DNA from: Burkholderiales bacterium
GTDB taxonomy: Bacteria; Pseudomonadota; Gammaproteobacteria; Burkholderiales; JAEUOS01
Length of the DNA: 64,000 bases
NCBI GenBank assembly: GCA_947473125.1
Contig: CANJDH010000009.1
Coordinates: 1 to 64,000 of the forward strand
Direction: 5' to 3'
Shown here: positions 1 through 64,000 of the stretch, one piece after another
How the letters are laid out: the number at the start of each line of letters is the position of its first letter
How positions within the stretch are numbered: the first letter of the stretch is position 1
Notes under the pieces: model-generated
Told to the model about the DNA's origin: nothing
Database searches by the model: none
The model's input: only the letters and a program-made list of their open reading frames with translations
Position numbers and translations under genes: made by a program

Positions 1-19
1 CCCGCAGTGGGGCAGTTGA

Positions 20-232
20 GTGAAACTGTTGATCAAGCATCGTTATCGCCATACGGACCCGGAAACCGGCCAGCGCATCGAAACCCGGCACCACATGACC
101 GAGGAAGCCGCCGCGGCATCGACGCTGATCGATCCTGAATTGATCGCCGAATCGCGCCAACAACGCTACGTGTCCGACAACCCCAACGATCCGCAATTCG
201 GCCCTCTGTTTGCGAAGGCGCCGAAGCGCTGA
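20..232 (+). CDS. small hypothetical protein, 70 aa
   Basis: The frame opens with GTG directly after an in-frame TGA at 17-19, so it cannot extend upstream. The product is hydrophilic and has no signal peptide or membrane segment; it is basic at the N-terminus, acidic in the middle (ETRHHMTEEAAAAS) and ends KAPKR. I do not recognise the family. An antisense frame of similar length covers the same bases, and I prefer the plus frame because its composition looks like a soluble protein while the antisense translation is Arg/Ser-rich. It is convergent with the methyltransferase that follows. No function is proposed. Confidence 0.5.
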   Translation: MKLLIKHRYRHTDPETGQRIETRHHMTEEAAAASTLIDPELIAESRQQRYVSDNPNDPQFGPLFAKAPKR

Positions 233-250
233 CCGGCGCGCGGCTGCGAC

Positions 251-1102
251 TCACTCGCGCGTGGCGCTCCAGGGCAAGGCGCCGCCGCCTTCACTGAACG
301 ATTCGCCGCTCATGCGCGCACCTTCGACGCGGCCGTGAAACTGGCGTGAATGGCCGTTGCGGTCAAACGCGGTAAAGCTGATCTCGGTGCCGCGCAGGCG
401 CGCACCGATCACGTTGGCGGTTTGGCCCGCACGCGTGCCGCTGGTTCTGAGGGCCTGGTGCTGTTGCTCGATGCCGATGCGCAGCGCATCACCCGGCATG
501 GACAGGGCCCAGTTGCCGCGCACGTCTGACGGCACCAGCCAGAGCATGCCGGTGCGCCCCTCGACGCGCACGGTTTCGTCCGGCTCCCAGTCTTCCAGGG
601 TGAACTGGTGCGACACGATGCGCGTGCCGGGCTTCAGGGCCAGCAGGCGCGGTTTGAGCTTCACCATGGCGCCGGGGCTCAGGTACAGCGTGATCACGCT
701 CGCTTGTGTGAGGTCCACTTCAAACAGGTCTTGTTCGATGAATCGCGTCAGGTGCGCGACGCCCTGTGCCCGGGCTTTGTCCAGCGACAGGCGCACCAGG
801 TTGGCTTCGAGCTCCACGCCGACGGCGCGGCTGCCGAAGTGGCGCGCGGCGTAGATCGGTACGCGGCCGTCGCCCGAACCCAGGTCCATCACCACGTCGT
901 CGCGCGTGGTGTCGGCCAGTTGCAGCATGCGCCGGATCAGGCGCTCGGGCGTCGGCACCCACACTGAATCCTTGCTGACCTGGCCGATGTGCGGTGTCAC
1001 GTCGGCCGTCACGGCCGGCGCCGACCCTTGCGCGCAGGCGCCGCCTATGGTGATGTATCCGGCCAGCAGCGCGGCCAGGATTCGCACGACCGCCGGCATC
1101 AT
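251..1102 (-). CDS. exported class I SAM-dependent methyltransferase-like protein
   Basis: The 283-residue product starts with a clear signal peptide (hydrophobic run ILAALLAGYITIG, then ACAQG, a possible cleavage or lipobox site). It is followed by a Rossmann methyltransferase core: motif I VMDLGSGDGRV near residue 70 and the acidic motif II GVELEAN about 20 residues later. The start is the ATG at 1102, which overlaps the stop of the upstream molybdenum-subunit gene in an ATGA, so the two are translationally coupled; the open frame upstream of it is a shadow of that gene. The C-terminal 100 residues look like a separate beta-rich domain. The substrate is unknown. A secreted SAM-binding fold is odd because SAM is cytoplasmic, so it may have lost methyltransferase activity or may be retained at the membrane. 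Confidence 0.75.
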   Translation of the reverse strand: MMPAVVRILAALLAGYITIGGACAQGSAPAVTADVTPHIGQVSKDSVWVPTPERLIRRMLQLADTTRDDVVMDLGSGDGRVPIYAARHFGSRAVGVELEANLVRLSLDKARAQGVAHLTRFIEQDLFEVDLTQASVITLYLSPGAMVKLKPRLLALKPGTRIVSHQFTLEDWEPDETVRVEGRTGMLWLVPSDVRGNWALSMPGDALRIGIEQQHQALRTSGTRAGQTANVIGARLRGTEISFTAFDRNGHSRQFHGRVEGARMSGESFSEGGGALPWSATRE

Positions 1103-3396
1103 GCGGCGGCCCGCAGCGCCTGCCACACCCGCGCCGGCGTGGCCGGCATGTCCAGGTGATGGATGCCGCGGTGGCGCAGCGCATCGACCATCGCGTTCAT
1201 TAGCGTCGGCAGGGCACCGGTGGTGCCGGCCTCGCCGGTGCCCTTGGCGCCGAGCGGATTGGTCGGGCTCGACACCGCATGCTCCAGCGCCACGATCGGC
1301 GGCACCAGGCCGGCACGCGGCATGGTGTAGTCCATGAAGCTGCCGGTGAGCAGTTGCGCGCTGTCGCGGTCGTAGACGCAGTGCTCGCCGAACACCTGGC
1401 CGGCGCCTTGCGTGACGCCGCCGTGAATCTGACCCTCGACCAGGGTATGGTTGAGGATGGTGCCGCAATCGTCGACCGCCACGTAGCGGCAAATGGTCGT
1501 GCTGCCGGTATCGGGGTCAATCTCGACTTCCGCCACATGTACGCCGCTGGGGAAGGCGCGGGTGAGCGGCACTTCGGCTTCGCTGTTGAGAGGGTGCACC
1601 GGCGCGTCGCGAAACTTGTGGATCAACACGCCCATCGACACCGCCAGGTCGGTGCCGTGTACGCGAAATTCACCGTCGCTGAACACGATGTCGTCGGGGG
1701 CGGCTTCGAGATGCTCGGCAGCTAGCAGGGTTGCCTTGCGAATCACCTCAAGCGCGCCCAGCTGCAGCGCGCTGCCGAGCTGCTGCGTGGTGCGTGAGCC
1801 GGTCACGGCGTTGCCGGTGAGGGTGGCAGAAAACGCGTCGTCGGTGCGCAGTTCGACGGCCAGGGCCTCGATGCCGAGCAGGCGCGCGACAAACTCCGGG
1901 AACACCGTTTCGTGGCCCTGGCCGTGATTCTGCGTGACCGCGTGCAGCACCAGCTCGCCCTGGCTGCCAAAGCGCAGCGCCACCTGGTCTTTGGGAACGC
2001 CGCCGCCACCGGAGGGTTCAAGAAACATCGCCATGCCTAGGCCGCGCAGCTTGCCGATGGCTTGCGACTGTGCCTTGCGTGCCGCGAAGCCTCCCCAGTC
2101 TGCGGCAGCTTCGGCCTTGTCGAGCAGGCCGGCAAAATCGGCCGAATCGTAGGTGGCGCCTGCCGCATTCTTGTAGGGCATGGCCGCGCGCGCGATCGCG
2201 TTCTTGCGACGGATCGCCAGCCGGTCGAGCCCGAGTTGTTGCGCCGCCTCATCGACCAGGCGTTCGACGGCGTAGGCCATGTCGGGCCGGCCGGCACCGC
2301 GATATGCGGTGGTCGGGCAGGTGTTGGTGAGCACGCAGCGATGGCGCCCGTAACCGGCGGCGGCCGCATAGGCGCCGCCGATGGTGAGGCTGCCGTTCAA
2401 GGTGTTGATCAACGGGCCGGCCGGCGTGAGGTAGGCGCCCATGTCGCACAGCCAGTGCATGCGAAAGGCGCGGAAGGTGCCGTCGCGGTCGAGCGCAAGT
2501 TCAGCTTTGATGCTGATGGCGCGGCCGTGCGCCTCGGTCATCAGCTGCTCTTCGCGCGAGCCCACCCACTTGATGGTGGCCCTCAATTCGCGCGCCGCCC
2601 ACATCAGGATCGGGTATTCCTGATACGGGGCCGAGCGCGCGCCGAAGCCGCCACCCACATCCTGTGCATGCACGCGCACCTGCGCGGGGTTGAGGCCCAT
2701 CATGTGGCACAGGCCGGCGCGTACCGTGGTTTGCCCCTGGTTGGGCACGTGGATGTCAAAGCGCTGTTCGGCGGCGTCGTATTCCACCAGGCAGGTGCGC
2801 GGTTCCATCGGGCACGGCGCCACGCGCTGGCTCACCAGATCGAGCTTGACCACGTGCTCCGCGGCGGCGAACGCTGTCGTCGTTGCCGTTTCATTGCCAT
2901 ACTCATAATCGAACGCAAGGTTGCCCGGCACCGAATCATGCACTCGTGGCGCGTCCGCTGCAATCGCATCTTCCGGGTGGGCGATCACCGGCTGGTCGTC
3001 ATAGTCGATTTCGATCAGCGCGACCGCATCTTGTGCCGCCAGCGCCGATTTGGCGATGACGATGGCGACTTCCTCGCCCAGAAAACACACGCGGCCGCGC
3101 GCCAGCGGCAGGTGCATCGGCACCTGCACCGCCATGCCGCCGTGCCCCGGGTAGCTCACCAGCGTGGCGGGGGTCTTGAAGGGCGTACTGGCGAGGTCGG
3201 CGCCGGTATACACCGCGACCACGCCGGGTGACTGTTTGGCGGCGCCGGTATCGATCGAGCGGATCAGGGCGCTGGCGCGGTCGGCGCGCAGGAACGCGGC
3301 GTGGAGCTGGCCGGGGCGGTGGAGGTCAGCGGTATAGCGCCCCTGGCCGGTGATCAGGCGCCGGTCTTCACGGCGGCCGGTAAAAGGATGGGGCAT
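1099..3396 (-). CDS. molybdopterin-binding large subunit of a CoxL/xanthine dehydrogenase-type hydroxylase
   Basis: The 765-residue protein spans the usual length of aldehyde oxidase/CO dehydrogenase large chains. It shows the GGGFG molybdopterin-dinucleotide loop (QDVGGGFGARSAP), the AYRGAGRP active-site loop, and the C-terminal GxGE motif (GAKGTGEAGTTG) carrying the catalytic glutamate. AYRGAGRP is typical of form II CoxL or related hydroxylases, not of the VAYRCSFR loop of true CO oxidisers, so CO oxidation is unlikely. Enzymes of this family normally need a 2Fe-2S small subunit and an FAD medium subunit. Neither is adjacent: the next gene is the exported methyltransferase. It may act with subunits encoded elsewhere. 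Likely cytoplasmic; substrate unknown. Confidence 0.88.
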   Translation of the reverse strand: MPHPFTGRREDRRLITGQGRYTADLHRPGQLHAAFLRADRASALIRSIDTGAAKQSPGVVAVYTGADLASTPFKTPATLVSYPGHGGMAVQVPMHLPLARGRVCFLGEEVAIVIAKSALAAQDAVALIEIDYDDQPVIAHPEDAIAADAPRVHDSVPGNLAFDYEYGNETATTTAFAAAEHVVKLDLVSQRVAPCPMEPRTCLVEYDAAEQRFDIHVPNQGQTTVRAGLCHMMGLNPAQVRVHAQDVGGGFGARSAPYQEYPILMWAARELRATIKWVGSREEQLMTEAHGRAISIKAELALDRDGTFRAFRMHWLCDMGAYLTPAGPLINTLNGSLTIGGAYAAAAGYGRHRCVLTNTCPTTAYRGAGRPDMAYAVERLVDEAAQQLGLDRLAIRRKNAIARAAMPYKNAAGATYDSADFAGLLDKAEAAADWGGFAARKAQSQAIGKLRGLGMAMFLEPSGGGGVPKDQVALRFGSQGELVLHAVTQNHGQGHETVFPEFVARLLGIEALAVELRTDDAFSATLTGNAVTGSRTTQQLGSALQLGALEVIRKATLLAAEHLEAAPDDIVFSDGEFRVHGTDLAVSMGVLIHKFRDAPVHPLNSEAEVPLTRAFPSGVHVAEVEIDPDTGSTTICRYVAVDDCGTILNHTLVEGQIHGGVTQGAGQVFGEHCVYDRDSAQLLTGSFMDYTMPRAGLVPPIVALEHAVSSPTNPLGAKGTGEAGTTGALPTLMNAMVDALRHRGIHHLDMPATPARVWQALRAAA

Positions 3397-3510
3397 GGAC
3401 TGTGGCGTGGCAATTCGATATGGGGAAGTCGATTGTCGGCGAGTGTCGACCGATACGCAACTGTTGCCTGTTGCGTGTTTGCCGCATGCAGGGCGAATGG
3501 CCGGGGAATC

Positions 3511-3533
3511 GCTACCACCAGCGGTTTCAGGGC
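3511..3533. repeat. degenerate copy of the GCTCCCACCAACG dispersed repeat
   Basis: GCTACCACCAGCGGTTTCAG, in the 150-bp gap between the molybdenum subunit and the thiolase, resembles the intergenic repeat seen at 11691, 45392, 57317, 59090 and 59801. It is the weakest copy. Confidence 0.4.
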
Positions 3534-3546
3534 ATATCCCCGGCGC

Positions 3547-4743
3547 CTAGCGCTGTAAATTCTCGATCAGTGTCGCCATGCCCATGCCTGACCCCAGGCA
3601 CATGCTGATGATGGCGTAGCGGCCTTTGGTATCGGCCAGGTGGTGCATGGCCGTCATCGTCATGCGAATGCCGGTGGCGCCGGGCGGGTGGCCGATCGAG
3701 ATGCCGCCGCCGTACAGGTTGGTGATGGCGCGCGGAATGCCGAGTTGTTTCTCCGCATGCAGGTTGACCACGGCAAACGCTTCGTTGATTTCGAAGTAGT
3801 CGATATCCGACACCTTGAGCTTGACGCGTTCGAGCAGTTTGGCAATCGCCGGCACCGGCCCGGCCCCCATGATTTCTGGCGGCACACCGGCGACCGCATA
3901 GTCGATCAGGCGCGCTTCGGGCGCGATGCCTAGGTGCTCGGCTTCACTGCGGGATGCCACCACAATGGCGGCGGCACCGTCGGTGACGCCGCTGGAATTG
4001 CCGGCCGTCACTTGGCCCTTGCCATCCTTGCGGAACGCGGGCTTCAAGGTGGCGAGCTTCTCACGGGTGATAGTGGGGCGCGGAAACTCGTCGGTGTCGA
4101 AACGCCGCGTGCCTTTCTTGTCCGGCACGTCAAGCGGCGCAATCTGGCGCGCCAGGAAGCCCGATTCGATGCCGGCCTTGGCGCGCATCTGGCTCATGTA
4201 GCCCCAGTCGTCCATGGCTTCGCGCTGGTAGTCGTGTAGCGCGGCGAGGTTCTCGGCGGTGTCGCCCATCAGCTCGCGCGAGAACGGGCAGCGATAGATG
4301 TAGTCGAGGCCGTCGACCATGGTGGCGGGGCCGCGCCCGGCGCCCCAGCGCATCTCGTGCACCAGATAAGGTACGCGGCTGTAGTTCTCGCCGCCGGCGG
4401 CTACGGCTACGCTGCTGTGGCCGGTGAGGATTTGCTGCGCCGCGCTGAGGATGGCTTGCGAGCCGGTGCCGCAGGCGCGTACCACGCCGAGGGCCGCACT
4501 CTCGACCGGCAGGCCGGCGTCAAGCGCAATCTTGCGGCTCACAAACAGCCCGTCATGGTCCACCGGGGCGGTGTTGCCGAATACCAGGTGGTCTACCGCC
4601 GAGGCGGTGATGCCGGCCCGCTGCAACGACGCCTTGACGACGTGGGCGCCGAGGGCGGCGAGGGGAACATCCTTCAGGGATTTGCCGAAGTCACCGAACG
4701 GCGTGCGTGCGCCGGCGGCGAGGATGACGTCTGAAAATAGCAT
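3547..4743 (-). CDS. thiolase (acetyl-CoA C-acyltransferase)
   Basis: This 398-residue thiolase has the nucleophilic cysteine at about residue 91 (VRACGTGSQA), the NEAF motif, the GHPPGATG histidine motif, and a C-terminal CLGSGMG cysteine. That is the full catalytic set for thiolytic cleavage of 3-ketoacyl-CoA. I start it at the ATG at 4743 (MLFSDVILAAGARTPFG), the classical thiolase N-terminus; upstream in-frame codons run through the divergent promoter. It is divergent from the Liv-type ABC operon, with a TetR/PsrA-like palindrome between them, which fits a shared acyl-CoA degradation regulon. Exact chain length or substrate cannot be told from sequence. Confidence 0.92.
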   Translation of the reverse strand: MLFSDVILAAGARTPFGDFGKSLKDVPLAALGAHVVKASLQRAGITASAVDHLVFGNTAPVDHDGLFVSRKIALDAGLPVESAALGVVRACGTGSQAILSAAQQILTGHSSVAVAAGGENYSRVPYLVHEMRWGAGRGPATMVDGLDYIYRCPFSRELMGDTAENLAALHDYQREAMDDWGYMSQMRAKAGIESGFLARQIAPLDVPDKKGTRRFDTDEFPRPTITREKLATLKPAFRKDGKGQVTAGNSSGVTDGAAAIVVASRSEAEHLGIAPEARLIDYAVAGVPPEIMGAGPVPAIAKLLERVKLKVSDIDYFEINEAFAVVNLHAEKQLGIPRAITNLYGGGISIGHPPGATGIRMTMTAMHHLADTKGRYAIISMCLGSGMGMATLIENLQR

Positions 4744-4759
4744 CGGGGTTCTCGCGAAT

Positions 4760-4788
4760 TTGAACGTAAGATGGCGTTCCAGTATAGT
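4760..4788 (+). promoter_or_regulatory. sigma-70 promoter of the ABC importer operon
   Basis: TTGAAC at 4760-4765, a 17-bp spacer, then TATAGT at 4783-4788. The predicted start is near 4795, upstream of the GTG at 4838. Confidence 0.65.
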
Positions 4789-4806
4789 GCGCACTTTGCG
4801 CTTTAG

Positions 4807-4820
4807 CAAACGACTGTTTG
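4807..4820. promoter_or_regulatory. TetR/PsrA-like operator CAAAC-GACT-GTTTG
   Basis: Perfect 5-bp inverted arms with a 4-bp centre, matching the CAAAC(N2-4)GTTTG type reported for PsrA-like TetR regulators of fatty-acid metabolism. It lies at about +13 to +26 of the predicted transcript, where a bound repressor would block elongation. The same site recurs at 13811-13824. Confidence 0.6.
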
Positions 4821-4837
4821 GTTAACAAAAGCGACGC

Positions 4838-5647
4838 GTGACAGACATCCTGCAGGTCGACAACTTGAGCCTTTCGTTCGGCGGCATCCGTGCGCTGAAC
4901 GACGTCTCGTTCACGGCCAGCAAGGGCGAGATCACCGCCATCATCGGTCCCAACGGCGCCGGCAAGACCAGCCTGTTCAATTCGATCTCGGGCTTCTACA
5001 AGCCCGATAGCGGGCGCGTGGTGTTTGAAGGCGCCGACATTTCCCGGGTTGCCGCGCACCGCCGCGCCGAAATCGGCCTGGCGCGCACGTTCCAGAACGT
5101 CGCGCTGTTCCGCGGCATGACGGTGCTCGACAACATCAAGCTGGGCGGCCACGGGCGCCTCAAATCGAATGCGTTGTCGGCCATGTGGTATCTGGGTAGC
5201 GCGCGTCGCGAAGAAATGCAGTTGCGCAGCGAGATCGAGCGCGACGTGATCGACTTTCTGGAGATCGACCACATCCGCAACCAGCCGATTTCGGGCCTGG
5301 CCTACGGCCTGCAAAAGCGCGTGGAGCTGGCGCGGGCGCTGGCGATGCAGCCGAAAATCCTGATGCTCGACGAGCCGGTGGCCGGCATGAACCGCGAAGA
5401 GACCGAAGACATGGCGCGCTTCATCCTCGACATCCAGGAGGAGCGCGGCATCACGGTGCTGCTGATCGAGCACGACATGGGCATGGTGATGGACATATCG
5501 AGCAAGGTGGTGGTGCTCAATTTCGGCGAGGTGATCGGCAGCGGCACGCCGCACGATGTGCGCGCCAACCCGGAAGTGATCCGTGCCTACCTGGGCGGCG
5601 GCCATGACAAGGTCGTGCCGACGTTGACCGAGGAAGCCGCGACGTGA
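4838..5647 (+). CDS. livG: branched-chain-type (HAAT) ABC importer ATP-binding protein, LivG-like
   Basis: The 269-residue ATPase has Walker A GPNGAGKT at residues 37-44, the LivG-style signature region AYGLQKRVELARAL, Walker B ILMLDEPVAGM and the switch histidine LIEHDM. It energises the LivH/LivM permease together with the LivF-type ATPase at the end of the operon. The GTG start follows the promoter and operator region. Its stop overlaps the next gene (GTGA). Linkage to acyl-CoA synthetase and thiolase genes suggests import of a carboxylic acid such as an aromatic, alicyclic or steroid-type acid, not necessarily an amino acid. That substrate is inference. Confidence 0.92.
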   Translation: MTDILQVDNLSLSFGGIRALNDVSFTASKGEITAIIGPNGAGKTSLFNSISGFYKPDSGRVVFEGADISRVAAHRRAEIGLARTFQNVALFRGMTVLDNIKLGGHGRLKSNALSAMWYLGSARREEMQLRSEIERDVIDFLEIDHIRNQPISGLAYGLQKRVELARALAMQPKILMLDEPVAGMNREETEDMARFILDIQEERGITVLLIEHDMGMVMDISSKVVVLNFGEVIGSGTPHDVRANPEVIRAYLGGGHDKVVPTLTEEAAT

Positions 5648-6534
5648 ACGCGCCGTTTGACTGGATCGCTCTGGCGGAGTTTGCGCTGATCGGGGTGTTC
5701 TCGGGCGGCCTGCTGGCGCTGATCGCGCTCGGCTTCGTGTTGATCTACAAGGGCACCGGCGTGATCAATTTCGCCATGGGCGAGTTCATGATGCTCGGCG
5801 CCTATTTTTTCTACACCAGCCATGTGATGTGGAAGTTGCCGATGTGGCTCTCCCTGGCGCTGACGCTGGCCGCGGTGGCGGCCGTCGCTGCACTGATCGA
5901 ACGCGCCATCCTGCGGCCGCTGGCGGGCCAGCCGGTGATCTCGATCCTGATGGCGACCATCGGATTGGCGAGCGCCTTGCACGGGGTCGTCGATGCGGTG
6001 TGGGGCGGCAACAATTACGAGATGCCGCCACTCCTGCCGCGCAAGGCATTCACGTTTGGCGAGATCCTGATTCCCGGCCAGGTGGTCTGGAGTTTCATTC
6101 TGGCGGCGCTGATCATCACGGCGTTTACCTTGTACTTTCGGTATTCACGCACCGGCATCGCAATGCGTGCCGCCGCGAGTGACCCGATGACCGCGTATGT
6201 GCTCGGCATCGACGTGCGCCGCACCCAGCGCCTTACCTGGATGTTCGCCGGCGTGGTCGGAGCGGTAGCGGGCATTGTGGTCGGTTCGATGACCAGCCTG
6301 TCGCCGGCCCTGGGCGGCGCCGCGCTCGGCGTGCTGGCGGTGATCATCCTGGGCGGGCTCGACAGCATCGCGGGCGCCATCGTGGCCGGCCTGATCATCG
6401 GCGTGATCGAGAGCCTCACCGCCGGCTACCTCGGCGGCAAGGTGCGCGATATCGTGCCGTATGTGACGGTGCTGCTGATCCTGCTGGTCAAGCCCTACGG
6501 TTTGTTCGGTACGCGGCAAATCGAGCGGCTCTGA
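5644..6534 (+). CDS. livH: HAAT-family ABC permease, LivH-like
   Basis: This 296-residue integral membrane protein has about eight hydrophobic segments and the LivH hallmark near the N-terminus (VINFAMGEFMMLGAY). It begins with GTG overlapping the livG stop by 4 bp, so translation is coupled. It should form the inner-membrane channel with the LivM-like protein encoded 22 bp downstream. Confidence 0.92.
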   Translation: MNAPFDWIALAEFALIGVFSGGLLALIALGFVLIYKGTGVINFAMGEFMMLGAYFFYTSHVMWKLPMWLSLALTLAAVAAVAALIERAILRPLAGQPVISILMATIGLASALHGVVDAVWGGNNYEMPPLLPRKAFTFGEILIPGQVVWSFILAALIITAFTLYFRYSRTGIAMRAAASDPMTAYVLGIDVRRTQRLTWMFAGVVGAVAGIVVGSMTSLSPALGGAALGVLAVIILGGLDSIAGAIVAGLIIGVIESLTAGYLGGKVRDIVPYVTVLLILLVKPYGLFGTRQIERL

Positions 6535-6556
6535 GGCTCGCGCGAAAAATACGGCA

Positions 6557-7597
6557 ATGAGAATCCGCGACTTCCACCAAAGCTATGCGCATGACGAGGC
6601 AATCTGGCAGACGCCGACCTCGCGTCTCTGGCTGGCCGCGCTGTTCATTGCGCTGTTGTTGTTTCCCTTCACCGCCAACGGCTACATCGTGGGTCTCGCC
6701 TGCGTGCTCGGCATCCACGTGATCGGCGCGGCGGGCCTGAACATCATGACCGGTTACACCGGCCTGATCTCGCTGGGCCATGCCGCGTTCATGGGTGTGG
6801 GCTGCTACACGGCGGCCTGGCTGGGTCAGCGCGGCCTGCCGTTTTATTTGACGATCCCGCTGGGAGGCTTGGTGGCAGCGCTTCTTGGCCTGGTGGTGGG
6901 TATCCCGAGCCTGCGCATCAAGGGCTTGTATCTGGCGGTGGCGACCCTGGCGATGCAGTTCATCCTGGTGTTCGTGTTCCGCGAATGGGAGTCGGTGACC
7001 GGCGGGGTACGCGGTGTGAATGTGCCCAACGCAGAGTTGTTCGGCATTGAGCTCAACAACGACTTTCGCATGTATTACGTGATTGCGTTCTTCGCGGTGC
7101 TGCTGCTGGTCGGTGCGCGCAACCTGTTTCGCACCCGCATCGGCCGCGCCTTCATTGCGATTCGCGACAAGGACATTTCTGCCGAAGTGCTGGGCATCAA
7201 CCTGTTTCGCTACAAGCTGCTGGCGTTTGCCATCGGCAGTTTCTACGCCGGTGTGGCCGGCGCGCTGCTGGGCTACTTCTATCGCGCCATGACGCCCGAA
7301 TATTTCACGCTGACCCTGTCGATCTTCTATCTGGCGGCGGTCATCGTCGGCGGGCTCGGCACCATGCTCGGTACCATCCTGGGTGCGGTATTCATGACGC
7401 TAGTCCCGGAGCTGCTGCGCGCGGTGGTGTCGTTCATCGCCCAGTGGGCGCCGCGCGCCGTCGAGGTGCTGTCACCGATGCAGGAGATTGTGTTCGGCCT
7501 CCTGATCGTTGGCTTCCTGGTGTTCGAGCCGCACGGGCTGGTGGAAATCTGGCGCCGCGTGCGACGCTTTTTCCACCTGTGGCCGTTTCGTGCCTAG
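6557..7597 (+). CDS. livM: HAAT-family ABC permease, LivM-like
   Basis: The 346-residue membrane protein carries the LivM signature GLNIMTGYTGLISLGHAAFM and the conserved cytoplasmic loop TRIGRAFIAIRDKDISAEVLGI (EAA-like region contacting the ATPases). It is the second half of the permease and lies 22 bp after livH. The C-terminus is basic and cytoplasmic. Confidence 0.92.
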   Translation: MRIRDFHQSYAHDEAIWQTPTSRLWLAALFIALLLFPFTANGYIVGLACVLGIHVIGAAGLNIMTGYTGLISLGHAAFMGVGCYTAAWLGQRGLPFYLTIPLGGLVAALLGLVVGIPSLRIKGLYLAVATLAMQFILVFVFREWESVTGGVRGVNVPNAELFGIELNNDFRMYYVIAFFAVLLLVGARNLFRTRIGRAFIAIRDKDISAEVLGINLFRYKLLAFAIGSFYAGVAGALLGYFYRAMTPEYFTLTLSIFYLAAVIVGGLGTMLGTILGAVFMTLVPELLRAVVSFIAQWAPRAVEVLSPMQEIVFGLLIVGFLVFEPHGLVEIWRRVRRFFHLWPFRA

Positions 7598-7656
7598 ACT
7601 GGCGTAGACTCTTTTCCGGACCGTTTCAACCCAAAACATAACGTAGGAGACAAACC

Positions 7657-8877
7657 ATGAACGATTCCCAACCCAATCCGCTGCGTCGCCGCATTCTCGG
7701 CGCTTCCGCCGGCGCGACCGGCCTGGCCACGGCAGGGTTGCCGCTCCAGGCGGCGCTCGCCCAGTCAGGCGAGATCGTATTCGGGGCAGCCCCGCCGATT
7801 ACCGGCGTGTTTGCCTTTGCCGGCGTCGGCCTGCACCAGGGCTTGGGTGATTACTGCGAGTGGCGCAATACCAAGGGCGGGATTGCCGGTCGCAAGATCA
7901 AATACATCGGCGAGGACTCCGGTTACAAGATGGACCAGGCCATGAGCGTGTTCAAGAAAATCATGGGCGCACACAAGCCGCCGGTGTTCTACGGCGATTC
8001 GACCGCGTGGGCCAAGGCCTCGGCCAAGGAAGTGAGCCAGATGGGCTCGGTATTGACCTGCAGCCCGTCGTTTTCGTCCGACCTCGCCGACCCGAAGAAT
8101 GTGCCCTATTACTTCATGGCCGGCCCGACCTATGCCGCCATGTGCGAGATACTGCTGCAGTACATTGCGCGTACCTCGAAGGGCGCCAACAAACCCGCAG
8201 TGGCGTTTGTCTACAGCGACACCGAATTCGGGCGCGACCCGATTTCCGCAGCCAAGGCAACGGCACAGAAACTCGGCATCCCGGTGGTGATGGAGATCGT
8301 CACCAAACCTGGCGCAGTCGACGTGTCGTCCGAAGTGGCCAAACTGCGCCGTGCCAAGCCTGACTTCGTGATTTTCCACGGCTACGTGCTGGCGCCGATT
8401 CCCGAGTTCATCAAGCAGATGCGCGAAGCGGGCATGAACACCACGCCGATGGGCACGATCTGGAGCATGGACAAGACCACGGTCGATGCGATGGGCGCCG
8501 CCGCCGAAGGCTGGATGGGCGTCCTGCCGTACCGCTACAGCTACGACACCAAAGACGCGCCGACCATGCAGATCATCAAGGACTACACCGCCAAGGCGCG
8601 GCCGCAAATGCAGTATGTGCCGACCTTTTATACCAACGGCTGGCTGGTCGGGATGATCTTCTCCGAAGTGATCGAGCGCTGCCTCAAGGCCAATAAGGCG
8701 CTCACCGGGCCCAACATGAAGGCGGCGCTGGAGTCGATCAATGATTGGGATACGGGCGGCCTCACGGGCCTCCTGGTATCGCTCAAGGGGCACCAGATCG
8801 GCTCCGGGCGCATCTACGCCTACGACGCCAAGAGCAAGCTGATGGAACCGGCCAGCGGCTGGATCAAAACCGCCTGA
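7657..8877 (+). CDS. livK: periplasmic substrate-binding protein of the HAAT importer
   Basis: The 406-residue type I periplasmic binding protein begins with a twin-arginine-like leader (NPLRRRILGASAGATG, then a hydrophobic stretch ending AALAQSG), so export may be by Tat instead of Sec. The mature part begins IVFGAAPPITGVFAFAG, typical of LivK/amide-binding family members. A good ribosome site (GTAGGAGA) precedes the ATG. Its position between livM and livF is a normal operon order. The ligand is not predictable; the neighbouring acyl-CoA ligase suggests an acid that is activated after uptake. Confidence 0.9.
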   Translation: MNDSQPNPLRRRILGASAGATGLATAGLPLQAALAQSGEIVFGAAPPITGVFAFAGVGLHQGLGDYCEWRNTKGGIAGRKIKYIGEDSGYKMDQAMSVFKKIMGAHKPPVFYGDSTAWAKASAKEVSQMGSVLTCSPSFSSDLADPKNVPYYFMAGPTYAAMCEILLQYIARTSKGANKPAVAFVYSDTEFGRDPISAAKATAQKLGIPVVMEIVTKPGAVDVSSEVAKLRRAKPDFVIFHGYVLAPIPEFIKQMREAGMNTTPMGTIWSMDKTTVDAMGAAAEGWMGVLPYRYSYDTKDAPTMQIIKDYTAKARPQMQYVPTFYTNGWLVGMIFSEVIERCLKANKALTGPNMKAALESINDWDTGGLTGLLVSLKGHQIGSGRIYAYDAKSKLMEPASGWIKTA

Positions 8878-8890
8878 CCAATCGATCGCC

Positions 8891-9715
<825 letters not shown>

Positions 9716-9829
9716 GTATTCCCTGATCAGGCCCGCAAATGGAAACGACGCTGCTGTGCAAACCATTCCCCGAGCTCGCTTCTGTGCGACCCCGCAGGTC
9801 CGGGGCCTGACAGGGAGCCCTACGTCCGT

Positions 9830-11659
9830 ATGACTTCCCTCCGCAAACCCGATCCGCACGCGACGTTGCCCAGCAAACTGCGCTTCTGGGCAGAACATCG
9901 CGCCAGTGAAGTGGCGTTGCGCCAGAAGGATTTCGGCATCTGGGAGCCCTTTACCTGGGCCGACTATGAGCGCCGTGCGCGCCACTTCGGCCTGGGGCTC
10001 GCCAAGCTTGGCCTGCCCGACAAGGGCCATGTGGCGATCATCAGCGAGAACCGCAAGGAATGGGTGTTCACCCAACTGGGCGTGGGCATGATCAACGCGG
10101 TGACGGTGGGCGTGTACCCGACCTCGCCGGCGCCGGAAGTGGCATACCTGCTGCAGGCATCGGACGCGCGCATCATTGTGTGCGAGGACCAGGAGCAGCT
10201 CGACAAGGTCCTCGAAGTACGCGAGCGACTGCCGCAATTGACCCACCTGGTCGTAATCGACCCCAAGGGCCTGCGCCATTACAAGGTCGACAACCTGCTC
10301 ACGTTCGAAGAAGTCTCGGCACTCGGTGCCGCGTTCGAAGCCGGTCAGCCGCGCCTGGTGGAAGAGCGGCTGGCGCGCCAGAGCGAAGACGACATCGCGC
10401 TGATGATCTTCACCTCCGGCTCCACTGGGCGGCCCAAGGCGGCGATGATCTCCTACGGCAACATCAACGCGATGGCAATCGGCACCGATGCGATCTACCA
10501 CTGCACCCCGGCCGATTCGACCGTCTCCTACCTGCCGCTGTGCCATGTGGCCGAGCAGATCTACTCGGTGTATCTGCCCCTTCTGGCCGGGGTAGTGGTC
10601 AACTTCGCCGAAAGCCTGCGCACCATCCAGAGCGATTTGCGCGAGATCGGGCCGACCTTGTTTCTGGGCGTGCCGCGCATCTGGGAAAAACTGCATGCCT
10701 CGATCGAAATCAAGATTCGTGAAGCCGGTGGTGTGCGCCGCAAGTTGTACGCCCGGGCGTTTGCCGCGATGCAGCCGTTTGCTGCCAAGCCGCCCGATGC
10801 CTGGTCTACACGGGAAAAACTGACATTCTCGATCTGGTACTGGATCGTGTTGCGCGCGCTGAACAATTTCATCGGCCTGCGTGAATGCCGCCTGGCCATT
10901 TCAGGGGCGGCGCCGATTGCGCCGGAAATGCTGACCTTCTTCCGGGTCCTGGGTGTGGCGATTCGCGAGGGCTACGGCATGACCGAGACCGCCGGCGTGG
11001 CCGCAGTGCAGCGCAGCGCTGCGTCGCCGGTCGGCACGGTGGGCGAGCCGATTCCCGGCATTGAAGCCAGGCTTGCCGACGACGGTGAATTGCTGGTGCG
11101 CGGCCCCACGGTGTTCAAGGGCTATTACAAGAACGAAGCCGCCACGCGCGAGGCGATTGATGCCGAAGGCTGGCTGCACACCGGCGATGTCGCGCAAATG
11201 GTTGGTAATGAAATCAAGATCGTTGACCGCAAGAAGGACATCATGATCACGGCAGGCGGCAAGAACATCACGCCGTCGGAGATCGAGAACGCGCTCAAAT
11301 TCTCGGCCTACATCAAGGAGGCGATCATCGTTGCCGACAAGCGCCCGTTCGTGTCGGCGCTGGTGCAGATCGACCCCGAGACGGTCGGCAAGTGGGCCGA
11401 AGAAGCCAATCTTGCCTACACCCACTTTCGCAGCCTTGCCGAGCATGCGCGCGTGCGCGAACTGATCCAGGCCGAGATCGACACGGTCAACGCGCGCATG
11501 CCGCAGGTGCAGCATGTGCGCAAGTTTCATCTGCTGGTCAAGGAGCTTGACCATGATGATGGGGAGGTCACCGCCACCATGAAGGTCAAGCGCAGCAGCA
11601 TCACCGGCAAGTATGCCGGGGAGATTGAGGCTCTGTATGGCAGTCGTGCCGCCGCGTAA
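9830..11659 (+). CDS. long-chain-type acyl-CoA synthetase (AMP-forming)
   Basis: The 609-residue adenylate-forming enzyme has the P-loop-like motif TSGSTGRPKAAMISYGN, the YGMTETAG motif and the TGDVA aspartate region. The hinge/A8 motif DRKKDIMITAGGKNITPSEIEN follows. It would activate a carboxylic acid to its CoA thioester in the cytoplasm, the expected first step after uptake by the preceding transporter. The C-terminal domain is closest in style to the FAA1/long-chain family. A 114-bp gap separates it from livF, so it may share the operon transcript or have its own promoter. Confidence 0.9.
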   Translation: MTSLRKPDPHATLPSKLRFWAEHRASEVALRQKDFGIWEPFTWADYERRARHFGLGLAKLGLPDKGHVAIISENRKEWVFTQLGVGMINAVTVGVYPTSPAPEVAYLLQASDARIIVCEDQEQLDKVLEVRERLPQLTHLVVIDPKGLRHYKVDNLLTFEEVSALGAAFEAGQPRLVEERLARQSEDDIALMIFTSGSTGRPKAAMISYGNINAMAIGTDAIYHCTPADSTVSYLPLCHVAEQIYSVYLPLLAGVVVNFAESLRTIQSDLREIGPTLFLGVPRIWEKLHASIEIKIREAGGVRRKLYARAFAAMQPFAAKPPDAWSTREKLTFSIWYWIVLRALNNFIGLRECRLAISGAAPIAPEMLTFFRVLGVAIREGYGMTETAGVAAVQRSAASPVGTVGEPIPGIEARLADDGELLVRGPTVFKGYYKNEAATREAIDAEGWLHTGDVAQMVGNEIKIVDRKKDIMITAGGKNITPSEIENALKFSAYIKEAIIVADKRPFVSALVQIDPETVGKWAEEANLAYTHFRSLAEHARVRELIQAEIDTVNARMPQVQHVRKFHLLVKELDHDDGEVTATMKVKRSSITGKYAGEIEALYGSRAAA

Positions 11660-11690
11660 GCGCTGCCCGTACCTGTCATCGGTTCGGGAA

Positions 11691-11715
11691 GCGCTCCCAC
11701 CAACGGTTTTCAGCC
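11691..11715. repeat. dispersed intergenic repeat (GCTCCCACCAACGGTTTTCAG)
   Basis: One of at least five close copies in the window, here between the acyl-CoA synthetase and the SDR gene. Copies sit only in intergenic gaps, as REP-like repeats do. Confidence 0.55.
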
Positions 11716-11737
11716 ATTCTTCTGTGAAAGCATTTTC

Positions 11738-12637
11738 ATGAACCCGATACGTTTTGACAATCGCGTTGCCGTCATCACTGGCGCCGGGGGCGGCCTGGGC
11801 CGCGCCCACGCCCTCTTGCTCGCCGCGCGCGGCGCCAGGGTGGTGGTCAATGACTTGGGCGGTACGCTCAATGGTGTCGGTGGCGACAGCGCGGCTGCGG
11901 ACAAGGTCGTGGCCGAGATCAAGGCGGCCGGCGGTGAAGCGACGCCCAACTACGACAACATCGCCAGCCCCGAAGGCGCGCGACATTTGATCCAGGCCGC
12001 GATCGATACTTACGGGCGCATCGACGTGCTGATCAACAACGCTGGCATCCTGCGCGACAAGTCGCTTGCCAAGATGGACCCGGCCGACTTTGCTTCGGTG
12101 GTGGCGGTGCACCTGATGGGTTCGGCCTACTGCACCCAGGCGGCGCTCGGCCACATGCAGGGCCAGGCCTACGGACGCATCGTGATGACGACATCGGCAG
12201 CCGGGCTCTATGGCAATTTCGGCCAGACCAACTATGGTGCCGCCAAGCTCGGCCTCGTCGGGTTGATGAACTCGTTGAAGCTCGAAGGCAAGAAGTACAA
12301 CATCCTGGTCAACACCGTGGCGCCGGTAGCGCTGACGCGCATGACCGAAGACCTGCCGTTCGCGGCCATGATCAAGGAGGCGTCCCCGGAGCGGGTTTCC
12401 GCAGCCGTGGCGTTTCTGGCGTCAGAGGCCTGCGATTTTTCGGGGGAGGTGGTGGCTGCCGGCGCCGGTTATTTCGCGCGGGTGCAGATTATGGAAAGTC
12501 AGGGCGTGCACCTGGTGCTTGCCGACGTCTCGCCCGAAGCGGTGGCGGCCAACTGGGGCAAGATTGCCGACATGGCAGGGGCGCGTCCGTTTGATTCGGC
12601 CGGTGCGGCACTGGCCGGGGCGTTCCTGCCGGGCTGA
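11738..12637 (+). CDS. SDR dehydrogenase of the peroxisomal MFE-2/17beta-HSD4 type
   Basis: This 299-residue short-chain dehydrogenase shows the cofactor motif TGAGGGLGRAHA, NNAG (INNAGILRD), a catalytic serine in MTTSAAGLYGN and YGAAK. The sequence around VVVNDLGG and SAAGLYGNFGQ resembles the (3R)-hydroxyacyl-CoA dehydrogenase domain of multifunctional enzyme type 2, so it probably oxidises a 3-hydroxyacyl-CoA with NAD+. That fits a beta-oxidation role between the acyl-CoA synthetase upstream and the two thiolases. It is cytoplasmic with no membrane segments. The MFE-2 link is by motif resemblance only. Confidence 0.85.
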   Translation: MNPIRFDNRVAVITGAGGGLGRAHALLLAARGARVVVNDLGGTLNGVGGDSAAADKVVAEIKAAGGEATPNYDNIASPEGARHLIQAAIDTYGRIDVLINNAGILRDKSLAKMDPADFASVVAVHLMGSAYCTQAALGHMQGQAYGRIVMTTSAAGLYGNFGQTNYGAAKLGLVGLMNSLKLEGKKYNILVNTVAPVALTRMTEDLPFAAMIKEASPERVSAAVAFLASEACDFSGEVVAAGAGYFARVQIMESQGVHLVLADVSPEAVAANWGKIADMAGARPFDSAGAALAGAFLPG

Positions 12638-12661
12638 CGCCGGCGGTCGCTGCGCTTGGCA

Positions 12662-12766
12662 AAACACTGAATAAGCCCCTGAAATGCGGACTCGCGCACG
12701 AAGTGCCGAATCGACTCAGCGTGTTGCAACAGCGTCTTTGGTTACATACGGGCTTATGCAGTGTTT
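12662..12766. mobile_element. candidate MITE (non-autonomous element)
   Basis: A 105-bp intergenic stretch is bounded by inverted repeats AAACACTGAATAAGCCC (12662-12678) and GGGCTTATGCAGTGTTT (12750-12766), which match at 16 of 17 positions. There is no coding capacity. It fills the gap between two convergent genes. I do not see a convincing target-site duplication. Confidence 0.5.
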
Positions 12767-12768
12767 CC

Positions 12769-13719
12769 TTAGGCACCCAATTGTGAATTGAGGTGCTGGA
12801 CCCGCTCGCACATGGAGCGCAGCAGGGCCACGCCGACTGCCGGCTGCGACGCGACGATCTTCAGGAACGCGTCGCGGTTGACCGGCAACCAGGCGCCGTC
12901 GTCTTCCGCCATCGCGGTGGCCGAGCGCGTGGTCGAGCCGAGCAGGGCGACCTCGCCGAAGGTCTCGCCGAGGCCGATCTGCTCGATCGGCTTGTTGTTG
13001 ATGCCGATGGTGACGCGGCCGCGCATCACGATGTACATGTTCACCCCGGTCGCGCCCTGACTGACGACGGTTTCGCCGCGCTTCATCAAGGTCGGCACCG
13101 GGTCACCCAGGCTCTGGCGCAATTTGCCCAGTTGCTCGGCGTTCAATCCCGATCCGCCCAGGCGCGGCACCAGTGAGCCGCTGCCAGCCGCGAGGAGCTT
13201 CTCGACGCTGCGGCGCATTTGCGTGGTCAGATTGCTGACCAGTTGCAGCGCAAATTCCGGCGCCTGTTGCAGGGAGGTCAGCACGCGCTTTTCGTCCAGC
13301 GACAGCAGGCGCGATTTCTTGAGGGCAGTGGCAGTGGCGCTGCGCGGGGCATCCGAGATGATCGCCAGTTCGCCGAAGGTTTCGCCGGGCAGCATCATAT
13401 ACAGCGGCTTGCCCCTGAGCGTGAGGGCAATCTGCCCCTCGAGGATCAGGTACATGCGCGAGCGCTTGGCGAACATGCCGGAAGGCTTTTCGCCTTCGGC
13501 AAATACGTTGGTCCCGGCCTCAAAAGTTTCCTCTTCGCCTGCGATGCGGAAAAAGCGCATCGCCAGTTGCGGGTCATGCGGCAGGGCCGCGGCCCTGGCG
13601 GGAATCTGCGTCGCGGTCAGCGCGGCAGGGGCAGGCGCGGGCGCGGGTGTGGCGGGGGCCAGATGCGAGAAGTCGAGGTCGTCCATGTCGGTATTCAAGG
13701 CCTCATGCAAAAACGGCAT
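12769..13719 (-). CDS. protein with two cyclic-nucleotide-binding domains
   Basis: About 316 residues. After a proline/alanine-rich N-terminal linker there are two CAP_ED domains, each with a phosphate-binding cassette: GETFGELAIISDAPRSATA and GETFGEVALLGSTTRSATA. No helix-turn-helix or catalytic domain follows, so it is a ligand sensor or scaffold, not a CRP-type regulator. The second cassette has TTR where the first has the classical APR. The start is uncertain: ATGs at 13752, 13719 and 13686 are in frame, and none has a strong ribosome site. It is divergent from the SCP-x-like thiolase. Confidence 0.75.
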   Translation of the reverse strand: MPFLHEALNTDMDDLDFSHLAPATPAPAPAPAALTATQIPARAAALPHDPQLAMRFFRIAGEEETFEAGTNVFAEGEKPSGMFAKRSRMYLILEGQIALTLRGKPLYMMLPGETFGELAIISDAPRSATATALKKSRLLSLDEKRVLTSLQQAPEFALQLVSNLTTQMRRSVEKLLAAGSGSLVPRLGGSGLNAEQLGKLRQSLGDPVPTLMKRGETVVSQGATGVNMYIVMRGRVTIGINNKPIEQIGLGETFGEVALLGSTTRSATAMAEDDGAWLPVNRDAFLKIVASQPAVGVALLRSMCERVQHLNSQLGA

Positions 13720-13804
13720 TCTAGGGCTAGTTTCGGCGGCGTGGGGTGGCAAGGGTGCGGCGCGAGGGCGGGGAGCCTGGCGGGAACAGCGCCGCCAACC
13801 CTCT

Positions 13805-13833
13805 GTTCACCAAACGATCGTTTGTTTTATACT
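13805..13833 (+). promoter_or_regulatory. promoter with embedded CAAAC-GATC-GTTTG operator; leaderless start
   Basis: The palindrome CAAACGATCGTTTG (13811-13824) fills the spacer upstream of TATACT (13828-13833). The -35 is weak (GTTCAC at 13805). The predicted +1 is 13840, exactly the A of the thiolase ATG, and no Shine-Dalgarno sequence is visible. A repressor bound here would block RNA polymerase directly. Confidence 0.55.
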
Positions 13834-13839
13834 GAGCGC

Positions 13840-15117
13840 ATGAAAGACGTCTACATCATCGCCGCTGCGTGCACGCCGTTCGGCAAGCACGCGGACAAAA
13901 CCTTTCAGGATCTCGCGCGCATCGCCTATCTGGACGTGCTGGCCGATTGCGGCCTGCCGTCAGCCAGGGCTGGACATGCGGGCGGCGGGGCCCTCATCGA
14001 GCAGGCCTGGTTCGGCAATTGCGGCATGGGCCAGTGGGGTCAGGGCGGGATCCGCGGGCAGGTCGCGTTTACGCCGCTGGTCGAGGAAGGGTTGTTTCCC
14101 GAGCGCGTGCCCATGATCAATGTGGAGGGCGGCTGCGCTACGGCGGCGTTTGCATTTCACGGGGCATGGAAAGACGTGCTGTCCGGCGAGTGCGAAGTGA
14201 GTCTGGCGATGGGTGTGGAAAAGCTGGTCAGCCCGGATCGCCCCGAGCGCGTGCCGGAAATTTTTGCCACCGGCATCGACCAGCTTGACCGCGACAAGTG
14301 GCTCACCTATTACGAGAAGGCGGGCGCGCAAGCGGGCAAACCGTTCGAGACCGGGCCCGGGCGCACTGTCTTTATGGACACCTATGCGATGCAGGCGGCC
14401 TGGCACATGAAGCGCTACGGCACCACGCAGCGCCAGATCGCGGCGGGGGCTTCGAAGAATCATTATCACGGCAGCTTGAACCCGAAGGCGCAGTACCGCT
14501 TCGAAGTCTCGATTGATGAAGTGCTGGCAGATCGCGAAGTGAGCTTTCCCTTGACGCGCTCGATGTGCGCGCCGATGGGCGATGGCGCGGCGGCGGCGAT
14601 CCTGTGCTCGGAAGCGGCGCTGGCGAATTTTCCGAAGTCGGCGCAGGCCCGTGCCGTCAAGGTGCGTGCGTCCACCTTGTCGGGCGGCAAATACCGCAAG
14701 CTCGATGAACCGGGCCTGTCGAAGATCGCGGCCGACAAGGCGTACGCCAGGAGCGGGTTGAAGCCCTGCGACTTCCATGTCGCCGAGGTGCATGACGCCA
14801 CCTCGTTCTGCGAAATCTTCCAGATCGAGATGATGGGCCTGTGCCCGGTGGGCGAGGGCGGCACATTCGTCGAATCGGGCGCGACGCGGCTTGGGGGAAA
14901 AATCCCGGTCAACGTGTCGGGTGGGTTGGTCTCGAAGGGGCATCCGATCGGCGCCACCGGCCTGTCGATGGTCTACGAAATCACGCAGCAATTGCGCGGC
15001 GAATGCGGTGCGCGGCAGGTCAAGGGCGCTTCGCTCGGCATCATCGAAAACGGCGGTGGCGTGATGGGGTTTGACGAGGCGGCTTGTGCCGTCACGATTC
15101 TGGAGAAATGCGCATGA
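13840..15117 (+). CDS. SCP-x-like thiolase / acetyl-CoA acetyltransferase family protein
   Basis: This 425-residue thiolase-superfamily protein has the cysteine motif NVEGGCATAAFAF, EVHDATSF in place of the usual NEAF, and the histidine motif SKGHPIGATGLS, all characteristic of the SCP-x/lipid-transfer thiolase subfamily that cleaves branched or steroid side-chain 3-ketoacyl-CoAs. I start it at 13840 (MKDVYIIAAACTPFG); the frame stays open about 620 bp upstream, but only as antisense of the cyclic-nucleotide-binding gene. It overlaps the P450 start by 4 bp (ATGA). Side-chain oxidation of an isoprenoid or sterol-like acid is plausible from the P450 linkage but not proven. Confidence 0.85.
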   Translation: MKDVYIIAAACTPFGKHADKTFQDLARIAYLDVLADCGLPSARAGHAGGGALIEQAWFGNCGMGQWGQGGIRGQVAFTPLVEEGLFPERVPMINVEGGCATAAFAFHGAWKDVLSGECEVSLAMGVEKLVSPDRPERVPEIFATGIDQLDRDKWLTYYEKAGAQAGKPFETGPGRTVFMDTYAMQAAWHMKRYGTTQRQIAAGASKNHYHGSLNPKAQYRFEVSIDEVLADREVSFPLTRSMCAPMGDGAAAAILCSEAALANFPKSAQARAVKVRASTLSGGKYRKLDEPGLSKIAADKAYARSGLKPCDFHVAEVHDATSFCEIFQIEMMGLCPVGEGGTFVESGATRLGGKIPVNVSGGLVSKGHPIGATGLSMVYEITQQLRGECGARQVKGASLGIIENGGGVMGFDEAACAVTILEKCA

Positions 15118-16349
15118 ACGCAGTTGCCGAAGCTTCCGTGATCGACTATCGCCCAGAGGACCCGGCGATCCTTGCCAATCCTTACACCTTGTTCGACCGC
15201 ATGCGCGCCGAAGATCCGGTGCACTGGAGCCCGCGCCTGAAAAGCTGGGTGCTGACGCGCTATGACGATGTCAAGCGCGTGTGCCTGGAGCCCGAGCGCA
15301 TGTCGTCGGACCGCCTGCGGCCGTTCTTTGCCAGCATCCCGAGCGAGGAAGCCAAAAAGATCGGTGACATCATGCGCTACCTGTCGCTGTGGATGGTGTT
15401 CAAGGACGCGCCTGAGCATACGCGGCTGCGTCGCCTCACGTCCAAGGTGTTCCACAACAAATCGATGCAGGCGATGCGCCCGCAGGTCGAAGAGATCAGC
15501 TACTGGCTACTCGACCGCATTGGTGACAATGCCGAATTCGATTTCGTGGCCGAGTTTGCCGGCCCCTTGCCGTGCCTGGTCATCATGAGCATGCTCGGCG
15601 TGCCGCGCGCAGACCTCACCAAGGTCAAGCGCATGTCCGACGAGATGGCGCTGTTCATCGGTTCATCACGCACCTCCAGCGAAAAATACGACACCGCCGA
15701 AGCCGCCACGCACGAGATGGCCGAATATTTCCGGCACCACATCGCCAGCCGTCGAGCTGCCCCCCAGGCCGATTTGCTGACCGAGCTGGTCCAGCTTGAC
15801 GACAAGGGCGACCGCCTGAGCGAAGACGAGCTCATCGCGACCTGCATCCTGCTGCTGTTTGCCGGGCATGAGACCACTACCAATCACATCGCCAACGGCA
15901 TGTTGTCGCTGACGCAGTTCCCCGGCGAGATGGCCAAGCTGCGCGCCCATCCGGCGCTGGCGCCGGCGGCGGTGGAAGAACTGCTGCGTTACGAGGGGCC
16001 CTCGGGGGCGCAGGTGCGCATCGTCGCCCAGGCGCACGAACTGCGCGGCAAGCAGCTCAAGGAGGGCGACCGTGTGTTCATGATGCTGAATGCGGCCAAT
16101 CGCGACCCGGAGGCCTATGCCGAGCCGAACCGGCTCGACCTGGACCGCGACGGCGTAGCGCATCTCACGTTCGGCTTCGGCCAGCATATCTGCCTCGGCT
16201 TTCCGCTGGCGCGCCTTGAAGGTCAGGTGGCGTTTCCGGCACTGCTCGGACACTTCCGGTCGATCGAAACCGTGGGCCCGGCGCCCGAATGGATCAATTC
16301 GCTGGTGTTTCGCGGCATGAAGGCCATGCCGGTACGCGTATCTCGGTAA
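15114..16349 (+). CDS. cytochrome P450
   Basis: The 411-residue soluble bacterial P450 has the I-helix motif AGHETT (250-255), the K-helix ExxR (E289-R292) and the heme-binding loop FGFGQHICLG with ligand Cys360. The ATG at 15114 overlaps the preceding thiolase stop, with GGAG placed 8 bp upstream; ATG 15108 is also in frame but too close to the ribosome site. No ferredoxin or reductase gene is adjacent, so redox partners must come from elsewhere. Cotranscription with an SCP-x-like thiolase suggests hydroxylation of a lipid, terpenoid or steroid-type substrate. Confidence 0.9.
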   Translation: MNAVAEASVIDYRPEDPAILANPYTLFDRMRAEDPVHWSPRLKSWVLTRYDDVKRVCLEPERMSSDRLRPFFASIPSEEAKKIGDIMRYLSLWMVFKDAPEHTRLRRLTSKVFHNKSMQAMRPQVEEISYWLLDRIGDNAEFDFVAEFAGPLPCLVIMSMLGVPRADLTKVKRMSDEMALFIGSSRTSSEKYDTAEAATHEMAEYFRHHIASRRAAPQADLLTELVQLDDKGDRLSEDELIATCILLLFAGHETTTNHIANGMLSLTQFPGEMAKLRAHPALAPAAVEELLRYEGPSGAQVRIVAQAHELRGKQLKEGDRVFMMLNAANRDPEAYAEPNRLDLDRDGVAHLTFGFGQHICLGFPLARLEGQVAFPALLGHFRSIETVGPAPEWINSLVFRGMKAMPVRVSR

Positions 16350-16358
16350 ACAGCGGGC

Positions 16359-16372
16359 TTGATGCACATCAA
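16359..16372. promoter_or_regulatory. FNR/ANR-type box TTGAT-GCAC-ATCAA
   Basis: Perfect match to TTGAT(N4)ATCAA upstream of the yqjD-like gene. The nearest good -10, TATAAT at 16412-16417, puts the box centre near -58.5, close to but not exactly at a class I activator position. Confidence 0.55.
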
Positions 16373-16452
16373 ATTGAGGGCATTTGATGCCTTGAAAACG
16401 GACGGCGCGCCTATAATCTAGCCTTTCCCGACCACCACGTGAGAATACGATC

Positions 16453-16755
16453 ATGCCCGACGCCTCCCGCGACAAACTCATTTCCGACGTCAAAGTGCTG
16501 ATGGCCGATGCCGATGACATAGTCAAGGCAATGGCTTCGGCCACCGGTGAAAAAGCCGTTGAGCTGGCCGACAAGCTGCGCATCAATATGCGTAGCGCCA
16601 AGGAAAAAATGGCCGACATTCAGGTTGTTGTCGCCGACAAGGCCAAGATCGCCGCGCGCGTCACCGATGATTATGTGCACGACAATCCCTGGCAGGCGGT
16701 CGGCATTGCCGCCGGTCTCGGCTTTGTCATCGGTCTGCTGATCAACCGACGCTGA
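16453..16755 (+). CDS. DUF883 family protein (YqjD/ElaB-like), membrane-anchored
   Basis: A 100-residue protein: an amphipathic helical N-terminal region of about 75 residues, then one C-terminal membrane segment (VGIAAGLGFVIGLL) ending in NRR. This is the architecture of E. coli YqjD/ElaB, inner-membrane proteins reported to bind ribosomes in stationary phase. The next two genes are YqjE- and YqjK-like, reproducing the E. coli yqjDEK order. A CTATAATCT -10 and the FNR-type box upstream suggest growth-phase or oxygen control. Confidence 0.88.
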   Translation: MPDASRDKLISDVKVLMADADDIVKAMASATGEKAVELADKLRINMRSAKEKMADIQVVVADKAKIAARVTDDYVHDNPWQAVGIAAGLGFVIGLLINRR

Positions 16756-16787
16756 TTTTTCCGCTGCCGGTTGTACAGGCACAACGC

Positions 16788-17225
16788 ATGAATCCACAAG
16801 GGGCGGACGGCCAACCTGAGGGCAGTCCGCCAGCGGGGCTGTTTGCCTCGTTGCGCGGCGTGTTCGTTACGGTGCTCGGCATTGCCAGCACGCGCTTCGA
16901 GTTGATCGGCATTGAAGTGGCGGAAGAGCGGGAGCGTTTGGTGGGCCTGCTCATCACCGCCGTTGCGGCGGTGTTTGCCCTGTCATTTGCGGTCTTGTTG
17001 CTGACCATGCTGATGGTCGCCCTTTATTGGGAAAACCGCCTGATGGCGCTCGGGGCGTGTGCCGCAGTGTACGCACTTGCCGGCGCATGGCTGGTGACGC
17101 GCCTGCGCGCCCAGTTGGCCGAGCATCCCCCCCTGTTTGCCGCCACCATCGCGGAACTCGAGAAAGACCGCGACGCACTGCGGGCTGGCATGCAGCGTCC
17201 CGAAGGCGTTCGGCCGCCGCCATGA
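16788..17225 (+). CDS. phage-holin-family membrane protein, YqjE-like
   Basis: A 145-residue protein with two adjacent membrane segments (VGLLITAVAAVFALSFAVLLLTMLMVAL and LGACAAVYALAGAWLV) flanked by charged ends, matching the YqjE/holin_3_6 family. It sits 32 bp after the DUF883 gene and overlaps the YqjK-like gene by 4 bp. The family name reflects membrane topology; there is no phage context here. Its role is unknown beyond co-occurrence with YqjD. Confidence 0.8.
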   Translation: MNPQGADGQPEGSPPAGLFASLRGVFVTVLGIASTRFELIGIEVAEERERLVGLLITAVAAVFALSFAVLLLTMLMVALYWENRLMALGACAAVYALAGAWLVTRLRAQLAEHPPLFAATIAELEKDRDALRAGMQRPEGVRPPP

Positions 17226-17536
17226 ATCGCCGCCTGCAGCTTCTTCAATTGCGTAAGGAGGCGCTCACTTTACGCGCCGAACTGGAGCGTCTGGACTTGG
17301 CCGGGCACGTTGCCGCATTGCGCGGACCGTCGGAGCTGACCTACAAGGGCCTGCGCCTGATTTCGCTGTTGCGTGCCCCCCTCGCGGCATTGCTGGCGTC
17401 GCGCTTTGGCGGTGGCGGGGCGTCGGGCGGGATGTTGTCCCATCTGCTGCGCTATGTCGGCATGGCGGTCGCCGGATGGCGCGTCTACCGTGGGGCACGC
17501 GAGTTGTTTGCCGCGCCACGCCCCCCCTCGCTATAA
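17222..17536 (+). CDS. YqjK-like protein
   Basis: A 104-residue basic protein starting at the ATG at 17222 that overlaps the YqjE-like stop (ATGA). The N-terminus is a charged helix ([23 protein letters not shown]) and a weakly hydrophobic glycine-rich region follows. It is assigned mainly from gene order and length. Its last 6 bp overlap the end of the convergent ubiD gene. Confidence 0.7.
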
Positions 17537-19051
17537 GCCCAGATCTTTCCAGAGCGCGTCGACCCGCGTCTTGACGGCGCTGTCCATCGCGATCGGCCGG
17601 CCCCATTCGCGCAGCGTTTCCCCCGACAGCTTGTTGGTGGCGTCAATCCCCATTTTGCCGCCCAACCCCGACACGGGCGACGCAAAATCAAGGTAGTCGA
17701 TCGGTGTATTCTCTACCAGAAGCGTATCGCGCACAGGGTCCACGCGCGTGGTGAGTGCCCACACCACTTCTTTCCAGTCGCGAATGTTGACGTCGTCGTC
17801 GGTCACGATCACGAACTTGGTGTACATGAACTGGCGCAGGAAACTCCAGACCCCGAACATCACCCGCTTGGCGTGGCCCGGGTAGGATTTCTTCATGCTG
17901 ACCACCGCCAGCCGATAAGAGCAGCCCTCGGGAGGCAGGTAAAAGTCGGCAATTTCGGGGAACTGCTTTTGCAGCAAGGGCACGAACACTTCGTTGAGCG
18001 CCATGCCGAGCACGGCAGGCTCGTCCGGTGGCTTGCCGGTGTAGGTCGAGTGGTAGATCGGCGCATCGCGCATCGTGATGCGGTCGATCGTGAACACCGG
18101 AAAGCGCTCGACTTCATTGTAGTAACCGGTGTGGTCGCCGAACGGCCCTTCACGCGCCGACTCGTAGCCGCTGGGGTCCTGTGCGTCCGGGCGGATCGAT
18201 CCCTCTAGGATGATCTCGGCGGACGCTGGCACCCGCAAGTCGTTGCCCAGGCACTTGATGAGTTCGGTCTTGGCGCCGCGCAACAACCCGGCGAACTGGT
18301 ATTCACTCAATGAGTCCGGCACCGGCGTCACCGCGCCGAGGATCGTCGCCGGGTCACAACCCAGCACCACTGCAAGCGGGAAAGGCGTTCCAGGAGCAGT
18401 GAGCGCATGCTCACGGAAGTCCAGCGCCCCGCCGCGATGCGCCAGCCAGCGCATGATTACCTTGTCGCGGCCGATCACCTGCTGCCGGTAGATGCCGAGG
18501 TTTTGCCGCGTCTTGTGCGGGCCGCGTGTGACCGTCAGCCCCCAAGTAATGAGCGGGCCGGCGTCGCCAGGCCAGCAGGTCTGGATCGGCAACCGCGCCA
18601 GATCAACGGCGCTGCCTTCCCAGACGGTTTTTTGGCAAGGGGCGCTCGACACTTCCTTGGGCGCCATGTTGAGCACCTGCTTTAGCACCGGCCATTTTTC
18701 CCATGCGTCTTTCAGGCCCTTGGGCGGCTCTGGTTCCTTCAGAAACGCCAGGAGCCTGCCGACTTCACGCAAACGCAGGAGCGCCTCGGCCTCGGTGGCG
18801 CAGTCTTCGCCCATCGCCAGGGCAACGCGTCGCACCGTGCCAAACAGGTTGGCCAACACCGGCATTTGCGAGCCCGGCACGCTCTCAAACAGGAGTGCCG
18901 GACCACCGGCGCGCAGCACCCGATCGCAGATTTCGGTCATTTCGAGCCTGGGTGAGACCGGAATTCCGACCTTTTTCAGCTCGCCGCGCGCCTCCAAGGC
19001 TCCAATAAACTCTCTAAGATCTTGATATATCAAGGTTTTTCTGTGAAACAA
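17531..19051 (-). CDS. ubiD: UbiD family decarboxylase (3-octaprenyl-4-hydroxybenzoate carboxy-lyase)
   Basis: About 506 residues, the usual UbiD length. It shows the prenylated-FMN site region [27 protein letters not shown], and the C-terminal [15 protein letters not shown] typical of the ubiquinone-pathway enzyme. It decarboxylates 3-polyprenyl-4-hydroxybenzoate in ubiquinone synthesis using prFMN from UbiX, which is not in the window. The start is uncertain: no ATG is available, and TTG codons at 19051 and 19033 are both possible before [10 protein letters not shown]. It is convergent with the yqjK-like gene and divergent from the transglycosylase leader. Confidence 0.9.
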
Positions 19052-19149
19052 GGATTTACTTTCAAAAGTATACGCCTAAACCCTTGTTTTGGCTCGAAAT
19101 GACGTTGACATACGCTCTAAAATATTGATTTTATTGAATAAAAAATAGA

Positions 19150-19178
19150 TTGACCCCTCCACAAAGCCCCCCTACAAT
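19150..19178 (+). promoter_or_regulatory. sigma-70 promoter of the lytic transglycosylase leader
   Basis: TTGACC (19150-19155), 17-bp spacer, TACAAT (19173-19178); +1 near 19185. This gives a 5' leader of about 316 nt before the transglycosylase ATG. The 19052-19500 gap has no annotated gene and holds this promoter plus the leader structures listed below. Confidence 0.65.
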
Positions 19179-19196
19179 TCGCGCCAACAACAATAA

Positions 19197-19231
19197 GGGG
19201 AGGACGATAGGAATCGTGCCTTCCCTTTTTT
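19197..19231 (+). terminator. leader hairpin followed by T6, possible attenuator
   Basis: GGGGAGGACGAT (19197-19208) pairs with ATCGTGCCTTCCC (19213-19225) around an AGGA loop, with one bulge and one G-T pair, and TTTTTT follows at 19226-19231. It lies only about 12 nt after the predicted transcription start, so it looks like an attenuator or a tiny-RNA terminator. Confidence 0.6.
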
Positions 19232-19269
19232 GTGCATCAGTATTGGTGCAGTGCGGGAAGCGACTCTGA
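19216..19269 (+). CDS. possible 17-residue leader peptide
   Basis: GTG at 19216 lies 11 bp after GGGGAGGA and opens a 17-codon frame (MPSLFCASVLVQCGKRL) that ends with TGA at 19267-19269, in the loop of the next hairpin. The geometry resembles translation-coupled leaders. It is speculative; the frame could be fortuitous. Confidence 0.3.
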   Translation: MPSLFCASVLVQCGKRL

Positions 19270-19281
19270 ATCGTCTTCCGC
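19253..19281 (+). promoter_or_regulatory. second leader hairpin with alternative pairing partners
   Basis: GCGGGAAGCGA (19253-19263) pairs with TCGTCTTCCGC (19271-19281). Its 3' arm can instead pair with GGAGGACGAT at 19199-19208 (ten consecutive pairs, one G-U), and its 5' GGGAAG can pair with CTTCCC at 19220-19225. The four arms can therefore form mutually exclusive structures. Confidence 0.5.
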
Positions 19282-19380
19282 TTGTTGTTAAACCCGAAGT
19301 TCAACGATTCATCGATTCAACGTAGTACTAGCGCCGTTTACGCTGTTCACACTTATTGAACAGGCCGTGCGGCCAATTCC

Positions 19381-19425
19381 GGTCTGGTGGAATCTTGGGG
19401 ACACGCGTGAGCCCCAATCCAGGCC
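19381..19425 (+). promoter_or_regulatory. third structured element in the leader
   Basis: GGTCTGG (19381-19387) pairs with CCAGGCC (19419-19425), enclosing TTGGGG (19395-19400) paired with CCCCAA (19412-19417). The asymmetric internal loop and closed stem suggest a folded RNA domain. I could not match it to a riboswitch class by eye. Confidence 0.4.
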
Positions 19426-19500
19426 CTCGACTGCGAAGCAGGCAAACAGACACTCTTCCCTAGCGGGACGGGCGGCTGCGAGCGTGCAGAGATAGGAGGC

Positions 19501-20286
19501 ATGATGTCGCGTTTCACAAGCAAGAAATTGCAGGGCGCAGTAGAAGCTTTATGGAACCTTGCCAAAGGCAGCCTGATGATTGTCGGCCTGGTGGCACTGG
19601 TAGCGTGGGAGATGCAAACTTTCAGCTACGCCAAGCCGGCCAACCTGCCCGATGCCGGTCCGCCGGTGCTTTCCAGCGTACAACCCCTCAAGGTCAAGGC
19701 GGCCACCGCCGCCCAGGCTGAAGAAGCCGACGTCGACCTGGCCGCGTTGGGTAGCGTAGACGGCCACAAGCGCATCGCCCAGTTCCTGGCCCGCAAGTAT
19801 CGGGTCTCGCTCGACGCGACCCAGCTTCTGGTCGGCGCCGCCTACCTCACCGGCAAGGAAACCGGTGTCGATCCGCACCTGATCCTCGCCGTCATGGCAG
19901 TGGAGTCGCGCTTCAACCCGTTTGCCGAGTCGGTGATGGGCGCGAAGGGCCTGATGCAGGTGATCCCGAAATACCACATGGACAAGTTCGACGAGCACGG
20001 CGGCACCGAAGCGGTTCTCAACCCGGTGGCGAACATCAAGGTCGGCGCGCTGATCCTGAAAGACTACATTCGCCGCTTCGGCAACGTCGAGTCGGCGCTG
20101 CGCGTCTACTCCGGCGCCACCGGAGACGACTTCGGCTATCCGAACAAGGTGCTCGCCGAGCGCGATCGCCTGCGTGCAGCCAGTGCCGGCAAGCTGCCGG
20201 CTGCGGCCGTGGCGGCGCCTGCCCGCCCCGAGAAGAGAGTGGCACCGATCACCCCGAGCGAGTCGCCCCAACCCGAAGAGGTCTGA
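19501..20286 (+). CDS. membrane-anchored lytic transglycosylase (SLT domain)
   Basis: About 261 residues: an N-terminal membrane anchor (SLMIVGLVALVAWEMQTF), a spacer, then an SLT domain with the catalytic glutamate in AVMAVESRFNPFAESVMGAKGLMQVIP and the LNPVANIKVGALILKDYIRRFG region. The tail is proline-rich. It would cleave peptidoglycan glycan strands in the periplasm, forming anhydro-muropeptides. AGGAGG ends 1 bp before the ATG at 19501 and 4 bp before the ATG at 19504, so 19504 is the better start. The unusually long structured leader suggests regulated expression. Confidence 0.88.
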   Translation: MMSRFTSKKLQGAVEALWNLAKGSLMIVGLVALVAWEMQTFSYAKPANLPDAGPPVLSSVQPLKVKAATAAQAEEADVDLAALGSVDGHKRIAQFLARKYRVSLDATQLLVGAAYLTGKETGVDPHLILAVMAVESRFNPFAESVMGAKGLMQVIPKYHMDKFDEHGGTEAVLNPVANIKVGALILKDYIRRFGNVESALRVYSGATGDDFGYPNKVLAERDRLRAASAGKLPAAAVAAPARPEKRVAPITPSESPQPEEV

Positions 20287-20520
20287 GGCGGTTTGCCCGG
20301 AGCCGCGCGCAGCGGCACGGTGAGTGATGGGCCATGGGTACCAACGGCATCGGGTCGCGCGTCCTCAGGGCCGTGTTTGCGACGCCGCGTAAAACCTCAG
20401 GTCTACTGAAGCGGAACCACCGGATCCGCGCGGCGCGCGCCACTTTCGCCCCGAGCTTGGCCGAGTAGGCAACGATGGCGGTCGGCGCGTCACGGTTTCT
20501 CCGGCGCGGGTTTTACCGTA

Positions 20521-20547
20521 GAATTGGTCAGACCAGTTGACCAATTC
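20521..20547. promoter_or_regulatory. GntR (FadR-subfamily) operator
   Basis: GAATTGGTCA (20521-20530) and TGACCAATTC (20538-20547) form perfect 10-bp inverted arms. Nested inside is TGGT-CAG-ACCA (20525-20535), the classic FadR/GntR core. It lies 39 bp before the GntR start and probably autoregulates the operon. Confidence 0.7.
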
Positions 20548-20585
20548 TGGCCACCGTCCTTCTTGCCGCAGGCTCACCAAGGCCC

Positions 20586-21353
20586 ATGCCGATCACCAGC
20601 ATCGAACCGAACCGGCTGTACCGTCGCATCGCCGAGCAGCTGCGCGCGCTGATCCAGTCGGGCGAGTATGCGGTCGGCACGCGCCTGCCGCCGGAGCGCG
20701 ACCTCGCCACCCAGCTTGGTGTGAGCCGACCCTCGGTGCGCGAAGCGCTGATTGCGCTCGAGGTCGCGGGCCTGGTAGAGATCCGCGTCGGATCGGGCAT
20801 CTACGCCAGAAAACCTGACACCCATGAAGCCGGCATCGCCTTGCACAATGAAGAAGGCCCTTTCGAGCTGATCCGGGCGCGCGCCCTGATCGAACCGGAG
20901 ATCGCGGCGCTGGCCGCGCGCAACCTCAAGCGCGCGCAACTTGACCCGATTCGCGCCTCCATCGGCCTGATGGAGGCCGACGCGGCTGCAGGGCGCATTC
21001 CCACGGCCGGCGATCGCCTGTTCCATGTGAGCCTTGCCGAAGCGGCCGACAACAGCGTGCTGGTCAGCGTGGTGGGGCAGCTGTTTGACGGCCGCTCCAA
21101 CCCGCTGTTCGTGAAGCTCGCCAACTATTTCGAAAACCCCAAGAGCTGGGCGGCGGCCATCAGCGAGCACCGCAAGGTGCTCGAAGCGCTGGCAGCGCGC
21201 GACGCCGACGCCGCGCGCGATGCGATGCGCAGCCACATGCAACTGTCACACAAGCGTTTCGCCGCCGGCTGGCCCGAAGCCAAAAAAAGCGGCGCCGCCG
21301 GCACGCGCAAAGCCAGTGCCATCCCCCCCATCCATGACATCGACCATGCATAA
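20586..21353 (+). CDS. GntR family regulator, FadR subfamily (FCD domain)
   Basis: A 255-residue regulator: N-terminal winged helix (ERDLATQLGVSRPSVREALIALEVAGLVEIRVGSG) followed by an all-helical FCD ligand domain ending with the conserved HRKVLEALAARDADAARDAMRSHM. Such proteins usually bind small carboxylates and repress nearby catabolic genes. The palindrome immediately upstream fits autoregulation. It begins the sugar-acid operon and overlaps the idonate dehydrogenase start by a few bases. The inducer is probably a sugar acid handled by the downstream enzymes. Confidence 0.9.
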   Translation: MPITSIEPNRLYRRIAEQLRALIQSGEYAVGTRLPPERDLATQLGVSRPSVREALIALEVAGLVEIRVGSGIYARKPDTHEAGIALHNEEGPFELIRARALIEPEIAALAARNLKRAQLDPIRASIGLMEADAAAGRIPTAGDRLFHVSLAEAADNSVLVSVVGQLFDGRSNPLFVKLANYFENPKSWAAAISEHRKVLEALAARDADAARDAMRSHMQLSHKRFAAGWPEAKKSGAAGTRKASAIPPIHDIDHA

Positions 21354-22392
21354 CCTGCAAATCCACGCCGCCCGGAAAATAGTCCTCAAACCACTCGGCG
21401 CGCTTACGCCAAAGCCCGATGAAGTGCTGATCCGCCTGGGTGCCGGCGGCATTTGCGGCTCCGACCTGCACTACTACTTCGAAGGCAAAAACGGCAGCTT
21501 CGTGGTGCGCGAGCCGATGACACCGGGCCACGAGGCTTCGGGCGTGCTTGAGAAAGTCGGCAGCAATGTGCGCGGCCTCGAAGCCGGCATGAAGGTCGCA
21601 GTCAATCCGTCGCACCCCTGTGGCATCTGTCCGGCTTGCCGCAGCGGCCGCGAGAACCTGTGCGAACGCATGCTCTTCCTCGGCAGCGCCAGCGTGTTTC
21701 CGCATGCACAGGGCATGTTTGCCGACTTGTTCATCCTGGGCGCCCGGCAAGTGACGCCGGTTGATGCCGGCGTATCGCTCGGCGAACTCGCCTTTGCCGA
21801 GCCGCTCGCAGTAGGCCTGCACGCGGTGCAGCGTGCCGGCGGTAATTTGTCCGGCAAGCGCGTGCTCGTGACCGGCGCCGGCACCATCGGCAGCCTGTGC
21901 GCTCTCGCGGCCAAGCTTGCCGGCGCCGCTGAGGTGACGGTGTGCGACGTGCTCGACCGGCCCCTCACGATCGCGCGCCAGGCCGGCGCCGACCATACGT
22001 TTCGCTCCGATACTGCGGATGCCAAAGACTATGCGGGCCGCTTCGACATTGCGCTCGAAGCCGCTGGCCATCCGCGCGCCCTCACGACGTGCCTCGCCGG
22101 CGTCAAGCGCGGCGGCGTGATCGTGCAGGTCGGTACGCTGCCCAACGAAGACTTGCCGTTTCCGGCCAACAGCATCATGGCGCGCGAGATCGACTATCGC
22201 GGCGCGTTCCGCTGGGGTATCGAATTCGACTGGGCGGTCGACTACCTCGCCAGCGGCAAGGTCAACGTCAAGCCGCTGTTGACCAAGCAGTTCGCCCTTG
22301 CCGACGCGGCGGCGGCGTTTGACCTCGCCGCCGACAAGACCCGCGCCACCAAAGTGCAGGTGATGGGTGCCGGCATCCCCATCGAAGCCTGA
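21346..22392 (+). CDS. L-idonate 5-dehydrogenase-like zinc alcohol dehydrogenase
   Basis: A 348-residue medium-chain dehydrogenase with the catalytic zinc motifs [11 protein letters not shown] and PGHEASG, the structural-zinc lobe [15 protein letters not shown] and the Rossmann [18 protein letters not shown] is the hallmark of IdnD-type enzymes oxidising L-idonate to 5-ketogluconate. ATGs at 21334 and 21346 are in frame and both overlap the GntR stop; I chose the second because its N-terminus matches the family length. It works with the following dehydratase in sugar-acid catabolism; the exact substrate is inferred. Confidence 0.87.
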
Positions 22393-22411
22393 GCAAGCCC
22401 GAGCGCCAGCT

Positions 22412-23656
22412 TTGAAACCGATCCGCATCACCGCCATCCGAGCGACCACGGTCACCGTGCCGCTCGAGGCGCCGTTGCGCCATGCCAACGGCTGCCACTG
22501 GGGCCGTTTTGTGCGCACCATTGTTGAAGTCGACACGGACGCCGGCATCACCGGGCTCGGTGAAATGGGCGGCGGCGGCGAAAGCGCCGAGAACGCGATT
22601 CGTGCGCTCGAAAGCTATCTGGTGGGCACCAGCCCGTTCGACCTCGAGCGCCAGCGTTTCGCCATCGCCAACCCGACGGCCAGCCTCTACAACAACCGCA
22701 CGCAACTGCTCGCAGCAATCGAATTCGCCTGCGTCGACATCGTCGGCAAGGCGCTCGATGTGCCGGCCTACCAGTTGTTTGGCGGCAAGTTGCGCGACAC
22801 CGTGCCGTTCGCCAGCTATTTGTTCTTTCGCTACGCCAATGCCGAAGGGCTGAACGAAATCCGCACCATCGACCAACTGGTGGTCCATGCGCAGGCGCTC
22901 AAGCAAGCGCACGGATTCACCAGCCACAAGTTGAAGGGCGGGGTGTTTTCGCCCCAATACGAACTGGCCTGTTACCGCGCCCTGGCCGATGCGTTCCCCG
23001 GCGACAGCTTTCGCTACGACCCGAACTGCGCCTTGCCGCTGGAAGACGCGGTGCGCTTCGGCAACGCGATTCGCGATATCAACAACGATTACTTCGAAGA
23101 CCCGACCTGGGGCCTCAACGGCCTGCGCCAGGTGCGCGAACGCACCGGCCTGCGCACGGCCACCAACACGGTCGTGGTCGATTTCGAGCAGCTCGCCACC
23201 AACATCCGCGACCACGCCGTCGACGTGATCCTGCTCGACACCACCTTCTGGGGCGGCATCCGCCCCTGCATCAAGGCCGCCGGCGTATGCGAGACCATGC
23301 AGATCGGCGTCGCGGTACATTCTTCAGGCGAGCTCGGCATCCAGCTGGCGAGCATGCTGCACCTGGGCGCCGTGCTACCCAACCTGTCGTACAGCGCCGA
23401 TGCGCACTACCACCACCTCAGCGACGACGTGATTGTGGGTGGAAAGATGTCATACAACCGGGGTGCGATGCGAGTACCCGACGGCCCGGGCCTGGGCGTC
23501 GCGCTCGATCGCGAAAAACTCGGGCAGTACGCGGACCTGTACAAACGCCTGGGCGGGTATCCTTACGACAAAGACCCGGGCCGACCGGGCTGGGTGCCGC
23601 TGGTACCGAACACGGAGTGGGCCGATCCGGAAGATGCGAGACGTCCCGCCATGTAA
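22412..23656 (+). CDS. enolase-superfamily dehydratase, glucarate dehydratase-like
   Basis: About 414 residues of the mandelate racemase/enolase superfamily. Visible are the catalytic lysine region [11 protein letters not shown], metal-ligand segment YDPNCALP, the YFEDPTW glutamate, the NTVVVDF strand and the general-acid histidine in [16 protein letters not shown] with HSSGELGI resembles glucarate/galactarate-type dehydratases. A GTG at 22367 would overlap idnD by 26 bp; the TTG at 22412 follows the idnD stop and starts the conserved region, so I prefer it. It should dehydrate an aldarate or aldonate to a 2-keto-3-deoxy acid. Confidence 0.87.
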
Positions 23657-23704
23657 TGCTCGTTGCAGTACCGATTTCAAAACCATCCCAAAGAGGAGAC
23701 AAAC

Positions 23705-24688
23705 ATGAAACGCTTTACCCTGTCAGGCATCGCCGTCGCGTTCGCCACCATGGCGGCGCTCGGCGCAGCGCCCGCGTCCGCACAAACCAAACTCAAGTTT
23801 GCGCACGTCTACGAGACTTCCGAGCCATATCACAAATGGGCGCTGTGGGCGGCTGATGAAGTCAAGAAGCGCACCGCCGGCCGTTACGAGATGCAGGTGT
23901 TCCCCGCGTCTTCGCTCGGCAAGGAGACCGACATCAACCAGGGGCTGACGCTCGGCACCGTCGATGTCATCTACACCGGTCAGCTGTTTGCCGCGCGCAC
24001 CCACCCGCCGCTGGCCATCGGCGGCGCGCCGTTCATGTTCCGCGACTTCAACCACTGGAAGGCCTACGTCAACAGCCCGCTGTATGCCGACCTGGCCGAC
24101 GGCTACTTCAAGAAGGGCGGCAACAAGCCGATCGCCGTCACCTATTACGGCGTGCGCCACATGACCGCCAACAAGGCGATCAACAAGCCCGAGGACATGA
24201 AAGGCCTCAAGGTGCGCGTGCCCGACGCGCCGCTTTACACCATGTTCCCGCGCGGTGTCAGCGCGAACCCGACGCCGATCGCCTTTGCCGAGGTCTACCT
24301 CGCGTTGCAAAACGGCACGGTCGACGCGCAAGAAAACCCGTTGCCGACCATTGAGGCGAAGAAGTTCTACGAAGTGCAATCGCACATCAACCTGACCGGC
24401 CACATCACCGAAATGCTCATGACCATCGTTGCGGGCGGCGTGTGGAACAAGTTGTCGGATGCCGACAAGAAATCCTTCGAAGCGATTTTCAAGGAGGCCG
24501 GCGCCAAGGCCACCGACGAGATCGTCACGTCTGAAAACAAGCTCGTCGAAGAATTCGTCACCAAATACAAGAAAACGGTCGTCAAGACCGACCGCAAGCC
24601 GTTCCAGGCGGCCCTCACCAAGCTGCACCTGGGGCCCGATGCCACCTGGGACAAAGCGACCTACGACAAATTGCAAGCCCTGAAATAG
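23705..24688 (+). CDS. dctP: TRAP transporter substrate-binding protein (DctP), first copy
   Basis: A 327-residue DctP-family receptor with a Sec signal peptide (ending AAPASAQ) and the conserved arginine region GLKVRVPDAPLY that binds the substrate carboxylate. The ATG at 23705 follows GAGGAGA. It delivers an organic acid to the DctQ/DctM permease. A paralogue with near-identical blocks (HVYETSEPYH, SSLGKETDINQG, NPTPIAFAEVYLALQNGTVD) follows directly, so two receptors share one permease. Substrate is probably a sugar acid, given the dehydrogenase and dehydratase upstream. Confidence 0.93.
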   Translation: MKRFTLSGIAVAFATMAALGAAPASAQTKLKFAHVYETSEPYHKWALWAADEVKKRTAGRYEMQVFPASSLGKETDINQGLTLGTVDVIYTGQLFAARTHPPLAIGGAPFMFRDFNHWKAYVNSPLYADLADGYFKKGGNKPIAVTYYGVRHMTANKAINKPEDMKGLKVRVPDAPLYTMFPRGVSANPTPIAFAEVYLALQNGTVDAQENPLPTIEAKKFYEVQSHINLTGHITEMLMTIVAGGVWNKLSDADKKSFEAIFKEAGAKATDEIVTSENKLVEEFVTKYKKTVVKTDRKPFQAALTKLHLGPDATWDKATYDKLQALK

Positions 24689-24725
24689 ACCAGCCATAAC
24701 AAACCCGACCAAAGGAGAGACAAAC

Positions 24726-25697
24726 ATGAAACTGATGACCAAACTGGGATTGATCGCCACCGCCCTGGCCTTGAGCGCCGGCAGCGTTCTGGCCCAGCAA
24801 AAACTTAAATGGGCGCACGTGTACGAGACCTCCGAGCCGTACCACACCCAGTCGGTGTGGGCCGCCGATGAAATCAAGAAGCGCACCAACGGCAAGTTCG
24901 ACATCACGGTGCACCCGGCGTCGTCGCTCGGCAAGGAGACCGACATCAACCAGGGCATGGCGCTCGGTACCATCGACATGATCATCAGCGGCCCGTCGTT
25001 CGCGGCGCGCAGCTACCCGCGCCTCGGCATTGCCTATTACCCCTTTATCTTCCGCGACGCCGACCATCTGCTGGCCTATAGCAAGAGCGCCGTGTTCAAG
25101 GAGATGGTCGAGGGTTTTCGCGCCAAGACCGGCATCCAGATTCTCGCCTACACCTACTACGGCGCGCGCCACACCACTGCGACCAAGCCGTTCAATGATT
25201 GCGCGGGCATGAAGGGCCTGAAGATCCGCGTACCCGACGTGCCTGCCTATACGGCTACGCCGAAGGCCTGTGGTGCCAACCCGACGCCGATTGCCTTTGC
25301 CGAGGTGTACCTGGCGCTGCAAAACGGCACGGTCGACGCCCAGGAGAACCCGCTCACCACGATCGAAGCGAAGAAGTTCTACGAAGTGCAAAAGGCGATC
25401 ATGCTGACCGGCCACATCGTCGACGGGCTGACCACACAGGTGGCTCCGCACATCTGGAGCAAGCTGACAGACGCGGAAAAGAAGATCTTTACCGATGTCG
25501 CACTCGAGGCCGCCGCAAAAGCCACCGACCAGATCAAGAAACGCGAAGCCGAGCTGGTCGACGAGTTCAAGAAGAAGGGCCTGCAGGTGGTGACAGTCAA
25601 CCGCAAGAGCTTCTCGGACGCGGTGCTCAAGACCTCCACCGTCGAATCGATGGGCTTTGACAAGAAAGACTACGACCGCATCGTCGCAATCAAGTAA
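24726..25697 (+). CDS. dctP: TRAP transporter substrate-binding protein (DctP), second copy
   Basis: A 323-residue receptor, clearly paralogous to the preceding gene and separated from it by 37 bp, with its own signal peptide (SAGSVLAQQ) and ribosome site AAAGGAGAGA. The binding-site arginine segment is GLKIRVPDVPAY. Differences cluster in the ligand-facing segments (SGPSFAARSYPRLGIAYY versus TGQLFAARTHPPLAIGGA), suggesting a different but related ligand. Tandem duplication with divergence is the simplest origin. Confidence 0.93.
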   Translation: MKLMTKLGLIATALALSAGSVLAQQKLKWAHVYETSEPYHTQSVWAADEIKKRTNGKFDITVHPASSLGKETDINQGMALGTIDMIISGPSFAARSYPRLGIAYYPFIFRDADHLLAYSKSAVFKEMVEGFRAKTGIQILAYTYYGARHTTATKPFNDCAGMKGLKIRVPDVPAYTATPKACGANPTPIAFAEVYLALQNGTVDAQENPLTTIEAKKFYEVQKAIMLTGHIVDGLTTQVAPHIWSKLTDAEKKIFTDVALEAAAKATDQIKKREAELVDEFKKKGLQVVTVNRKSFSDAVLKTSTVESMGFDKKDYDRIVAIK

Positions 25698-25713
25698 CCG
25701 CAGGAGAAGCCGG

Positions 25714-26274
25714 GTGCACAGCGAAGAAGCAAAAATACTCGGGGACGACGGTGAAATCCACATCGAGGATGAAGCCGTCGACCTGTCGCACACGATCTTC
25801 GAGGCCTGGGTGGCGCTGGGCTTTTTCTGGGCGCTCGGCCTTACCGTGTTCACGCAGTTCTTCACACGCTATGTGCTCAACGATTCTGCCGCATGGACCG
25901 AAGAGATCGCGCGCTACCTGCTGATCGCCGTGGTATTCGTCGGCGCGGCGATCGGGGTCGCCAAGAACAACCACATCCAGGTCGATTTTTTCTATCGCTA
26001 TATGCCCCGCAAAATGGGGCATGCGCTGGCCCTGCTGGTTGACGTCTTGCGCACCGCGTTTCTGGGTGCGGCGGTGGTCTACACCGGGCTCATGATGGAG
26101 CGCATGAGCAGCCTCAAGATGACGGTGATCGACTGGCCGGTCAACTGGGTATACGGCATCTGCATGTTCGGCTTTGCGGCCATGTGCGTGCGCTCGATCC
26201 TGGTGACGCGCGTGCACTGGCAGCGTGGCTATACGGTATTGCAACGTCCCGAATCGACCATGGAAGACAGGTAA
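25714..26274 (+). CDS. dctQ: TRAP transporter small permease (DctQ)
   Basis: A 186-residue protein with four membrane segments and the DctQ-type motif SAAWTEEIARYLLIAVVFVGAAIG. I use the GTG at 25714, preceded by CAGGAGAAG; the frame runs further back into the dctP end as a shadow. An acidic cytoplasmic N-terminus of about 30 residues precedes the first helix. It is the small membrane subunit paired with DctM encoded 3 bp later. Confidence 0.9.
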   Translation: MHSEEAKILGDDGEIHIEDEAVDLSHTIFEAWVALGFFWALGLTVFTQFFTRYVLNDSAAWTEEIARYLLIAVVFVGAAIGVAKNNHIQVDFFYRYMPRKMGHALALLVDVLRTAFLGAAVVYTGLMMERMSSLKMTVIDWPVNWVYGICMFGFAAMCVRSILVTRVHWQRGYTVLQRPESTMEDR

Positions 26275-26277
26275 GAC

Positions 26278-27672
26278 ATGCTCAAGATCATCTTTCTGTT
26301 CTTCATGAGCGGCGGCCTGCCGGTGGCCATCGCCATGGCCGGTGCCTCGCTAGTCTACATCCTGTTCACCGGCGTTACGCCGCCGTTCGCGGTGTTCCAC
26401 CGCATGATCAGCGGCATCGACAGCTTTCCGCTGCTTGCCGTGCCCTTCTTCATCCTCGCCGGCAACCTGATGAACAATGCCGGCATCACCACGCGCATCT
26501 ACAACTACGCGCTTGCTCTGGTCGGCTGGATGAAGGGCGGCCTGGGCCATGTCAACGTGGTCGGCTCGGTGATCTTCGCCGGCATGAGCGGTACCGCGAT
26601 TGCCGATGCCGCGGGCCTCGGTACCATCGAGATCAAGGCGATGGTCGAGCATGGCTACGACAAGGAGTTTGCCGTGGGCGTGACGGCCGCCTCGGCGACG
26701 CTCGGACCGATCATCCCGCCGTCGCTGCCCTTCGTGATCTACGGCATGATGGCCAACGTCTCGATCGGCGCGTTGTTCATGGCCGGCATCCTGCCCGGCC
26801 TCCTGATGGCTTTCCTGATGATGGTCACCGTCGCGTATTTCGCGCACAAGAACGGCTGGGGCGGAGACGTCAAATTCAGCTGGGCGCGTTTCGGCAAGGC
26901 GATCACCGAGACACTGGTGGTCATCGTCTGGCCGCTGCTCATGTGGGGGCTCGTCACCAAACTGGGCCTGCCCGCGCAGGAGACGGTATTCGCCGGCCTG
27001 CTCGCACTGTTCGTGGCCGACAAGTTCTTCAAGTTCCAGGCGGTGCTGCCGATCATGACGCCGGTGTTGCTGATCGGCGGCATGAGCACCGGCATCTTCA
27101 CCCCGACCGAAGGCGCGATCGCCGCCTGCGTCTGGGCCATGGTGCTGGGCCTGGCCTGGTACAAGACCCTCTCCTGGAAAATGTTCGTCAAGGTCTGCCT
27201 CGACACGGTCGAGACCACCAGCACGGTGCTGTTCATCGTCGCGGCGGCGAGCATTTTCGGCTGGATGCTCACCGCCACCGGCGTCACCAGTGCGCTTTCG
27301 TCGTGGGTGCTTGGCTTTACCAAGGAGCCCTGGGTGTTCCTGCTCTTGGCCAACGCGCTGATGCTGTTCGTCGGTTGCTTCCTCGAACCCACTGCCGCGA
27401 TCACTATATTGGTACCGCTGCTGGTTCCCATCTGCCAGCAGCTCGGCATCGACCTGGTCCACTTTGGCCTCGTGATGGTGCTCAATCTGATGATCGGCCT
27501 GTTGCACCCGCCGATGGGTCTGGTACTGTTCGTGCTCGCGCGCGTTGCCAAGCTTTCGGTCGAGCGCACCACCATGGCGATCCTGCCGTGGCTGGTGCCG
27601 CTGCTCGGCAGCCTCGCGATCATCACCTACATCCCCAGCCTGGTGCTATGGCTGCCGAACCTGATGAAATGA
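26278..27672 (+). CDS. dctM: TRAP transporter large permease (DctM)
   Basis: A 464-residue protein with about twelve membrane segments and DctM signatures (AVPFFILAGNLMNNAGIT, GMSGTAIADAAGLG, ASATLGPIIPPSLPFVIYG, GIFTPTEGAIAA). It forms the Na+-driven channel with DctQ. A longer plus-strand open frame covering 26184-27719 in another phase is its shadow. The order dctP-dctP-dctQ-dctM is otherwise standard. Confidence 0.93.
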   Translation: MLKIIFLFFMSGGLPVAIAMAGASLVYILFTGVTPPFAVFHRMISGIDSFPLLAVPFFILAGNLMNNAGITTRIYNYALALVGWMKGGLGHVNVVGSVIFAGMSGTAIADAAGLGTIEIKAMVEHGYDKEFAVGVTAASATLGPIIPPSLPFVIYGMMANVSIGALFMAGILPGLLMAFLMMVTVAYFAHKNGWGGDVKFSWARFGKAITETLVVIVWPLLMWGLVTKLGLPAQETVFAGLLALFVADKFFKFQAVLPIMTPVLLIGGMSTGIFTPTEGAIAACVWAMVLGLAWYKTLSWKMFVKVCLDTVETTSTVLFIVAAASIFGWMLTATGVTSALSSWVLGFTKEPWVFLLLANALMLFVGCFLEPTAAITILVPLLVPICQQLGIDLVHFGLVMVLNLMIGLLHPPMGLVLFVLARVAKLSVERTTMAILPWLVPLLGSLAIITYIPSLVLWLPNLMK

Positions 27673-27711
27673 CCGCAGCGCGACAAACTAAACCGATCCC
27701 GAGGCTCATCC

Positions 27712-28119
27712 ATGGCTGACATCCGCATTCTCAATCCCGACGTGCTCGGCAAGCCGCTCGGCCAGTACTCGCAACTCACGCGCGTCAAGGCCTCCGAGTA
27801 CCTGTTCCTTGCTGGGCAACTGTCGGCCAACAAGGCCGGCGAGGTGGTCGGCCGCGACGACTTCGACGCGCAGTGCGCGCAGGTGTTCGCCAACATCGAG
27901 GCGGCGCTACAGTCGCAGGGCGCCGGCTGGGGCAACATCGTGCAGTTCACCACCTACCTGGTGCACTCGCAGGACATCCCCAAGTTCATGGCCTACCGCC
28001 TGCGTGAATTTCCGCGCATGTTCCCGAACGGCGCCTACCCCCCCAACACGCTCCTGATGGTGGATCGCCTGGTGCAGGAACCCTTCCTGGTCGAAGTGCA
28101 GGTGGTTGCCGCGCTATGA
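27712..28119 (+). CDS. RidA/YjgF/YER057c/UK114 family protein
   Basis: A 135-residue protein of the Rid superfamily, recognisable by the N-terminal fold (YLFLAGQLSANKAGEVVG), the NIEAALQSQGAGWGNIVQFTTYLV helix-strand, and the C-terminal LVEVQVVA. The arginine that deaminates imines in RidA proper (in the segment before VE..) is not obvious here (PPNTLLMVDRLVQEPFLVEV), so it may belong to a Rid subgroup with another activity. It ends the sugar-acid operon and is followed by a terminator. Confidence 0.87.
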   Translation: MADIRILNPDVLGKPLGQYSQLTRVKASEYLFLAGQLSANKAGEVVGRDDFDAQCAQVFANIEAALQSQGAGWGNIVQFTTYLVHSQDIPKFMAYRLREFPRMFPNGAYPPNTLLMVDRLVQEPFLVEVQVVAAL

Positions 28120-28142
28120 CCCGCTTGAGGCGGTAGCAAACA

Positions 28143-28171
28143 AAAGGGGCCGCAAGGTCCCTTTGTCTTTT
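28143..28171. terminator. bidirectional intrinsic terminator
   Basis: AAAGGGGCC, GCAA loop, GGTCCCTTT, then GTCTTTT. Nine pairs with one G-T. It separates the sugar-acid operon from the convergent Bug receptor. Confidence 0.8.
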
Positions 28172-28183
28172 GAGGTCACGGCC

Positions 28184-29155
28184 TCAGTCGAGCTTCACAC
28201 CCGCGCGCTTGATCACTGCGCTCCAGCGCGCCTGGTCTGCCTTGAGAAAGGCGGCAAATTCGGCCGGCGAATTGCCGAGCAGCTCGCCGCCGTAGGAGCG
28301 CCACTTCTCGGCCAGGTCCGGCGATTTGCCTACCTGTGCCATCGCCGCGCCGAGCTTGTCGACGATCGCCTTGGGCGTGCCCGCCGGTGCGAACAACCCC
28401 TGCCAGGCGAGCGACTCGTAGTCGGCGAGGCCCGCTTCGGCAAACGTCGGCACGTCCGGCAGCGCCGGGTGGCGTGCCTTGCCGGTGATTGCCAACACCT
28501 TGAGCTTGCCAGCCTTGAAGTTGCCGATTGCCGCCGGCAGGGCGTCAAACATCAGCTGAACCTGCCCGGCCAGCAGGTCGTTGTACGGGCTGGACGTGTT
28601 GTAGGGCACGAAGCGGATCGTCGCGCCCGAGGCAAAGTTGAACCACTCGCCCGACAGGTGCGAATACGAGCCGATACCCTGGGTCGCCGACGCCATCGAT
28701 TCGGGTTTGGCCTTGAGCAGCGCGACCAGCTCGCGCGCGTTGGCGGCCGGCACCGAGGGGTGCGCGATCAGCCCGGTGTTGAGCACGCCCATCAGGCTGA
28801 TCGGCGTGAAGTCGCGCTCGGCGTTGAAGGTGAGCTTGGAGTAGATGTAGGGCACGATCGACAGGGTGCTGGTGGTGCCGATGTAGAGCGTGTAGCCGTC
28901 CGGCGCGGCCTTGGCGGCTGCGTCGGTGCCGATCGCACCGGCGGCGCCCGGTCGGTTCTCGACGATCACCGTCTGCCCGAGGAGTGGCGTGAGCTTGGCC
29001 GCCATTTCGCGCGCGTTCACGTCCGGTCCGCTGCCGGCCGGGAACGGCGCGATCACCCGGATCGGCCGGTTCGGATAGTCCTGCGCCTGCGCAACACCGA
29101 AGCCCAGTGCCAATGCGAGCGTCGCCGCTGCATGCGTGATGTGCTTGAATCTCAT
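28184..29155 (-). CDS. tripartite tricarboxylate transporter (Bug/TctC family) receptor
   Basis: A 323-residue periplasmic binding protein with signal peptide (ALGFGVAQAQ), the family opening YPNRPIRVIAPFPAGSGPDVNAR and GQTVIVENRPGAAGAIGTDAAAKAAPDGYTL. No TctA/TctB permease is nearby, as is common for the large orphan Bug set of Burkholderiales. It is divergent from the VOC/monooxygenase operon, with a palindromic operator region between them, so it may capture the aromatic acid that the operon degrades. Ligand unknown. Confidence 0.92.
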   Translation of the reverse strand: MRFKHITHAAATLALALGFGVAQAQDYPNRPIRVIAPFPAGSGPDVNAREMAAKLTPLLGQTVIVENRPGAAGAIGTDAAAKAAPDGYTLYIGTTSTLSIVPYIYSKLTFNAERDFTPISLMGVLNTGLIAHPSVPAANARELVALLKAKPESMASATQGIGSYSHLSGEWFNFASGATIRFVPYNTSSPYNDLLAGQVQLMFDALPAAIGNFKAGKLKVLAITGKARHPALPDVPTFAEAGLADYESLAWQGLFAPAGTPKAIVDKLGAAMAQVGKSPDLAEKWRSYGGELLGNSPAEFAAFLKADQARWSAVIKRAGVKLD

Positions 29156-29218
29156 TGTGTCTCCTGCCGGATATTGTTGGAATCGAGAGGCGAACGATAA
29201 TTAAGTCCAAACAAATTG

Positions 29219-29291
29219 TCAAATAATGAGATTTTCATTACACTTTAGCCGGACGGAAGCGCGAAAGTGCCAATTCCGTCTCATTATTTGA
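29219..29291. promoter_or_regulatory. operator cluster between Bug receptor and aromatic operon
   Basis: TCAAATAATGAGA (29219-29231) and TCTCATTATTTGA (29279-29291) are perfect inverted 13-mers. The left one also begins the perfect palindrome TAATGA-GATTT-TCATTA (29224-29240), so three TCATTA/TAATGA half-sites are present. The IclR-type regulator at 31401 is a plausible binder. Confidence 0.6.
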
Positions 29292-29316
29292 TTTCAACCC
29301 CTCCAGGAGATCCCGC

Positions 29317-29886
29317 ATGAGCGCCCTGCCGAACGGCCCCTCTTTCAGCCACATGGGCATCTACGTGCGCGACGTCGCGCGCATGGAAGACTTCTACAAG
29401 CGCGTGATGGGCTTCACCGTCACCGACCGAGGCAACCTCGACACGCCGCGCGGCCCGGTCTACCTGGTGTTTCTGTCGCGCGACCCGGAAGAACATCACC
29501 AGGTGGTGCTCGCCTCCGGCCGCCCCGACGGCGAGGTCTACAACATCGTCAACCAGATGTCGTTCCGCGTGCCGGACCTTGCCTGGCTGCGTACCCTGCA
29601 CCAGAAACTGGTCACGGAACCCGGCATTACCGAAGTGTTGCCCGCAACCCACGGCAACGCCGTGTCAGTGTATTTCCGCGACCCCGAGGGCACGCGCATC
29701 GAATGCTTCATCGACACTCCCTGGCATAGCGAGCAACCGTGCCGCGAGCCGGTCGATTTTGGCCAAAGTGAAATCGAGATCATGGCGCAGGTTGAACGCA
29801 TCGCGCGCGCCTCGAAAATCTTCATGCCGCGCGAACAGTGGGTCGCCGAGATGAAGCGCCGCATGGAAGCCGGCATCCATGCCTGA
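29317..29886 (+). CDS. VOC superfamily protein (glyoxalase/extradiol dioxygenase-like)
   Basis: A 189-residue vicinal-oxygen-chelate protein with the metal-ligand pattern FSHMGIYVRD, an internal HHQVVLASG strand and the C-terminal GTRIECFID glutamate. A 45-residue helical extension follows the fold. It overlaps the monooxygenase gene by 8 bp, so the two are coupled. Together they could hydroxylate and ring-cleave a phenolic compound, although a lone single-fold VOC protein could equally be an isomerase or hydratase. Confidence 0.8.
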   Translation: MSALPNGPSFSHMGIYVRDVARMEDFYKRVMGFTVTDRGNLDTPRGPVYLVFLSRDPEEHHQVVLASGRPDGEVYNIVNQMSFRVPDLAWLRTLHQKLVTEPGITEVLPATHGNAVSVYFRDPEGTRIECFIDTPWHSEQPCREPVDFGQSEIEIMAQVERIARASKIFMPREQWVAEMKRRMEAGIHA

Positions 29887-31381
29887 ATCGCAACGTCCAC
29901 ACTTCGACGTCGCCATCATCGGCTGCGGCCCCACCGGCGCGGGCCTCGCCAACCTGCTCGGCCAGGCCGGCCTGTCGGTGGTGGTACTCGAACGCGAAGC
30001 CGCGATCTACCCGCTGCCGCGCGCGATCCATTTTGACGGTGAAGTGATGCGCGTGTTCCACGGCATGGGCCTCGGCGCCGAAGTCGAGGCGGTCACCCGT
30101 CCCGGCCTCAAGGGAATGCGCTTTATCAACGCCGCCGGGCAGACCCTGCTGATGCGCGGCGGCACCGCCGCGCACGGCCCGCACGGGTGCGCCAACAACC
30201 ATTACTTCCACCAGCCCGAACTCGAAGCGGTGCTGCGCCGGGGCCTGGCACGTTTCGACAAGGTCAGGGTGCTGCTGCGCCACGAAGTGTTTGCGATCGC
30301 GCAAGATGCGAACGGTGCGCACCTCTCGGTCGAAGACACCGCCAGCGGCCGGCTGTTCGAAATCGACGCTGCCTACGTGGTCGGCTGCGATGGCGCCCGC
30401 TCATTGGTGCGGCGCCTGATCGGCGCGCCCATGAAAGATCTCGGCCTGGTGCAGCCCTGGCTGGTGTTCGACGCAATCTTGAAACGCGAGGTCGAACTCT
30501 CCGACCACACCCTGCAGATCTGCGACCCGGCACGGCCCATGACCTACTGCAACGTGCTGGGACGCCGGCGCCGCTGGGAAATCATGCTGCTGCCCGGCGA
30601 AGACCCGTTCAGCATCACGCGCCCCGAAAACGTCTGGCCGCTGGTCAAAAAGTGGATCACGCCCGATGACGCCGACCTCGAGCGCGCGGTGGTCTACACC
30701 TTCCGCTCGGTGATTGCCGACGGCTGGCGCCGCGGGCGCCTGCTGGTCGCCGGCGACAGCGCGCACCAGACCCCGCCGTTCCTCGGGCAGGGCATGTGCG
30801 CCGGCATTCGCGACATCGACAACCTCGCGTGGAAGCTCGTCCAGGTATTGCGCCACAGCGCGCCCGAGGCGCTGCTCGACACCTATGAAACCGAGCGCTC
30901 CCCGCATGTGCACGCCTTCATCCAGCTTGCGGTGCGCCTTGGCGACATCATCCAGACGCGCGACCCGGCGGTGGCCGCCGAGCGCGACCGCAAGTTTGCC
31001 GACTCGCCCGAGGTGTTTTCGTTTCCGCAGCCGACGCTCGGACCCGGCATGCTCACCGCCACGCCGCACGCAGGCAGCATCTTTCCGCAGCCGCGCCTGG
31101 CCGACGGGCGCTGGCTCGACGAGGTACTGGGCAAGCACTTCGGACTCCTCGTGAAAGCCGGGGTGGGTACGGTTGCCGCAGGCCCGCAGGAACGCGTTGT
31201 CGTCGCCGCGCCCGGCGATGCGCTCGATGCCGCGCTTGATGCGCTCGGCGTTTCCGCCGCACTGCTGCGCCCGGATCGCTACATCTTCGGCACTGCGCAA
31301 GATGCCGCCGGTGCCAATGCCCTGCAGCGTGTACTGCATACCGGTCTCGCAGCGACGCAGGGTGAAGCGCTTGCTGCCTGA
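29879..31381 (+). CDS. FAD-dependent aromatic monooxygenase, MhpA-like
   Basis: A 500-residue class A flavoprotein hydroxylase with GxGxxG (IIGCGPTGAGLANLLGQAG), the DG motif (VVGCDGARSLVRRLIG), and the GD motif (LLVAGDSAHQTPPFLGQGMCAGIRD). The sequence style is that of 3-(3-hydroxyphenyl)propionate hydroxylase and related NAD(P)H phenol hydroxylases, cytoplasmic. It overlaps the VOC gene and is followed 19 bp later by the IclR regulator, forming a compact aromatic-degradation operon. Confidence 0.9.
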   Translation: MPESQRPHFDVAIIGCGPTGAGLANLLGQAGLSVVVLEREAAIYPLPRAIHFDGEVMRVFHGMGLGAEVEAVTRPGLKGMRFINAAGQTLLMRGGTAAHGPHGCANNHYFHQPELEAVLRRGLARFDKVRVLLRHEVFAIAQDANGAHLSVEDTASGRLFEIDAAYVVGCDGARSLVRRLIGAPMKDLGLVQPWLVFDAILKREVELSDHTLQICDPARPMTYCNVLGRRRRWEIMLLPGEDPFSITRPENVWPLVKKWITPDDADLERAVVYTFRSVIADGWRRGRLLVAGDSAHQTPPFLGQGMCAGIRDIDNLAWKLVQVLRHSAPEALLDTYETERSPHVHAFIQLAVRLGDIIQTRDPAVAAERDRKFADSPEVFSFPQPTLGPGMLTATPHAGSIFPQPRLADGRWLDEVLGKHFGLLVKAGVGTVAAGPQERVVVAAPGDALDAALDALGVSAALLRPDRYIFGTAQDAAGANALQRVLHTGLAATQGEALAA

Positions 31382-31400
31382 GCACGGATAGCATCGCTGC

Positions 31401-32189
31401 ATGTCCAGCCTGACCCGCATGTTCGCCGTGCTCGACCTGCTCGAGCAGCGCGCGCTCGCGCTCGACGCCGACACCATCTGCGCCGAGCTTGGCTACTCGC
31501 GTCCCACCGGCTACCGCTACATCGCCGAGCTGGTGCGCGCCGGTCTGCTGGTGCGGGTCGGCGGCGGCGCCTATGGCTTGGGGCCGCGCATCATCGAACT
31601 CGACTACGCGATTCGCGCCAACGACCCGGTGCTCGCCGCGGCGCAGCCGGTGATGCGCGCGCTGGTCGCCGCCACCGGCGGCGACGCGACCCTCGCAGCC
31701 ACCTACGGCGAACACGTTGTTACCACCCACCACGAAGCCGGGCCCGAAGCCCTGATCCTGTCCTACGGCCGCGGCCGGCCAATGCCGATGGTGCGCGGTG
31801 CGCTCTCCAAGTGCCTGCTGGCGTGGATGCCGCGTGCGCGCCAGCAACGCCTGCACAAGATCCATGCGAAGGAGATCAAGGCCAACCGGCTCGGCGCCGA
31901 CTGGCCGGCGTTTCGCGCCGCGATGGCGCAGGTCCGCAAGGACGGGTATGCCGTGTCGATCGGCGAGCTCGACCCCGGGCTGGTCGCGGTGGCGGCGCCG
32001 GTGCATGATGATGAGGGCAGCGTGCAGGCCGCCGTGGCGGTGGTGCTGCGCCTGGCGCGCTATGAACTGCTCGACCATGCGCAACTCGCCGCGCTGGTGA
32101 TGGACAGTGCGCGCCGCATCGAACACGCGATGCGCACGCCAGCCCTTGCGGCGCCGGCGAAGAAAAAACGCACAAAGGCCAAGCCCTGA
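31401..32189 (+). CDS. IclR family transcriptional regulator
   Basis: A 262-residue regulator: N-terminal winged helix (MFAVLDLLEQ... AELGYSRPTGYRYIAELVRAGLLVRVG) and the IclR effector domain (GGDATLAATYGEHVVTTHH, GRPMPMVRGALSKCLLAWMP). The tail is lysine-rich. IclR proteins often control aromatic-acid operons such as mhp and pca. It closes the operon and probably acts at the palindromes at 29219-29291. Confidence 0.9.
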   Translation: MSSLTRMFAVLDLLEQRALALDADTICAELGYSRPTGYRYIAELVRAGLLVRVGGGAYGLGPRIIELDYAIRANDPVLAAAQPVMRALVAATGGDATLAATYGEHVVTTHHEAGPEALILSYGRGRPMPMVRGALSKCLLAWMPRARQQRLHKIHAKEIKANRLGADWPAFRAAMAQVRKDGYAVSIGELDPGLVAVAAPVHDDEGSVQAAVAVVLRLARYELLDHAQLAALVMDSARRIEHAMRTPALAAPAKKKRTKAKP

Positions 32190-32211
32190 AATCCGCTCCA
32201 GCAGCCGTTCT

Positions 32212-32263
32212 CCACGGCACATGGCTCCAGGAGCCGCACCCAGAGCCATTATTAGGACCGTGG
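32212..32263. repeat. nested inverted repeats in the 92-bp IclR/GarR gap
   Basis: CCACGG (32212-32217) and CCGTGG (32258-32263) enclose GGCTCC-A-GGAGCC and a CAGAGCCATT segment. The inner sequence belongs to the AATGGCTC repeat family seen at 36967, 41570 and 45347. It could form a cruciform or terminate transcription from both sides. Confidence 0.5.
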
Positions 32264-32282
32264 CCGATGCAAAATTGCCGCG

Positions 32283-33179
32283 TTACGGCTTCTTGATCAT
32301 CGCCTCGAGCAGCTTGATCATCACCGGGTAATACTCCTTCGCGTAGCCGGCGTCGCGGGTTTTTTCCAGCAGCGCGTGGGTGCGCGTTGCCTGCTCCGCC
32401 ACCACCCCGCCGTCGCGCGCGAGTTCGAGCGCGAGCGAAATGTCCTTGATCGCATACTCGGTCGGAAACGCCAGCAGCGGGAAAATGCCCGGCACCAGCG
32501 CCTTCAAGCCGATGTTGCGCAACACGAAGCTGTCCGACGAGCCCAGCGCCATGGTTTCGAACAGCAGCTTCGGGTCGACGCCGGCCTCGCGCCCGATCAG
32601 CAGCGCTTCCGAGAGCGCGTGCGCGGTCATGAACACGATCATGTTGTTCAATATCTTCACCGTCTGCCCGGCGCCGACCGCGCCGCAGTGGGTGATGTCC
32701 GAGCCCATGCACTTGAGGTAGGGCAGCACCGTGTCGTAGGCTTCCTTTGGCCCGCCGACCATGATGCTCAGCGTGCCGAGGCGCGCAGCCTCGCGCAAGC
32801 GTGCCACCGGCGCATCGAGCCAGGTGATGCCGTGTTGCGCGGCCTCGCCCGCGAGCTCGCGCGTCTCCTTGACCGCCGAGGTGCTCATGTCCACCACAAT
32901 CTTCACCCGACCCTTGTGCGCAAACAGGCCGCCCGGCCCGCGGCACACCTCGGCCACCTGTTTCACCGCCGGCAGCGACAGGAACACCACGTCGGCGTTG
33001 TCGGCCACCTGCGCGAGTGACTGGCACGGGTGGAACGCTGCGCCCTGCATGCGCGCGATCGCCTCGGGTACGTTGTCAAACCCCGCGACCGCCAGGCCGC
33101 TCTTGGCGGCCAGGTTGTTGCACATCGGCGCGCCCATCACGCCGAGCCCGACAAATCCCAACGACGACACTGCGTTCAT
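32283..33179 (-). CDS. NAD(P)-dependent beta-hydroxyacid dehydrogenase (GarR/HIBADH-like)
   Basis: A 298-residue enzyme with the N-terminal Rossmann motif GFVGLGVMGAPMCNNLA, the substrate-binding DAPVAR segment and the catalytic-lysine helix GAVGAGQTVKILNNMIV. This matches 2-hydroxy-3-oxopropionate reductase and 3-hydroxyisobutyrate dehydrogenases. It may finish the glucarate-type pathway started at 21-24 kb, but it is in a separate transcription unit with a lactonase-like hydrolase 12 bp upstream in the same operon. Confidence 0.88.
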   Translation of the reverse strand: MNAVSSLGFVGLGVMGAPMCNNLAAKSGLAVAGFDNVPEAIARMQGAAFHPCQSLAQVADNADVVFLSLPAVKQVAEVCRGPGGLFAHKGRVKIVVDMSTSAVKETRELAGEAAQHGITWLDAPVARLREAARLGTLSIMVGGPKEAYDTVLPYLKCMGSDITHCGAVGAGQTVKILNNMIVFMTAHALSEALLIGREAGVDPKLLFETMALGSSDSFVLRNIGLKALVPGIFPLLAFPTEYAIKDISLALELARDGGVVAEQATRTHALLEKTRDAGYAKEYYPVMIKLLEAMIKKP

Positions 33180-33191
33180 GTTTGCTCCTGG

Positions 33192-33998
33192 TTATCTGGT
33201 GGGGGCGAGGTGCAGGCAGGCGATGCCGATGTCGTCGCCGGGGAAGCGCGGGTAGCGCGTGAGTACCTCAGGGTCGTGGCCCGGCACGATGTGCTGCGGT
33301 GATGCGGCGATCGCGTTGAGGCGGCGGTGCCCTTCGAGCATGTCGGCGAGGTTGTAGACGATGGTGAAGGGCCTCCCGGTTTCGTGGTGTTCGTAGAAGT
33401 GGCTCGCATCCGAGGCCAGCACCACCGCGCCGCGCGCCGTCTGCACCCTGAGCGACTGCATGCCCTTGGTATGGCCGCCGATGTGGATCAGCTCGACCCC
33501 CGGTGCGATCACCGTATCCCCATTGTGGAACACCACACGGTCTGCATAGACCTTGCGCACCAGTTGCACCACGTCTTCCACCGAATAGGCGTGGCGTATC
33601 GAAGGGTGGCACATACAGCGCCCGGTGGCGTAATCCATTTCCGCATCCTGGATGTGGAAGCGCGCATTCGGCAGTTTGTCCAGGTTGCCGGCGTGGTCGT
33701 AGTGCAGGTGTGTGATGACCACATCCTCGATCGAATCTGGCGCCACGCCCAGCACCTTGAGGGCCTCGATCGGGCAGCGCAGCAGCTTGCGCCCGCGCAG
33801 CTTCGCCGTGGCGGCGTTGAAGCCGGTGTCCACCAGGATGTTGCGCCCCGGTGATTTCAGCAGCCAGACGAAGTAATCGAGTGGCATCGGGCCGTCGTGC
33901 GGGTCGCCACCGATGAAGTTCTCGCTGCGCAGCCGGTCGTGCGCGGCGTAGCGGATTGCATAAACCTCGTAGTGAACGGTGCCGTCCGGTGTGGCCAT
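33192..33998 (-). CDS. metallo-beta-lactamase-fold hydrolase (lactonase-like)
   Basis: A 268-residue MBL-fold protein with the zinc motif THLHYDHAGNLD, downstream ligands GHTKGMQSL, ASDASHFYEH and a final PGHDPE. The arrangement resembles N-acyl-homoserine lactonase and related lactonases. ATG at 33998 with GCAGGAGA upstream is the start; the longer open frame to 34250 is not supported. It precedes the GarR-like gene by 12 bp, so a role in opening a sugar-acid lactone is as plausible as quorum quenching. Confidence 0.85.
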   Translation of the reverse strand: MATPDGTVHYEVYAIRYAAHDRLRSENFIGGDPHDGPMPLDYFVWLLKSPGRNILVDTGFNAATAKLRGRKLLRCPIEALKVLGVAPDSIEDVVITHLHYDHAGNLDKLPNARFHIQDAEMDYATGRCMCHPSIRHAYSVEDVVQLVRKVYADRVVFHNGDTVIAPGVELIHIGGHTKGMQSLRVQTARGAVVLASDASHFYEHHETGRPFTIVYNLADMLEGHRRLNAIAASPQHIVPGHDPEVLTRYPRFPGDDIGIACLHLAPTR

Positions 33999-34069
33999 GG
34001 CGTCTCCTGCGGTAGCGCCCGCCCTCTGTTTTCTCTTGAGGGGGGCGAGGTGAAAAGGCGGAATCGATT

Positions 34070-34870
34070 CTAGTCTGAAAGCCGCGCCATACCAGCCGCA
34101 GCACTGCCCATCAACTGCAGCGGCGGTGCATCTTCCTTCAACTCCACGCCCGAGAGCTGGCGCCGGCGCGCCTCGTGCATCAGGTAGGCCAGCTTGTGCG
34201 CTGCTACTGCATACGAGAGCCCCTCGGGCGGGCGAATGTTGGAAAGGCAATTGCGCTCGGCGTTGCTGCGCCCGGGTAGCGGGTCATGGGTGAGGTAGAT
34301 GCCCAGGCTATCTGGCGAGGACAAGCCCGGCCGCTCGCCGATCAACAGCACTGTCATGCGCGCTGGCAGCAGCACGCCTACTTCGTCGCCAATCGCCACG
34401 CGCCCCTGCCGCACGATAGCAACCGGTGCCAGCCGCCATTCGCTCGGGGCCAAGCGCGCGCACAGTTCTGTGAGCAGCGGCACGGCGTGCGCCAATACGG
34501 CACGCGCCGAGAGCCCATCGGCTATCACCACTGCACAATCGAACGGCGCGCTTTGCGCCCGCGTCTCCAGTTGCTGTCGCGAAGCATCGTCAAGGATGCG
34601 CCCCAGATCAGGCCGTGCAATAAAAGTCGCGCGATCCTTGGCGGCACTGGCCAGGCGCAGCGATTCGAACCCGGCGCCGGTCAGTTGCGCATTCAGCGCA
34701 TCGACATCCAAATCCTGCAGCACGGCGTCGCGTGCCCGGGCGTGGGCGAGTTGAAACGCTAGCTGCGGCTGGGTCGGCACACTGCCGCCGGCGCGCCCCA
34801 GGCCGATGCGCGCAGCCGTGAGTGCCGCGAGCGATTGCCAGGGGTCGGGCCGTATCGGAGTACTTGCCAC
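34070..34870 (-). CDS. eutC: ethanolamine ammonia-lyase light chain
   Basis: A 266-residue small subunit with the conserved segments TAARIGLGRAGGSVPTQPQLAFQLAHARARDAV, VIADGLSA, LIGERPGLSSPDSLGIYLTHDP and RNCLSNIRPPEGL. With EutB it forms the adenosylcobalamin-dependent enzyme that converts ethanolamine to acetaldehyde and ammonia. It lies 3 bp after eutB. No eutA reactivase, permease or microcompartment gene is adjacent. Confidence 0.95.
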   Translation of the reverse strand: MASTPIRPDPWQSLAALTAARIGLGRAGGSVPTQPQLAFQLAHARARDAVLQDLDVDALNAQLTGAGFESLRLASAAKDRATFIARPDLGRILDDASRQQLETRAQSAPFDCAVVIADGLSARAVLAHAVPLLTELCARLAPSEWRLAPVAIVRQGRVAIGDEVGVLLPARMTVLLIGERPGLSSPDSLGIYLTHDPLPGRSNAERNCLSNIRPPEGLSYAVAAHKLAYLMHEARRRQLSGVELKEDAPPLQLMGSAAAGMARLSD

Positions 34871-34873
34871 GGC

Positions 34874-36265
34874 TTAGGGCTCCATCAAGCCGAGCAGACG
34901 GTGGCCGGCCGGTGCCGGTAACAACTGGTTGTCCATCGACAAAATGCCCATGCTCTCCAGCCACGCGGCAAACTCTGGCGCCGGCTTCAAGCCCAGCAAT
35001 TGGCGCAGGTAGAGCGCATCATGAAACGACGTGCTCTGGTAATTGAGCATGATGTCGTCCGCACCCGGCACCCCCATGATGTAGTTGACGCCCGCATTGC
35101 CGAGCAGGGTGAGCAGAGTGTCCATGTCGTCCTGGTCGGCATCAGCGTGGTTGGTGTAGCAGACGTCAACGCCCATCGGCAGGCCGAGCAACTTGCCGCA
35201 AAAGTGGTCTTCGATGCCGGCGCGAATGATCTCGCGGCCGTTCAAATATTCTGGCCCGATGAAGCCGACCACGCTGTTCACCAGCAGCGGCGCAAAACGC
35301 CGCGCCAGGCCGTAGGCGCGCGCCTCGATGGTTTGCTGGTCCACGCCATGATGCGCATTTGCCGAGAGAGCGCTGCCCTGGCCGGTTTCAAAATACATCA
35401 CGTTGCTCGCCGCTGCATCGATCACCGTGCTGCGCTTCAAGCTGCGCGCCATCGCATCGGCTTCGGCGAGCATCGCCGTGGTAACGCCAAAGCTGCGGTT
35501 GGTGGCCTCGGTGCCGCCGATTGATTGGAACACCAGGTCCACCGGCGCGCCCTGCTGCATTGCCTGCATGGTGGTGCTCACGTGGGTGAGGATGCACGAT
35601 TGCGTCGGGATCGCGTACTTCTCGATCACGTTCGCCAGCAAGTGGTTCAGCTTGATCACCTGCGCCAGGTTGTCGGTGGCCGGGTTGATGCCGATCACCG
35701 CGTCGCCGCAGCCATACAAGAGGCCGTCAAGGATGCTGGCGGCAATGCCTTGCATATCGTCGGTGGGGTGATTGGGTTGCAAGCGGTTGGCGAGCCGCCC
35801 GGGCAGGCCCAGGGTATTGCGAAAGCGCGTGACCACGCGCGCCTTGCTCGCCACCAGCACCATGTCCTGAATCCGCATGATCTTTGATACCGCTGCCACC
35901 ATCTCGGGCGTGAGGCCCGGCGCGATCGCCGTCAGCGTATCGGCTTGCACTTCATAGCCCAACAGCCAGTTACGCAAGTCACCTACGGTCAGGTGCGCAA
36001 TCGGCGCAAAGGCTTTTGCATCGTGCCCATCGATGATCAGGCGCGTGATGTCGTCTTGTTCGTAAGAGACCACCGCTTCGTTGAGGAAGGTCTTGAGCGG
36101 CAGGTCAGCCACTGCCATTTGCGCAGCGACGCGCTCCTCGGCGGAGTGCGCAGCAATGCCCGCCAGCACGTCGCCCGCGCGCAGCGGCGCGGCCTTGGCC
36201 AGCAGGGCTTTGAGGTCCGCAAAGCGGTAAGTGGTGGTGCCGACTGTGTGGGAGTAAGCGGGCAT
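34874..36265 (-). CDS. eutB: ethanolamine ammonia-lyase heavy chain
   Basis: A 463-residue large subunit. Segments such as LTPEMVAAVSKIMRIQDM, RFRNTLGLPGRLANRLQPNHPTDD, YGCGDAVIGINPATDN, and MGVDVCYTNHADADQDDMDTLL are family-typical and form the TIM-barrel active site that binds ethanolamine and cobalamin. It is the first gene of a two-gene operon. The acetaldehyde produced must be handled by enzymes outside the window. Confidence 0.95.
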   Translation of the reverse strand: MPAYSHTVGTTTYRFADLKALLAKAAPLRAGDVLAGIAAHSAEERVAAQMAVADLPLKTFLNEAVVSYEQDDITRLIIDGHDAKAFAPIAHLTVGDLRNWLLGYEVQADTLTAIAPGLTPEMVAAVSKIMRIQDMVLVASKARVVTRFRNTLGLPGRLANRLQPNHPTDDMQGIAASILDGLLYGCGDAVIGINPATDNLAQVIKLNHLLANVIEKYAIPTQSCILTHVSTTMQAMQQGAPVDLVFQSIGGTEATNRSFGVTTAMLAEADAMARSLKRSTVIDAAASNVMYFETGQGSALSANAHHGVDQQTIEARAYGLARRFAPLLVNSVVGFIGPEYLNGREIIRAGIEDHFCGKLLGLPMGVDVCYTNHADADQDDMDTLLTLLGNAGVNYIMGVPGADDIMLNYQSTSFHDALYLRQLLGLKPAPEFAAWLESMGILSMDNQLLPAPAGHRLLGLMEP

Positions 36266-36327
36266 GCCGTCGTTGATGCCTGTCTGATAACTGCGCTGAT
36301 GACCGCGAGACTATTTCGCGGAACTGT

Positions 36328-36612
36328 TCAAGCCGTCGTGCGCTTGCGCACTGCACGTTTTGGGACGGCCCCGGGCGCCTGCTGCACCTGGGTCTCTACA
36401 TAGGCATCGAGCAAGCGCCGGATCATGCGCTGATACTGCGTATGGTGCTTCGACGCGGCATCCTTGAAAAATTCGACACTTTTCCTGCTCAAGGCAAGCG
36501 TCACCTTGACGCCCTCCTCCCGAAAGGCAAGTTCCGACGGCGGTGGCAGAAAGTCAGGGATCACCTCGTGGTTACCCAAGGGTTCACTTGCGTAGCTGGT
36601 TCTCTTTTTCAT
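36328..36612 (-). CDS. BrnA-like antitoxin (ribbon-helix-helix)
   Basis: A 94-residue basic protein from the ATG at 36612. The segment REEGVKVTLALSRKSVEFFKDAASKHHTQYQRMIRRLLDAYV is a MetJ/Arc-type ribbon-helix-helix, as in BrnA, which neutralises BrnT and represses its own operon. Its start overlaps the end of the BrnT-like frame by 29 bp. The longer open frame to 37035 has no support. Confidence 0.75.
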   Translation of the reverse strand: MKKRTSYASEPLGNHEVIPDFLPPPSELAFREEGVKVTLALSRKSVEFFKDAASKHHTQYQRMIRRLLDAYVETQVQQAPGAVPKRAVRKRTTA

Positions 36613-36865
36613 GACTTGCCTTTCCTTCGCGCCAAAAGCCGGCACCAATGATGCGGATGAAGCCATTTCGATAAGTGAATCGCACTGCCAGGATGCCGCT
36701 GTCAACCTTGCCAAAGCAATAGAACCGCTCCTCTGCGTCGCTGGGTTCAAGGTCGCGCGCGATAACGCGGTCTGGTTCGGCAAACGCGTACTGGGCCTCG
36801 AAGAACGAAACGTGGTGTTTGGCGAGATTCGCCGCCGCCTTTGCTTCGTCCCACTCGAATTGCGT
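36584..36865 (-). pseudogene. BrnT-like toxin frame lacking a normal start codon
   Basis: The frame upstream of brnA reads QFEWDEAKAAANLAKHHVSF, then EERFYCFGKV and RNGFIRIIGAGFWRE, the BrnT RNase fold. BrnT proteins begin Met-x-Phe-Glu-Trp-Asp, but here the corresponding codon at 36865-36863 is ACG, and no ATG, GTG or TTG exists between it and the in-frame TAG six codons upstream. A single T-to-C change would explain it. Either the toxin is silenced, or it is translated poorly from ACG. The rest of the frame is intact to its TGA, about 93 codons. Confidence 0.65.
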
Positions 36866-36890
36866 CTGCGCTGTGCTTGTAGGCTAACAC

Positions 36891-36940
36891 ATGGCCATAT
36901 TAATGGCCATACATGAATGTGGCTATTAATATGGCTCATG
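36891..36940. promoter_or_regulatory. AT-rich palindromic operator/promoter of the brnTA pair
   Basis: Two self-palindromic ATGGCCAT octamers flank ATTA (36891-36910), and a second, diverged copy of the same arrangement (GGCTATTAATATGGCTCAT) lies at 36921-36939. The location just upstream of the brnT frame fits autoregulation by BrnA. Confidence 0.5.
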
Positions 36941-37098
36941 AAACCAGGCATAAAGCCTGCAACCTGCTCCCAGAGCCATTCTCGGGGCCGTGTCTTGACG
37001 CGGGTCAAGCCTCGCCTGCTGCACGGTTGACCCACTCGCCGGAATGTCCGTACACTGTGCCACCCAAACTACAACAAACCGCCAACAGGAGACCCACC

Positions 37099-38073
37099 AT
37101 GCGCACCTTTGCCCTTGCCCGCGCCTTCACGTCGCTGCTTGCGCTCGGCCTTGCCGCTGCGCCGCTCGCCGCACAGGAAAAAATCAACCTGTCGATCGCC
37201 ACCGGCGGCACCGGCGGCGTCTATTACCCCCTGGGAGGCGGCCTCGCCAACATCCTTTCGAAAGTGGTGCCGGGCATGCAGGCCACCGCCGAAGTCACCG
37301 GCGGCTCGGTCGACAACCTCAAGCTGATCGGCACCGGCAAGCCCTACATCGCGTTTTCGATGGCTGACGCCGGGCAGGACGCGTTCCGCGGTGAAGACAA
37401 GTTCAAGGGCGCCAAGGTGCCGCTGCGCACCTTGATGGTGGCGTATCCGAACCGCATGCACGTGGTCAGCGTCGAAGGCATGGGCGTCAACAGCATGAAA
37501 GACCTCAAGGGCAAGCGCGTCTCGACCGGCTCGCCCGGCAGCGCCACCGAAGTCATGGCCTTTCGCATCATCGAAGCCGCCGGCCTCGACAAGGACAAAG
37601 ACATGAAGCGCGAGCGCCTCGGCGTGGCCGAGTCGGTCAACGCGATCAAGGACAAGAAGATTGACGCCTTCTTCTGGGTCGGCGGCCTGCCCACCGCCGC
37701 CGTGACCGACCTGGCCGCCACGCCCGGCGTCAAGATCAAGATGATCGACCACGCCGACGTGGTGGCCGCGATGAACAAGAAGTACGGCGACCTCTACATC
37801 CAGGACGTGATCCCCAAGGCCACCTACTCGGGCATGACCGCGGACAACAAGCAGGCCACCGTGTGGAACATCATCGTCTCGAACGAGAACCTCTCCAACG
37901 AGGCGGCCTACAACATTGTCAAGACCATTTTCGACAAGCGCGACGACCTGATCGCCGTGCACAAGGAGGCGATGAACTTCAAGCTCGAATCGCAAAAGGC
38001 CGCTGCGTCGCCGATCCCGTTCCACCCCGGCGCGATCAAGTACTACACGGAAAAAGGCATCAAGCTCAACTAG
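37099..38073 (+). CDS. TAXI-family TRAP transporter receptor
   Basis: A 324-residue periplasmic protein with signal peptide (LGLAAAPLAAQE) and the TAXI hallmark SIATGGTGGVYYPLGGGLANIL. It would deliver a C4-C5 dicarboxylate-type ligand to the fused permease encoded 160 bp downstream. ATG at 37099 with AACAGGAGA upstream. A strong terminator-like hairpin lies between it and the permease gene, which could set the usual excess of receptor over permease. Confidence 0.93.
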   Translation: MRTFALARAFTSLLALGLAAAPLAAQEKINLSIATGGTGGVYYPLGGGLANILSKVVPGMQATAEVTGGSVDNLKLIGTGKPYIAFSMADAGQDAFRGEDKFKGAKVPLRTLMVAYPNRMHVVSVEGMGVNSMKDLKGKRVSTGSPGSATEVMAFRIIEAAGLDKDKDMKRERLGVAESVNAIKDKKIDAFFWVGGLPTAAVTDLAATPGVKIKMIDHADVVAAMNKKYGDLYIQDVIPKATYSGMTADNKQATVWNIIVSNENLSNEAAYNIVKTIFDKRDDLIAVHKEAMNFKLESQKAAASPIPFHPGAIKYYTEKGIKLN

Positions 38074-38095
38074 GCGTTGCCCGCGCCCGGCTCCA

Positions 38096-38127
38096 CCCCG
38101 CCTCTGCCCGTCTTTGGCGGGGTTTTT
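38096..38127 (+). terminator. intrinsic terminator or attenuator between TAXI receptor and permease
   Basis: CCCCGCC (38096-38102) and GGCGGGG (38116-38122) around a 13-nt loop, followed by TTTTT. Partial read-through would lower permease relative to receptor. Confidence 0.65.
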
Positions 38128-38231
38128 GTTTCCGGCCCCGCGCTTGTCTCCTGCGCTTGCCCCCTTGTTTGTACCCCGTGTTTGCACGCCGCGTTTCCAC
38201 CCCTTGCCACGCCCCTGATTGAGTCCATCAC

Positions 38232-40322
38232 ATGAGCGAAGCCGTCATCAATGATTCGATCCTGACCGCCGAAGCCAAGAAGCGCGTCGAGGAGTTGCTC
38301 GAAGAAGAAGAGGGCGCGCTGAACCGCTATGCCGGCCCGCTCGCGGTGCTGCTCTCGGTGCTGGCCGTGCTGATGTCGCTGTTCCACCTGTATGCCGCCG
38401 TCGACATCGTGCCGGCCTACCTGTTGCGCCCGCTGCACGTGGCCTTTGCCCTGGCCCTGGTATTCCTGCTCTACCCTACCGCCAAGCGCTTTCGCCACAA
38501 GTTGAAATGGTGGGACGTGCTGCTCGCCGTCGCTTCGCTGGCGGTGGTCTGCTACATCATCTGGTGGGGCGACGAACTCGGTGACCGCGCCACCACGCCC
38601 AACAACATCGACGTCATGGTCGGCATCGCGCTGATCGCGCTGATCCTCGAAGGCACGCGGCGCAGCTCGACCTGGATCCTGCCTTTCATCTGCATGCTGT
38701 TCCTCGCCTACGCGCTGTTCGGGCCGCACCTGCCGCCGCCCTGGACCCACAAGGGCTACGAGCTGCCGCGCCTGATGGGCTCGCTGTACATGACGCTCGA
38801 GGGCATCTTCGGCACCGCCGTCGACGTGTCGTCAACGCTGATCATCCTGTTCACCATCTACGGTGCGTTCCTGCAGTATTCCGGCGCCGGCAAGTTTTTC
38901 ATCGACTTTTCGTTCTCGGCGATGGGCGGCAAACCCTCGAGCGCCGGGCGTGCGGTGGTGATGGGCTCGTTCCTGCTGGGCGGGCCGTCCGGTTCCGGCG
39001 TGGCCACCACCGTCACGCTGGGCTCTGTGGCGTATCCGCTGCTGGCGCGTTCCGGCTACAGCAAGGAGGCCGCCGGCGGCCTGCTCGCCGCCGGTGGCCT
39101 CGGGGCGATCCTCTCGCCGCCGGTGCTCGGCGCCGCGGCCTTCCTGATCGCCGAGTTCCTGAAGATCTCGTATCTCGACGTGATCCTGATGGCGACGATC
39201 CCGACCATCCTGTTCTACCTCGCCATCTTCATCATGGTCGAGATCGACGCGCGCAAATTCAACATGCAGACCATCGTGCTCGACAAGAACGACAGCGCGC
39301 TGGCGCTGGCCAAGCGCTACTGGTACCACTTCGCTTCGCTGCTCGCCATCGTTGTCTTCATGCTGATGGGCTACTCGCCGGTGCTCTCGGTGTTCTGGGC
39401 CACGGTGTGTACCTTCGTGCTGTCGTTCATCCGCACCGACTCGACGCTGATCCCGTACGAGTGGTTTCGCGGCAAGCTGCCGTGGGTCAGGGGCTTCTGG
39501 GGCTCGGGTCTGGTCAAGGCGCTCGAGGGCGGCTCGGTCGGCGTGCTCGGTGTGGCCATGACTTGCGCCGCGGCCGGCATCATCGTCGGCGTGGTCACGC
39601 TCACCGGTCTCGGGCTCAAATTCAGCTCGATCGTGCTCGACTACGCCGATTCGGGCGGCCAGGCGCTGGTCAACTTCTGGGTCATGCTCGGCGCCGAGCG
39701 CACCCCGGCGCTGCTGCACGACATGCGTCTGTTGCTCACAGCCTTCTTTACTGCCGCGATCGTCTGGATCGTCGGCCTGGCCGTCCCGGTGACGGCCTCG
39801 TACATCATCTGCGCGGTGATCGCCGCGCCGGCCCTCACCAAACTCGGCGTGCCCGATTTTGCCGCGCACATGTTCATCTTCTACTACGCGGTGCTCTCCG
39901 AAGTTTCACCACCGACCGCGCTGTCGCCGTTCGCCGCTGCCGCCATCACCGGGGGCGGGCCCTACCGCACCACCATGCAATGCTGGAAATACACCGCGCC
40001 GGCGTTTTTGCTGCCCTTCATGTTTGTGCTCGACCCGTCGGGCGTGGGCCTGCTGCTGGGCGGTTCGTTCAAGAACCTCGCCGCCGCCAACTGGGGTTCG
40101 GTGGCGGTGGTCACCATCACCGCCGCATTCGGCATCGCCGCGCTGGCCGGCGGCCTGCAAGGCTGGCTGCTGCGCAAGACCAACTGGTTCGAACGCACCA
40201 TGCTGATCGTGGCCGGGCTGATGCTGGTGTACCCGAAGCCGCTGTTCGACTACATCGGCATTGCGTTGCTGGTGGCGGTGTTGCTGATGCAAAAGCGCAG
40301 GCCGCTGGCGGCGGCAACCTGA
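38232..40322 (+). CDS. TAXI-TRAP fused permease (DctQM fusion)
   Basis: A 696-residue membrane protein: cytoplasmic helical N-terminus, about four helices equivalent to DctQ, then a DctM-like region with GGPSGSGVATTVTLGSVAYPLL, GGLGAILSPPVLGAAAFLIAEFL and SEVSPPTALSPFAAAAITGG. Such fusions accompany TAXI receptors. It is probably Na+-driven uptake of an organic acid. Four tandem terminator hairpins follow it. Confidence 0.92.
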   Translation: MSEAVINDSILTAEAKKRVEELLEEEEGALNRYAGPLAVLLSVLAVLMSLFHLYAAVDIVPAYLLRPLHVAFALALVFLLYPTAKRFRHKLKWWDVLLAVASLAVVCYIIWWGDELGDRATTPNNIDVMVGIALIALILEGTRRSSTWILPFICMLFLAYALFGPHLPPPWTHKGYELPRLMGSLYMTLEGIFGTAVDVSSTLIILFTIYGAFLQYSGAGKFFIDFSFSAMGGKPSSAGRAVVMGSFLLGGPSGSGVATTVTLGSVAYPLLARSGYSKEAAGGLLAAGGLGAILSPPVLGAAAFLIAEFLKISYLDVILMATIPTILFYLAIFIMVEIDARKFNMQTIVLDKNDSALALAKRYWYHFASLLAIVVFMLMGYSPVLSVFWATVCTFVLSFIRTDSTLIPYEWFRGKLPWVRGFWGSGLVKALEGGSVGVLGVAMTCAAAGIIVGVVTLTGLGLKFSSIVLDYADSGGQALVNFWVMLGAERTPALLHDMRLLLTAFFTAAIVWIVGLAVPVTASYIICAVIAAPALTKLGVPDFAAHMFIFYYAVLSEVSPPTALSPFAAAAITGGGPYRTTMQCWKYTAPAFLLPFMFVLDPSGVGLLLGGSFKNLAAANWGSVAVVTITAAFGIAALAGGLQGWLLRKTNWFERTMLIVAGLMLVYPKPLFDYIGIALLVAVLLMQKRRPLAAAT

Positions 40323-40352
40323 GCCGGCAGTAGCCCACAAACTAACTAAAAA

Positions 40353-40457
40353 CGCCCGCAAATGCGGGCGTTTTATTGCGGCGCCCGCAAATGCGGGCGT
40401 TTTATTGCGGCGCCCGCAAATGCGGGCGTTTTATTGCGGCGCCCGCAAATGCGGGCG
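40353..40457. terminator. four tandem copies of an intrinsic terminator, 29-bp period
   Basis: CGCCCGCAAATGCGGGCG repeats at 40353, 40382, 40411 and 40440. Each of the first three is followed by TTTTATTGCGG; the fourth by TTTGG. Each unit is a 7-bp stem, small loop and T-run. The copies are identical, pointing to recent slippage amplification. Confidence 0.85.
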
Positions 40458-40477
40458 TTTGGTTCGAGCGCTGAAAC

Positions 40478-40780
40478 CTACTTCGGTGCCACGGTGTTGG
40501 CCTTGACGATCGAAGCCTTCGCCTTGCCGGCGCGCGCATGCTGCTTTTTCGCGCCGTGCTTCTTGGCGTGGGTTTTCTTGGCCGCGTGCTGCTTTTTGGC
40601 GACGTGCTGCTTCTTCGCCACCGGTGCCGCCTTGGCCTGCGCGGGGGCGCCGGCCTTCTGTGCTTCGTAGTTCTTGAGCGCGTCGTTCATACGCGCATCG
40701 CGCGCAGTGGGTTCGGCAGCGAAGACCGTCGATGACAGGCCCAGGGCAGTTGCCAGCAAAATCGAGGTCAGGGTGCGCAT
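40478..40780 (-). CDS. small exported Lys/Ala/His-rich repetitive protein
   Basis: A 100-residue product: a Sec signal peptide (MRTLTSILLATALGLSSTVFA, cleavage after FAA) and a mature part that becomes a low-complexity run built on AKKQH/AKKTH/AKKHG units. The resulting periplasmic peptide is strongly basic with many histidines and could bind metal or anionic polymers. ATG at 40780 follows AAGGAGACAC. The function is unknown. It faces the terminator array of the TAXI permease. Confidence 0.75.
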   Translation of the reverse strand: MRTLTSILLATALGLSSTVFAAEPTARDARMNDALKNYEAQKAGAPAQAKAAPVAKKQHVAKKQHAAKKTHAKKHGAKKQHARAGKAKASIVKANTVAPK

Positions 40781-40897
40781 GGTGTGTCTCCTTGGTGTTG
40801 TGTGGCGAAGTGTCGCCATGTAAGCAATCAACGCCGGGTGACCCCCTGCGTTGACCCCTTCAAAAAAGAAACATGCCTATCGGATCAAGCATGTCCC

Positions 40898-41449
40898 CTA
40901 GCGCTGTGGCAGCATCAAGCGCAAGGTGTTGTCGCGCATCACATAGTGGTGCAGCAGCGCCGCTGCCGCGTGCAGCCCGACCACCACGTACCCCACGGTG
41001 GCTGCCGTTTCATGGATGTCCTTGAACGTTTTAGCGAGCGCACGGTTCGTGTCGACCAGCGCCGGCAGCTCAAAGCCGAACCACGGCACCGGCGTGCCCT
41101 TGGCGCTCAGGGTCAGCCAGCCGAACACCGGCAGGCCGACCATCAGCACATACAGCAGGCCCTGGGCGATGCGCGCGGTGCGCGCCTGCCAGGTTGGCAG
41201 CGGTGGCGCCACCTCGGGCGCGCTGCCGGCGAGGCGCAGCGCCAGGCGCAGCCACACCAGGGCAAACACCGTCATGCCCAGCGAGTAGTGCCAGAACGCC
41301 ATGGCCTCGCGCCCCGGGCTGCCTTTGGCAAACGCGCCCTTGAACTCCATCGTGGCGTAAGCCGCCGCCAGCAGCGCCAGCATCAGCCAGTGCAGCGACA
41401 GCGAGAGCCAGCCGTATCCGTCGCGATTGTTGGTCCAGCCGGTTGCCAT
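40898..41449 (-). CDS. cytochrome b561
   Basis: A 183-residue membrane protein with four helices and histidines in the family positions (SLHWLMLALL, FWHYSLGMTVFALVWLRLALRL, DIHETAATVGYVVVGLHAAAALLHHYV), ligating two b-type hemes. It would transfer electrons in the inner membrane. The ATG at 41449 has GGAG 6 bp upstream; the longer frame is not real. An FNR-type box sits exactly at -41.5 relative to a predicted start, suggesting low-oxygen activation. Confidence 0.87.
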   Translation of the reverse strand: MATGWTNNRDGYGWLSLSLHWLMLALLAAAYATMEFKGAFAKGSPGREAMAFWHYSLGMTVFALVWLRLALRLAGSAPEVAPPLPTWQARTARIAQGLLYVLMVGLPVFGWLTLSAKGTPVPWFGFELPALVDTNRALAKTFKDIHETAATVGYVVVGLHAAAALLHHYVMRDNTLRLMLPQR

Positions 41450-41473
41450 GCGCATCTCCATCAGTCGGCCTGC

Positions 41474-41515
41474 ATTGTCGGAGCGAACCGGTGCGCATTT
41501 GTTGACATGCATCAA
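41474..41515 (-). promoter_or_regulatory. FNR-type box and -10 of cytochrome b561
   Basis: TTGAC-ATGC-ATCAA (41502-41515; one mismatch to TTGAT-N4-ATCAA) and, on the minus strand, GACAAT at 41479-41474. The predicted +1 is 41467, so the box is centred at -41.5, the class II FNR activation distance. Confidence 0.55.
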
Positions 41516-41569
41516 CCTTGCGGTGCGGCGCTGCAATGCGGGCTCGCGCCACCGCCCAGAAACGGCCCC

Positions 41570-41594
41570 AAGAATGGCTCCTGGAGCCATTCTT
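41570..41594. repeat. perfect palindrome of the AATGGCTC repeat family
   Basis: AAGAATGGCTCC, one base, GGAGCCATTCTT. Related copies are at 32212-32263, 36967-36982 and 45347-45376, all intergenic. Confidence 0.6.
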
Positions 41595-41630
41595 GAAGGT
41601 GCGGTTATTCCAGGCGCATAATGGCCCGAT

Positions 41631-42833
41631 ATGTCCCACACCGACATCCTGATCATCGGCGGCGGCGCCATCGGCTCGGCGGCGGCGGCTTTTTTGCGCG
41701 GCGCACCGCAGGCACCGACGGTGACGGTGGTCGAGCCCGACCCCACCTACGAGTTTGCCTCCACGTCGCGCGCCACCGGCGGCGTGCGGCGCCTGTTCTC
41801 GTGCCCCGAGAACATCCAGATGTCGGTGGCGAGCCTCGACTTCTTCAAGCACTGGCACACCAATATCGCGGTGGACGACGGCGCCGGCAATGCCGCCCCG
41901 GACCTCGGCTGGAAGGAAGGCGGCTACCTGTTCGTAGTCGATGACCGCGGCGCGGCCATTGTCGAGCGCAACGCCGTGCGCCAGCGCGCCCATGGTGTCG
42001 AAGTGCATCTGCTCGACCGAAGTGATCTCGCGCGGCGCTTCCCCTCGATCCGCAACGACGATTTGACGCTGGCCGCCTGGACCCCGGGCGACGGCTGGCT
42101 CGACCCCAACGCCGTGCTGCAGGGCTTTCGCAAAAAGGCGCAGCAGCTGGGCGCCGTGTATTTGAAGGACAAGGTCACCGGCATCACCGCGCAGGGCAGC
42201 GCCAACCCACGCTCGCAGCGCGGCCGCGTCAGCCACGTGCAGCTCGAAAGCGGTGACACCCTCAAGGTCGGCACTGTGATCAACGCCGCCGGCGCCTGGG
42301 CCGGCGACGTGTGCGCGCTGCTGGAGATGCCGCTGCCGGTGGTACCGATGCGCCGCTTCGAACACTATGTGGAAATCGAAGCCGCCCTCGAACCCCTGCC
42401 GCTCATCAAGGACCTCGACCGCCTCGTGTGCCGCCCCGAAGGCAAAGGCTATTCGGTGGGCTTGGTCAACAGCAGCGAGCCGCCCGGCTACATATTCGAC
42501 ACCGACCCCGCCTATTTCGAAAGCGTGGTATGGCCGGCGCTGGCCTGGCGCCTGCCTGCCTTCGAAGCCCTCAAGCTCAAAAGCGAATGGAGCGGCCTCT
42601 ACGACGAAAACACCCTCGACGGCAACATGATCCTCGGCAACTGGGCCGGCGAGGTCGAAAACTTCTACGTGGCGGCCGGCTTCTCCGGCCACGGCCTGAT
42701 GCACGCCCCGGCCGTGGGCCGTGCCCTGGCCGAGTTGATACTGGAAGGCGGGTATCGCACCCTGGACCTGGCGCGCATGGACTACCGGCGTGTGCAGAGC
42801 GGGGAGGCGGTGCGGGAAGAGGGCATCATTTAG
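41631..42833 (+). CDS. FAD-dependent oxidoreductase of the DAO (sarcosine/glycine oxidase) family
   Basis: A 400-residue flavoprotein with the dinucleotide-binding motif DILIIGGGAIGSAAAAFL at the N-terminus, a mid-protein VINAAGAWAGDV, and the C-terminal FYVAAGFSGHGLMHAPAVGRALAELIL that closes the FAD site. Family members oxidise N-methyl amino acids, glycine or D-amino acids with release of peroxide or electron transfer. The substrate is not predictable. It stands alone, preceded by a palindromic repeat. Confidence 0.87.
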   Translation: MSHTDILIIGGGAIGSAAAAFLRGAPQAPTVTVVEPDPTYEFASTSRATGGVRRLFSCPENIQMSVASLDFFKHWHTNIAVDDGAGNAAPDLGWKEGGYLFVVDDRGAAIVERNAVRQRAHGVEVHLLDRSDLARRFPSIRNDDLTLAAWTPGDGWLDPNAVLQGFRKKAQQLGAVYLKDKVTGITAQGSANPRSQRGRVSHVQLESGDTLKVGTVINAAGAWAGDVCALLEMPLPVVPMRRFEHYVEIEAALEPLPLIKDLDRLVCRPEGKGYSVGLVNSSEPPGYIFDTDPAYFESVVWPALAWRLPAFEALKLKSEWSGLYDENTLDGNMILGNWAGEVENFYVAAGFSGHGLMHAPAVGRALAELILEGGYRTLDLARMDYRRVQSGEAVREEGII

Positions 42834-42862
42834 TCGGCGTGGTGTGATTGCCCTGAAATGCG

Positions 42863-42891
42863 CCTAAAACAATAGAACCTATTGTTTTAGG
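42863..42891. promoter_or_regulatory. operator palindrome 1 upstream of fic
   Basis: CCTAAAACAATAG and CTATTGTTTTAGG form perfect 13-bp arms separated by AAC. It is one of two 29-bp palindromes sharing CCTAAAA...TTTTAGG ends. Confidence 0.7.
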
Positions 42892-42903
42892 TTAAAGATT
42901 TAT

Positions 42904-42932
42904 CCTAAAATAACGAACTTCGCTATTTTAGG
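42904..42932. promoter_or_regulatory. operator palindrome 2 upstream of fic
   Basis: CCTAAAATA and TATTTTAGG arms plus inner CGAA/TTCG, 29 bp in total, 41 bp start-to-start from palindrome 1 (about four helical turns). It includes a possible -10 (TAAAAT at 42906-42911) and ends 12 bp before the fic ATG. Confidence 0.7.
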
Positions 42933-42944
42933 TTGGGGCCGCCC

Positions 42945-44123
42945 ATGAAGCGCGCGTTGCAGGGCCGTTATGTCAAGGTTGCCACGGCGGGCGAGGCCTT
43001 CCAGGCCTTTGTGCCGGCGCCGTTGCCGCCCAAGCCCGCCATCGACTGGACCCCCGCCCTGCGCGCGCGTTTTGACGCGGCGCTGGTCGAACTCGGCCGC
43101 CTCGACACCGTGACCGACTTGCTGCCCAACGTGCAACTGGTGCTCTACAGCTTTGTGCGCAAGGAGGCGGTGTTTTCGTCGATGATCGAAGGCACCCAAT
43201 CCTCGCTGGCCGACCTGATGTTGTTCGAACTCGACGAGCAGCCCGGCGTGCCGGTCGAAGATGCCCGCGAAGTGAGCCGCTATGTGGGCGCACTGGAGCA
43301 TGGCCTCGCCCGCCTGCGCGGCGGGTTTCCGCTGTCGCTGCGCTTGCTGCGCGAGGTGCATAAGGTGCTGCTTGGTGGTGGGACGGGCGGCGGGCGCGGC
43401 GCCAGGCTCACCCCCGGCGAGTTTCGCCGCAGCCAGGTGTGGATCGGCGGCACCCGCCCCGGCAATGCCGCCTTCGTGCCGCCCCCGGTCAACGAGCTTG
43501 ACGACTGCCTCAAGCACCTTGAACGATTCCTGCATGACGAACCGGCCGCCACCAGCCCGCTTGTCAAGGCGGCGCTGGCACATGTGCAGTTCGAGACCAT
43601 CCACCCGTTCCTCGATGGCAACGGGCGCGTCGGCCGGCTGCTCATTGCCCTGCAACTCGCGGCCGACGGCCTGATGCGCCAACCGCTGCTCTACCTCAGC
43701 CTCTATTTCAAGCAGCATCAGCAAACCTATTACGCGCTGCTCAACGCGGTGCGCGAAAAGGGTGATTGGGAAACCTGGCTCGAATTCTTTGCCGACGCCG
43801 TGGTGGCCAGCGCCGCGCAGGCTGCCGACTCGGCCAAGCGCCTGCTCGCACTCGCCACCGAAGATGCCCGGCGCATCGCCGGCCTGGGCCGGGCCGCGGT
43901 GTCTGCCGCTGCGATCCACCAGGCGCTGCAACAGCAGCCGCTTGCCACGGCCGCCTCGCTAGCGGCAAGCACGGGTTTGAGCGCAGCCACCGTCAACAAA
44001 TCGCTCGCGCACCTGGGGCAACTGGGCATCGTCGCCGAGCTGACCCGCAAGCAGCGCGGGCGGGTGTTCAGCTATGCGCGCTACGCCGAGATTCTCAGTG
44101 AGGGGATGGAGTTGCCGGAGTAA
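42945..44123 (+). CDS. Fic family AMPylase with N-terminal inhibitory helix and C-terminal winged helix
   Basis: A 392-residue Fic protein. The inhibitory motif SSMIEG at residues 78-83 (S-x-x-x-E-G) makes it a class II, self-inhibited enzyme. The catalytic loop HPFLDGNGRVGR begins at His220 with everything needed for nucleotidyl transfer from ATP to a target hydroxyl. The C-terminal part (TAASLAASTGLSAATVNKSLAHLGQLGIV) is a winged helix-turn-helix, so it may bind the two palindromes upstream and control its own gene. ATG 42945 is preferred over TTG 42933. It opens the defence/toxin island. Confidence 0.88.
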   Translation: MKRALQGRYVKVATAGEAFQAFVPAPLPPKPAIDWTPALRARFDAALVELGRLDTVTDLLPNVQLVLYSFVRKEAVFSSMIEGTQSSLADLMLFELDEQPGVPVEDAREVSRYVGALEHGLARLRGGFPLSLRLLREVHKVLLGGGTGGGRGARLTPGEFRRSQVWIGGTRPGNAAFVPPPVNELDDCLKHLERFLHDEPAATSPLVKAALAHVQFETIHPFLDGNGRVGRLLIALQLAADGLMRQPLLYLSLYFKQHQQTYYALLNAVREKGDWETWLEFFADAVVASAAQAADSAKRLLALATEDARRIAGLGRAAVSAAAIHQALQQQPLATAASLAASTGLSAATVNKSLAHLGQLGIVAELTRKQRGRVFSYARYAEILSEGMELPE

Positions 44124-44208
44124 GGGATAAGCAGGGGTGACTCGGGTGAATCCGCTCGCAAGAGAGTAAAATCGGAATTTCCGAAAGTAAGGAAACAAGG
44201 AAATTGCC

Positions 44209-44445
44209 ATGCTTGCCAAACTCACCTCGAAAAACCAGATCACCCTTCCCAAGGCGTTGGTAGGGAAGTTCCCCGGCACCGAGTATTTCGACGTGCGGGA
44301 AGAAGCCGGGCAATTGGTCTTGAAACCCGTCAAAGTGCGCGATCTGGATGCAGTCTGGCGCAAGATCGAATCACTCGGCATCACCGAAAAAGACATCGGT
44401 GACGCCGTCAAATGGGCGCGCCGTACCAAGGCACCGGCCAAATGA
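44209..44445 (+). CDS. AbrB/MazE-type antitoxin
   Basis: A 78-residue SpoVT-AbrB swapped-hairpin protein (MLAKLTSKNQITLPKALVGKF...YFDVREEAGQLVLKPV) with a helical C-terminal tail for toxin binding. Its stop overlaps the start of the PIN gene (ATGA), the standard antitoxin-first arrangement. It should bind its promoter and neutralise the PIN nuclease. Confidence 0.82.
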   Translation: MLAKLTSKNQITLPKALVGKFPGTEYFDVREEAGQLVLKPVKVRDLDAVWRKIESLGITEKDIGDAVKWARRTKAPAK

Positions 44446-44879
44446 AGCTGGGCAAGCGTGTAGTGATCGACACCAACGTGGTCATTTCCGCTTTTGTGTT
44501 CAGGGCGGGCCGCTTGGCCTGGTTGCGCGAGGCCCTGCTCGGCCAACGCGTCACCGCGATTGTGTCGGACGAAACGCTGGGCGAGCTGGTGCGTGTGCTT
44601 GCCTACCCCAAGCTGGGTTTGGAGCCGGAGCTCCGTGAAGCCATCCTGACCCATTTTATGGAGCATGCCGAGGCGATCAAGCAAGCCCGCACTCGCGCCC
44701 GCCTGCCCAAATGCCGCGACCCGCATGACGAAATGTTCCTGCGCCTGGCCTATGCCGCCAAGGCCGACGCCGTGGTGACCGGCGATGACGATTTGCTAAG
44801 CCTCGCAGCACAATCGCGAATCCTGATCCTCACGCCGGCGGCGTTTGCCGAAAGCATTGCCGCATCGCGCGCCCGATGA
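44442..44879 (+). CDS. PIN-domain ribonuclease toxin (COG1569-like)
   Basis: A 145-residue PIN domain with the acidic active-site residues in VVIDTNVVISAF, ETLGELVRVL, CRDPHDEMFLRLA and VVTGDDDLL. It is predicted to cleave RNA when free of the AbrB-type partner encoded just upstream. It overlaps the DCC-family gene by 4 bp, which may be accidental compaction. Confidence 0.85.
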   Translation: MKLGKRVVIDTNVVISAFVFRAGRLAWLREALLGQRVTAIVSDETLGELVRVLAYPKLGLEPELREAILTHFMEHAEAIKQARTRARLPKCRDPHDEMFLRLAYAAKADAVVTGDDDLLSLAAQSRILILTPAAFAESIAASRAR

Positions 44880-45331
44880 GCCAACCGCCACCCGAGCCCG
44901 CTACGGCCACGGCAGACGCCGCCGCCTGCTGCGCCGAACTCACCGTGCTCTACGACGGCGCCTGCCCGCTGTGCCGGCGCGAGGTGGGCATGTACAAGGG
45001 CCTCACGCCGATAGAGCCCGTGGCGTGGCGCGACATCAGCGAGCCCGACGCCGCCTTGCCGGCCGGGGCGGCTACCGCGGGCGACCGCGCGGCCTACCTT
45101 GCGCGCTTTCATGTGCAGCGGGCCGATGGCCAGGTGCTCAGCGGCGCCGAGGCCTTTGTGGCGCTGTGGTCGGCGCTGCCCGGCTGGCGCTGGCTGGGGC
45201 GCGTGGCTGCGCTGCCGGGAGTGACGCCAGTGATGGAAGTGGTTTATCGATTGTTCTTGCGGGTGCGGCCTGGGTTGCAGTGGGTGGCGCGGGCCTTGGA
45301 AAAGCCCAAGGCCGACGGCAGCCAAAAATAG
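44876..45331 (+). CDS. DCC family thiol-disulfide oxidoreductase-like protein (DUF393)
   Basis: A 151-residue protein with the family signature VLYDGACPLCRREVGMYKG near residue 25 (YDGxCxxC) and the later GAEAFVALWSALPGWRWLG. The CxxC suggests redox chemistry, although the family has no firm biochemical role. It overlaps the PIN gene end by 4 bp. Confidence 0.82.
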   Translation: MSQPPPEPATATADAAACCAELTVLYDGACPLCRREVGMYKGLTPIEPVAWRDISEPDAALPAGAATAGDRAAYLARFHVQRADGQVLSGAEAFVALWSALPGWRWLGRVAALPGVTPVMEVVYRLFLRVRPGLQWVARALEKPKADGSQK

Positions 45332-45346
45332 GTTGGCAATCAGCCC

Positions 45347-45376
45347 AAGAATGGCTCTGGGAGCACCTCCCAGAGG
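45347..45376. repeat. AATGGCTC repeat with hairpin CTCTGGGAG/CTCCCAGAG
   Basis: AAGAATGGCTC then a perfect 9-bp hairpin with a CAC loop. It may terminate the toxin operon, though no T-run follows. Confidence 0.5.
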
Positions 45377-45391
45377 CAACGTGCCCAACAG

Positions 45392-45416
45392 GCGCTCCCA
45401 CCAACGCTTTCAGGCC
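45392..45416. repeat. dispersed intergenic repeat (GCTCCCACCAACGCTTTCAG)
   Basis: Close copy of the repeat at 11691; here it abuts the AATGGCTC family copy upstream of hsdM. Confidence 0.55.
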
Positions 45417-45514
45417 CTCTGGCCTTTGAAAAAGTACCAATCCACCCTCGGGCATAGCGACAACCACGCCCATCCCCAGTAGACTAGACACACCAAAAAC
45501 AAGAGACTCGCCAT

Positions 45515-47101
45515 ATGGCCACCAAAGCCACCAAGAAGAATAGCGACAGCACCGCCAACCTCGGCTTCGAAGCCAAGCTCTGGCTCACCGCCGACAAGCT
45601 GCGCAACAACATGGACGCTGCCGAGTACAAGCACGTCGTCCTCGGCCTCATCTTCCTCAAATACATCTCCGACACGTTCGAGGAACACCGCGCCAAACTC
45701 CTTGAAGCCAAAGGCGACTACGCCGGTGCCAACGCCGAAGACCCCGACGAATACAAAGCCGAAAACGTCTTCTGGGTGCCGGCAGATGCGCGCTGGTCGC
45801 ACCTGCAGGCCAGCGCCAAGCAGCCCACTATCGGCAAGACCGTGGACGACGCCATGGTCGCCATCGAGCGCGACAACCCGCGCCTCAAAGGCGTGCTCCC
45901 CAAAGACTACGCCCGCCCCGGCCTCGACAAGCAGCGCCTCGGCGAACTGATCGACCTCATCGCCACCATCAGCCTCACGGCGGCCAGCGAAGGCGAAAAG
46001 ACCCACCGTTCCGTCGACCTGCTCGGCCGTGTCTACGAATACTTCCTCACCCGCTTCGCCAGCGCTGAGGGCAAAAACGGCGGCCAGTTCTACACCCCGT
46101 CGTGCGTGGTGCGCTGCCTGGTCGAAATGCTCAGCCCCTACAAAGGCCGCATCTACGACCCCGCCTGCGGCTCAGGTGGCATGTTTGTTCAGTCTGAAAA
46201 GTTCGTCGAATCGCACGGCGGCAAGCGCGGCGACATCAGCATCTACGGCCAGGAAAGCAACTCCACCACGCGCCGCCTCGCCGTGATGAACCTGGCACTG
46301 CGCGGCATCGAAGCCGACTTCGGCCCCGAGCACGCCGACACCTTCCGCCGCGATCTGCATCCCGACCTGCGCGCTGACTACGTCCTCGCCAACCCACCCT
46401 TCAACGACTCCGACTGGTTCCGCAAAGACGACGACGTACGCTGGCAATACGGTGTGCCGCCCAAAGGCAACGCCAATTTTGCGTGGGTGCAGCACTTCAT
46501 CCACCACCTCGCCCCGGCCGGCTTCGCGGGTTTTGTGCTGGCCAATGGCAGCATGTCGTCCAACCAATCCGGCGAAGGCGACATCCGCAAAGCCATCATC
46601 GAAGCCGACCTCGTGGACTGCATGGTCGCGCTGCCCGGCCAGCTCTTCTACAGCACGCAAATACCGGTCTGCCTCTGGTTCCTCACAAAGAGCAAGAATG
46701 CCGACACCAAACGCGGCTTCCGCGACCGCCGCAAACAAACTCTCTTCATCGATGCGCGCAAACTCGGCACCCTCATCGACCGCGTGCACCGCGAGCTCAC
46801 CGATGAAGACCTCACGAAAATCACCACGGCTTACCACGCCTGGCGTGGAGAAAAAACCGCAGGCAACTACGAAGACGTCGCCGGCTTCTGCAAATCCGCC
46901 ACCACCGCGGAAATTGCTACGCACGGCCACGTGCTAACACCCGGTCGCTATGTCGGCGCAAAAGAAGTCGAAGATGACGGCGATCCTTTTAAGGAAAAAA
47001 TGCCGCGCCTCGTCGCCGAATTGCACGCGCAGTTTGCAGAGTCCTCCAACCTAGAGCGGCTCATCAAACAACGTCTCGCAGGCTTCGGCTATGGAAGTTG
47101 A
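45515..47101 (+). CDS. hsdM: type I restriction-modification methyltransferase subunit
   Basis: A 528-residue N6-adenine methyltransferase: helical N-terminal domain ([39 protein letters not shown]), SAM motif [14 protein letters not shown] and catalytic motif [13 protein letters not shown]. It methylates the host target sequence and, with HsdR and HsdS, forms the restriction complex. It starts the island operon; hsdS overlaps its last 11 bp. This length and N-terminus fit the short HsdM class common in proteobacteria. Confidence 0.96.
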
Positions 47102-48404
47102 AGAAATCCCATTTACCGAGCTGCTATCAAAGATAGTGGATAACCGTGGGCGCACTTGTCCGACGGCTGAGACGGGACTTCCTCTAATAGCAACAAACTG
47201 CGTTCGCAATGACCTGTTGTATCCGGCCTTCGATAAGGTCCGCTACGTGTCTCCGGATACTTACGAAAATTGGTTTCGAGGGCATCCGGCTCCTGGTGAT
47301 TTGATCTTTGTTTGCAAAGGCACGCCCGGACGCATCTGTATGACGCCAGACCCAGTAAGTTTTTGCATCGCACAGGACATGGTCGCAGTACGCGCAGATT
47401 CGAAGAAAGTTTATCCAAAGTATCTGTTCGCGGTGCTACGGTCATCACAGGTGCAAGCGCAGATCGGCAACATGCATGTTGGATCACTAATTCCGCACTT
47501 TAAGAAAGGCGATTTCGATAAGCTGCTTTTGCCTGTTCCCGACAAGAAGACCCAGGTAGCTATCGGCGACACTTACTTCGAAATGTGCGCCAAAATCGAG
47601 TTGAACCGGCGGATGAACGCGACACTGGAGGCGATGGCGCGAGCGCTGTTCCAGAGCTGGTTCGTGGATTTCGACCCCGTCCGTGCCAAGCTCGACGGTC
47701 GGCAACCTCATGGTCTTGATGCCGCCACAGCCGCTCTCTTCCCTGGCCAATTTCAAGACTCTCCGATTGGCCCTGTTCCACAAGGCTGGAAAGTAGAAAG
47801 ATTCGACGCCCACATCACCGCAGACCGTGGACTGAGCTACAAAGGTGAAGGATTGCGCGACGACCAAAGCGGTCTGCCGATGCACAATCTCAACTCGATA
47901 TACGAGGGCGGTGGCTACAAGCACGAGGGCCTCAAGTATTACGCTGGCGAATATCGCGAGAAGCACTTGCTACATCCGGGCGACATGATTGTCACCAATA
48001 CAGAGCAAGGCTTTGATCACTTGCTCATCGGCCACGCCGCTATTGTCCCGGGGTGCTATGGCCCGAAGGGCATATATAGCCATCACATTTATCGCGTCCG
48101 GCACAAGCCTTCGTCGCCATTCAGCGCGCACTACCTCGTCGAGCTATTCAACAATCGTCGCTGGCATTACTGGATTAGCGGCTTCTCCAATGGCACCACC
48201 ATCAATATGCTGCCGATGGATGCCCTTGAAATGCCGCTGCTGGTCGTTCCGCCCGTGGAACTTGTGAAGAAATTCACTGCATTGGCAGAGGCCGTGCACT
48301 TGCAGGTCGAAGACAACAAACAGCAATCCAGTACCCTCGCGACCCTGCGCGATACGCTGCTGCCAAAGTTACTTAGCGGACAGCTCTCAACTGAAAGAGT
48401 CTAG
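47091..48404 (+). CDS. hsdS: type I restriction-modification specificity subunit
   Basis: A 437-residue HsdS with two target-recognition domains separated by the conserved helical spacer ([32 protein letters not shown] near residue 170) and a second at the C-terminus ([19 protein letters not shown]). It determines the bipartite DNA site. It has lower-GC, more A-rich codon use than neighbouring genes, as usual for recombining TRDs. It is 5 bp from the next gene. Confidence 0.93.
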
Positions 48405-48409
48405 CCAAC

Positions 48410-50272
48410 ATGAAGCCCTACTCTCGCTCAATTTTTGACCTGTTCGACGGCAAGCGCCGTTATGAAGTGCCACTTTTCCAGCGCCAATATGTCTGGAATC
48501 TTGAAGATCATTGGGAGCCATTGTGGGAGGACATTGAGCGGAAGTTCATTCAACGGCTCAATGGTGCCGCTTCAACTCCTCACTTCCTCGGAGCTATGGT
48601 CCTCGACCAACGGCGCGTTTATGGAAATGCGGTGCCCGTTCAACTGGTCATCGACGGCCAGCAACGTCTGACGACATTTCAGATTTTTCTTTCCACATTT
48701 CGAGATGTTTGCGCGGCAGTGGGCCAGCAGGCGTATGCGGAAGAGTGTGCCCGCTATCTACAGAATACGGGCATCATGGAGAATGAAAAAATCGAGAAAT
48801 ATAAGCTCTGGCCGACCAACCTAGACCGGAAGCAGTTCACGGACGTGATTGATTCTTCGTCCAAGGCCGAACTAGACAAGCGCCATCCGGTTGTTCGCAG
48901 AAAGTATCAGAGAACGGACGATCCCCGGCCAAAGATGATCGAGTGCTACCACTTCTTCTACACGCAGATCACTGCGTTTTTGAAGAGCGAAGAGTACCCA
49001 CAGCCACTCCCGGAACGTGTAGCCACCATGCACGAGGCGCTGCGTAGTGCATTGCAAGTAGTGACCGTTGAGTTGGAAGGCGACGATGATCCTCAAGTTA
49101 TTTTTGAAACGCTAAATGCTCGGGGGGAGCCTTTGCTACCTTCCGACTTGCTGCGGAACTTCATCTTCCTGCGAGCCGCTCAAAAACATGAATCGCAAGA
49201 AGAGCTTTATGCTGAATTCTGGCTGCCATTCGATGATGAGTTTTGGCGGGCTCTTGAGAAGCAGGGCAGGCTTTTGCGTCCGCGCTCCGACATCTTCCTC
49301 CAGCATTACTTGACGCTGCACCGACGACAGGAAATCCTTATCTCCCACCTTTACAACGAATACAAGGACTGGATTAAGGCATCAAATCCGTTCCCAACCG
49401 TCAAAGAGGAGTTGGAGAATCTAAGTAAGTACAGGACGTTTTTTCGGGAGTTGATTCAGCCAGACCCAAGCACTCCGATTGGTCGCTTTTCGGCGTTCTT
49501 ACGAATCTTTGACTTGAGTACCGTCTATCCTCTGGTGCTCGGCATGATGGGGGCGGGCTTGGGTGACGATGAGCTGGCGGGAATGCTCGAAGACCTGGAG
49601 TCGTATATCTTCCGCCGCGCGGTCTGTGACCTGGGAACAAAAAACTACAACCGCTTCTTTCTGACAGTAGTTGGCAAATTGGGGAAATCGCAATTCACCC
49701 GAGCGAACTTGCAGGCTGCGCTTGTTGAGCAGAAAGGCGACAGCGTTATTTGGCCTGATGATGCTCGGTTCAAGCAGGCGTGGCTCACCAAGCCTGCGTA
49801 TGGCGCCGTCGGTCCGGGGCGCGTTCAGTTTGCCCTTCGTGAAATTGAAAAACGCCTACACCAGCCCCGCGCAGAACGAATCGAAATTCTCTCAGCACTC
49901 ATAGTTGAACACGTACTGCCCGACAAGTGGATCGAGGAATGGCCGTTCGCAAACGGGAATCGGGGAGTGACGTGGTTGGAACAGTTCGACAAATCCCGCA
50001 GCCCCGAAGACGTGGAGGCGACGGCAAAACGTGATCGGGCAAAGCATACTTTTGGAAATTTGACGTTGCTGACGCAGCCACTTAACAGTTCAGTCTCCAA
50101 CGCTGCTTTTTTAACCAAAAAGCCGGAGATTTTGAAAAACTCTGCTTTGGCGTTGAACCGATATTTTCAAGACAAGGAAGGCTGGGATGAAGCTTCTATC
50201 ACCAAACGTGGCGAGGAATTGTTCCTCCACGCCATGGCGAAATGGCCTTACCCCGGATCAACAGCAACTTAG
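48410..50272 (+). CDS. DUF262/DUF1524 (GmrSD-like) protein in the hsd operon
   Basis: A 620-residue protein. The N-terminal DUF262 (ParB-like NTPase/nickase fold) shows VPLFQRQYVW and VIDGQQRLTTFQIF; later FETLNARGEPLLPSDLLRNFIF. The C-terminal DUF1524 shows EHVLPDKW and GNLTLLTQPLNSSVSNAAF, the HNH-like His-Asn nuclease set. This is the architecture of GmrSD-type modification-dependent restriction enzymes and other phage-defence proteins. It sits between hsdS and rhuM with 5-73 bp gaps, so it is probably a defence accessory that complements the type I system against modified phage DNA. Codon use is less GC-rich than in core genes. Confidence 0.85.
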   Translation: MKPYSRSIFDLFDGKRRYEVPLFQRQYVWNLEDHWEPLWEDIERKFIQRLNGAASTPHFLGAMVLDQRRVYGNAVPVQLVIDGQQRLTTFQIFLSTFRDVCAAVGQQAYAEECARYLQNTGIMENEKIEKYKLWPTNLDRKQFTDVIDSSSKAELDKRHPVVRRKYQRTDDPRPKMIECYHFFYTQITAFLKSEEYPQPLPERVATMHEALRSALQVVTVELEGDDDPQVIFETLNARGEPLLPSDLLRNFIFLRAAQKHESQEELYAEFWLPFDDEFWRALEKQGRLLRPRSDIFLQHYLTLHRRQEILISHLYNEYKDWIKASNPFPTVKEELENLSKYRTFFRELIQPDPSTPIGRFSAFLRIFDLSTVYPLVLGMMGAGLGDDELAGMLEDLESYIFRRAVCDLGTKNYNRFFLTVVGKLGKSQFTRANLQAALVEQKGDSVIWPDDARFKQAWLTKPAYGAVGPGRVQFALREIEKRLHQPRAERIEILSALIVEHVLPDKWIEEWPFANGNRGVTWLEQFDKSRSPEDVEATAKRDRAKHTFGNLTLLTQPLNSSVSNAAFLTKKPEILKNSALALNRYFQDKEGWDEASITKRGEELFLHAMAKWPYPGSTAT

Positions 50273-50345
50273 AAGCGAGTAAATTTGTTGATCGTCGAAG
50301 ACGCCACCCTGAGTAAGTTAGCGGAGGAGGACTGAGAGTGGTTCC

Positions 50346-51395
50346 ATGAGTGAGGCGCCATTGCACAAATCGGAAATCATCCTCTACCAAACAGAGGATG
50401 GGCGGACGCGTATTGAATGCCGATTTGAGGACGAGACGATGTGGCTCACGCAAGCCCAAATTGCGGAGTTGTTTCAAACCACGCCTCAGAACGTGACGTT
50501 GCATTTGAAAGCGATCTTCGCTGAGGGCGAATTGCCAGAGGAGGCAACTTGTAAGGATTACTTACAAGTTCGATCTGAGGGTAATCGCGAGGTTTCGCGG
50601 AATCTGCGTCACTATCGGTTGGAGGCGATCCTTGCCGTCGGCTTCCGCGTGCGCAGCCTGCGCGGCACGCAGTTCCGGCAGTGGGCTACCGCGCGTTTGG
50701 GCGAGTACCTGGTGAAGGGTTTCACCATGGACGACGAGCGGCTGAAGAGTCCGCCGGGCAAGGGGCAGCAGGATTACTTCGATGAGTTGCTGGAGCGCAT
50801 CCGCGATATCCGGTCGTCGGAGCGGCGCTTTTATCAGAAGGTGCTGGATATTTACGCGACGAGTGTGGATTACACGGCGGATGCGGAGGTGGCGCAGCAG
50901 TTTTTCGCTACGGTGCAAAACAAGATGCATTGGGCCACGCACGGCCAGACCGCTGCCGAGGTAATCCATGCGCGGGCGGATGCGGGCAAGCCTTTCATGG
51001 GCATGCTCTCCACGCGGCCCGGCGGCATTGTGCGCAAGGATGATGCGGCCATCGCCAAGAACTACCTCTCCGAAGACGAGTTGCAGGTGTTGAACCGCAT
51101 CGTGACGCTTTACATCGAATACGCGGAGTTGCAGGCGCTGGAGCGCAAGCCGATGACGATGCGGGATTGGACTGTCAAGCTGGATGATTTTTTGCGCGCT
51201 GCCGGGCGCCGGCTGCTTGATCACGCGGGCGCTGTGTCCGCCGAGTCGGCCAAGGCGAAGGCTGAGGCGGAATATGCGCGTTATCGGGCAGCGCTGGATG
51301 CGCAGCCGCGTGCGGTGGATGCCGAGTTTGAGAAGGTGGCGAAGCAGATTCAAAAATTGCCAACGCCGAAGAAGGCCAAACGATTGAAGCCATGA
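50346..51395 (+). CDS. RhuM family protein
   Basis: A 349-residue RhuM-type protein: N-terminal winged-helix part (MWLTQAQIAELFQTTPQNVTLHLKAIFAEGEL), the diagnostic YRLEAILAVGFRVRSLRGTQFRQWAT, then a helical C-terminal domain. RhuM genes are frequently found inside type I restriction loci; their function is unsettled. Its TGA overlaps the ATG of a decayed hsdR 5' copy, which preserves the ancestral rhuM-hsdR junction. Confidence 0.87.
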   Translation: MSEAPLHKSEIILYQTEDGRTRIECRFEDETMWLTQAQIAELFQTTPQNVTLHLKAIFAEGELPEEATCKDYLQVRSEGNREVSRNLRHYRLEAILAVGFRVRSLRGTQFRQWATARLGEYLVKGFTMDDERLKSPPGKGQQDYFDELLERIRDIRSSERRFYQKVLDIYATSVDYTADAEVAQQFFATVQNKMHWATHGQTAAEVIHARADAGKPFMGMLSTRPGGIVRKDDAAIAKNYLSEDELQVLNRIVTLYIEYAELQALERKPMTMRDWTVKLDDFLRAAGRRLLDHAGAVSAESAKAKAEAEYARYRAALDAQPRAVDAEFEKVAKQIQKLPTPKKAKRLKP

Positions 51396-51511
51396 GCCTT
51401 AGCGAAGCCATCGTTGAAGACGCCGCGCTCTCGTGGTTCGGGGAGTTGGGTTATGCCATCGGCCACGGGCCGATGGCAGCATTCGGAAGGGGTGAGCACC
51501 ACTGTTGTTGA
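51392..51511 (+). pseudogene. decayed 5' end of hsdR (39 codons)
   Basis: ATG at 51392 opens [20 protein letters not shown], nearly the same as the intact hsdR start at 54056 ([20 protein letters not shown]) and highly similar at DNA level for about 85 bp, with weaker similarity to about 51500. It ends in TGA at 51509-51511. It overlaps rhuM in ATGA. It marks where hsdR originally began before the cargo was inserted. Confidence 0.85.
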
Positions 51512-51605
51512 TCCCGCCAAATGTCCTGCCAATTTGGCGGGATAGGAGACCTTTAAAGCGGGGATTTCTACTGTTCTGCCAAATATCCTGCCAAACTGGC
51601 AGGAT
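51511..51605. repeat. tripartite repeat array A (2 units, 62-bp period)
   Basis: Unit 1 (51511-51543): ATCCCGCCA, 3 bp, GTCCTGCCA, 3 bp, TGGCGGGAT. Unit 2 (51573-51605): GTTCTGCCA, 3 bp, ATCCTGCCA, 3 bp, TGGCAGGAT. The gap is 29 bp. It begins at the last base of the hsdR-remnant stop codon. The non-coding stretch 51512-51969 holds arrays A and B and an AGGGCCG/CGGCCCT hairpin near 51657-51681. Confidence 0.85.
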
Positions 51606-51780
51606 ATTGCAGGAAATGCGATGCATATTGGGTGAATCAGGCCGCCAGAAATGGCTAGGGCCGCCCTGCGGGACGGCCCTGTTACTCCTTCAACGCATGG
51701 TTGATTAGTTGATGCAAGGTTCGCAGGATTCGATGTTTCCGTCAAGGTCGAACATGACAACGCCCTCCAAATCCAGAGGA

Positions 51781-51913
51781 ATCCCGACAATAATCCCGAC
51801 AAAATGTCGGGATTCGCGTATCAAATCTGCGCAAAACGTCCGATCCCGACATGAATCGCGACATGATGTCGCGATGCGAGGCGTCTGCTTCAGCCCGCCC
51901 GGTTCTTGCGACA
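51781..51913. repeat. tripartite repeat array B (2 full units and a decaying third)
   Basis: Unit 3 (51781-51813): ATCCCGACA twice then TGTCGGGAT. Unit 4 (51843-51875): ATCCCGACA, ATCGCGACA, TGTCGCGAT. A third start, CTTGCGACA, is at 51905, again 62 bp on, but its other half-sites are lost. A 16-bp palindrome GTCCGGT-GA-ACCGGAC (51946-51961) follows. Confidence 0.85.
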
Positions 51914-51969
51914 TGGAAGCACGTAGTGAACCTGATTGACATTTTGTCCGGTGAACCGGACTACGCCAA

Positions 51970-52326
51970 ATGAGCAAAAACAAATCCACTCCGCACGGAA
52001 GCGCCAAGAAGAACGCAGCGGCTTCCGTGGTCCGCTCGTCGGCGGCGGAATACTTCACCTTTGTGGCTGCCAGCGGTAAGGGTGGCGTGGAGGCCGTTTA
52101 CGCCGATGAGAATGTTTGGCTAACGCAGAAAATGATGGGGCTGCTCTACGCTGTGGAAACCCACACCGTGAATTACCACCTCAAAAAGGTCTTCGACGAC
52201 GGCGAATTGGAGGCGGGTTCAGTTATTCGAAATTTTCGAATAACTGCCGCCGACGGCAAGAGCTACGCCACGCAGCAAAATGGGCACGGCCAATATGACC
52301 ATGATGATCGCTATCATCAACACTGA
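51970..52326 (+). pseudogene. truncated RhuM-like N-terminal fragment
   Basis: 118 codons. Residues 40-95 (VYADENVWLTQKMMGLLYAVETHTVNYHLKKVFDDGELEAGSVIRNFRITAADGKSYAT) match the start of RhuM proteins. The frame then runs into QQNGHGQYDHDDRYHQH and stops, so the core GxRVxSxRGTQFRxWA region is missing. It is a remnant of a second rhuM gene carried with the cargo. It might still make a short DNA-binding protein. Confidence 0.7.
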
Positions 52327-52344
52327 TTAACCGCACCGGTGGCT

Positions 52345-53844
52345 ATGGCAACGAAGACCAAACTCGATCCGCGCAGGATGATGCTCAAATCCATCCAGGT
52401 GATGAAGGCATCCATCAATGAGCCGCGTGCTGACGGCAAGGCGAGCCCTTTGGTTGGTGCGGTTCTGGTGAAGCCGGATGGGGTGGTGGACTCGGCGTTT
52501 CGTGGAGAACTGCGCCATGGTGACCATGCGGAGTACACGTTGCTGGAGCGCAAGCACCGGGATGAACGGCTGGATGGGTCGGTGCTGTTTGCGACGCTGG
52601 AGCCATGTGCACCGGGAGCGCGGAAGCATCCGAAGCTGGCGTGCGCCGAGCGGATCGTGAATGCGCGGATCGCCGAAGTGTGGGTGGGCATCGAGGATCC
52701 TGATCCGCTGGTGGACCGGCAGGGCATCCGCTATCTGGAACAAAACGGTGTCAAAGTGCATTTGTTCGATCTTGATTTGCAGGATGAGATACGTGCGGCA
52801 AATAAGGTGTTCATCGCACAAGCCCTGAAGCGGGCGGCTGAAGCCAAAGATGGGAAGTCGGCCCAGCCATCGCCGCTTTCACAATGGGATAAGGCGCTGC
52901 CCGGTGTGACCGTGACTGATTTGGCGTCAGACGCTCTCACCCGCTATCGCGAGCAAACGAAGATTTCGGACAAGACAAATTCAGCCGGATTTCTGCAACG
53001 GTTGGAGCGTCAGGGGTTGCTCGGCCGGCGGGGATCAAAGCTGGTGCCAGCGGGATTCGGGTTTTTGCTTTTCGGCAAAGCACCGCGCGAGATTCTGCAT
53101 CACGCCGGGCTCAACGCGACGATCGAGTACCCCGATGGCACGCACGAGATTCAAAATTTCGATGGCCCGACGATCCTGATTCCGGATCGGGTGGAGGCGT
53201 GGTTACGCCCGAAGTTGCGGAACGTGATTGACCGGAGCCGGATGACGCGGGCGGAACGGCCGGCCCTGCCATTCGATCTGGTGCGCGAGGCGGTGATTAA
53301 CGCGCTGGTGCATCGTGATTACGACCTGACTGGCGCCACCTGCCATTTGGTGGTGACGGTGGACACGGTCACGGTGCGCAGCCCCGGCGCGCCGCTGCTC
53401 CCCGTCACCATGGCGCAGATGCAGGATTTCACCGCGCCTATGTATAACCGGAACCCCAAGCTGCAGTTTGCGTTCGGCGGAACAAAGCTGGTCGAAGGAC
53501 GCGGGTTTGGAATGCGGACGCTTGGAGAGGCGGCCGCGAAGCATGGCCTGCCGATGCCGAAGTACACGTTCGATGGGCTGTATCTGAACCTGACGATTTA
53601 TCGGGATGCCAAGGCGGCGGTCAGTGGATTGAAAGCCGGCGTGTTGAAGGCACTGAACGACGACGAGAAGAAAAGCTGGGAATATCTGGCCACCAAAACC
53701 TCCGTTACGCGCAAGGAGTATGCGGAGCGCCTTGGGTTTGATGCCCGAAAGGCACAGCGCCACCTCAAGCGTTTCGTCGAATTGGGACTGCTGCGCAAGG
53801 TGGGCGCGAGCTCCTCAACGGAATACGAAGTGCGCAAATCATGA
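52345..53844 (+). CDS. RibD-like deaminase domain fused to GHKL (RecG/AlbA_2-type) ATPase and winged helix
   Basis: A 499-residue fusion. Residues about 12-155 form a CDA-fold deaminase of the RibD type: the zinc/proton-shuttle HAE at 61-63, the zinc cysteines in LEPC (Cys88) and Cys100, and the RibD-like [26 protein letters not shown]. The Cys spacing (11 residues) is longer than in RibD. Residues about 190-420 resemble the HATPase_c_4 region of AlbA_2/RecG-like proteins, with the N-box [13 protein letters not shown] (314-326) and [28 protein letters not shown]-terminal winged helix ends the protein. GTG 52339 is an alternative start. Repeat array C begins on its stop codon. I infer a nucleotide- or nucleic-acid-sensing defence role. 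Confidence 0.72.
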
Positions 53845-54055
53845 TCGCGACAGTTCTCACGACACTCTGTCGCGAGGCGAAATTTCCGCTTCCGCCAGCC
53901 CGGTTCTCGCGACAATTCTCGCGACAAAGTGTCGCGAGCGACGGCGTGCCCAATCGGGCAATCCCGACAATAATCCCGACAAAATGTCGGGATTCGCACC
54001 TCAATGCGGGACCAAACGCCGAATCCCGACAGGAATCGCAACATCTCCTGAAACC
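53844..54055. repeat. tripartite repeat array C (3 full units and a truncated fourth)
   Basis: Unit 5 (53844-53876): ATCGCGACA, CTCACGACA, TGTCGCGAG. Unit 6 (53906-53938): CTCGCGACA twice, TGTCGCGAG. Unit 7 (53961-53993): identical to unit 3. Unit 8 (54023-54055): ATCCCGACA, ATCGCAACA, third arm absent because hsdR starts at 54056. Units 5-6 and 7-8 each have the 62-bp period; 6-7 is 55. Confidence 0.88.
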
Positions 54056-57000
54056 ATGAGCTTCAACGAATCCATCGTCGAAGACGCCGCGCTCTCGTGG
54101 TTCGGTGAGCTGGGCTATGCCATCGGCCACGGGCCAGAGATGGCGCCGGGTGAGCCGGCGGCGGAGCGGGATTCGTTTGGTGAGGTAGTGTTGTCGGGGC
54201 GCTTACGCGAAGCGATTTCGCGGTTGAACCCGGCGATTCCCGAGGAGGCGCGCGAGGATGCCTTGCGCAAGGTGCTGCGCGTGGGCACGCCTTCGCTTAC
54301 GCAGACCAACCGCGCCTTTCAGCGAATGCTGCGCGATGGTGTGCCGGTGGAATATCCGCGGGCCGATGGCAGCATCGCGGGTGATCATGTGCGGCTCGTC
54401 GATTTCGGCAACGTGGGCGCAAACGATTGGCTGGCGGTGAACCAGTTCACCGTGATCGAGGGGCAGCACAACCGGCGGCCGGACATTGTGGTGTTCCTCA
54501 ACGGGTTGCCGCTGGGCTTGATTGAACTGAAGAACGCGGCCGATGAGGAGGCGACGATCTGGACCGCCTACGCACAGTTGCAGACTTACAAGGCGGAGAT
54601 TGGGTCGCTGTTGCATTACAACGCGGCGCTGGTGGTGAGTGATGGTTTGCAGGCGCGCATTGGGTCGGTAACGGCCAACCAGGAGTGGTTCAAGGTTTGG
54701 CGCACGATTGATGGCGAGGGGGGGTTGCCAACTGAGGCCCCCAAGAGCGCGCTTGAGCTGGAGGTGCTGGTGCGCGGGGTGTTTGAGCGGCAGCGGTTTC
54801 TTGATCTGCTCCAGCATTTCATTGTCTTTGAAGAGAACCCGGATTCAGGTGAGTTGCACAAGATCATTGCGGGTTACCACCAGTTTCATGCGGTGAATGC
54901 GGCTGTGGAAGAGACGGTGCGGGCCAGTGGCATGCTTGAGAAGAACTTGGCGCGCGAAGAGGTGGGCCGCTATTGGGCGGGGCGGATGCATGGTGGCAAG
55001 CCGGGGGATCGGCGTGCGGGGGTGGTGTGGCATACGCAGGGCAGCGGCAAGAGTTATTCGATGCTGTTTTACGCTGCGCGCGTGGTTCGGCATCCGGCGA
55101 TGCAGAACCCGACTCTCGTCGTGCTGACCGACCGCAACGATCTTGACGACCAGTTATTTGGCCAGTTTCAGCGCTGCCATGAAATTCTGGGTCAGGAGCC
55201 GGTTCAGGCCGGCGGCCGTGAGCATTTGCGCGAGTTGCTGAACCGCGCGAGCGGTGGCGTGGTGTTTACGACCATCCACAAGTTCATGCCTGAAAAAGGT
55301 GAGGTGATGCCCGAGCTGAGCGCGCGGCAGAACATCGTGGTCATCGCCGATGAGGCGCACCGCAGCCAGTATGGGTTTGGCGGCAAGGTCAATGAGAAGA
55401 CGGGCGAGATGTCTTACGGCTTCGCGAGCAATCTGCGCGATGCCTTGCCGAATGCGTCCTTCATCGGTTTTACCGGCACGCCCATCGAGAAAATGGATGC
55501 GAACACGCGGGCGGTGTTTGGTGACTACATTTCGATCTACGACATCCAGCGCGCTGTTGCCGACAAGGCCACGGTGCCGATCTATTACGAGAGCCGCATT
55601 TCCAAGCTGAGCCTGAATGCCGCCGAGTTGCCGAATCTCGATGCGGAGTTCGAGGAGATCACCGAAGGCGAGGAGCTGACCAAGAAAGAGAAGCTCAAGA
55701 CCAAGTGGGCCGCGCTTGAAGCGTTGGTCGGTGATCCCAAACGGGTAGCGCTGATCGCCGCTGACCTGGTGGCGCACTTCGAGAAACGCGTCGAGGCAAT
55801 GGACGGTAAGGCGATGGTCGTTTGCATGAGCCGCCGCATCTGCGTTGACCTCTACAACGCCCTGATTGAGTTACGCCCGGATTGGGCCAGCGCCAAGGAT
55901 GATGATGCCGAAGCCGAAAAGGGCAAAAGCTGCGTGGTCAAAGTTGTGATGACGGGTAGCGCAGACGATGGCCCTGATTGGCAGCCGCACATCCGCAGCA
56001 AGGACAAGCGCCGCAAGCTAGCGAACCGTTTCAAGGATGATCGCGACCCGTTCCGCATTGTGATCGTGCGCGACATGTGGCTCACCGGGTTCGATGCGCC
56101 CTGCCTGCACACCATGTATGCGGACAAGCCGATGCAGGGGCATGGCCTGATGCAGGCGATCGCGCGGGTGAACCGCGTGTTCCGCGACAAGCCCGGCGGC
56201 CTGGTGGTGGATTACCTCGGCTTGGCCGATCAGCTCAAGAAGGCGCTGGCCGTCTACACCGAGAGCGGCGGCAAGGGTGACCCTACTTTCGACACCGCGC
56301 AGGCGGTGGCCGTGATGCTGGAGAAGCACGGTGTCGTCTGCGACATGATGCACGGCTTCGACTGGAGCATGTGGACGACCGGCAAACCGGCGGAACGCCT
56401 GGGCCTGATCCCGGCCGGGCAGGAGCATGTGCTCGAACAGGAAGACGGCAAGAAGCGTTTCGTGCAGGTAGTGACTGAACTGTCACGCGCGTTTGCGCTG
56501 TGCGCCGCCAGCGACGAAGCCACCGCCATACGCGATGACGTGAGTTTCTTCCATGCGATCCAGGCGGCACTGAACAAGCAGAGCAGCAACAGCCGCAAAT
56601 CGCCGGAGCAGATTGACGCGGCAATTCGCCAGCTTGTCTCCAAGGCGATCACGACGGAAGGCCAAGTGATCGACGTTTTCACTGCTGCCGGCTTGGCCAA
56701 GCCGGACATCGGCATCCTCTCCGATCAATTCCTTGCTGAGGTGCGCGGCCTCAAGCACAAGAACGTGGCGGCTGAGCTGCTGGAGAAGTTGCTCAAGGAT
56801 GAACTCAAGGTGCGTTCGAAGCGCAACCTGGTGCAGAGCCAGTCGTTTTCCGAGAAGCTCAAGCAAACCCTTAACGCGTATCACAACCGCGCTATCTCGA
56901 CGATGCAGGTGCTGGAGGAATTGATCAACCTCGCCAAGGAGCTTGATGCTGCAACCAAGCGCGGTGAGGAGCTGGGGCTCTCGGACGATGAACTTGCTTT

Positions 57001-57265
57001 CTACGATGCCCTAGCCGCCAACGAGAGTGCCGTCAAAGCCATGGGCAATCAGGAATTGCGCGTGATTGCCGCAGAGCTGGTGACACAAGTGCGCAAGAGC
57101 GTGACCATCGACTGGACCCTTCGCGAAAGCGCCCGCGCCAAGATCAAGGTGATGGTCAAGCGCATTCTCAACAAATACGGCTACCCACCGGATTTGCAGG
57201 AGGAAGCGACCAAGACGGTGTTGGCGCAGGCGGAGTTGTTGTCGGCGTTGTGGGCTGAGGCGTAG
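54056..57265 (+). CDS. hsdR: type I restriction endonuclease subunit
   Basis: A 1069-residue HsdR. The N-terminal nuclease has D143 (RPDIVVF) and E157-x-K159 (LIELKN). The translocase follows with Walker [25 protein letters not shown] ([12 protein letters not shown]), and later helicase motifs FTGTPIEK and [16 protein letters not shown]. The C-terminal helical domain binds HsdM. The ATG at 54056 follows the last repeat arm directly; the open frame upstream is array and cargo sequence. Nothing suggests loss of function, so the R-M system may be active despite the insertion. Confidence 0.95.
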
Positions 57266-57316
57266 GCTGGAGAGCCTTGGTGGATGCGGCTCGCAGCGCC
57301 TTGGCCATGAAGGCCC

Positions 57317-57338
57317 GCTCCCACGAACGATTTCAGGC
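57317..57338. repeat. dispersed intergenic repeat copy
   Basis: GCTCCCACGAACGATTTCAG, between hsdR and the PIN gene; same family as 11691. Confidence 0.5.
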
Positions 57339-57848
57339 TTATCTCTGCAGTAACAGGTTGGTTCTTTTGGTCGAAAGCCACCGCTCGCTGTAGTTCTCGC
57401 GCAATGCCTCTTTCGGCTTGATCTTGACGTGCGTGTTCATCGCTTCAAGTGAAACCAGCCGGTCAATCCAGCCGCGTCCGTGCGTATGCCGCACCGCCGC
57501 CATGTCCGGGCTGTTGAGCAGCCACACGTCGTCCACGCCCAGCGTGGCGGCATGGATGATGAGGTCGCGTTCGCCGGGGTCGAGCACGGCCTGAGGGTGG
57601 TCGATCTGAAACTGCACGCGCTGGGTGTCGCTGATGTTGGCGACGTGTTTGCACGTCTTGCGCAGCGCGGCTTCGTTGATGGTGTGTTCCGGGTCGCGGT
57701 TTTGATGGCCGGTCTGGGTTTCTTCGACGACCTTTTCAACGGTGTGGATCGAGAAGTAGCCAGCCAGTGCCTTCCAGCAGCCGATCCGGTGCGCCTCGAT
57801 GATGACGTTGGTATCGACCAGCACAATCTGGCCCGGTCGAAAACTCAT
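57339..57848 (-). CDS. PIN-like nuclease partner of the Xre/ImmA protein
   Basis: A 169-residue protein with PIN-type acidic positions: LVDTNVIIEAH at the N-terminus, VEKVVEETQ, DPGERDLIIHAATLGVDDVWLLNSPDMAAV. The spacing fits PIN/VapC-like folds, although the C-terminal third is longer than in VapC. It lies 9 bp after the Xre-ImmA gene, the arrangement of a two-gene toxin or defence module. Nuclease activity is predicted, not shown. Confidence 0.72.
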   Translation of the reverse strand: MSFRPGQIVLVDTNVIIEAHRIGCWKALAGYFSIHTVEKVVEETQTGHQNRDPEHTINEAALRKTCKHVANISDTQRVQFQIDHPQAVLDPGERDLIIHAATLGVDDVWLLNSPDMAAVRHTHGRGWIDRLVSLEAMNTHVKIKPKEALRENYSERWLSTKRTNLLLQR

Positions 57849-57857
57849 GGGTGCGAC

Positions 57858-58967
57858 CTAGAGATCGAACGGGGTCTTTAAGCCGTGCTCCTCGAATACC
57901 AGAGCCAGATCGTCGAGGGTGATGCCCAGCAAAGACGCTGCGCGCCGGGCGGATACATGCCCTTGCTCGATGCCCCATGCAAATACCTCGGCGAAGCGCT
58001 TGCTGAATCGTGCGGGCTGTTCCGCTTCTTCGCTTTGCGGCATGCGGAGGCTGGTGTCGCTGATGCGGTCCGCAACGGCTTTCTTGAGATATCCGAGGGC
58101 AACCAAGCGCCATCTGAGTGCCGAAGCGCTGACAGCGAGTTCAATTGCATGCGGAACTAGCCATTTGGGCAATTGGGCCTCGGCTGGGAGCGGCGTGCGG
58201 GCGATCATGTCGGCAATCGTGGGGCGCGGCATCAGGAGGGCGCCGGCGAAGTTGTCGGCGAGTGTTTCCACGCGCTTTTCCTGCGCGTCCACGGGCTTCG
58301 ACCCTTCAATGTGCCGGGGTGCCATGTCGGCCCAGGTGAGCAGATGAAACAACTCGTGGGCGAGATCAAAGGCGCGGCGCCACGGGGCCTCGTTGCGGTT
58401 GATGAGAATGGTGTTGAGTTGCCCAAGCTGGCATGCAGCACCCGATATGCCCTTGAACGTGTCGACGTGCAGCACAAGGGTGTCGAGATCGTTCTCGAGT
58501 ACGTGCGCGAGTTTCTTCGCGGGGTTGGGGCCCAGCTTCATGGCCCAGGCGATGGCCTCGCCTTCGGCTTGCGCCTCTTCAAACGTGCTTTTTGACGTGA
58601 GCGCAACACGGCGCATCGATGAGTTGACCGGCGTTCCTTTCAGGCGCGAAAGATGTCGATACGCGGCAATCCATTTGCCGGCGCGCACTTCGAATTCATC
58701 AAGCTGCTTGACGCTGGCATTGGTTTGGCGCCACGAAAACCGGCCTTCGCCCGCCAGTTCAAACGGGTCGGTGAAGTAATCGACCGGCACCTTGAAGAAA
58801 TGCGCAGCCTGCACGACCTCATCAGCGGTGACTTTGCGATCACCGAGTTCGATGGCCGAGAGCGTTTGCCTATCCTTGAAGCCCAGTGCCTGGGCCAGTG
58901 CGTCCTGCGTGATTTGGCGTTGCTCGCGCAGCGCCTGCAGACGGGTGCGAATGATCGCGGTGTCCAT
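57858..58967 (-). CDS. Xre-HTH/ImmA-IrrE metallopeptidase regulator
   Basis: A 369-residue COG2856-type protein: N-terminal Cro/Xre helix-turn-helix (LREQRQITQDALAQALGFKDRQTLSAIELGDRKVTADEV), a linker, then the IrrE/ImmA peptidase with AHELFHLLT (HExxH) and the downstream EKRVETLADNFAGALLMP glutamate helix. Such proteins cleave a repressor or partner on a signal. The ATG at 58967 is 19 bp after a strong predicted promoter whose operator halves fit its HTH. It probably controls the PIN gene downstream. Confidence 0.87.
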   Translation of the reverse strand: MDTAIIRTRLQALREQRQITQDALAQALGFKDRQTLSAIELGDRKVTADEVVQAAHFFKVPVDYFTDPFELAGEGRFSWRQTNASVKQLDEFEVRAGKWIAAYRHLSRLKGTPVNSSMRRVALTSKSTFEEAQAEGEAIAWAMKLGPNPAKKLAHVLENDLDTLVLHVDTFKGISGAACQLGQLNTILINRNEAPWRRAFDLAHELFHLLTWADMAPRHIEGSKPVDAQEKRVETLADNFAGALLMPRPTIADMIARTPLPAEAQLPKWLVPHAIELAVSASALRWRLVALGYLKKAVADRISDTSLRMPQSEEAEQPARFSKRFAEVFAWGIEQGHVSARRAASLLGITLDDLALVFEEHGLKTPFDL

Positions 58968-58992
58968 GGGTTTGCCTCTCCAGAGCGTCCGG

Positions 58993-59025
58993 ATTATATT
59001 CTTGCGAAAGTGTAAAATGCAAGAA
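58993..59025 (-). promoter_or_regulatory. promoter and operator of the Xre-ImmA/PIN module
   Basis: Inverted repeat TTCTTGC (58999-59005) and GCAAGAA (59019-59025) with a 13-bp spacer. On the minus strand TTGCAT overlaps the first arm as -35 and TATAAT (58998-58993) follows 18 bp later. Binding would occlude both elements. Confidence 0.65.
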
Positions 59026-59089
59026 ATAATTTGTATCAAATGAAGACGCGTCAAAATGCGGTGTAATTTCACCGATCCCTACAGAACCC

Positions 59090-59112
59090 GCTCCCACCAA
59101 CACTCTTAGGCC
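59090..59112. repeat. dispersed intergenic repeat copy
   Basis: GCTCCCACCAACACTCTTAG, just ahead of the Mrr-like gene; same family as 11691. Confidence 0.5.
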
Positions 59113-59113
59113 C

Positions 59114-59779
59114 ATGGCCCGCCGCCTCGCCTCCCTAGACGACCTCACCGACAGCCTCGCCAAATTCCCCTGGTGGGCCTGCGTCGCCGCCGCACTCGTC
59201 GCCTTCCTCGCGCTGCACCTCGTCTCCCACACCACGCCGCCGAACCCGGCGGCCGCCGGTGACACCGCCGCGCCGTCGCTGTGGGTCATCGCGGCGGGCA
59301 TCGGCAAATGGATCGCGCCGATCCCCTTGTTGATCATGGCGGCCCTGTCGGCGTTCAGCCGCAACCGCGGCATCGCGCTGCACGACGCGCTCGCACAAGA
59401 CGGCGGCCTCACGGCCCTGCGTGCCTTGTCGTGGCAGGCGTTTTTGCCGCTGCTGGCCGAGGCGTTTCGGGCCGAGGGGTTTGCGGTGGTCGTGGTCGAG
59501 GCGCCGGAGGTGAGCGAAGCCGGTGTCGACCTGATTCTTGCCGCCGGGGCCGGCACCTGGTGCGTGCATGCGCGGCAGTGGCGTGCGCCGGCCGTGGGGG
59601 TCGAGCAGGTGGCGGCCCTCCATGGCGCACTCGCAATCCACGGCGCCACCACCGGCATTCTGGTTGCCACCGGCGTGTTTGCCGATGAGGCCGTGCAACA
59701 GGCACAGGCGCTGAACATCGAGCTGCTTGGCGGTGAGGACCTATTGCGCCGGGTGCGGCGGGTGCGGGGCCCGCGCTAG
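59114..59779 (+). CDS. membrane-anchored restriction endonuclease-like (Mrr_cat) protein
   Basis: A 221-residue protein with two N-terminal membrane segments (WWACVAAALVAFLALHLV and LWVIAAGIGKWIAPIPLLIMAAL) and a C-terminal Mrr-like fold: WQAFLPLLAEAFRAEGFAVVV, AGVDLILAAGAGTWCVHARQW, then GVEQVAALHGALAIHGATTGILVATGVF. The catalytic D-...-QxK core of Mrr reads D...HAR here, so the usual lysine is arginine and the glutamine is histidine; activity is doubtful. Membrane-tethered Mrr proteins are known but their role is unclear. Confidence 0.72.
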   Translation: MARRLASLDDLTDSLAKFPWWACVAAALVAFLALHLVSHTTPPNPAAAGDTAAPSLWVIAAGIGKWIAPIPLLIMAALSAFSRNRGIALHDALAQDGGLTALRALSWQAFLPLLAEAFRAEGFAVVVVEAPEVSEAGVDLILAAGAGTWCVHARQWRAPAVGVEQVAALHGALAIHGATTGILVATGVFADEAVQQAQALNIELLGGEDLLRRVRRVRGPR

Positions 59780-59800
59780 AGGTAAATCGGCCTGAAAGGG

Positions 59801-59822
59801 GCTCCCACCAAGGGTTTTAGGC
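59801..59822. repeat. dispersed intergenic repeat copy
   Basis: GCTCCCACCAAGGGTTTTAG, between the Mrr-like and second Fic genes; same family as 11691. Confidence 0.5.
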
Positions 59823-59838
59823 TATCCTGATTCCTGCC

Positions 59839-60492
59839 ATGGCCACCTCCCGTTATCTTCCCGCAGGCGCTGAAGCCGAGTTTGAGCCCGGCTCGCGTGG
59901 GCGGGTATTGCGCAACAGTCTTGGCATCCGGCTTGTGCGCGATATCAAGCTTGCTGAATCACAGCGGCTTGGTATCGCCCAGACACAGGCAATCGATCTG
60001 TTCTCAGACACTCATCGCTTCACTCAAGTGGATGTGTGCAATCTGCACCGCCTTTGGCTTGCGCCGGTGTATCCGTGGGCTGGCGAGTTTCGCGGCGTCA
60101 ATCTGGGAAAAGGTGGATTTCAGTTCGCGGCTGCCGCACAGGTTCCGCGATTGATGGCGGAATTCGAGCGCGATGTACTTGGTCGCCTGACGCCATGTTT
60201 ACCCGCGCGGCAGCCAGACGTTGCCAATGCCTTGGCTATCGTGCACGCCGAGTTGATACTGATCCACCCGTTTCGTGAGGGGAATGGCCGCCTCGCGCGT
60301 TTGCTCGCCTTGCTGATGGGTTTGCAGGCTGGCTTGCCACCGCTTAATTTTTCGAGCCTGGACGGAAATGGCAAGCAGCGCTACATCGCGGCCATTCACG
60401 CCGCCGTGGCGCGCGACTATCAACCGTTGTCGGAAATATTTCTGCGGGCTATCAAGCAGACTTGGAAGACGCATTCTTCCAGTAGTCGATAA
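59839..60492 (+). CDS. Fic/DOC family protein (class I, no internal inhibitory helix)
   Basis: A 217-residue Fic protein with the complete loop HPFREGNGR at residues 143-151 and the upstream flap segment PWAGEFRGVNLGKGGFQF. No S/TxxxE(G/N) helix is present in its own sequence, so a separate antitoxin is needed. A small gene on the opposite strand at 60452 encodes such a motif and overlaps the fic 3' end by 41 bp. AMPylation or a related transfer to a host target is predicted. Confidence 0.87.
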   Translation: MATSRYLPAGAEAEFEPGSRGRVLRNSLGIRLVRDIKLAESQRLGIAQTQAIDLFSDTHRFTQVDVCNLHRLWLAPVYPWAGEFRGVNLGKGGFQFAAAAQVPRLMAEFERDVLGRLTPCLPARQPDVANALAIVHAELILIHPFREGNGRLARLLALLMGLQAGLPPLNFSSLDGNGKQRYIAAIHAAVARDYQPLSEIFLRAIKQTWKTHSSSSR

Positions 60493-60655
60493 ACGCCTGA
60501 TCAGTCTGCGGATGCTTGACGTCCTGCCCTTTTGCGAAGGGCTTGCGGATGCCTTCGATCGCCGAAGACGTCTTTGCCGAAATCCATAGCGCCGCGCGCG
60601 CTTGCTCGGGAGAGCGCAGGAACGGGTTGGATTTGGAGAGTTTCATGCTTTTCAT
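60452..60655 (-). CDS. putative Fic antitoxin, convergent with fic
   Basis: A 67-residue protein beginning at ATG 60655 (60646 is also possible). Its central helix ALWISAKTSSAIEGIRKPFA contains S30-x-x-x-E34-G35, the inhibitory motif that blocks ATP gamma-phosphate positioning in Fic proteins. Known class I antitoxins are usually encoded upstream on the same strand; here the gene is convergent and its end overlaps the fic end by 41 bp. The assignment rests on this motif and position. Confidence 0.55.
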   Translation of the reverse strand: MKSMKLSKSNPFLRSPEQARAALWISAKTSSAIEGIRKPFAKGQDVKHPQTDQAFIDYWKNASSKSA

Positions 60656-60680
60656 TTTACCGCTGACCGGTGAGAAAGAG

Positions 60681-60709
60681 TTGAAAAACCCCAAATAGGG
60701 AGTTATCAT
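60681..60709 (+). promoter_or_regulatory. promoter of the MNT gene with overlapping inverted repeat
   Basis: TTGAAA (60681-60686), 17 bp, TATCAT (60704-60709); +1 near 60716, one base before the ATG at 60717, so the mRNA is nearly leaderless. AGGGA and TCCCT arms flank the -10. Confidence 0.5.
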
Positions 60710-60716
60710 TCCCTTT

Positions 60717-61316
60717 ATGGGATCGATCTATGTGGGCCTGTCCGACGCCCTTTTCACCAAGACACAGCGCAAGCTGCTCGGCTTGCTCTATGGTCATCCG
60801 GATCGCAGCTACTACGCGAACGAAATTGTGCGCCATGCCAAATCCGGCATTGGCTCGGTCCAGCGTGAGCTTGAGCGGCTGACCCAGGTTGGTTTGCTCG
60901 TCGTCGAACCGGTGGGCAACCAGAGGCACTATCGCGCCAACCAGCAGTCCCCTATCTTCAGCGAATTGCGTAGCATTGCACTCAAAACCTTCGGTGTGGC
61001 AGACGTCCTGCGCGAGGCGCTGGCGCCCTTGGCCAAAAAGATTCACCAGTCGTTCGTCTATGGCTCGCTTGCCAAAGGAACCGACACGGCAACGAGCGAC
61101 ATTGACCTGATGATCGTGAGCGATACCCTTACCTATGCCGATGTATTTGGTGCCCTCGAGGCGGCCTCGGCAGACCTGGGGCGCCCCGTCAACCCCACCG
61201 TGTATTCGCCCAGGGAGTGGGCGCGTCGGGTAAAGGGCGACAATGCCTTCGTCACTCGTGTGCTGGCTCAGCCAAAGCTGTGGCTGATAGGGCAGGACAA
61301 TGCCATCCCCACTTGA
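60717..61316 (+). CDS. MNT-type nucleotidyltransferase antitoxin with N-terminal winged helix
   Basis: A 199-residue protein: a winged helix (residues 1-75, KTQRKLLGLLYGHPDRSYYANEIVRHAKSGIGSVQRELERL) and a minimal nucleotidyltransferase with GSLAKGTDTATSDID at 116-130. In MNT-HEPN systems the MNT neutralises the HEPN RNase by nucleotidylation. The HEPN frame downstream, overlapping by 17 bp, is broken, so this gene is an antitoxin without a working toxin, or retained as a regulator. Confidence 0.82.
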   Translation: MGSIYVGLSDALFTKTQRKLLGLLYGHPDRSYYANEIVRHAKSGIGSVQRELERLTQVGLLVVEPVGNQRHYRANQQSPIFSELRSIALKTFGVADVLREALAPLAKKIHQSFVYGSLAKGTDTATSDIDLMIVSDTLTYADVFGALEAASADLGRPVNPTVYSPREWARRVKGDNAFVTRVLAQPKLWLIGQDNAIPT

Positions 61317-61522
61317 AAACCTGTCGGGGCCAGGCAAATCACTTGCCGCACACGCTTGGATTGGGCGCGGAAGTGTGGCGTGTGCTTGCCAAGTGCCATG
61401 ACATTCGGAATCTTGGCGAATACGAGGGCGACCTCAATATCGACGAGCGCCTCATTGCCGATCTGATCATCGCCTGCAAGGCGGTCGCGGCGCAGTTGGA
61501 GACTCTAGCTCCCCGGCATTGA
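61300..61522 (+). pseudogene. HEPN toxin remnant (internal deletion and frameshift)
   Basis: ATG 61300 begins MPSPLENLSGPGKSLAA, a typical HEPN start, but the frame soon ends. From about 61340 a different frame reads LPHTLGLGAEVWRVLAKCHDIRNLGEYEG and runs to a stop at 61522 with the normal C-terminal helix DERLIADLIIACKAVAAQLE. Roughly 70 residues including the RxxxxxH active-site helix region are missing at the junction near 61339-61345. Confidence 0.7.
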
Positions 61523-61687
61523 CACGCCACAGTAGCGCTTCCCGGTGGTACTCGGGGTTGAAGGGGCATGTGTCGGTCCCGGTCGGCCTGCGGTTGTTTT
61601 GTGCACTGCGTCAGTAGTAAGCTTCTGCGCTGCCCCACTAAAACAACAAGCGTCCGCCAACACCACCCACGCCAAGGAGAACAAACC

Positions 61688-63211
61688 ATGATGTCGCCCG
61701 ACGAAATTGCACGCCTGGTCCCCGCTGAAACCGCGAAGTTCCGCTCCCCCATTCCCACCCAGTCGGTCTCCAGCGACGAGTTCATGCCGGGGCCGCAAAC
61801 ACCCAAGCAGCGCGAATTCGAGGCGCGCGTCAAGGCCATCGGCAGCGAGCTCGCCAAAAAGCAGGGCATGTCGCGGCGGCGCTTTTTCCAGGGCGCGGCC
61901 GGCATGGCCGCTGCCTACGTGGCGATGAACGAAACCTACGGCCCGCTCTACATGGTGAGCCGCGCCGAGGCGCAGACGCCGGAGATGGCCAACGCGCGCG
62001 CCAATGCGTTGAAAGGCCAGTTCATCATGGACATGCACACGCACTTTTTGCGCGATGACACGCGCATCATGGGTTTCGTTGCCTCGCGCGAGGCGGTCGG
62101 CAAGGCCGGCTGGAACCCGGCGCTGGCCGGCAAGCCGCAGACCATCGAAGACCTGAAGTTCGCCAACTACTTCAAGGAAATCTACCTCGATAGCGACACC
62201 AAGGTGGCGCTGATTTCCGGCTCGGGCTCGGAAGACCCGCGCGACTGGATGCTCACCAACGAGATGAAGGCCGACGCGCGCGCCGACGTTAACAAGAAGG
62301 CGGGCACCAAGCGCATGTTCTCGCACGCGATTTTCATGCCCGGCATGCCGGGATGGATGGACAAGGTCGACAAGGATTACGAGACCCTCAAACCCGATTC
62401 TTTCAAGGGCTACACCGTCGGCGACAACACCAACAAGCACCTCGCCAAGCACCCCTGGCACCTCGACGACGAAAAGCTCATGTATCCGTTTTACGAAAAG
62501 CTCGTCAAATGGAGCAAGACCACGCCGAGCCTGGCCAATGTGTGCGTGCACAAGGGCCTGTTCCCGCCGTCGATCACCCAGCGCTTCGCGGAGTTGCTCA
62601 AATACGCCGACGTGAGCGACGTTGCCAAGGCCGCCAAGGACTTCCCGCAGCTCAATTTCATCGTCTACCACTCGGCGTGGCGTTACTCGGGCAACGCCCA
62701 CATGGCAGGTTGGGAGCAGTTCGAGAAAACCGGCCGCATCGACTGGGTCACCGACCTTGCCGAGATCCCGGCAAAATACGGCGTCAAGAACGTCTATGGC
62801 GACCTCGGCCAGATCTTTGCGCAAAGCACCATGGCCGAGCCGCGCCTGTGTGCCGCGATGATGGGCCAGCTGGTCAAGGGCCTCGGCGCCGACCACGTGG
62901 TGTGGGGCACCGATGCGGTCTGGACCGGTGCGCCGCAATGGCAGATCGAAGGCCTGCGCCGCCTCGAGATTCCCGAAGAGATGCAGAAGAAATACGGCTT
63001 CGCGCCGCTCGGCGCAGCCGACGGCCCGGTGAAAAGCGCGATCTTCGGCGGCAACTCGGCGCGCATCTACAACTTCACGCCGCAGCAGCGCGCTGCGCTT
63101 GACGGCGACAAGGTGGCGATCGCCAAAGCGCACTACGACCAGCATGCGCTGCTCGACGGCGGCGGCCGCACCAACCTGCGTTACGGCTACATGCGGGCGC
63201 CGGCCGCGTAA
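61688..63211 (+). CDS. amidohydrolase (TIM-barrel, amidohydrolase_2 family) with Tat signal
   Basis: A 507-residue protein. After a 60-residue N-terminal region comes a twin-arginine motif [18 protein letters not shown], predicting folded export by Tat. The metal-binding start of the barrel is [10 protein letters not shown]; later [11 protein letters not shown] and VVWGTDAVW supply further His/Asp ligands. It would hydrolyse or decarboxylate a cyclic or aromatic substrate in the periplasm. ATGs at 61688 and 61691 follow CAAGGAGA. A terminator follows. Unusually, the Tat motif is far from the N-terminus. Confidence 0.82.
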
Positions 63212-63229
63212 ACCGGGATTCGCCCACGG

Positions 63230-63266
63230 GGCGCCCGAGGCAGCTGTGCTTCGCGGCGCCTTTTTT
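63230..63266 (+). terminator. intrinsic terminator after the amidohydrolase
   Basis: GGCGCC (63230-63235), inner stem GAGGCA/TGCTTC with GCTG loop, GGCGCC (63255-63260), then TTTTTT. Confidence 0.85.
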
Positions 63267-63303
63267 GTTCACCCGCTTTCTAACCGATCGTTCCAGACAC
63301 CCC

Positions 63304-64000
63304 ATGGCAAAAACTGCGTCCCCATCAGCCCCTAAACCCGCTCCCAAATCTGCCGGCAAGGCAGCACCGAAAACGGCAGCTGCGACCAAGGCCGCCTCGC
63401 GCCGCCTGGTGAGCAAGCCGTGCGACAAGGCCTATTCCACGCTGAACATCGCGGTCGAGGGTCGCATCGCCACCCTCACGCTGAACCGCCCCGAGCGCCT
63501 CAACGCCATCAACGACGACATGCCCGGCGAAATCCGCCAGGCGGTGGAAGCGGCCAATGCCGACGATCGGGTGCATGTGATCGTTGTGCGCGGCGCCGGC
63601 AACGCGTTTTGCGCGGGCTACGACCTGAAGTACTACGCCGAGGGCGACTCGACCAACATCATCACCCAGCCAATGCCGTGGGACCCGATGATCGACTACA
63701 AATTCATGAAGAAGAACACCGAAGACTTCATGAGCCTGTGGCGCTCCTACAAGCCGACCATCGCGCGGGTGCACGGCTACGCCGCGGCCGGCGGCAGCGA
63801 CATCGCCACCTGCTGCGACTTCATCGTCATGGAAGACAAGGCGCGCATCGGCTACATGCCGGTGCGGGTATGGGGCTGCCCCTCGCCGGCGATGTGGGTC
63901 TACCGCATCGGCGCGATGCGCGCCAAGCGCATGATGCTCACCGGCGACCTGATCAACGGCAAGCAGGCCTACGAGTGGGGCCTGGCTACCGAGGTGGCGT
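63304..64000 (+). CDS. enoyl-CoA hydratase/isomerase family protein (3' end outside window)
   Basis: At least 232 codons of a crotonase, cut by the window edge. A 35-residue Ala/Lys/Pro-rich N-terminal extension precedes the fold: [14 protein letters not shown], oxyanion-hole loops [15 protein letters not shown] and [16 protein letters not shown]. The position that holds the second catalytic glutamate in classical hydratases reads [12 protein letters not shown], so a strict hydratase activity is uncertain. A CGATCG-centred imperfect palindrome (63282-63293) lies just upstream and may be a weak form of the TetR/PsrA-like operator. Confidence 0.85.

Follow-up and report, generated by a model that had tools for sequence, protein, structure and literature searches.

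Paired 33-bp arrays at a type I restriction-modification locus as candidate docking sites for the winged helix-turn-helix domain of a deaminase-ATPase protein

Between hsdS and hsdR of a type I restriction-modification (R-M) operon in a Burkholderiales bacterium lie arrays of a 33-bp element, and the question they raise is what reads them. We analyzed a 64,000-nucleotide stretch of this genome (the window), in which hsdM and hsdS (45515-48404) are accompanied by rhuM (50346-51395, identified by Pfam), the arrays, and hsdR of the same operon (54056-57265, Pfam and NCBIfam), all of them on the forward strand, as are the elements themselves. The original prediction described seven full and two partial elements, each composed of three 9-bp half-sites at 12-bp intervals in direct-direct-inverted (D-D-I) order, and both the coordinates and this plan held at every copy, as did the 62-bp steps within each group. 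Array 1 consists of elements at 51511-51543 (class CCGCC/CTGCC) and, 62 bp on, 51573-51605 (CTGCC); array 2 has elements at 51781-51813 (CCGAC) and, again after 62 bp, 51843-51875 (CCGAC/GCGAC), with a partial third element of one half-site at 51905-51913. In front of hsdR lie two GCGAC elements, 53844-53876 and, 62 bp past it, 53906-53938, and then, after a step of 55 bp unlike the 62 bp within groups, a CCGAC element at 53961-53993 and, 62 bp past that, a partial CCGAC element of two direct half-sites without the inverted arm (54023-54043), which stops 12 bp short of the hsdR ATG at 54056. The arrays at 51511 and 53844 both begin on the final A of a TGA, as had been claimed; the former stop codon (51509-51511) closes an open reading frame that begins at a 5' fragment of hsdR, and the latter closes a gene at 52339-53844. 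A degenerate pattern for the element matched five of the window copies and nothing in 100 dinucleotide shuffles. Only the GCGAC class, one of three classes among the window elements (GCGAC, CCGAC, and CCGCC/CTGCC), adjoins the stop codon of the 52339-53844 gene, and we infer that 53844-53938 is the array cognate to that gene.

A genome-wide search with a covariance or spaced-motif model had been proposed as a check, and when it was run the plan and a 61-63 bp step recurred in more than 10 phyla. The full-element pattern, applied to 84,980 species with a single genome apiece, gave 72 stretches, in which a covariance model found 256 matches with both strands counted; many of these loci contain at least two copies, most commonly spaced 61-63 bp apart. 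By their record titles the hosts include Verrucomicrobia, Planctomycetes, Betaproteobacteria, Myxococcota, Bacteroidetes/Ignavibacteria, Armatimonadetes, Acidobacteria, Melainabacteria, Chlorobi, Coprothermobacterota, and others, and as they are mostly metagenome-assembled these titles may mislead (the locus titled Klebsiella, L108, encodes proteins 82-89% identical to those of the window). No further copy was found in the rest of the 4.88-Mb source genome, so that the motif is confined to the single hsd locus with its 62-bp period rather than scattered without periodicity. In 30 array-bearing genomes, nearly all matches likewise sit in a single array locus, the exceptions being one genome with two array loci (G686) and two with a single extra match each (G673 and G677).

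This confinement rules out a dispersed repeat of the REP, BIME, or MITE kind. CRISPR, suggested by the constant 29-bp gaps, was rejected because class varies among the repeats of a single array and because gap sequences are alike between related loci (L149/L164 and L137/L167); no cas gene was present among the window neighbors scanned. No T run follows the window elements as it would in a Rho-independent terminator, and an origin of the 12-bp half-site period in 4-amino acid coding repeats was not supported by the array loci. Of 73 viral pattern matches, about 30 come from one phage lineage (L033, L040, L043, L049, L054, and about 25 more), in which one D-D-I element directly follows the ribonucleotide reductase gene and precedes a baseplate-like gene; these look like terminators in which one arm has apparently been duplicated, and they were set aside. 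Separately, six loci (L123, L133, L136, L139, L142, and L171) carry elsewhere CCCTCACCC-NNN-CCCTCTCCC-NNN-GGGAGAGGG repeats, which have the same 9-3-9-3-9 plan in another sequence. A literature search, with subscription papers outside its reach, found no publication on such arrays.

To ask what accompanies the arrays, we compared the genes on either side. In about 46 of the 72 loci, a relative of the 52339-53844 protein is encoded directly 5' of the array and in its orientation (tblastn and a wHTH HMM); the other 26 or so, without a recognizable upstream wHTH gene, include contig ends, terminator look-alikes, and rhuM-array-hsdR arrangements. Among 49 genes with a wHTH of the window-protein type, a D-D-I element follows the stop codon on the same strand, no more than 260 bp away, in 48, a proportion biased by the 44 genes that came from the array pattern, the relatives found blind to arrays (below) being the fair sample; in 13 of the 49 the element begins exactly on the stop codon. 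Where two elements are present (41 genes), the first two start 62 bp apart in 27 genes, 63 bp apart in four, and 61 bp apart in two (33 of 41 at 61-63 bp). Across loci the gaps between elements are constant in length but not in sequence, suggesting a constraint on spacing along the helix and not a conserved gap. Downstream the partners differ: about 20 loci have hsdR, several have radC, two have a DUF1156 gene (L111 and L129), and three have no codirectional gene at all (L119, L152, and L173). With such variation downstream, it is the upstream gene that serves as the constant partner, and the original description of arrays around hsd cargo applies to the many that precede hsdR but not to these others. 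In L128/L251 the array lies 5' of the gene rather than 3'. The radC-family gene, whose product begins MKTI, stands directly behind the array in L107, L162, and L174 (by Pfam) and in L117, L135, L138, L159, and L160 (by start sequence), and at these loci the nearest element is often of class CGGAC, just before the radC start codon. No elements were found at 30 loci of other HATPase_c_4 genes collected by family.

The gene at 52339-53844 (forward strand) encodes a RibD-like zinc deaminase followed by a COG2865-type middle part with HATPase_c_4 and a C-terminal wHTH, as judged from Pfam, NCBIfam, PDB, alignment, and a structural model. The deaminase motifs HAE and PC...C are conserved, and the zinc-site residues His-63, Glu-65, Cys-90, and Cys-102 are invariant in 23 members. 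The HATPase_c_4 match scores 41.4 bits against a Pfam cut-off of 26, whereas a full bifunctional RibD deaminase/reductase was rejected (NCBIfam RibD 62 bits, cut-off 156), the deaminase part alone matching. Structure and sequence searches led to RibD and to the COG2865 protein DIP2311 (PDB 3lmm), the latter the top Foldseek match. The wHTH occupies residues 436-500 (53644-53838, HMM and model) and its recognition helix 3 residues 469-481 (53743-53781); in the AlphaFold model (mean pLDDT 83), residues 469, 473, and 474 all lie in helix 3. There is no second close wHTH in the source genome. Apart from weak matches of pAgo type and other partial ones, PADLOC has no model for the protein. The protein is rare, being present in 2 of 300 genomes of the order of the window and in 3 of 289, 6 of 257, and 3 of 201 genomes of three other groups, seed genomes included, and no relative of it occurs in the plasmid and phage collections. 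From its context we infer a role in defense, and the combination of RibD-like deaminase, HATPase_c_4, and wHTH is apparently an undescribed family of defense-island proteins. A variant in L154 (1596-3623), accompanied by a CCGCC array, joins the HATPase_c_4-wHTH module to an apparent UvrD-like helicase N terminus in place of the deaminase.

The relation between wHTH and array extends to specificity. With the class scored on the first element, that nearest the stop codon, position 7 of the half-site matched the recognition helix at 40 of 40 loci, A occurring with Arg (26/26) and C with Asn (14/14). Finer pairs were CTGCC with YRTAMNH, CCGCC with NRT(A,S)LNH, CCGAC with ERKAQRV, and CGGAC with RTARRH. 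When all 66 wHTH columns were compared, the three that best predicted the class were 469, 473, and 474 (Ala-469, Gln-473, and Arg-474 in the window protein), and because these residues belong to helix 3 the correspondence suggests recognition rather than linkage. In two relatives (L108 and L116), identity to the window protein is about 90% as far as residue 400 but falls to about 50% in the final 100 residues, and their arrays are of classes CTGCC and CGGAC instead of GCGAC; the wHTH and its array have clearly been exchanged as a unit. In a tree built from the protein body, half-site class and helix type each switch six times and do so together in six of six cases (p = 0.031, the lowest value attainable with six pairs). 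The wHTH's own tree has only about three switches with weak support, and since the wHTH end and the array adjoin, joint transfer may account for part of the co-change.

Seven relatives found by protein alone (L242-L246, L249, and L210) provided the array-blind set. Strict D-D-I pairs with a 62-63 bp step were present in five of the seven, four with the predicted half-site: L242, L243, and L244 (helix PRTAQRH) have ATCGCGACA pairs and L249 (RTARRH) has ATCCGGACA pairs, as the code predicts. The fifth, L245 (KTAQRH), carries the predicted A within a new class, ACTTGGACA. The remaining two lack a strict element and have D-D-I arrangements far above shuffled sequence, with a longer loop (step 72) in L246 and without a loop in L210. 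If the code is true, swapping the helix from AQRH to MNH would shift preference from ATCGCGACA to ATCCTGCCA.

We considered whether the arrays might act through something other than duplex DNA and this wHTH. The inverted arm is Watson-Crick complementary to the two direct arms at 332 of 363 and 399 of 453 variable positions (198 and 231 in shuffles), in elements that were partly selected for pairing. Such strong stems with covariation, in arrays that are codirectional, intergenic, and at times directly before a start codon, could be hairpins in the operon mRNA that govern decay, polarity, or translation of hsdR. An RNA stem should, however, favor G·U on its strand, and stem mismatches were G·U or U·G in 20 cases and A·C or C·A in 28. 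Furthermore, the arms of the L210 array have no loop, the gaps keep length and not sequence, Rfam 15 gave no match at E ≤ 1, no T run is present, and the half-site class follows a helix that recognizes DNA. The structured RNA that the original prediction had offered is accordingly disfavored, and we regard it as very unlikely; a single functional RNA strand likewise gained no support from the Rfam scan, the folds, or the comparison of G·U with A·C. Because G·U is not enriched, the code follows the helix, and the L210 array is loop-less, duplex DNA is the favored form of the site.

It is also conceivable that array and wHTH are mere co-carried neighbors, the array serving another factor or none and owing its symmetry to template-switch mutation. 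Adjacency does mean joint transfer, mutation alone can homogenize symmetrical arms, and the test on the wHTH tree is weak, but the best-predicting columns would then be expected anywhere in the linked domain and not in the recognition helix, the 62-bp step is constant though the gaps are unrelated, and the array-blind relatives bore out the predictions, so that we consider mere neighborhood unlikely. A recombination site had also been suggested earlier, and a site-specific recombinase acting on the arrays as integron attC-like marks at the ends of exchangeable cargo would suit the start of arrays on stop codons of unrelated genes (the deaminase gene, and RhuM in L167), the exchange of wHTH and array as a unit, and the hsdR 5' scars that adjoin cargo. 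Direct support was lacking, however: no recombinase gene is a constant neighbor among the minority of neighbors that were annotated, homologous recombination in the protein body and hsdR accounts for the exchange, and the code points to the neighbor's own wHTH, which leaves recombination highly improbable.

Taken together, these data make it quite probable, as judged from sequence, that the arrays are duplex-DNA docking sites for the wHTH of the gene directly upstream. They have the features of an operator array, namely symmetry, fixed helical spacing, and a specificity that tracks the recognition helix. The protein-binding array of the original prediction is strongly supported, and of the binders listed there the winged-helix protein would be the one concerned, not RhuM, HsdS, or Fic. 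Binding of this DNA by the cognate wHTH is very likely, and pairing of the elements in a cooperative manner appears likely. The three half-sites at 12-bp intervals would form one element, and an offset of 62 bp between two elements, about six helical turns, would place the bound subunits on one face for cooperative binding; wHTH and array would move jointly as a specificity module, so that related proteins read different half-sites. The bound protein may control transcription through its own 3' end, by roadblock or autoregulation, holding down expression of its own gene and of the next one, which is often hsdR or radC, until the ATPase/deaminase part relays a signal of infection. The arguments for and against such a regulatory role seem evenly balanced, and control of the downstream gene is weakened because L119, L152, and L173 have no codirectional gene behind the array. 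Alternatively, though we find it doubtful, the array could be an address that tethers a nucleic acid or nucleotide deaminase to its own locus and not a promoter-type operator. Such a store might be released when phage attack disturbs host DNA, or might edit neighboring genes locally, and swappable wHTH-array modules would stop related systems in one cell from cross-reacting. The docking interpretation would link a family, across many phyla, to DNA sites of its own through a readable helix-to-half-site code, with the DNA-reading domain and its sites swapped as a single module on a constant enzyme body; regulation of the family is directly testable, and the code offers a search tool for more members.

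The non-cognate elements of the window fit a history of cargo addition. A copy of the hsdR 5' end (51385-51477, 88% identical) is an apparent scar of cargo addition upstream of hsdR, and a truncated 118-residue open reading frame with the N-terminal HTH part of RhuM (51970-52326) has, in its N-terminal part, 84% DNA identity to L155 4104-4411 (both features on the forward strand). Similar hsdR scars adjoin cargo on its left side in L123 (1468-1530), L139 (5513-5625), L155 (1331-1445 and 3810-3945), and L167 (4305-4352 and 5820-5867), and in L167 each of two rhuM-type genes has an hsdR 5' end behind it, as if cargo modules had been added repeatedly at the hsdR 5' end. The CCGAC elements at 51781 and 53961 (51781 on is 84% identical over 85 bp to 53960-54044) may stem from an L155-like module, because L155 shares the hsdR scar, the RhuM fragment, and a CCGAC array, there behind a gene with helix ERKAQRV; the CCGCC/CTGCC pair at 51511 we would trace to a lost Asn-type gene. 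Both sets are probably relics of earlier modules stacked at the hsdR 5' end, although this idea explains only loosely why non-cognate elements persist beside cognate ones. Other defense-type genes in the window are a SoFic-like Fic gene (42933-44123), an HTH and M78 peptidase gene (RmrA-like, 57858-59072), a second Fic gene (59839-60492), and PDC-M05A (60717-61316).

Several known systems resemble this arrangement in part. PrrC/RloC-type effectors also lodge in hsd operons, and the gene between hsdS and hsdR could similarly guard the R-M system, but PrrC-type effectors are anticodon nucleases whereas the window enzyme is a deaminase, and no array of cognate sites is known to us for PrrC. Fic proteins with an N-terminal wHTH have similar half-sites beside them in L012 (1501-1533 and from 1663 on) and L013 (1501-1571), and such sites may extend to Fic proteins; these loci differ, however, in their weak matches to the wHTH HMM (E of 0.03 and 0.013), irregular arrangement, and absence of a 62-bp pair. 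Ordinary COG2865/HATPase_c_4 proteins such as 3lmm share a related ATPase-type fold, but lack the D-D-I array (30 loci) and the RibD-type deaminase N terminus of the window protein. RptR is a small dedicated repressor whose operator lies in type I R-M defense islands, where TAGCTA palindromes form direct repeats in the promoter (PMC12255303). There, as is predicted here, repeated sites in an R-M defense island are read by the island's regulator (PMC12255303). An RptR-type island was nevertheless rejected for the window, as its half-sites follow the form ATCNNGNCA and are placed 3' of the gene, and in contrast to RptR the predicted binder is a large deaminase-ATPase whose sites are pairs of 33-bp D-D-I elements at 62 bp.
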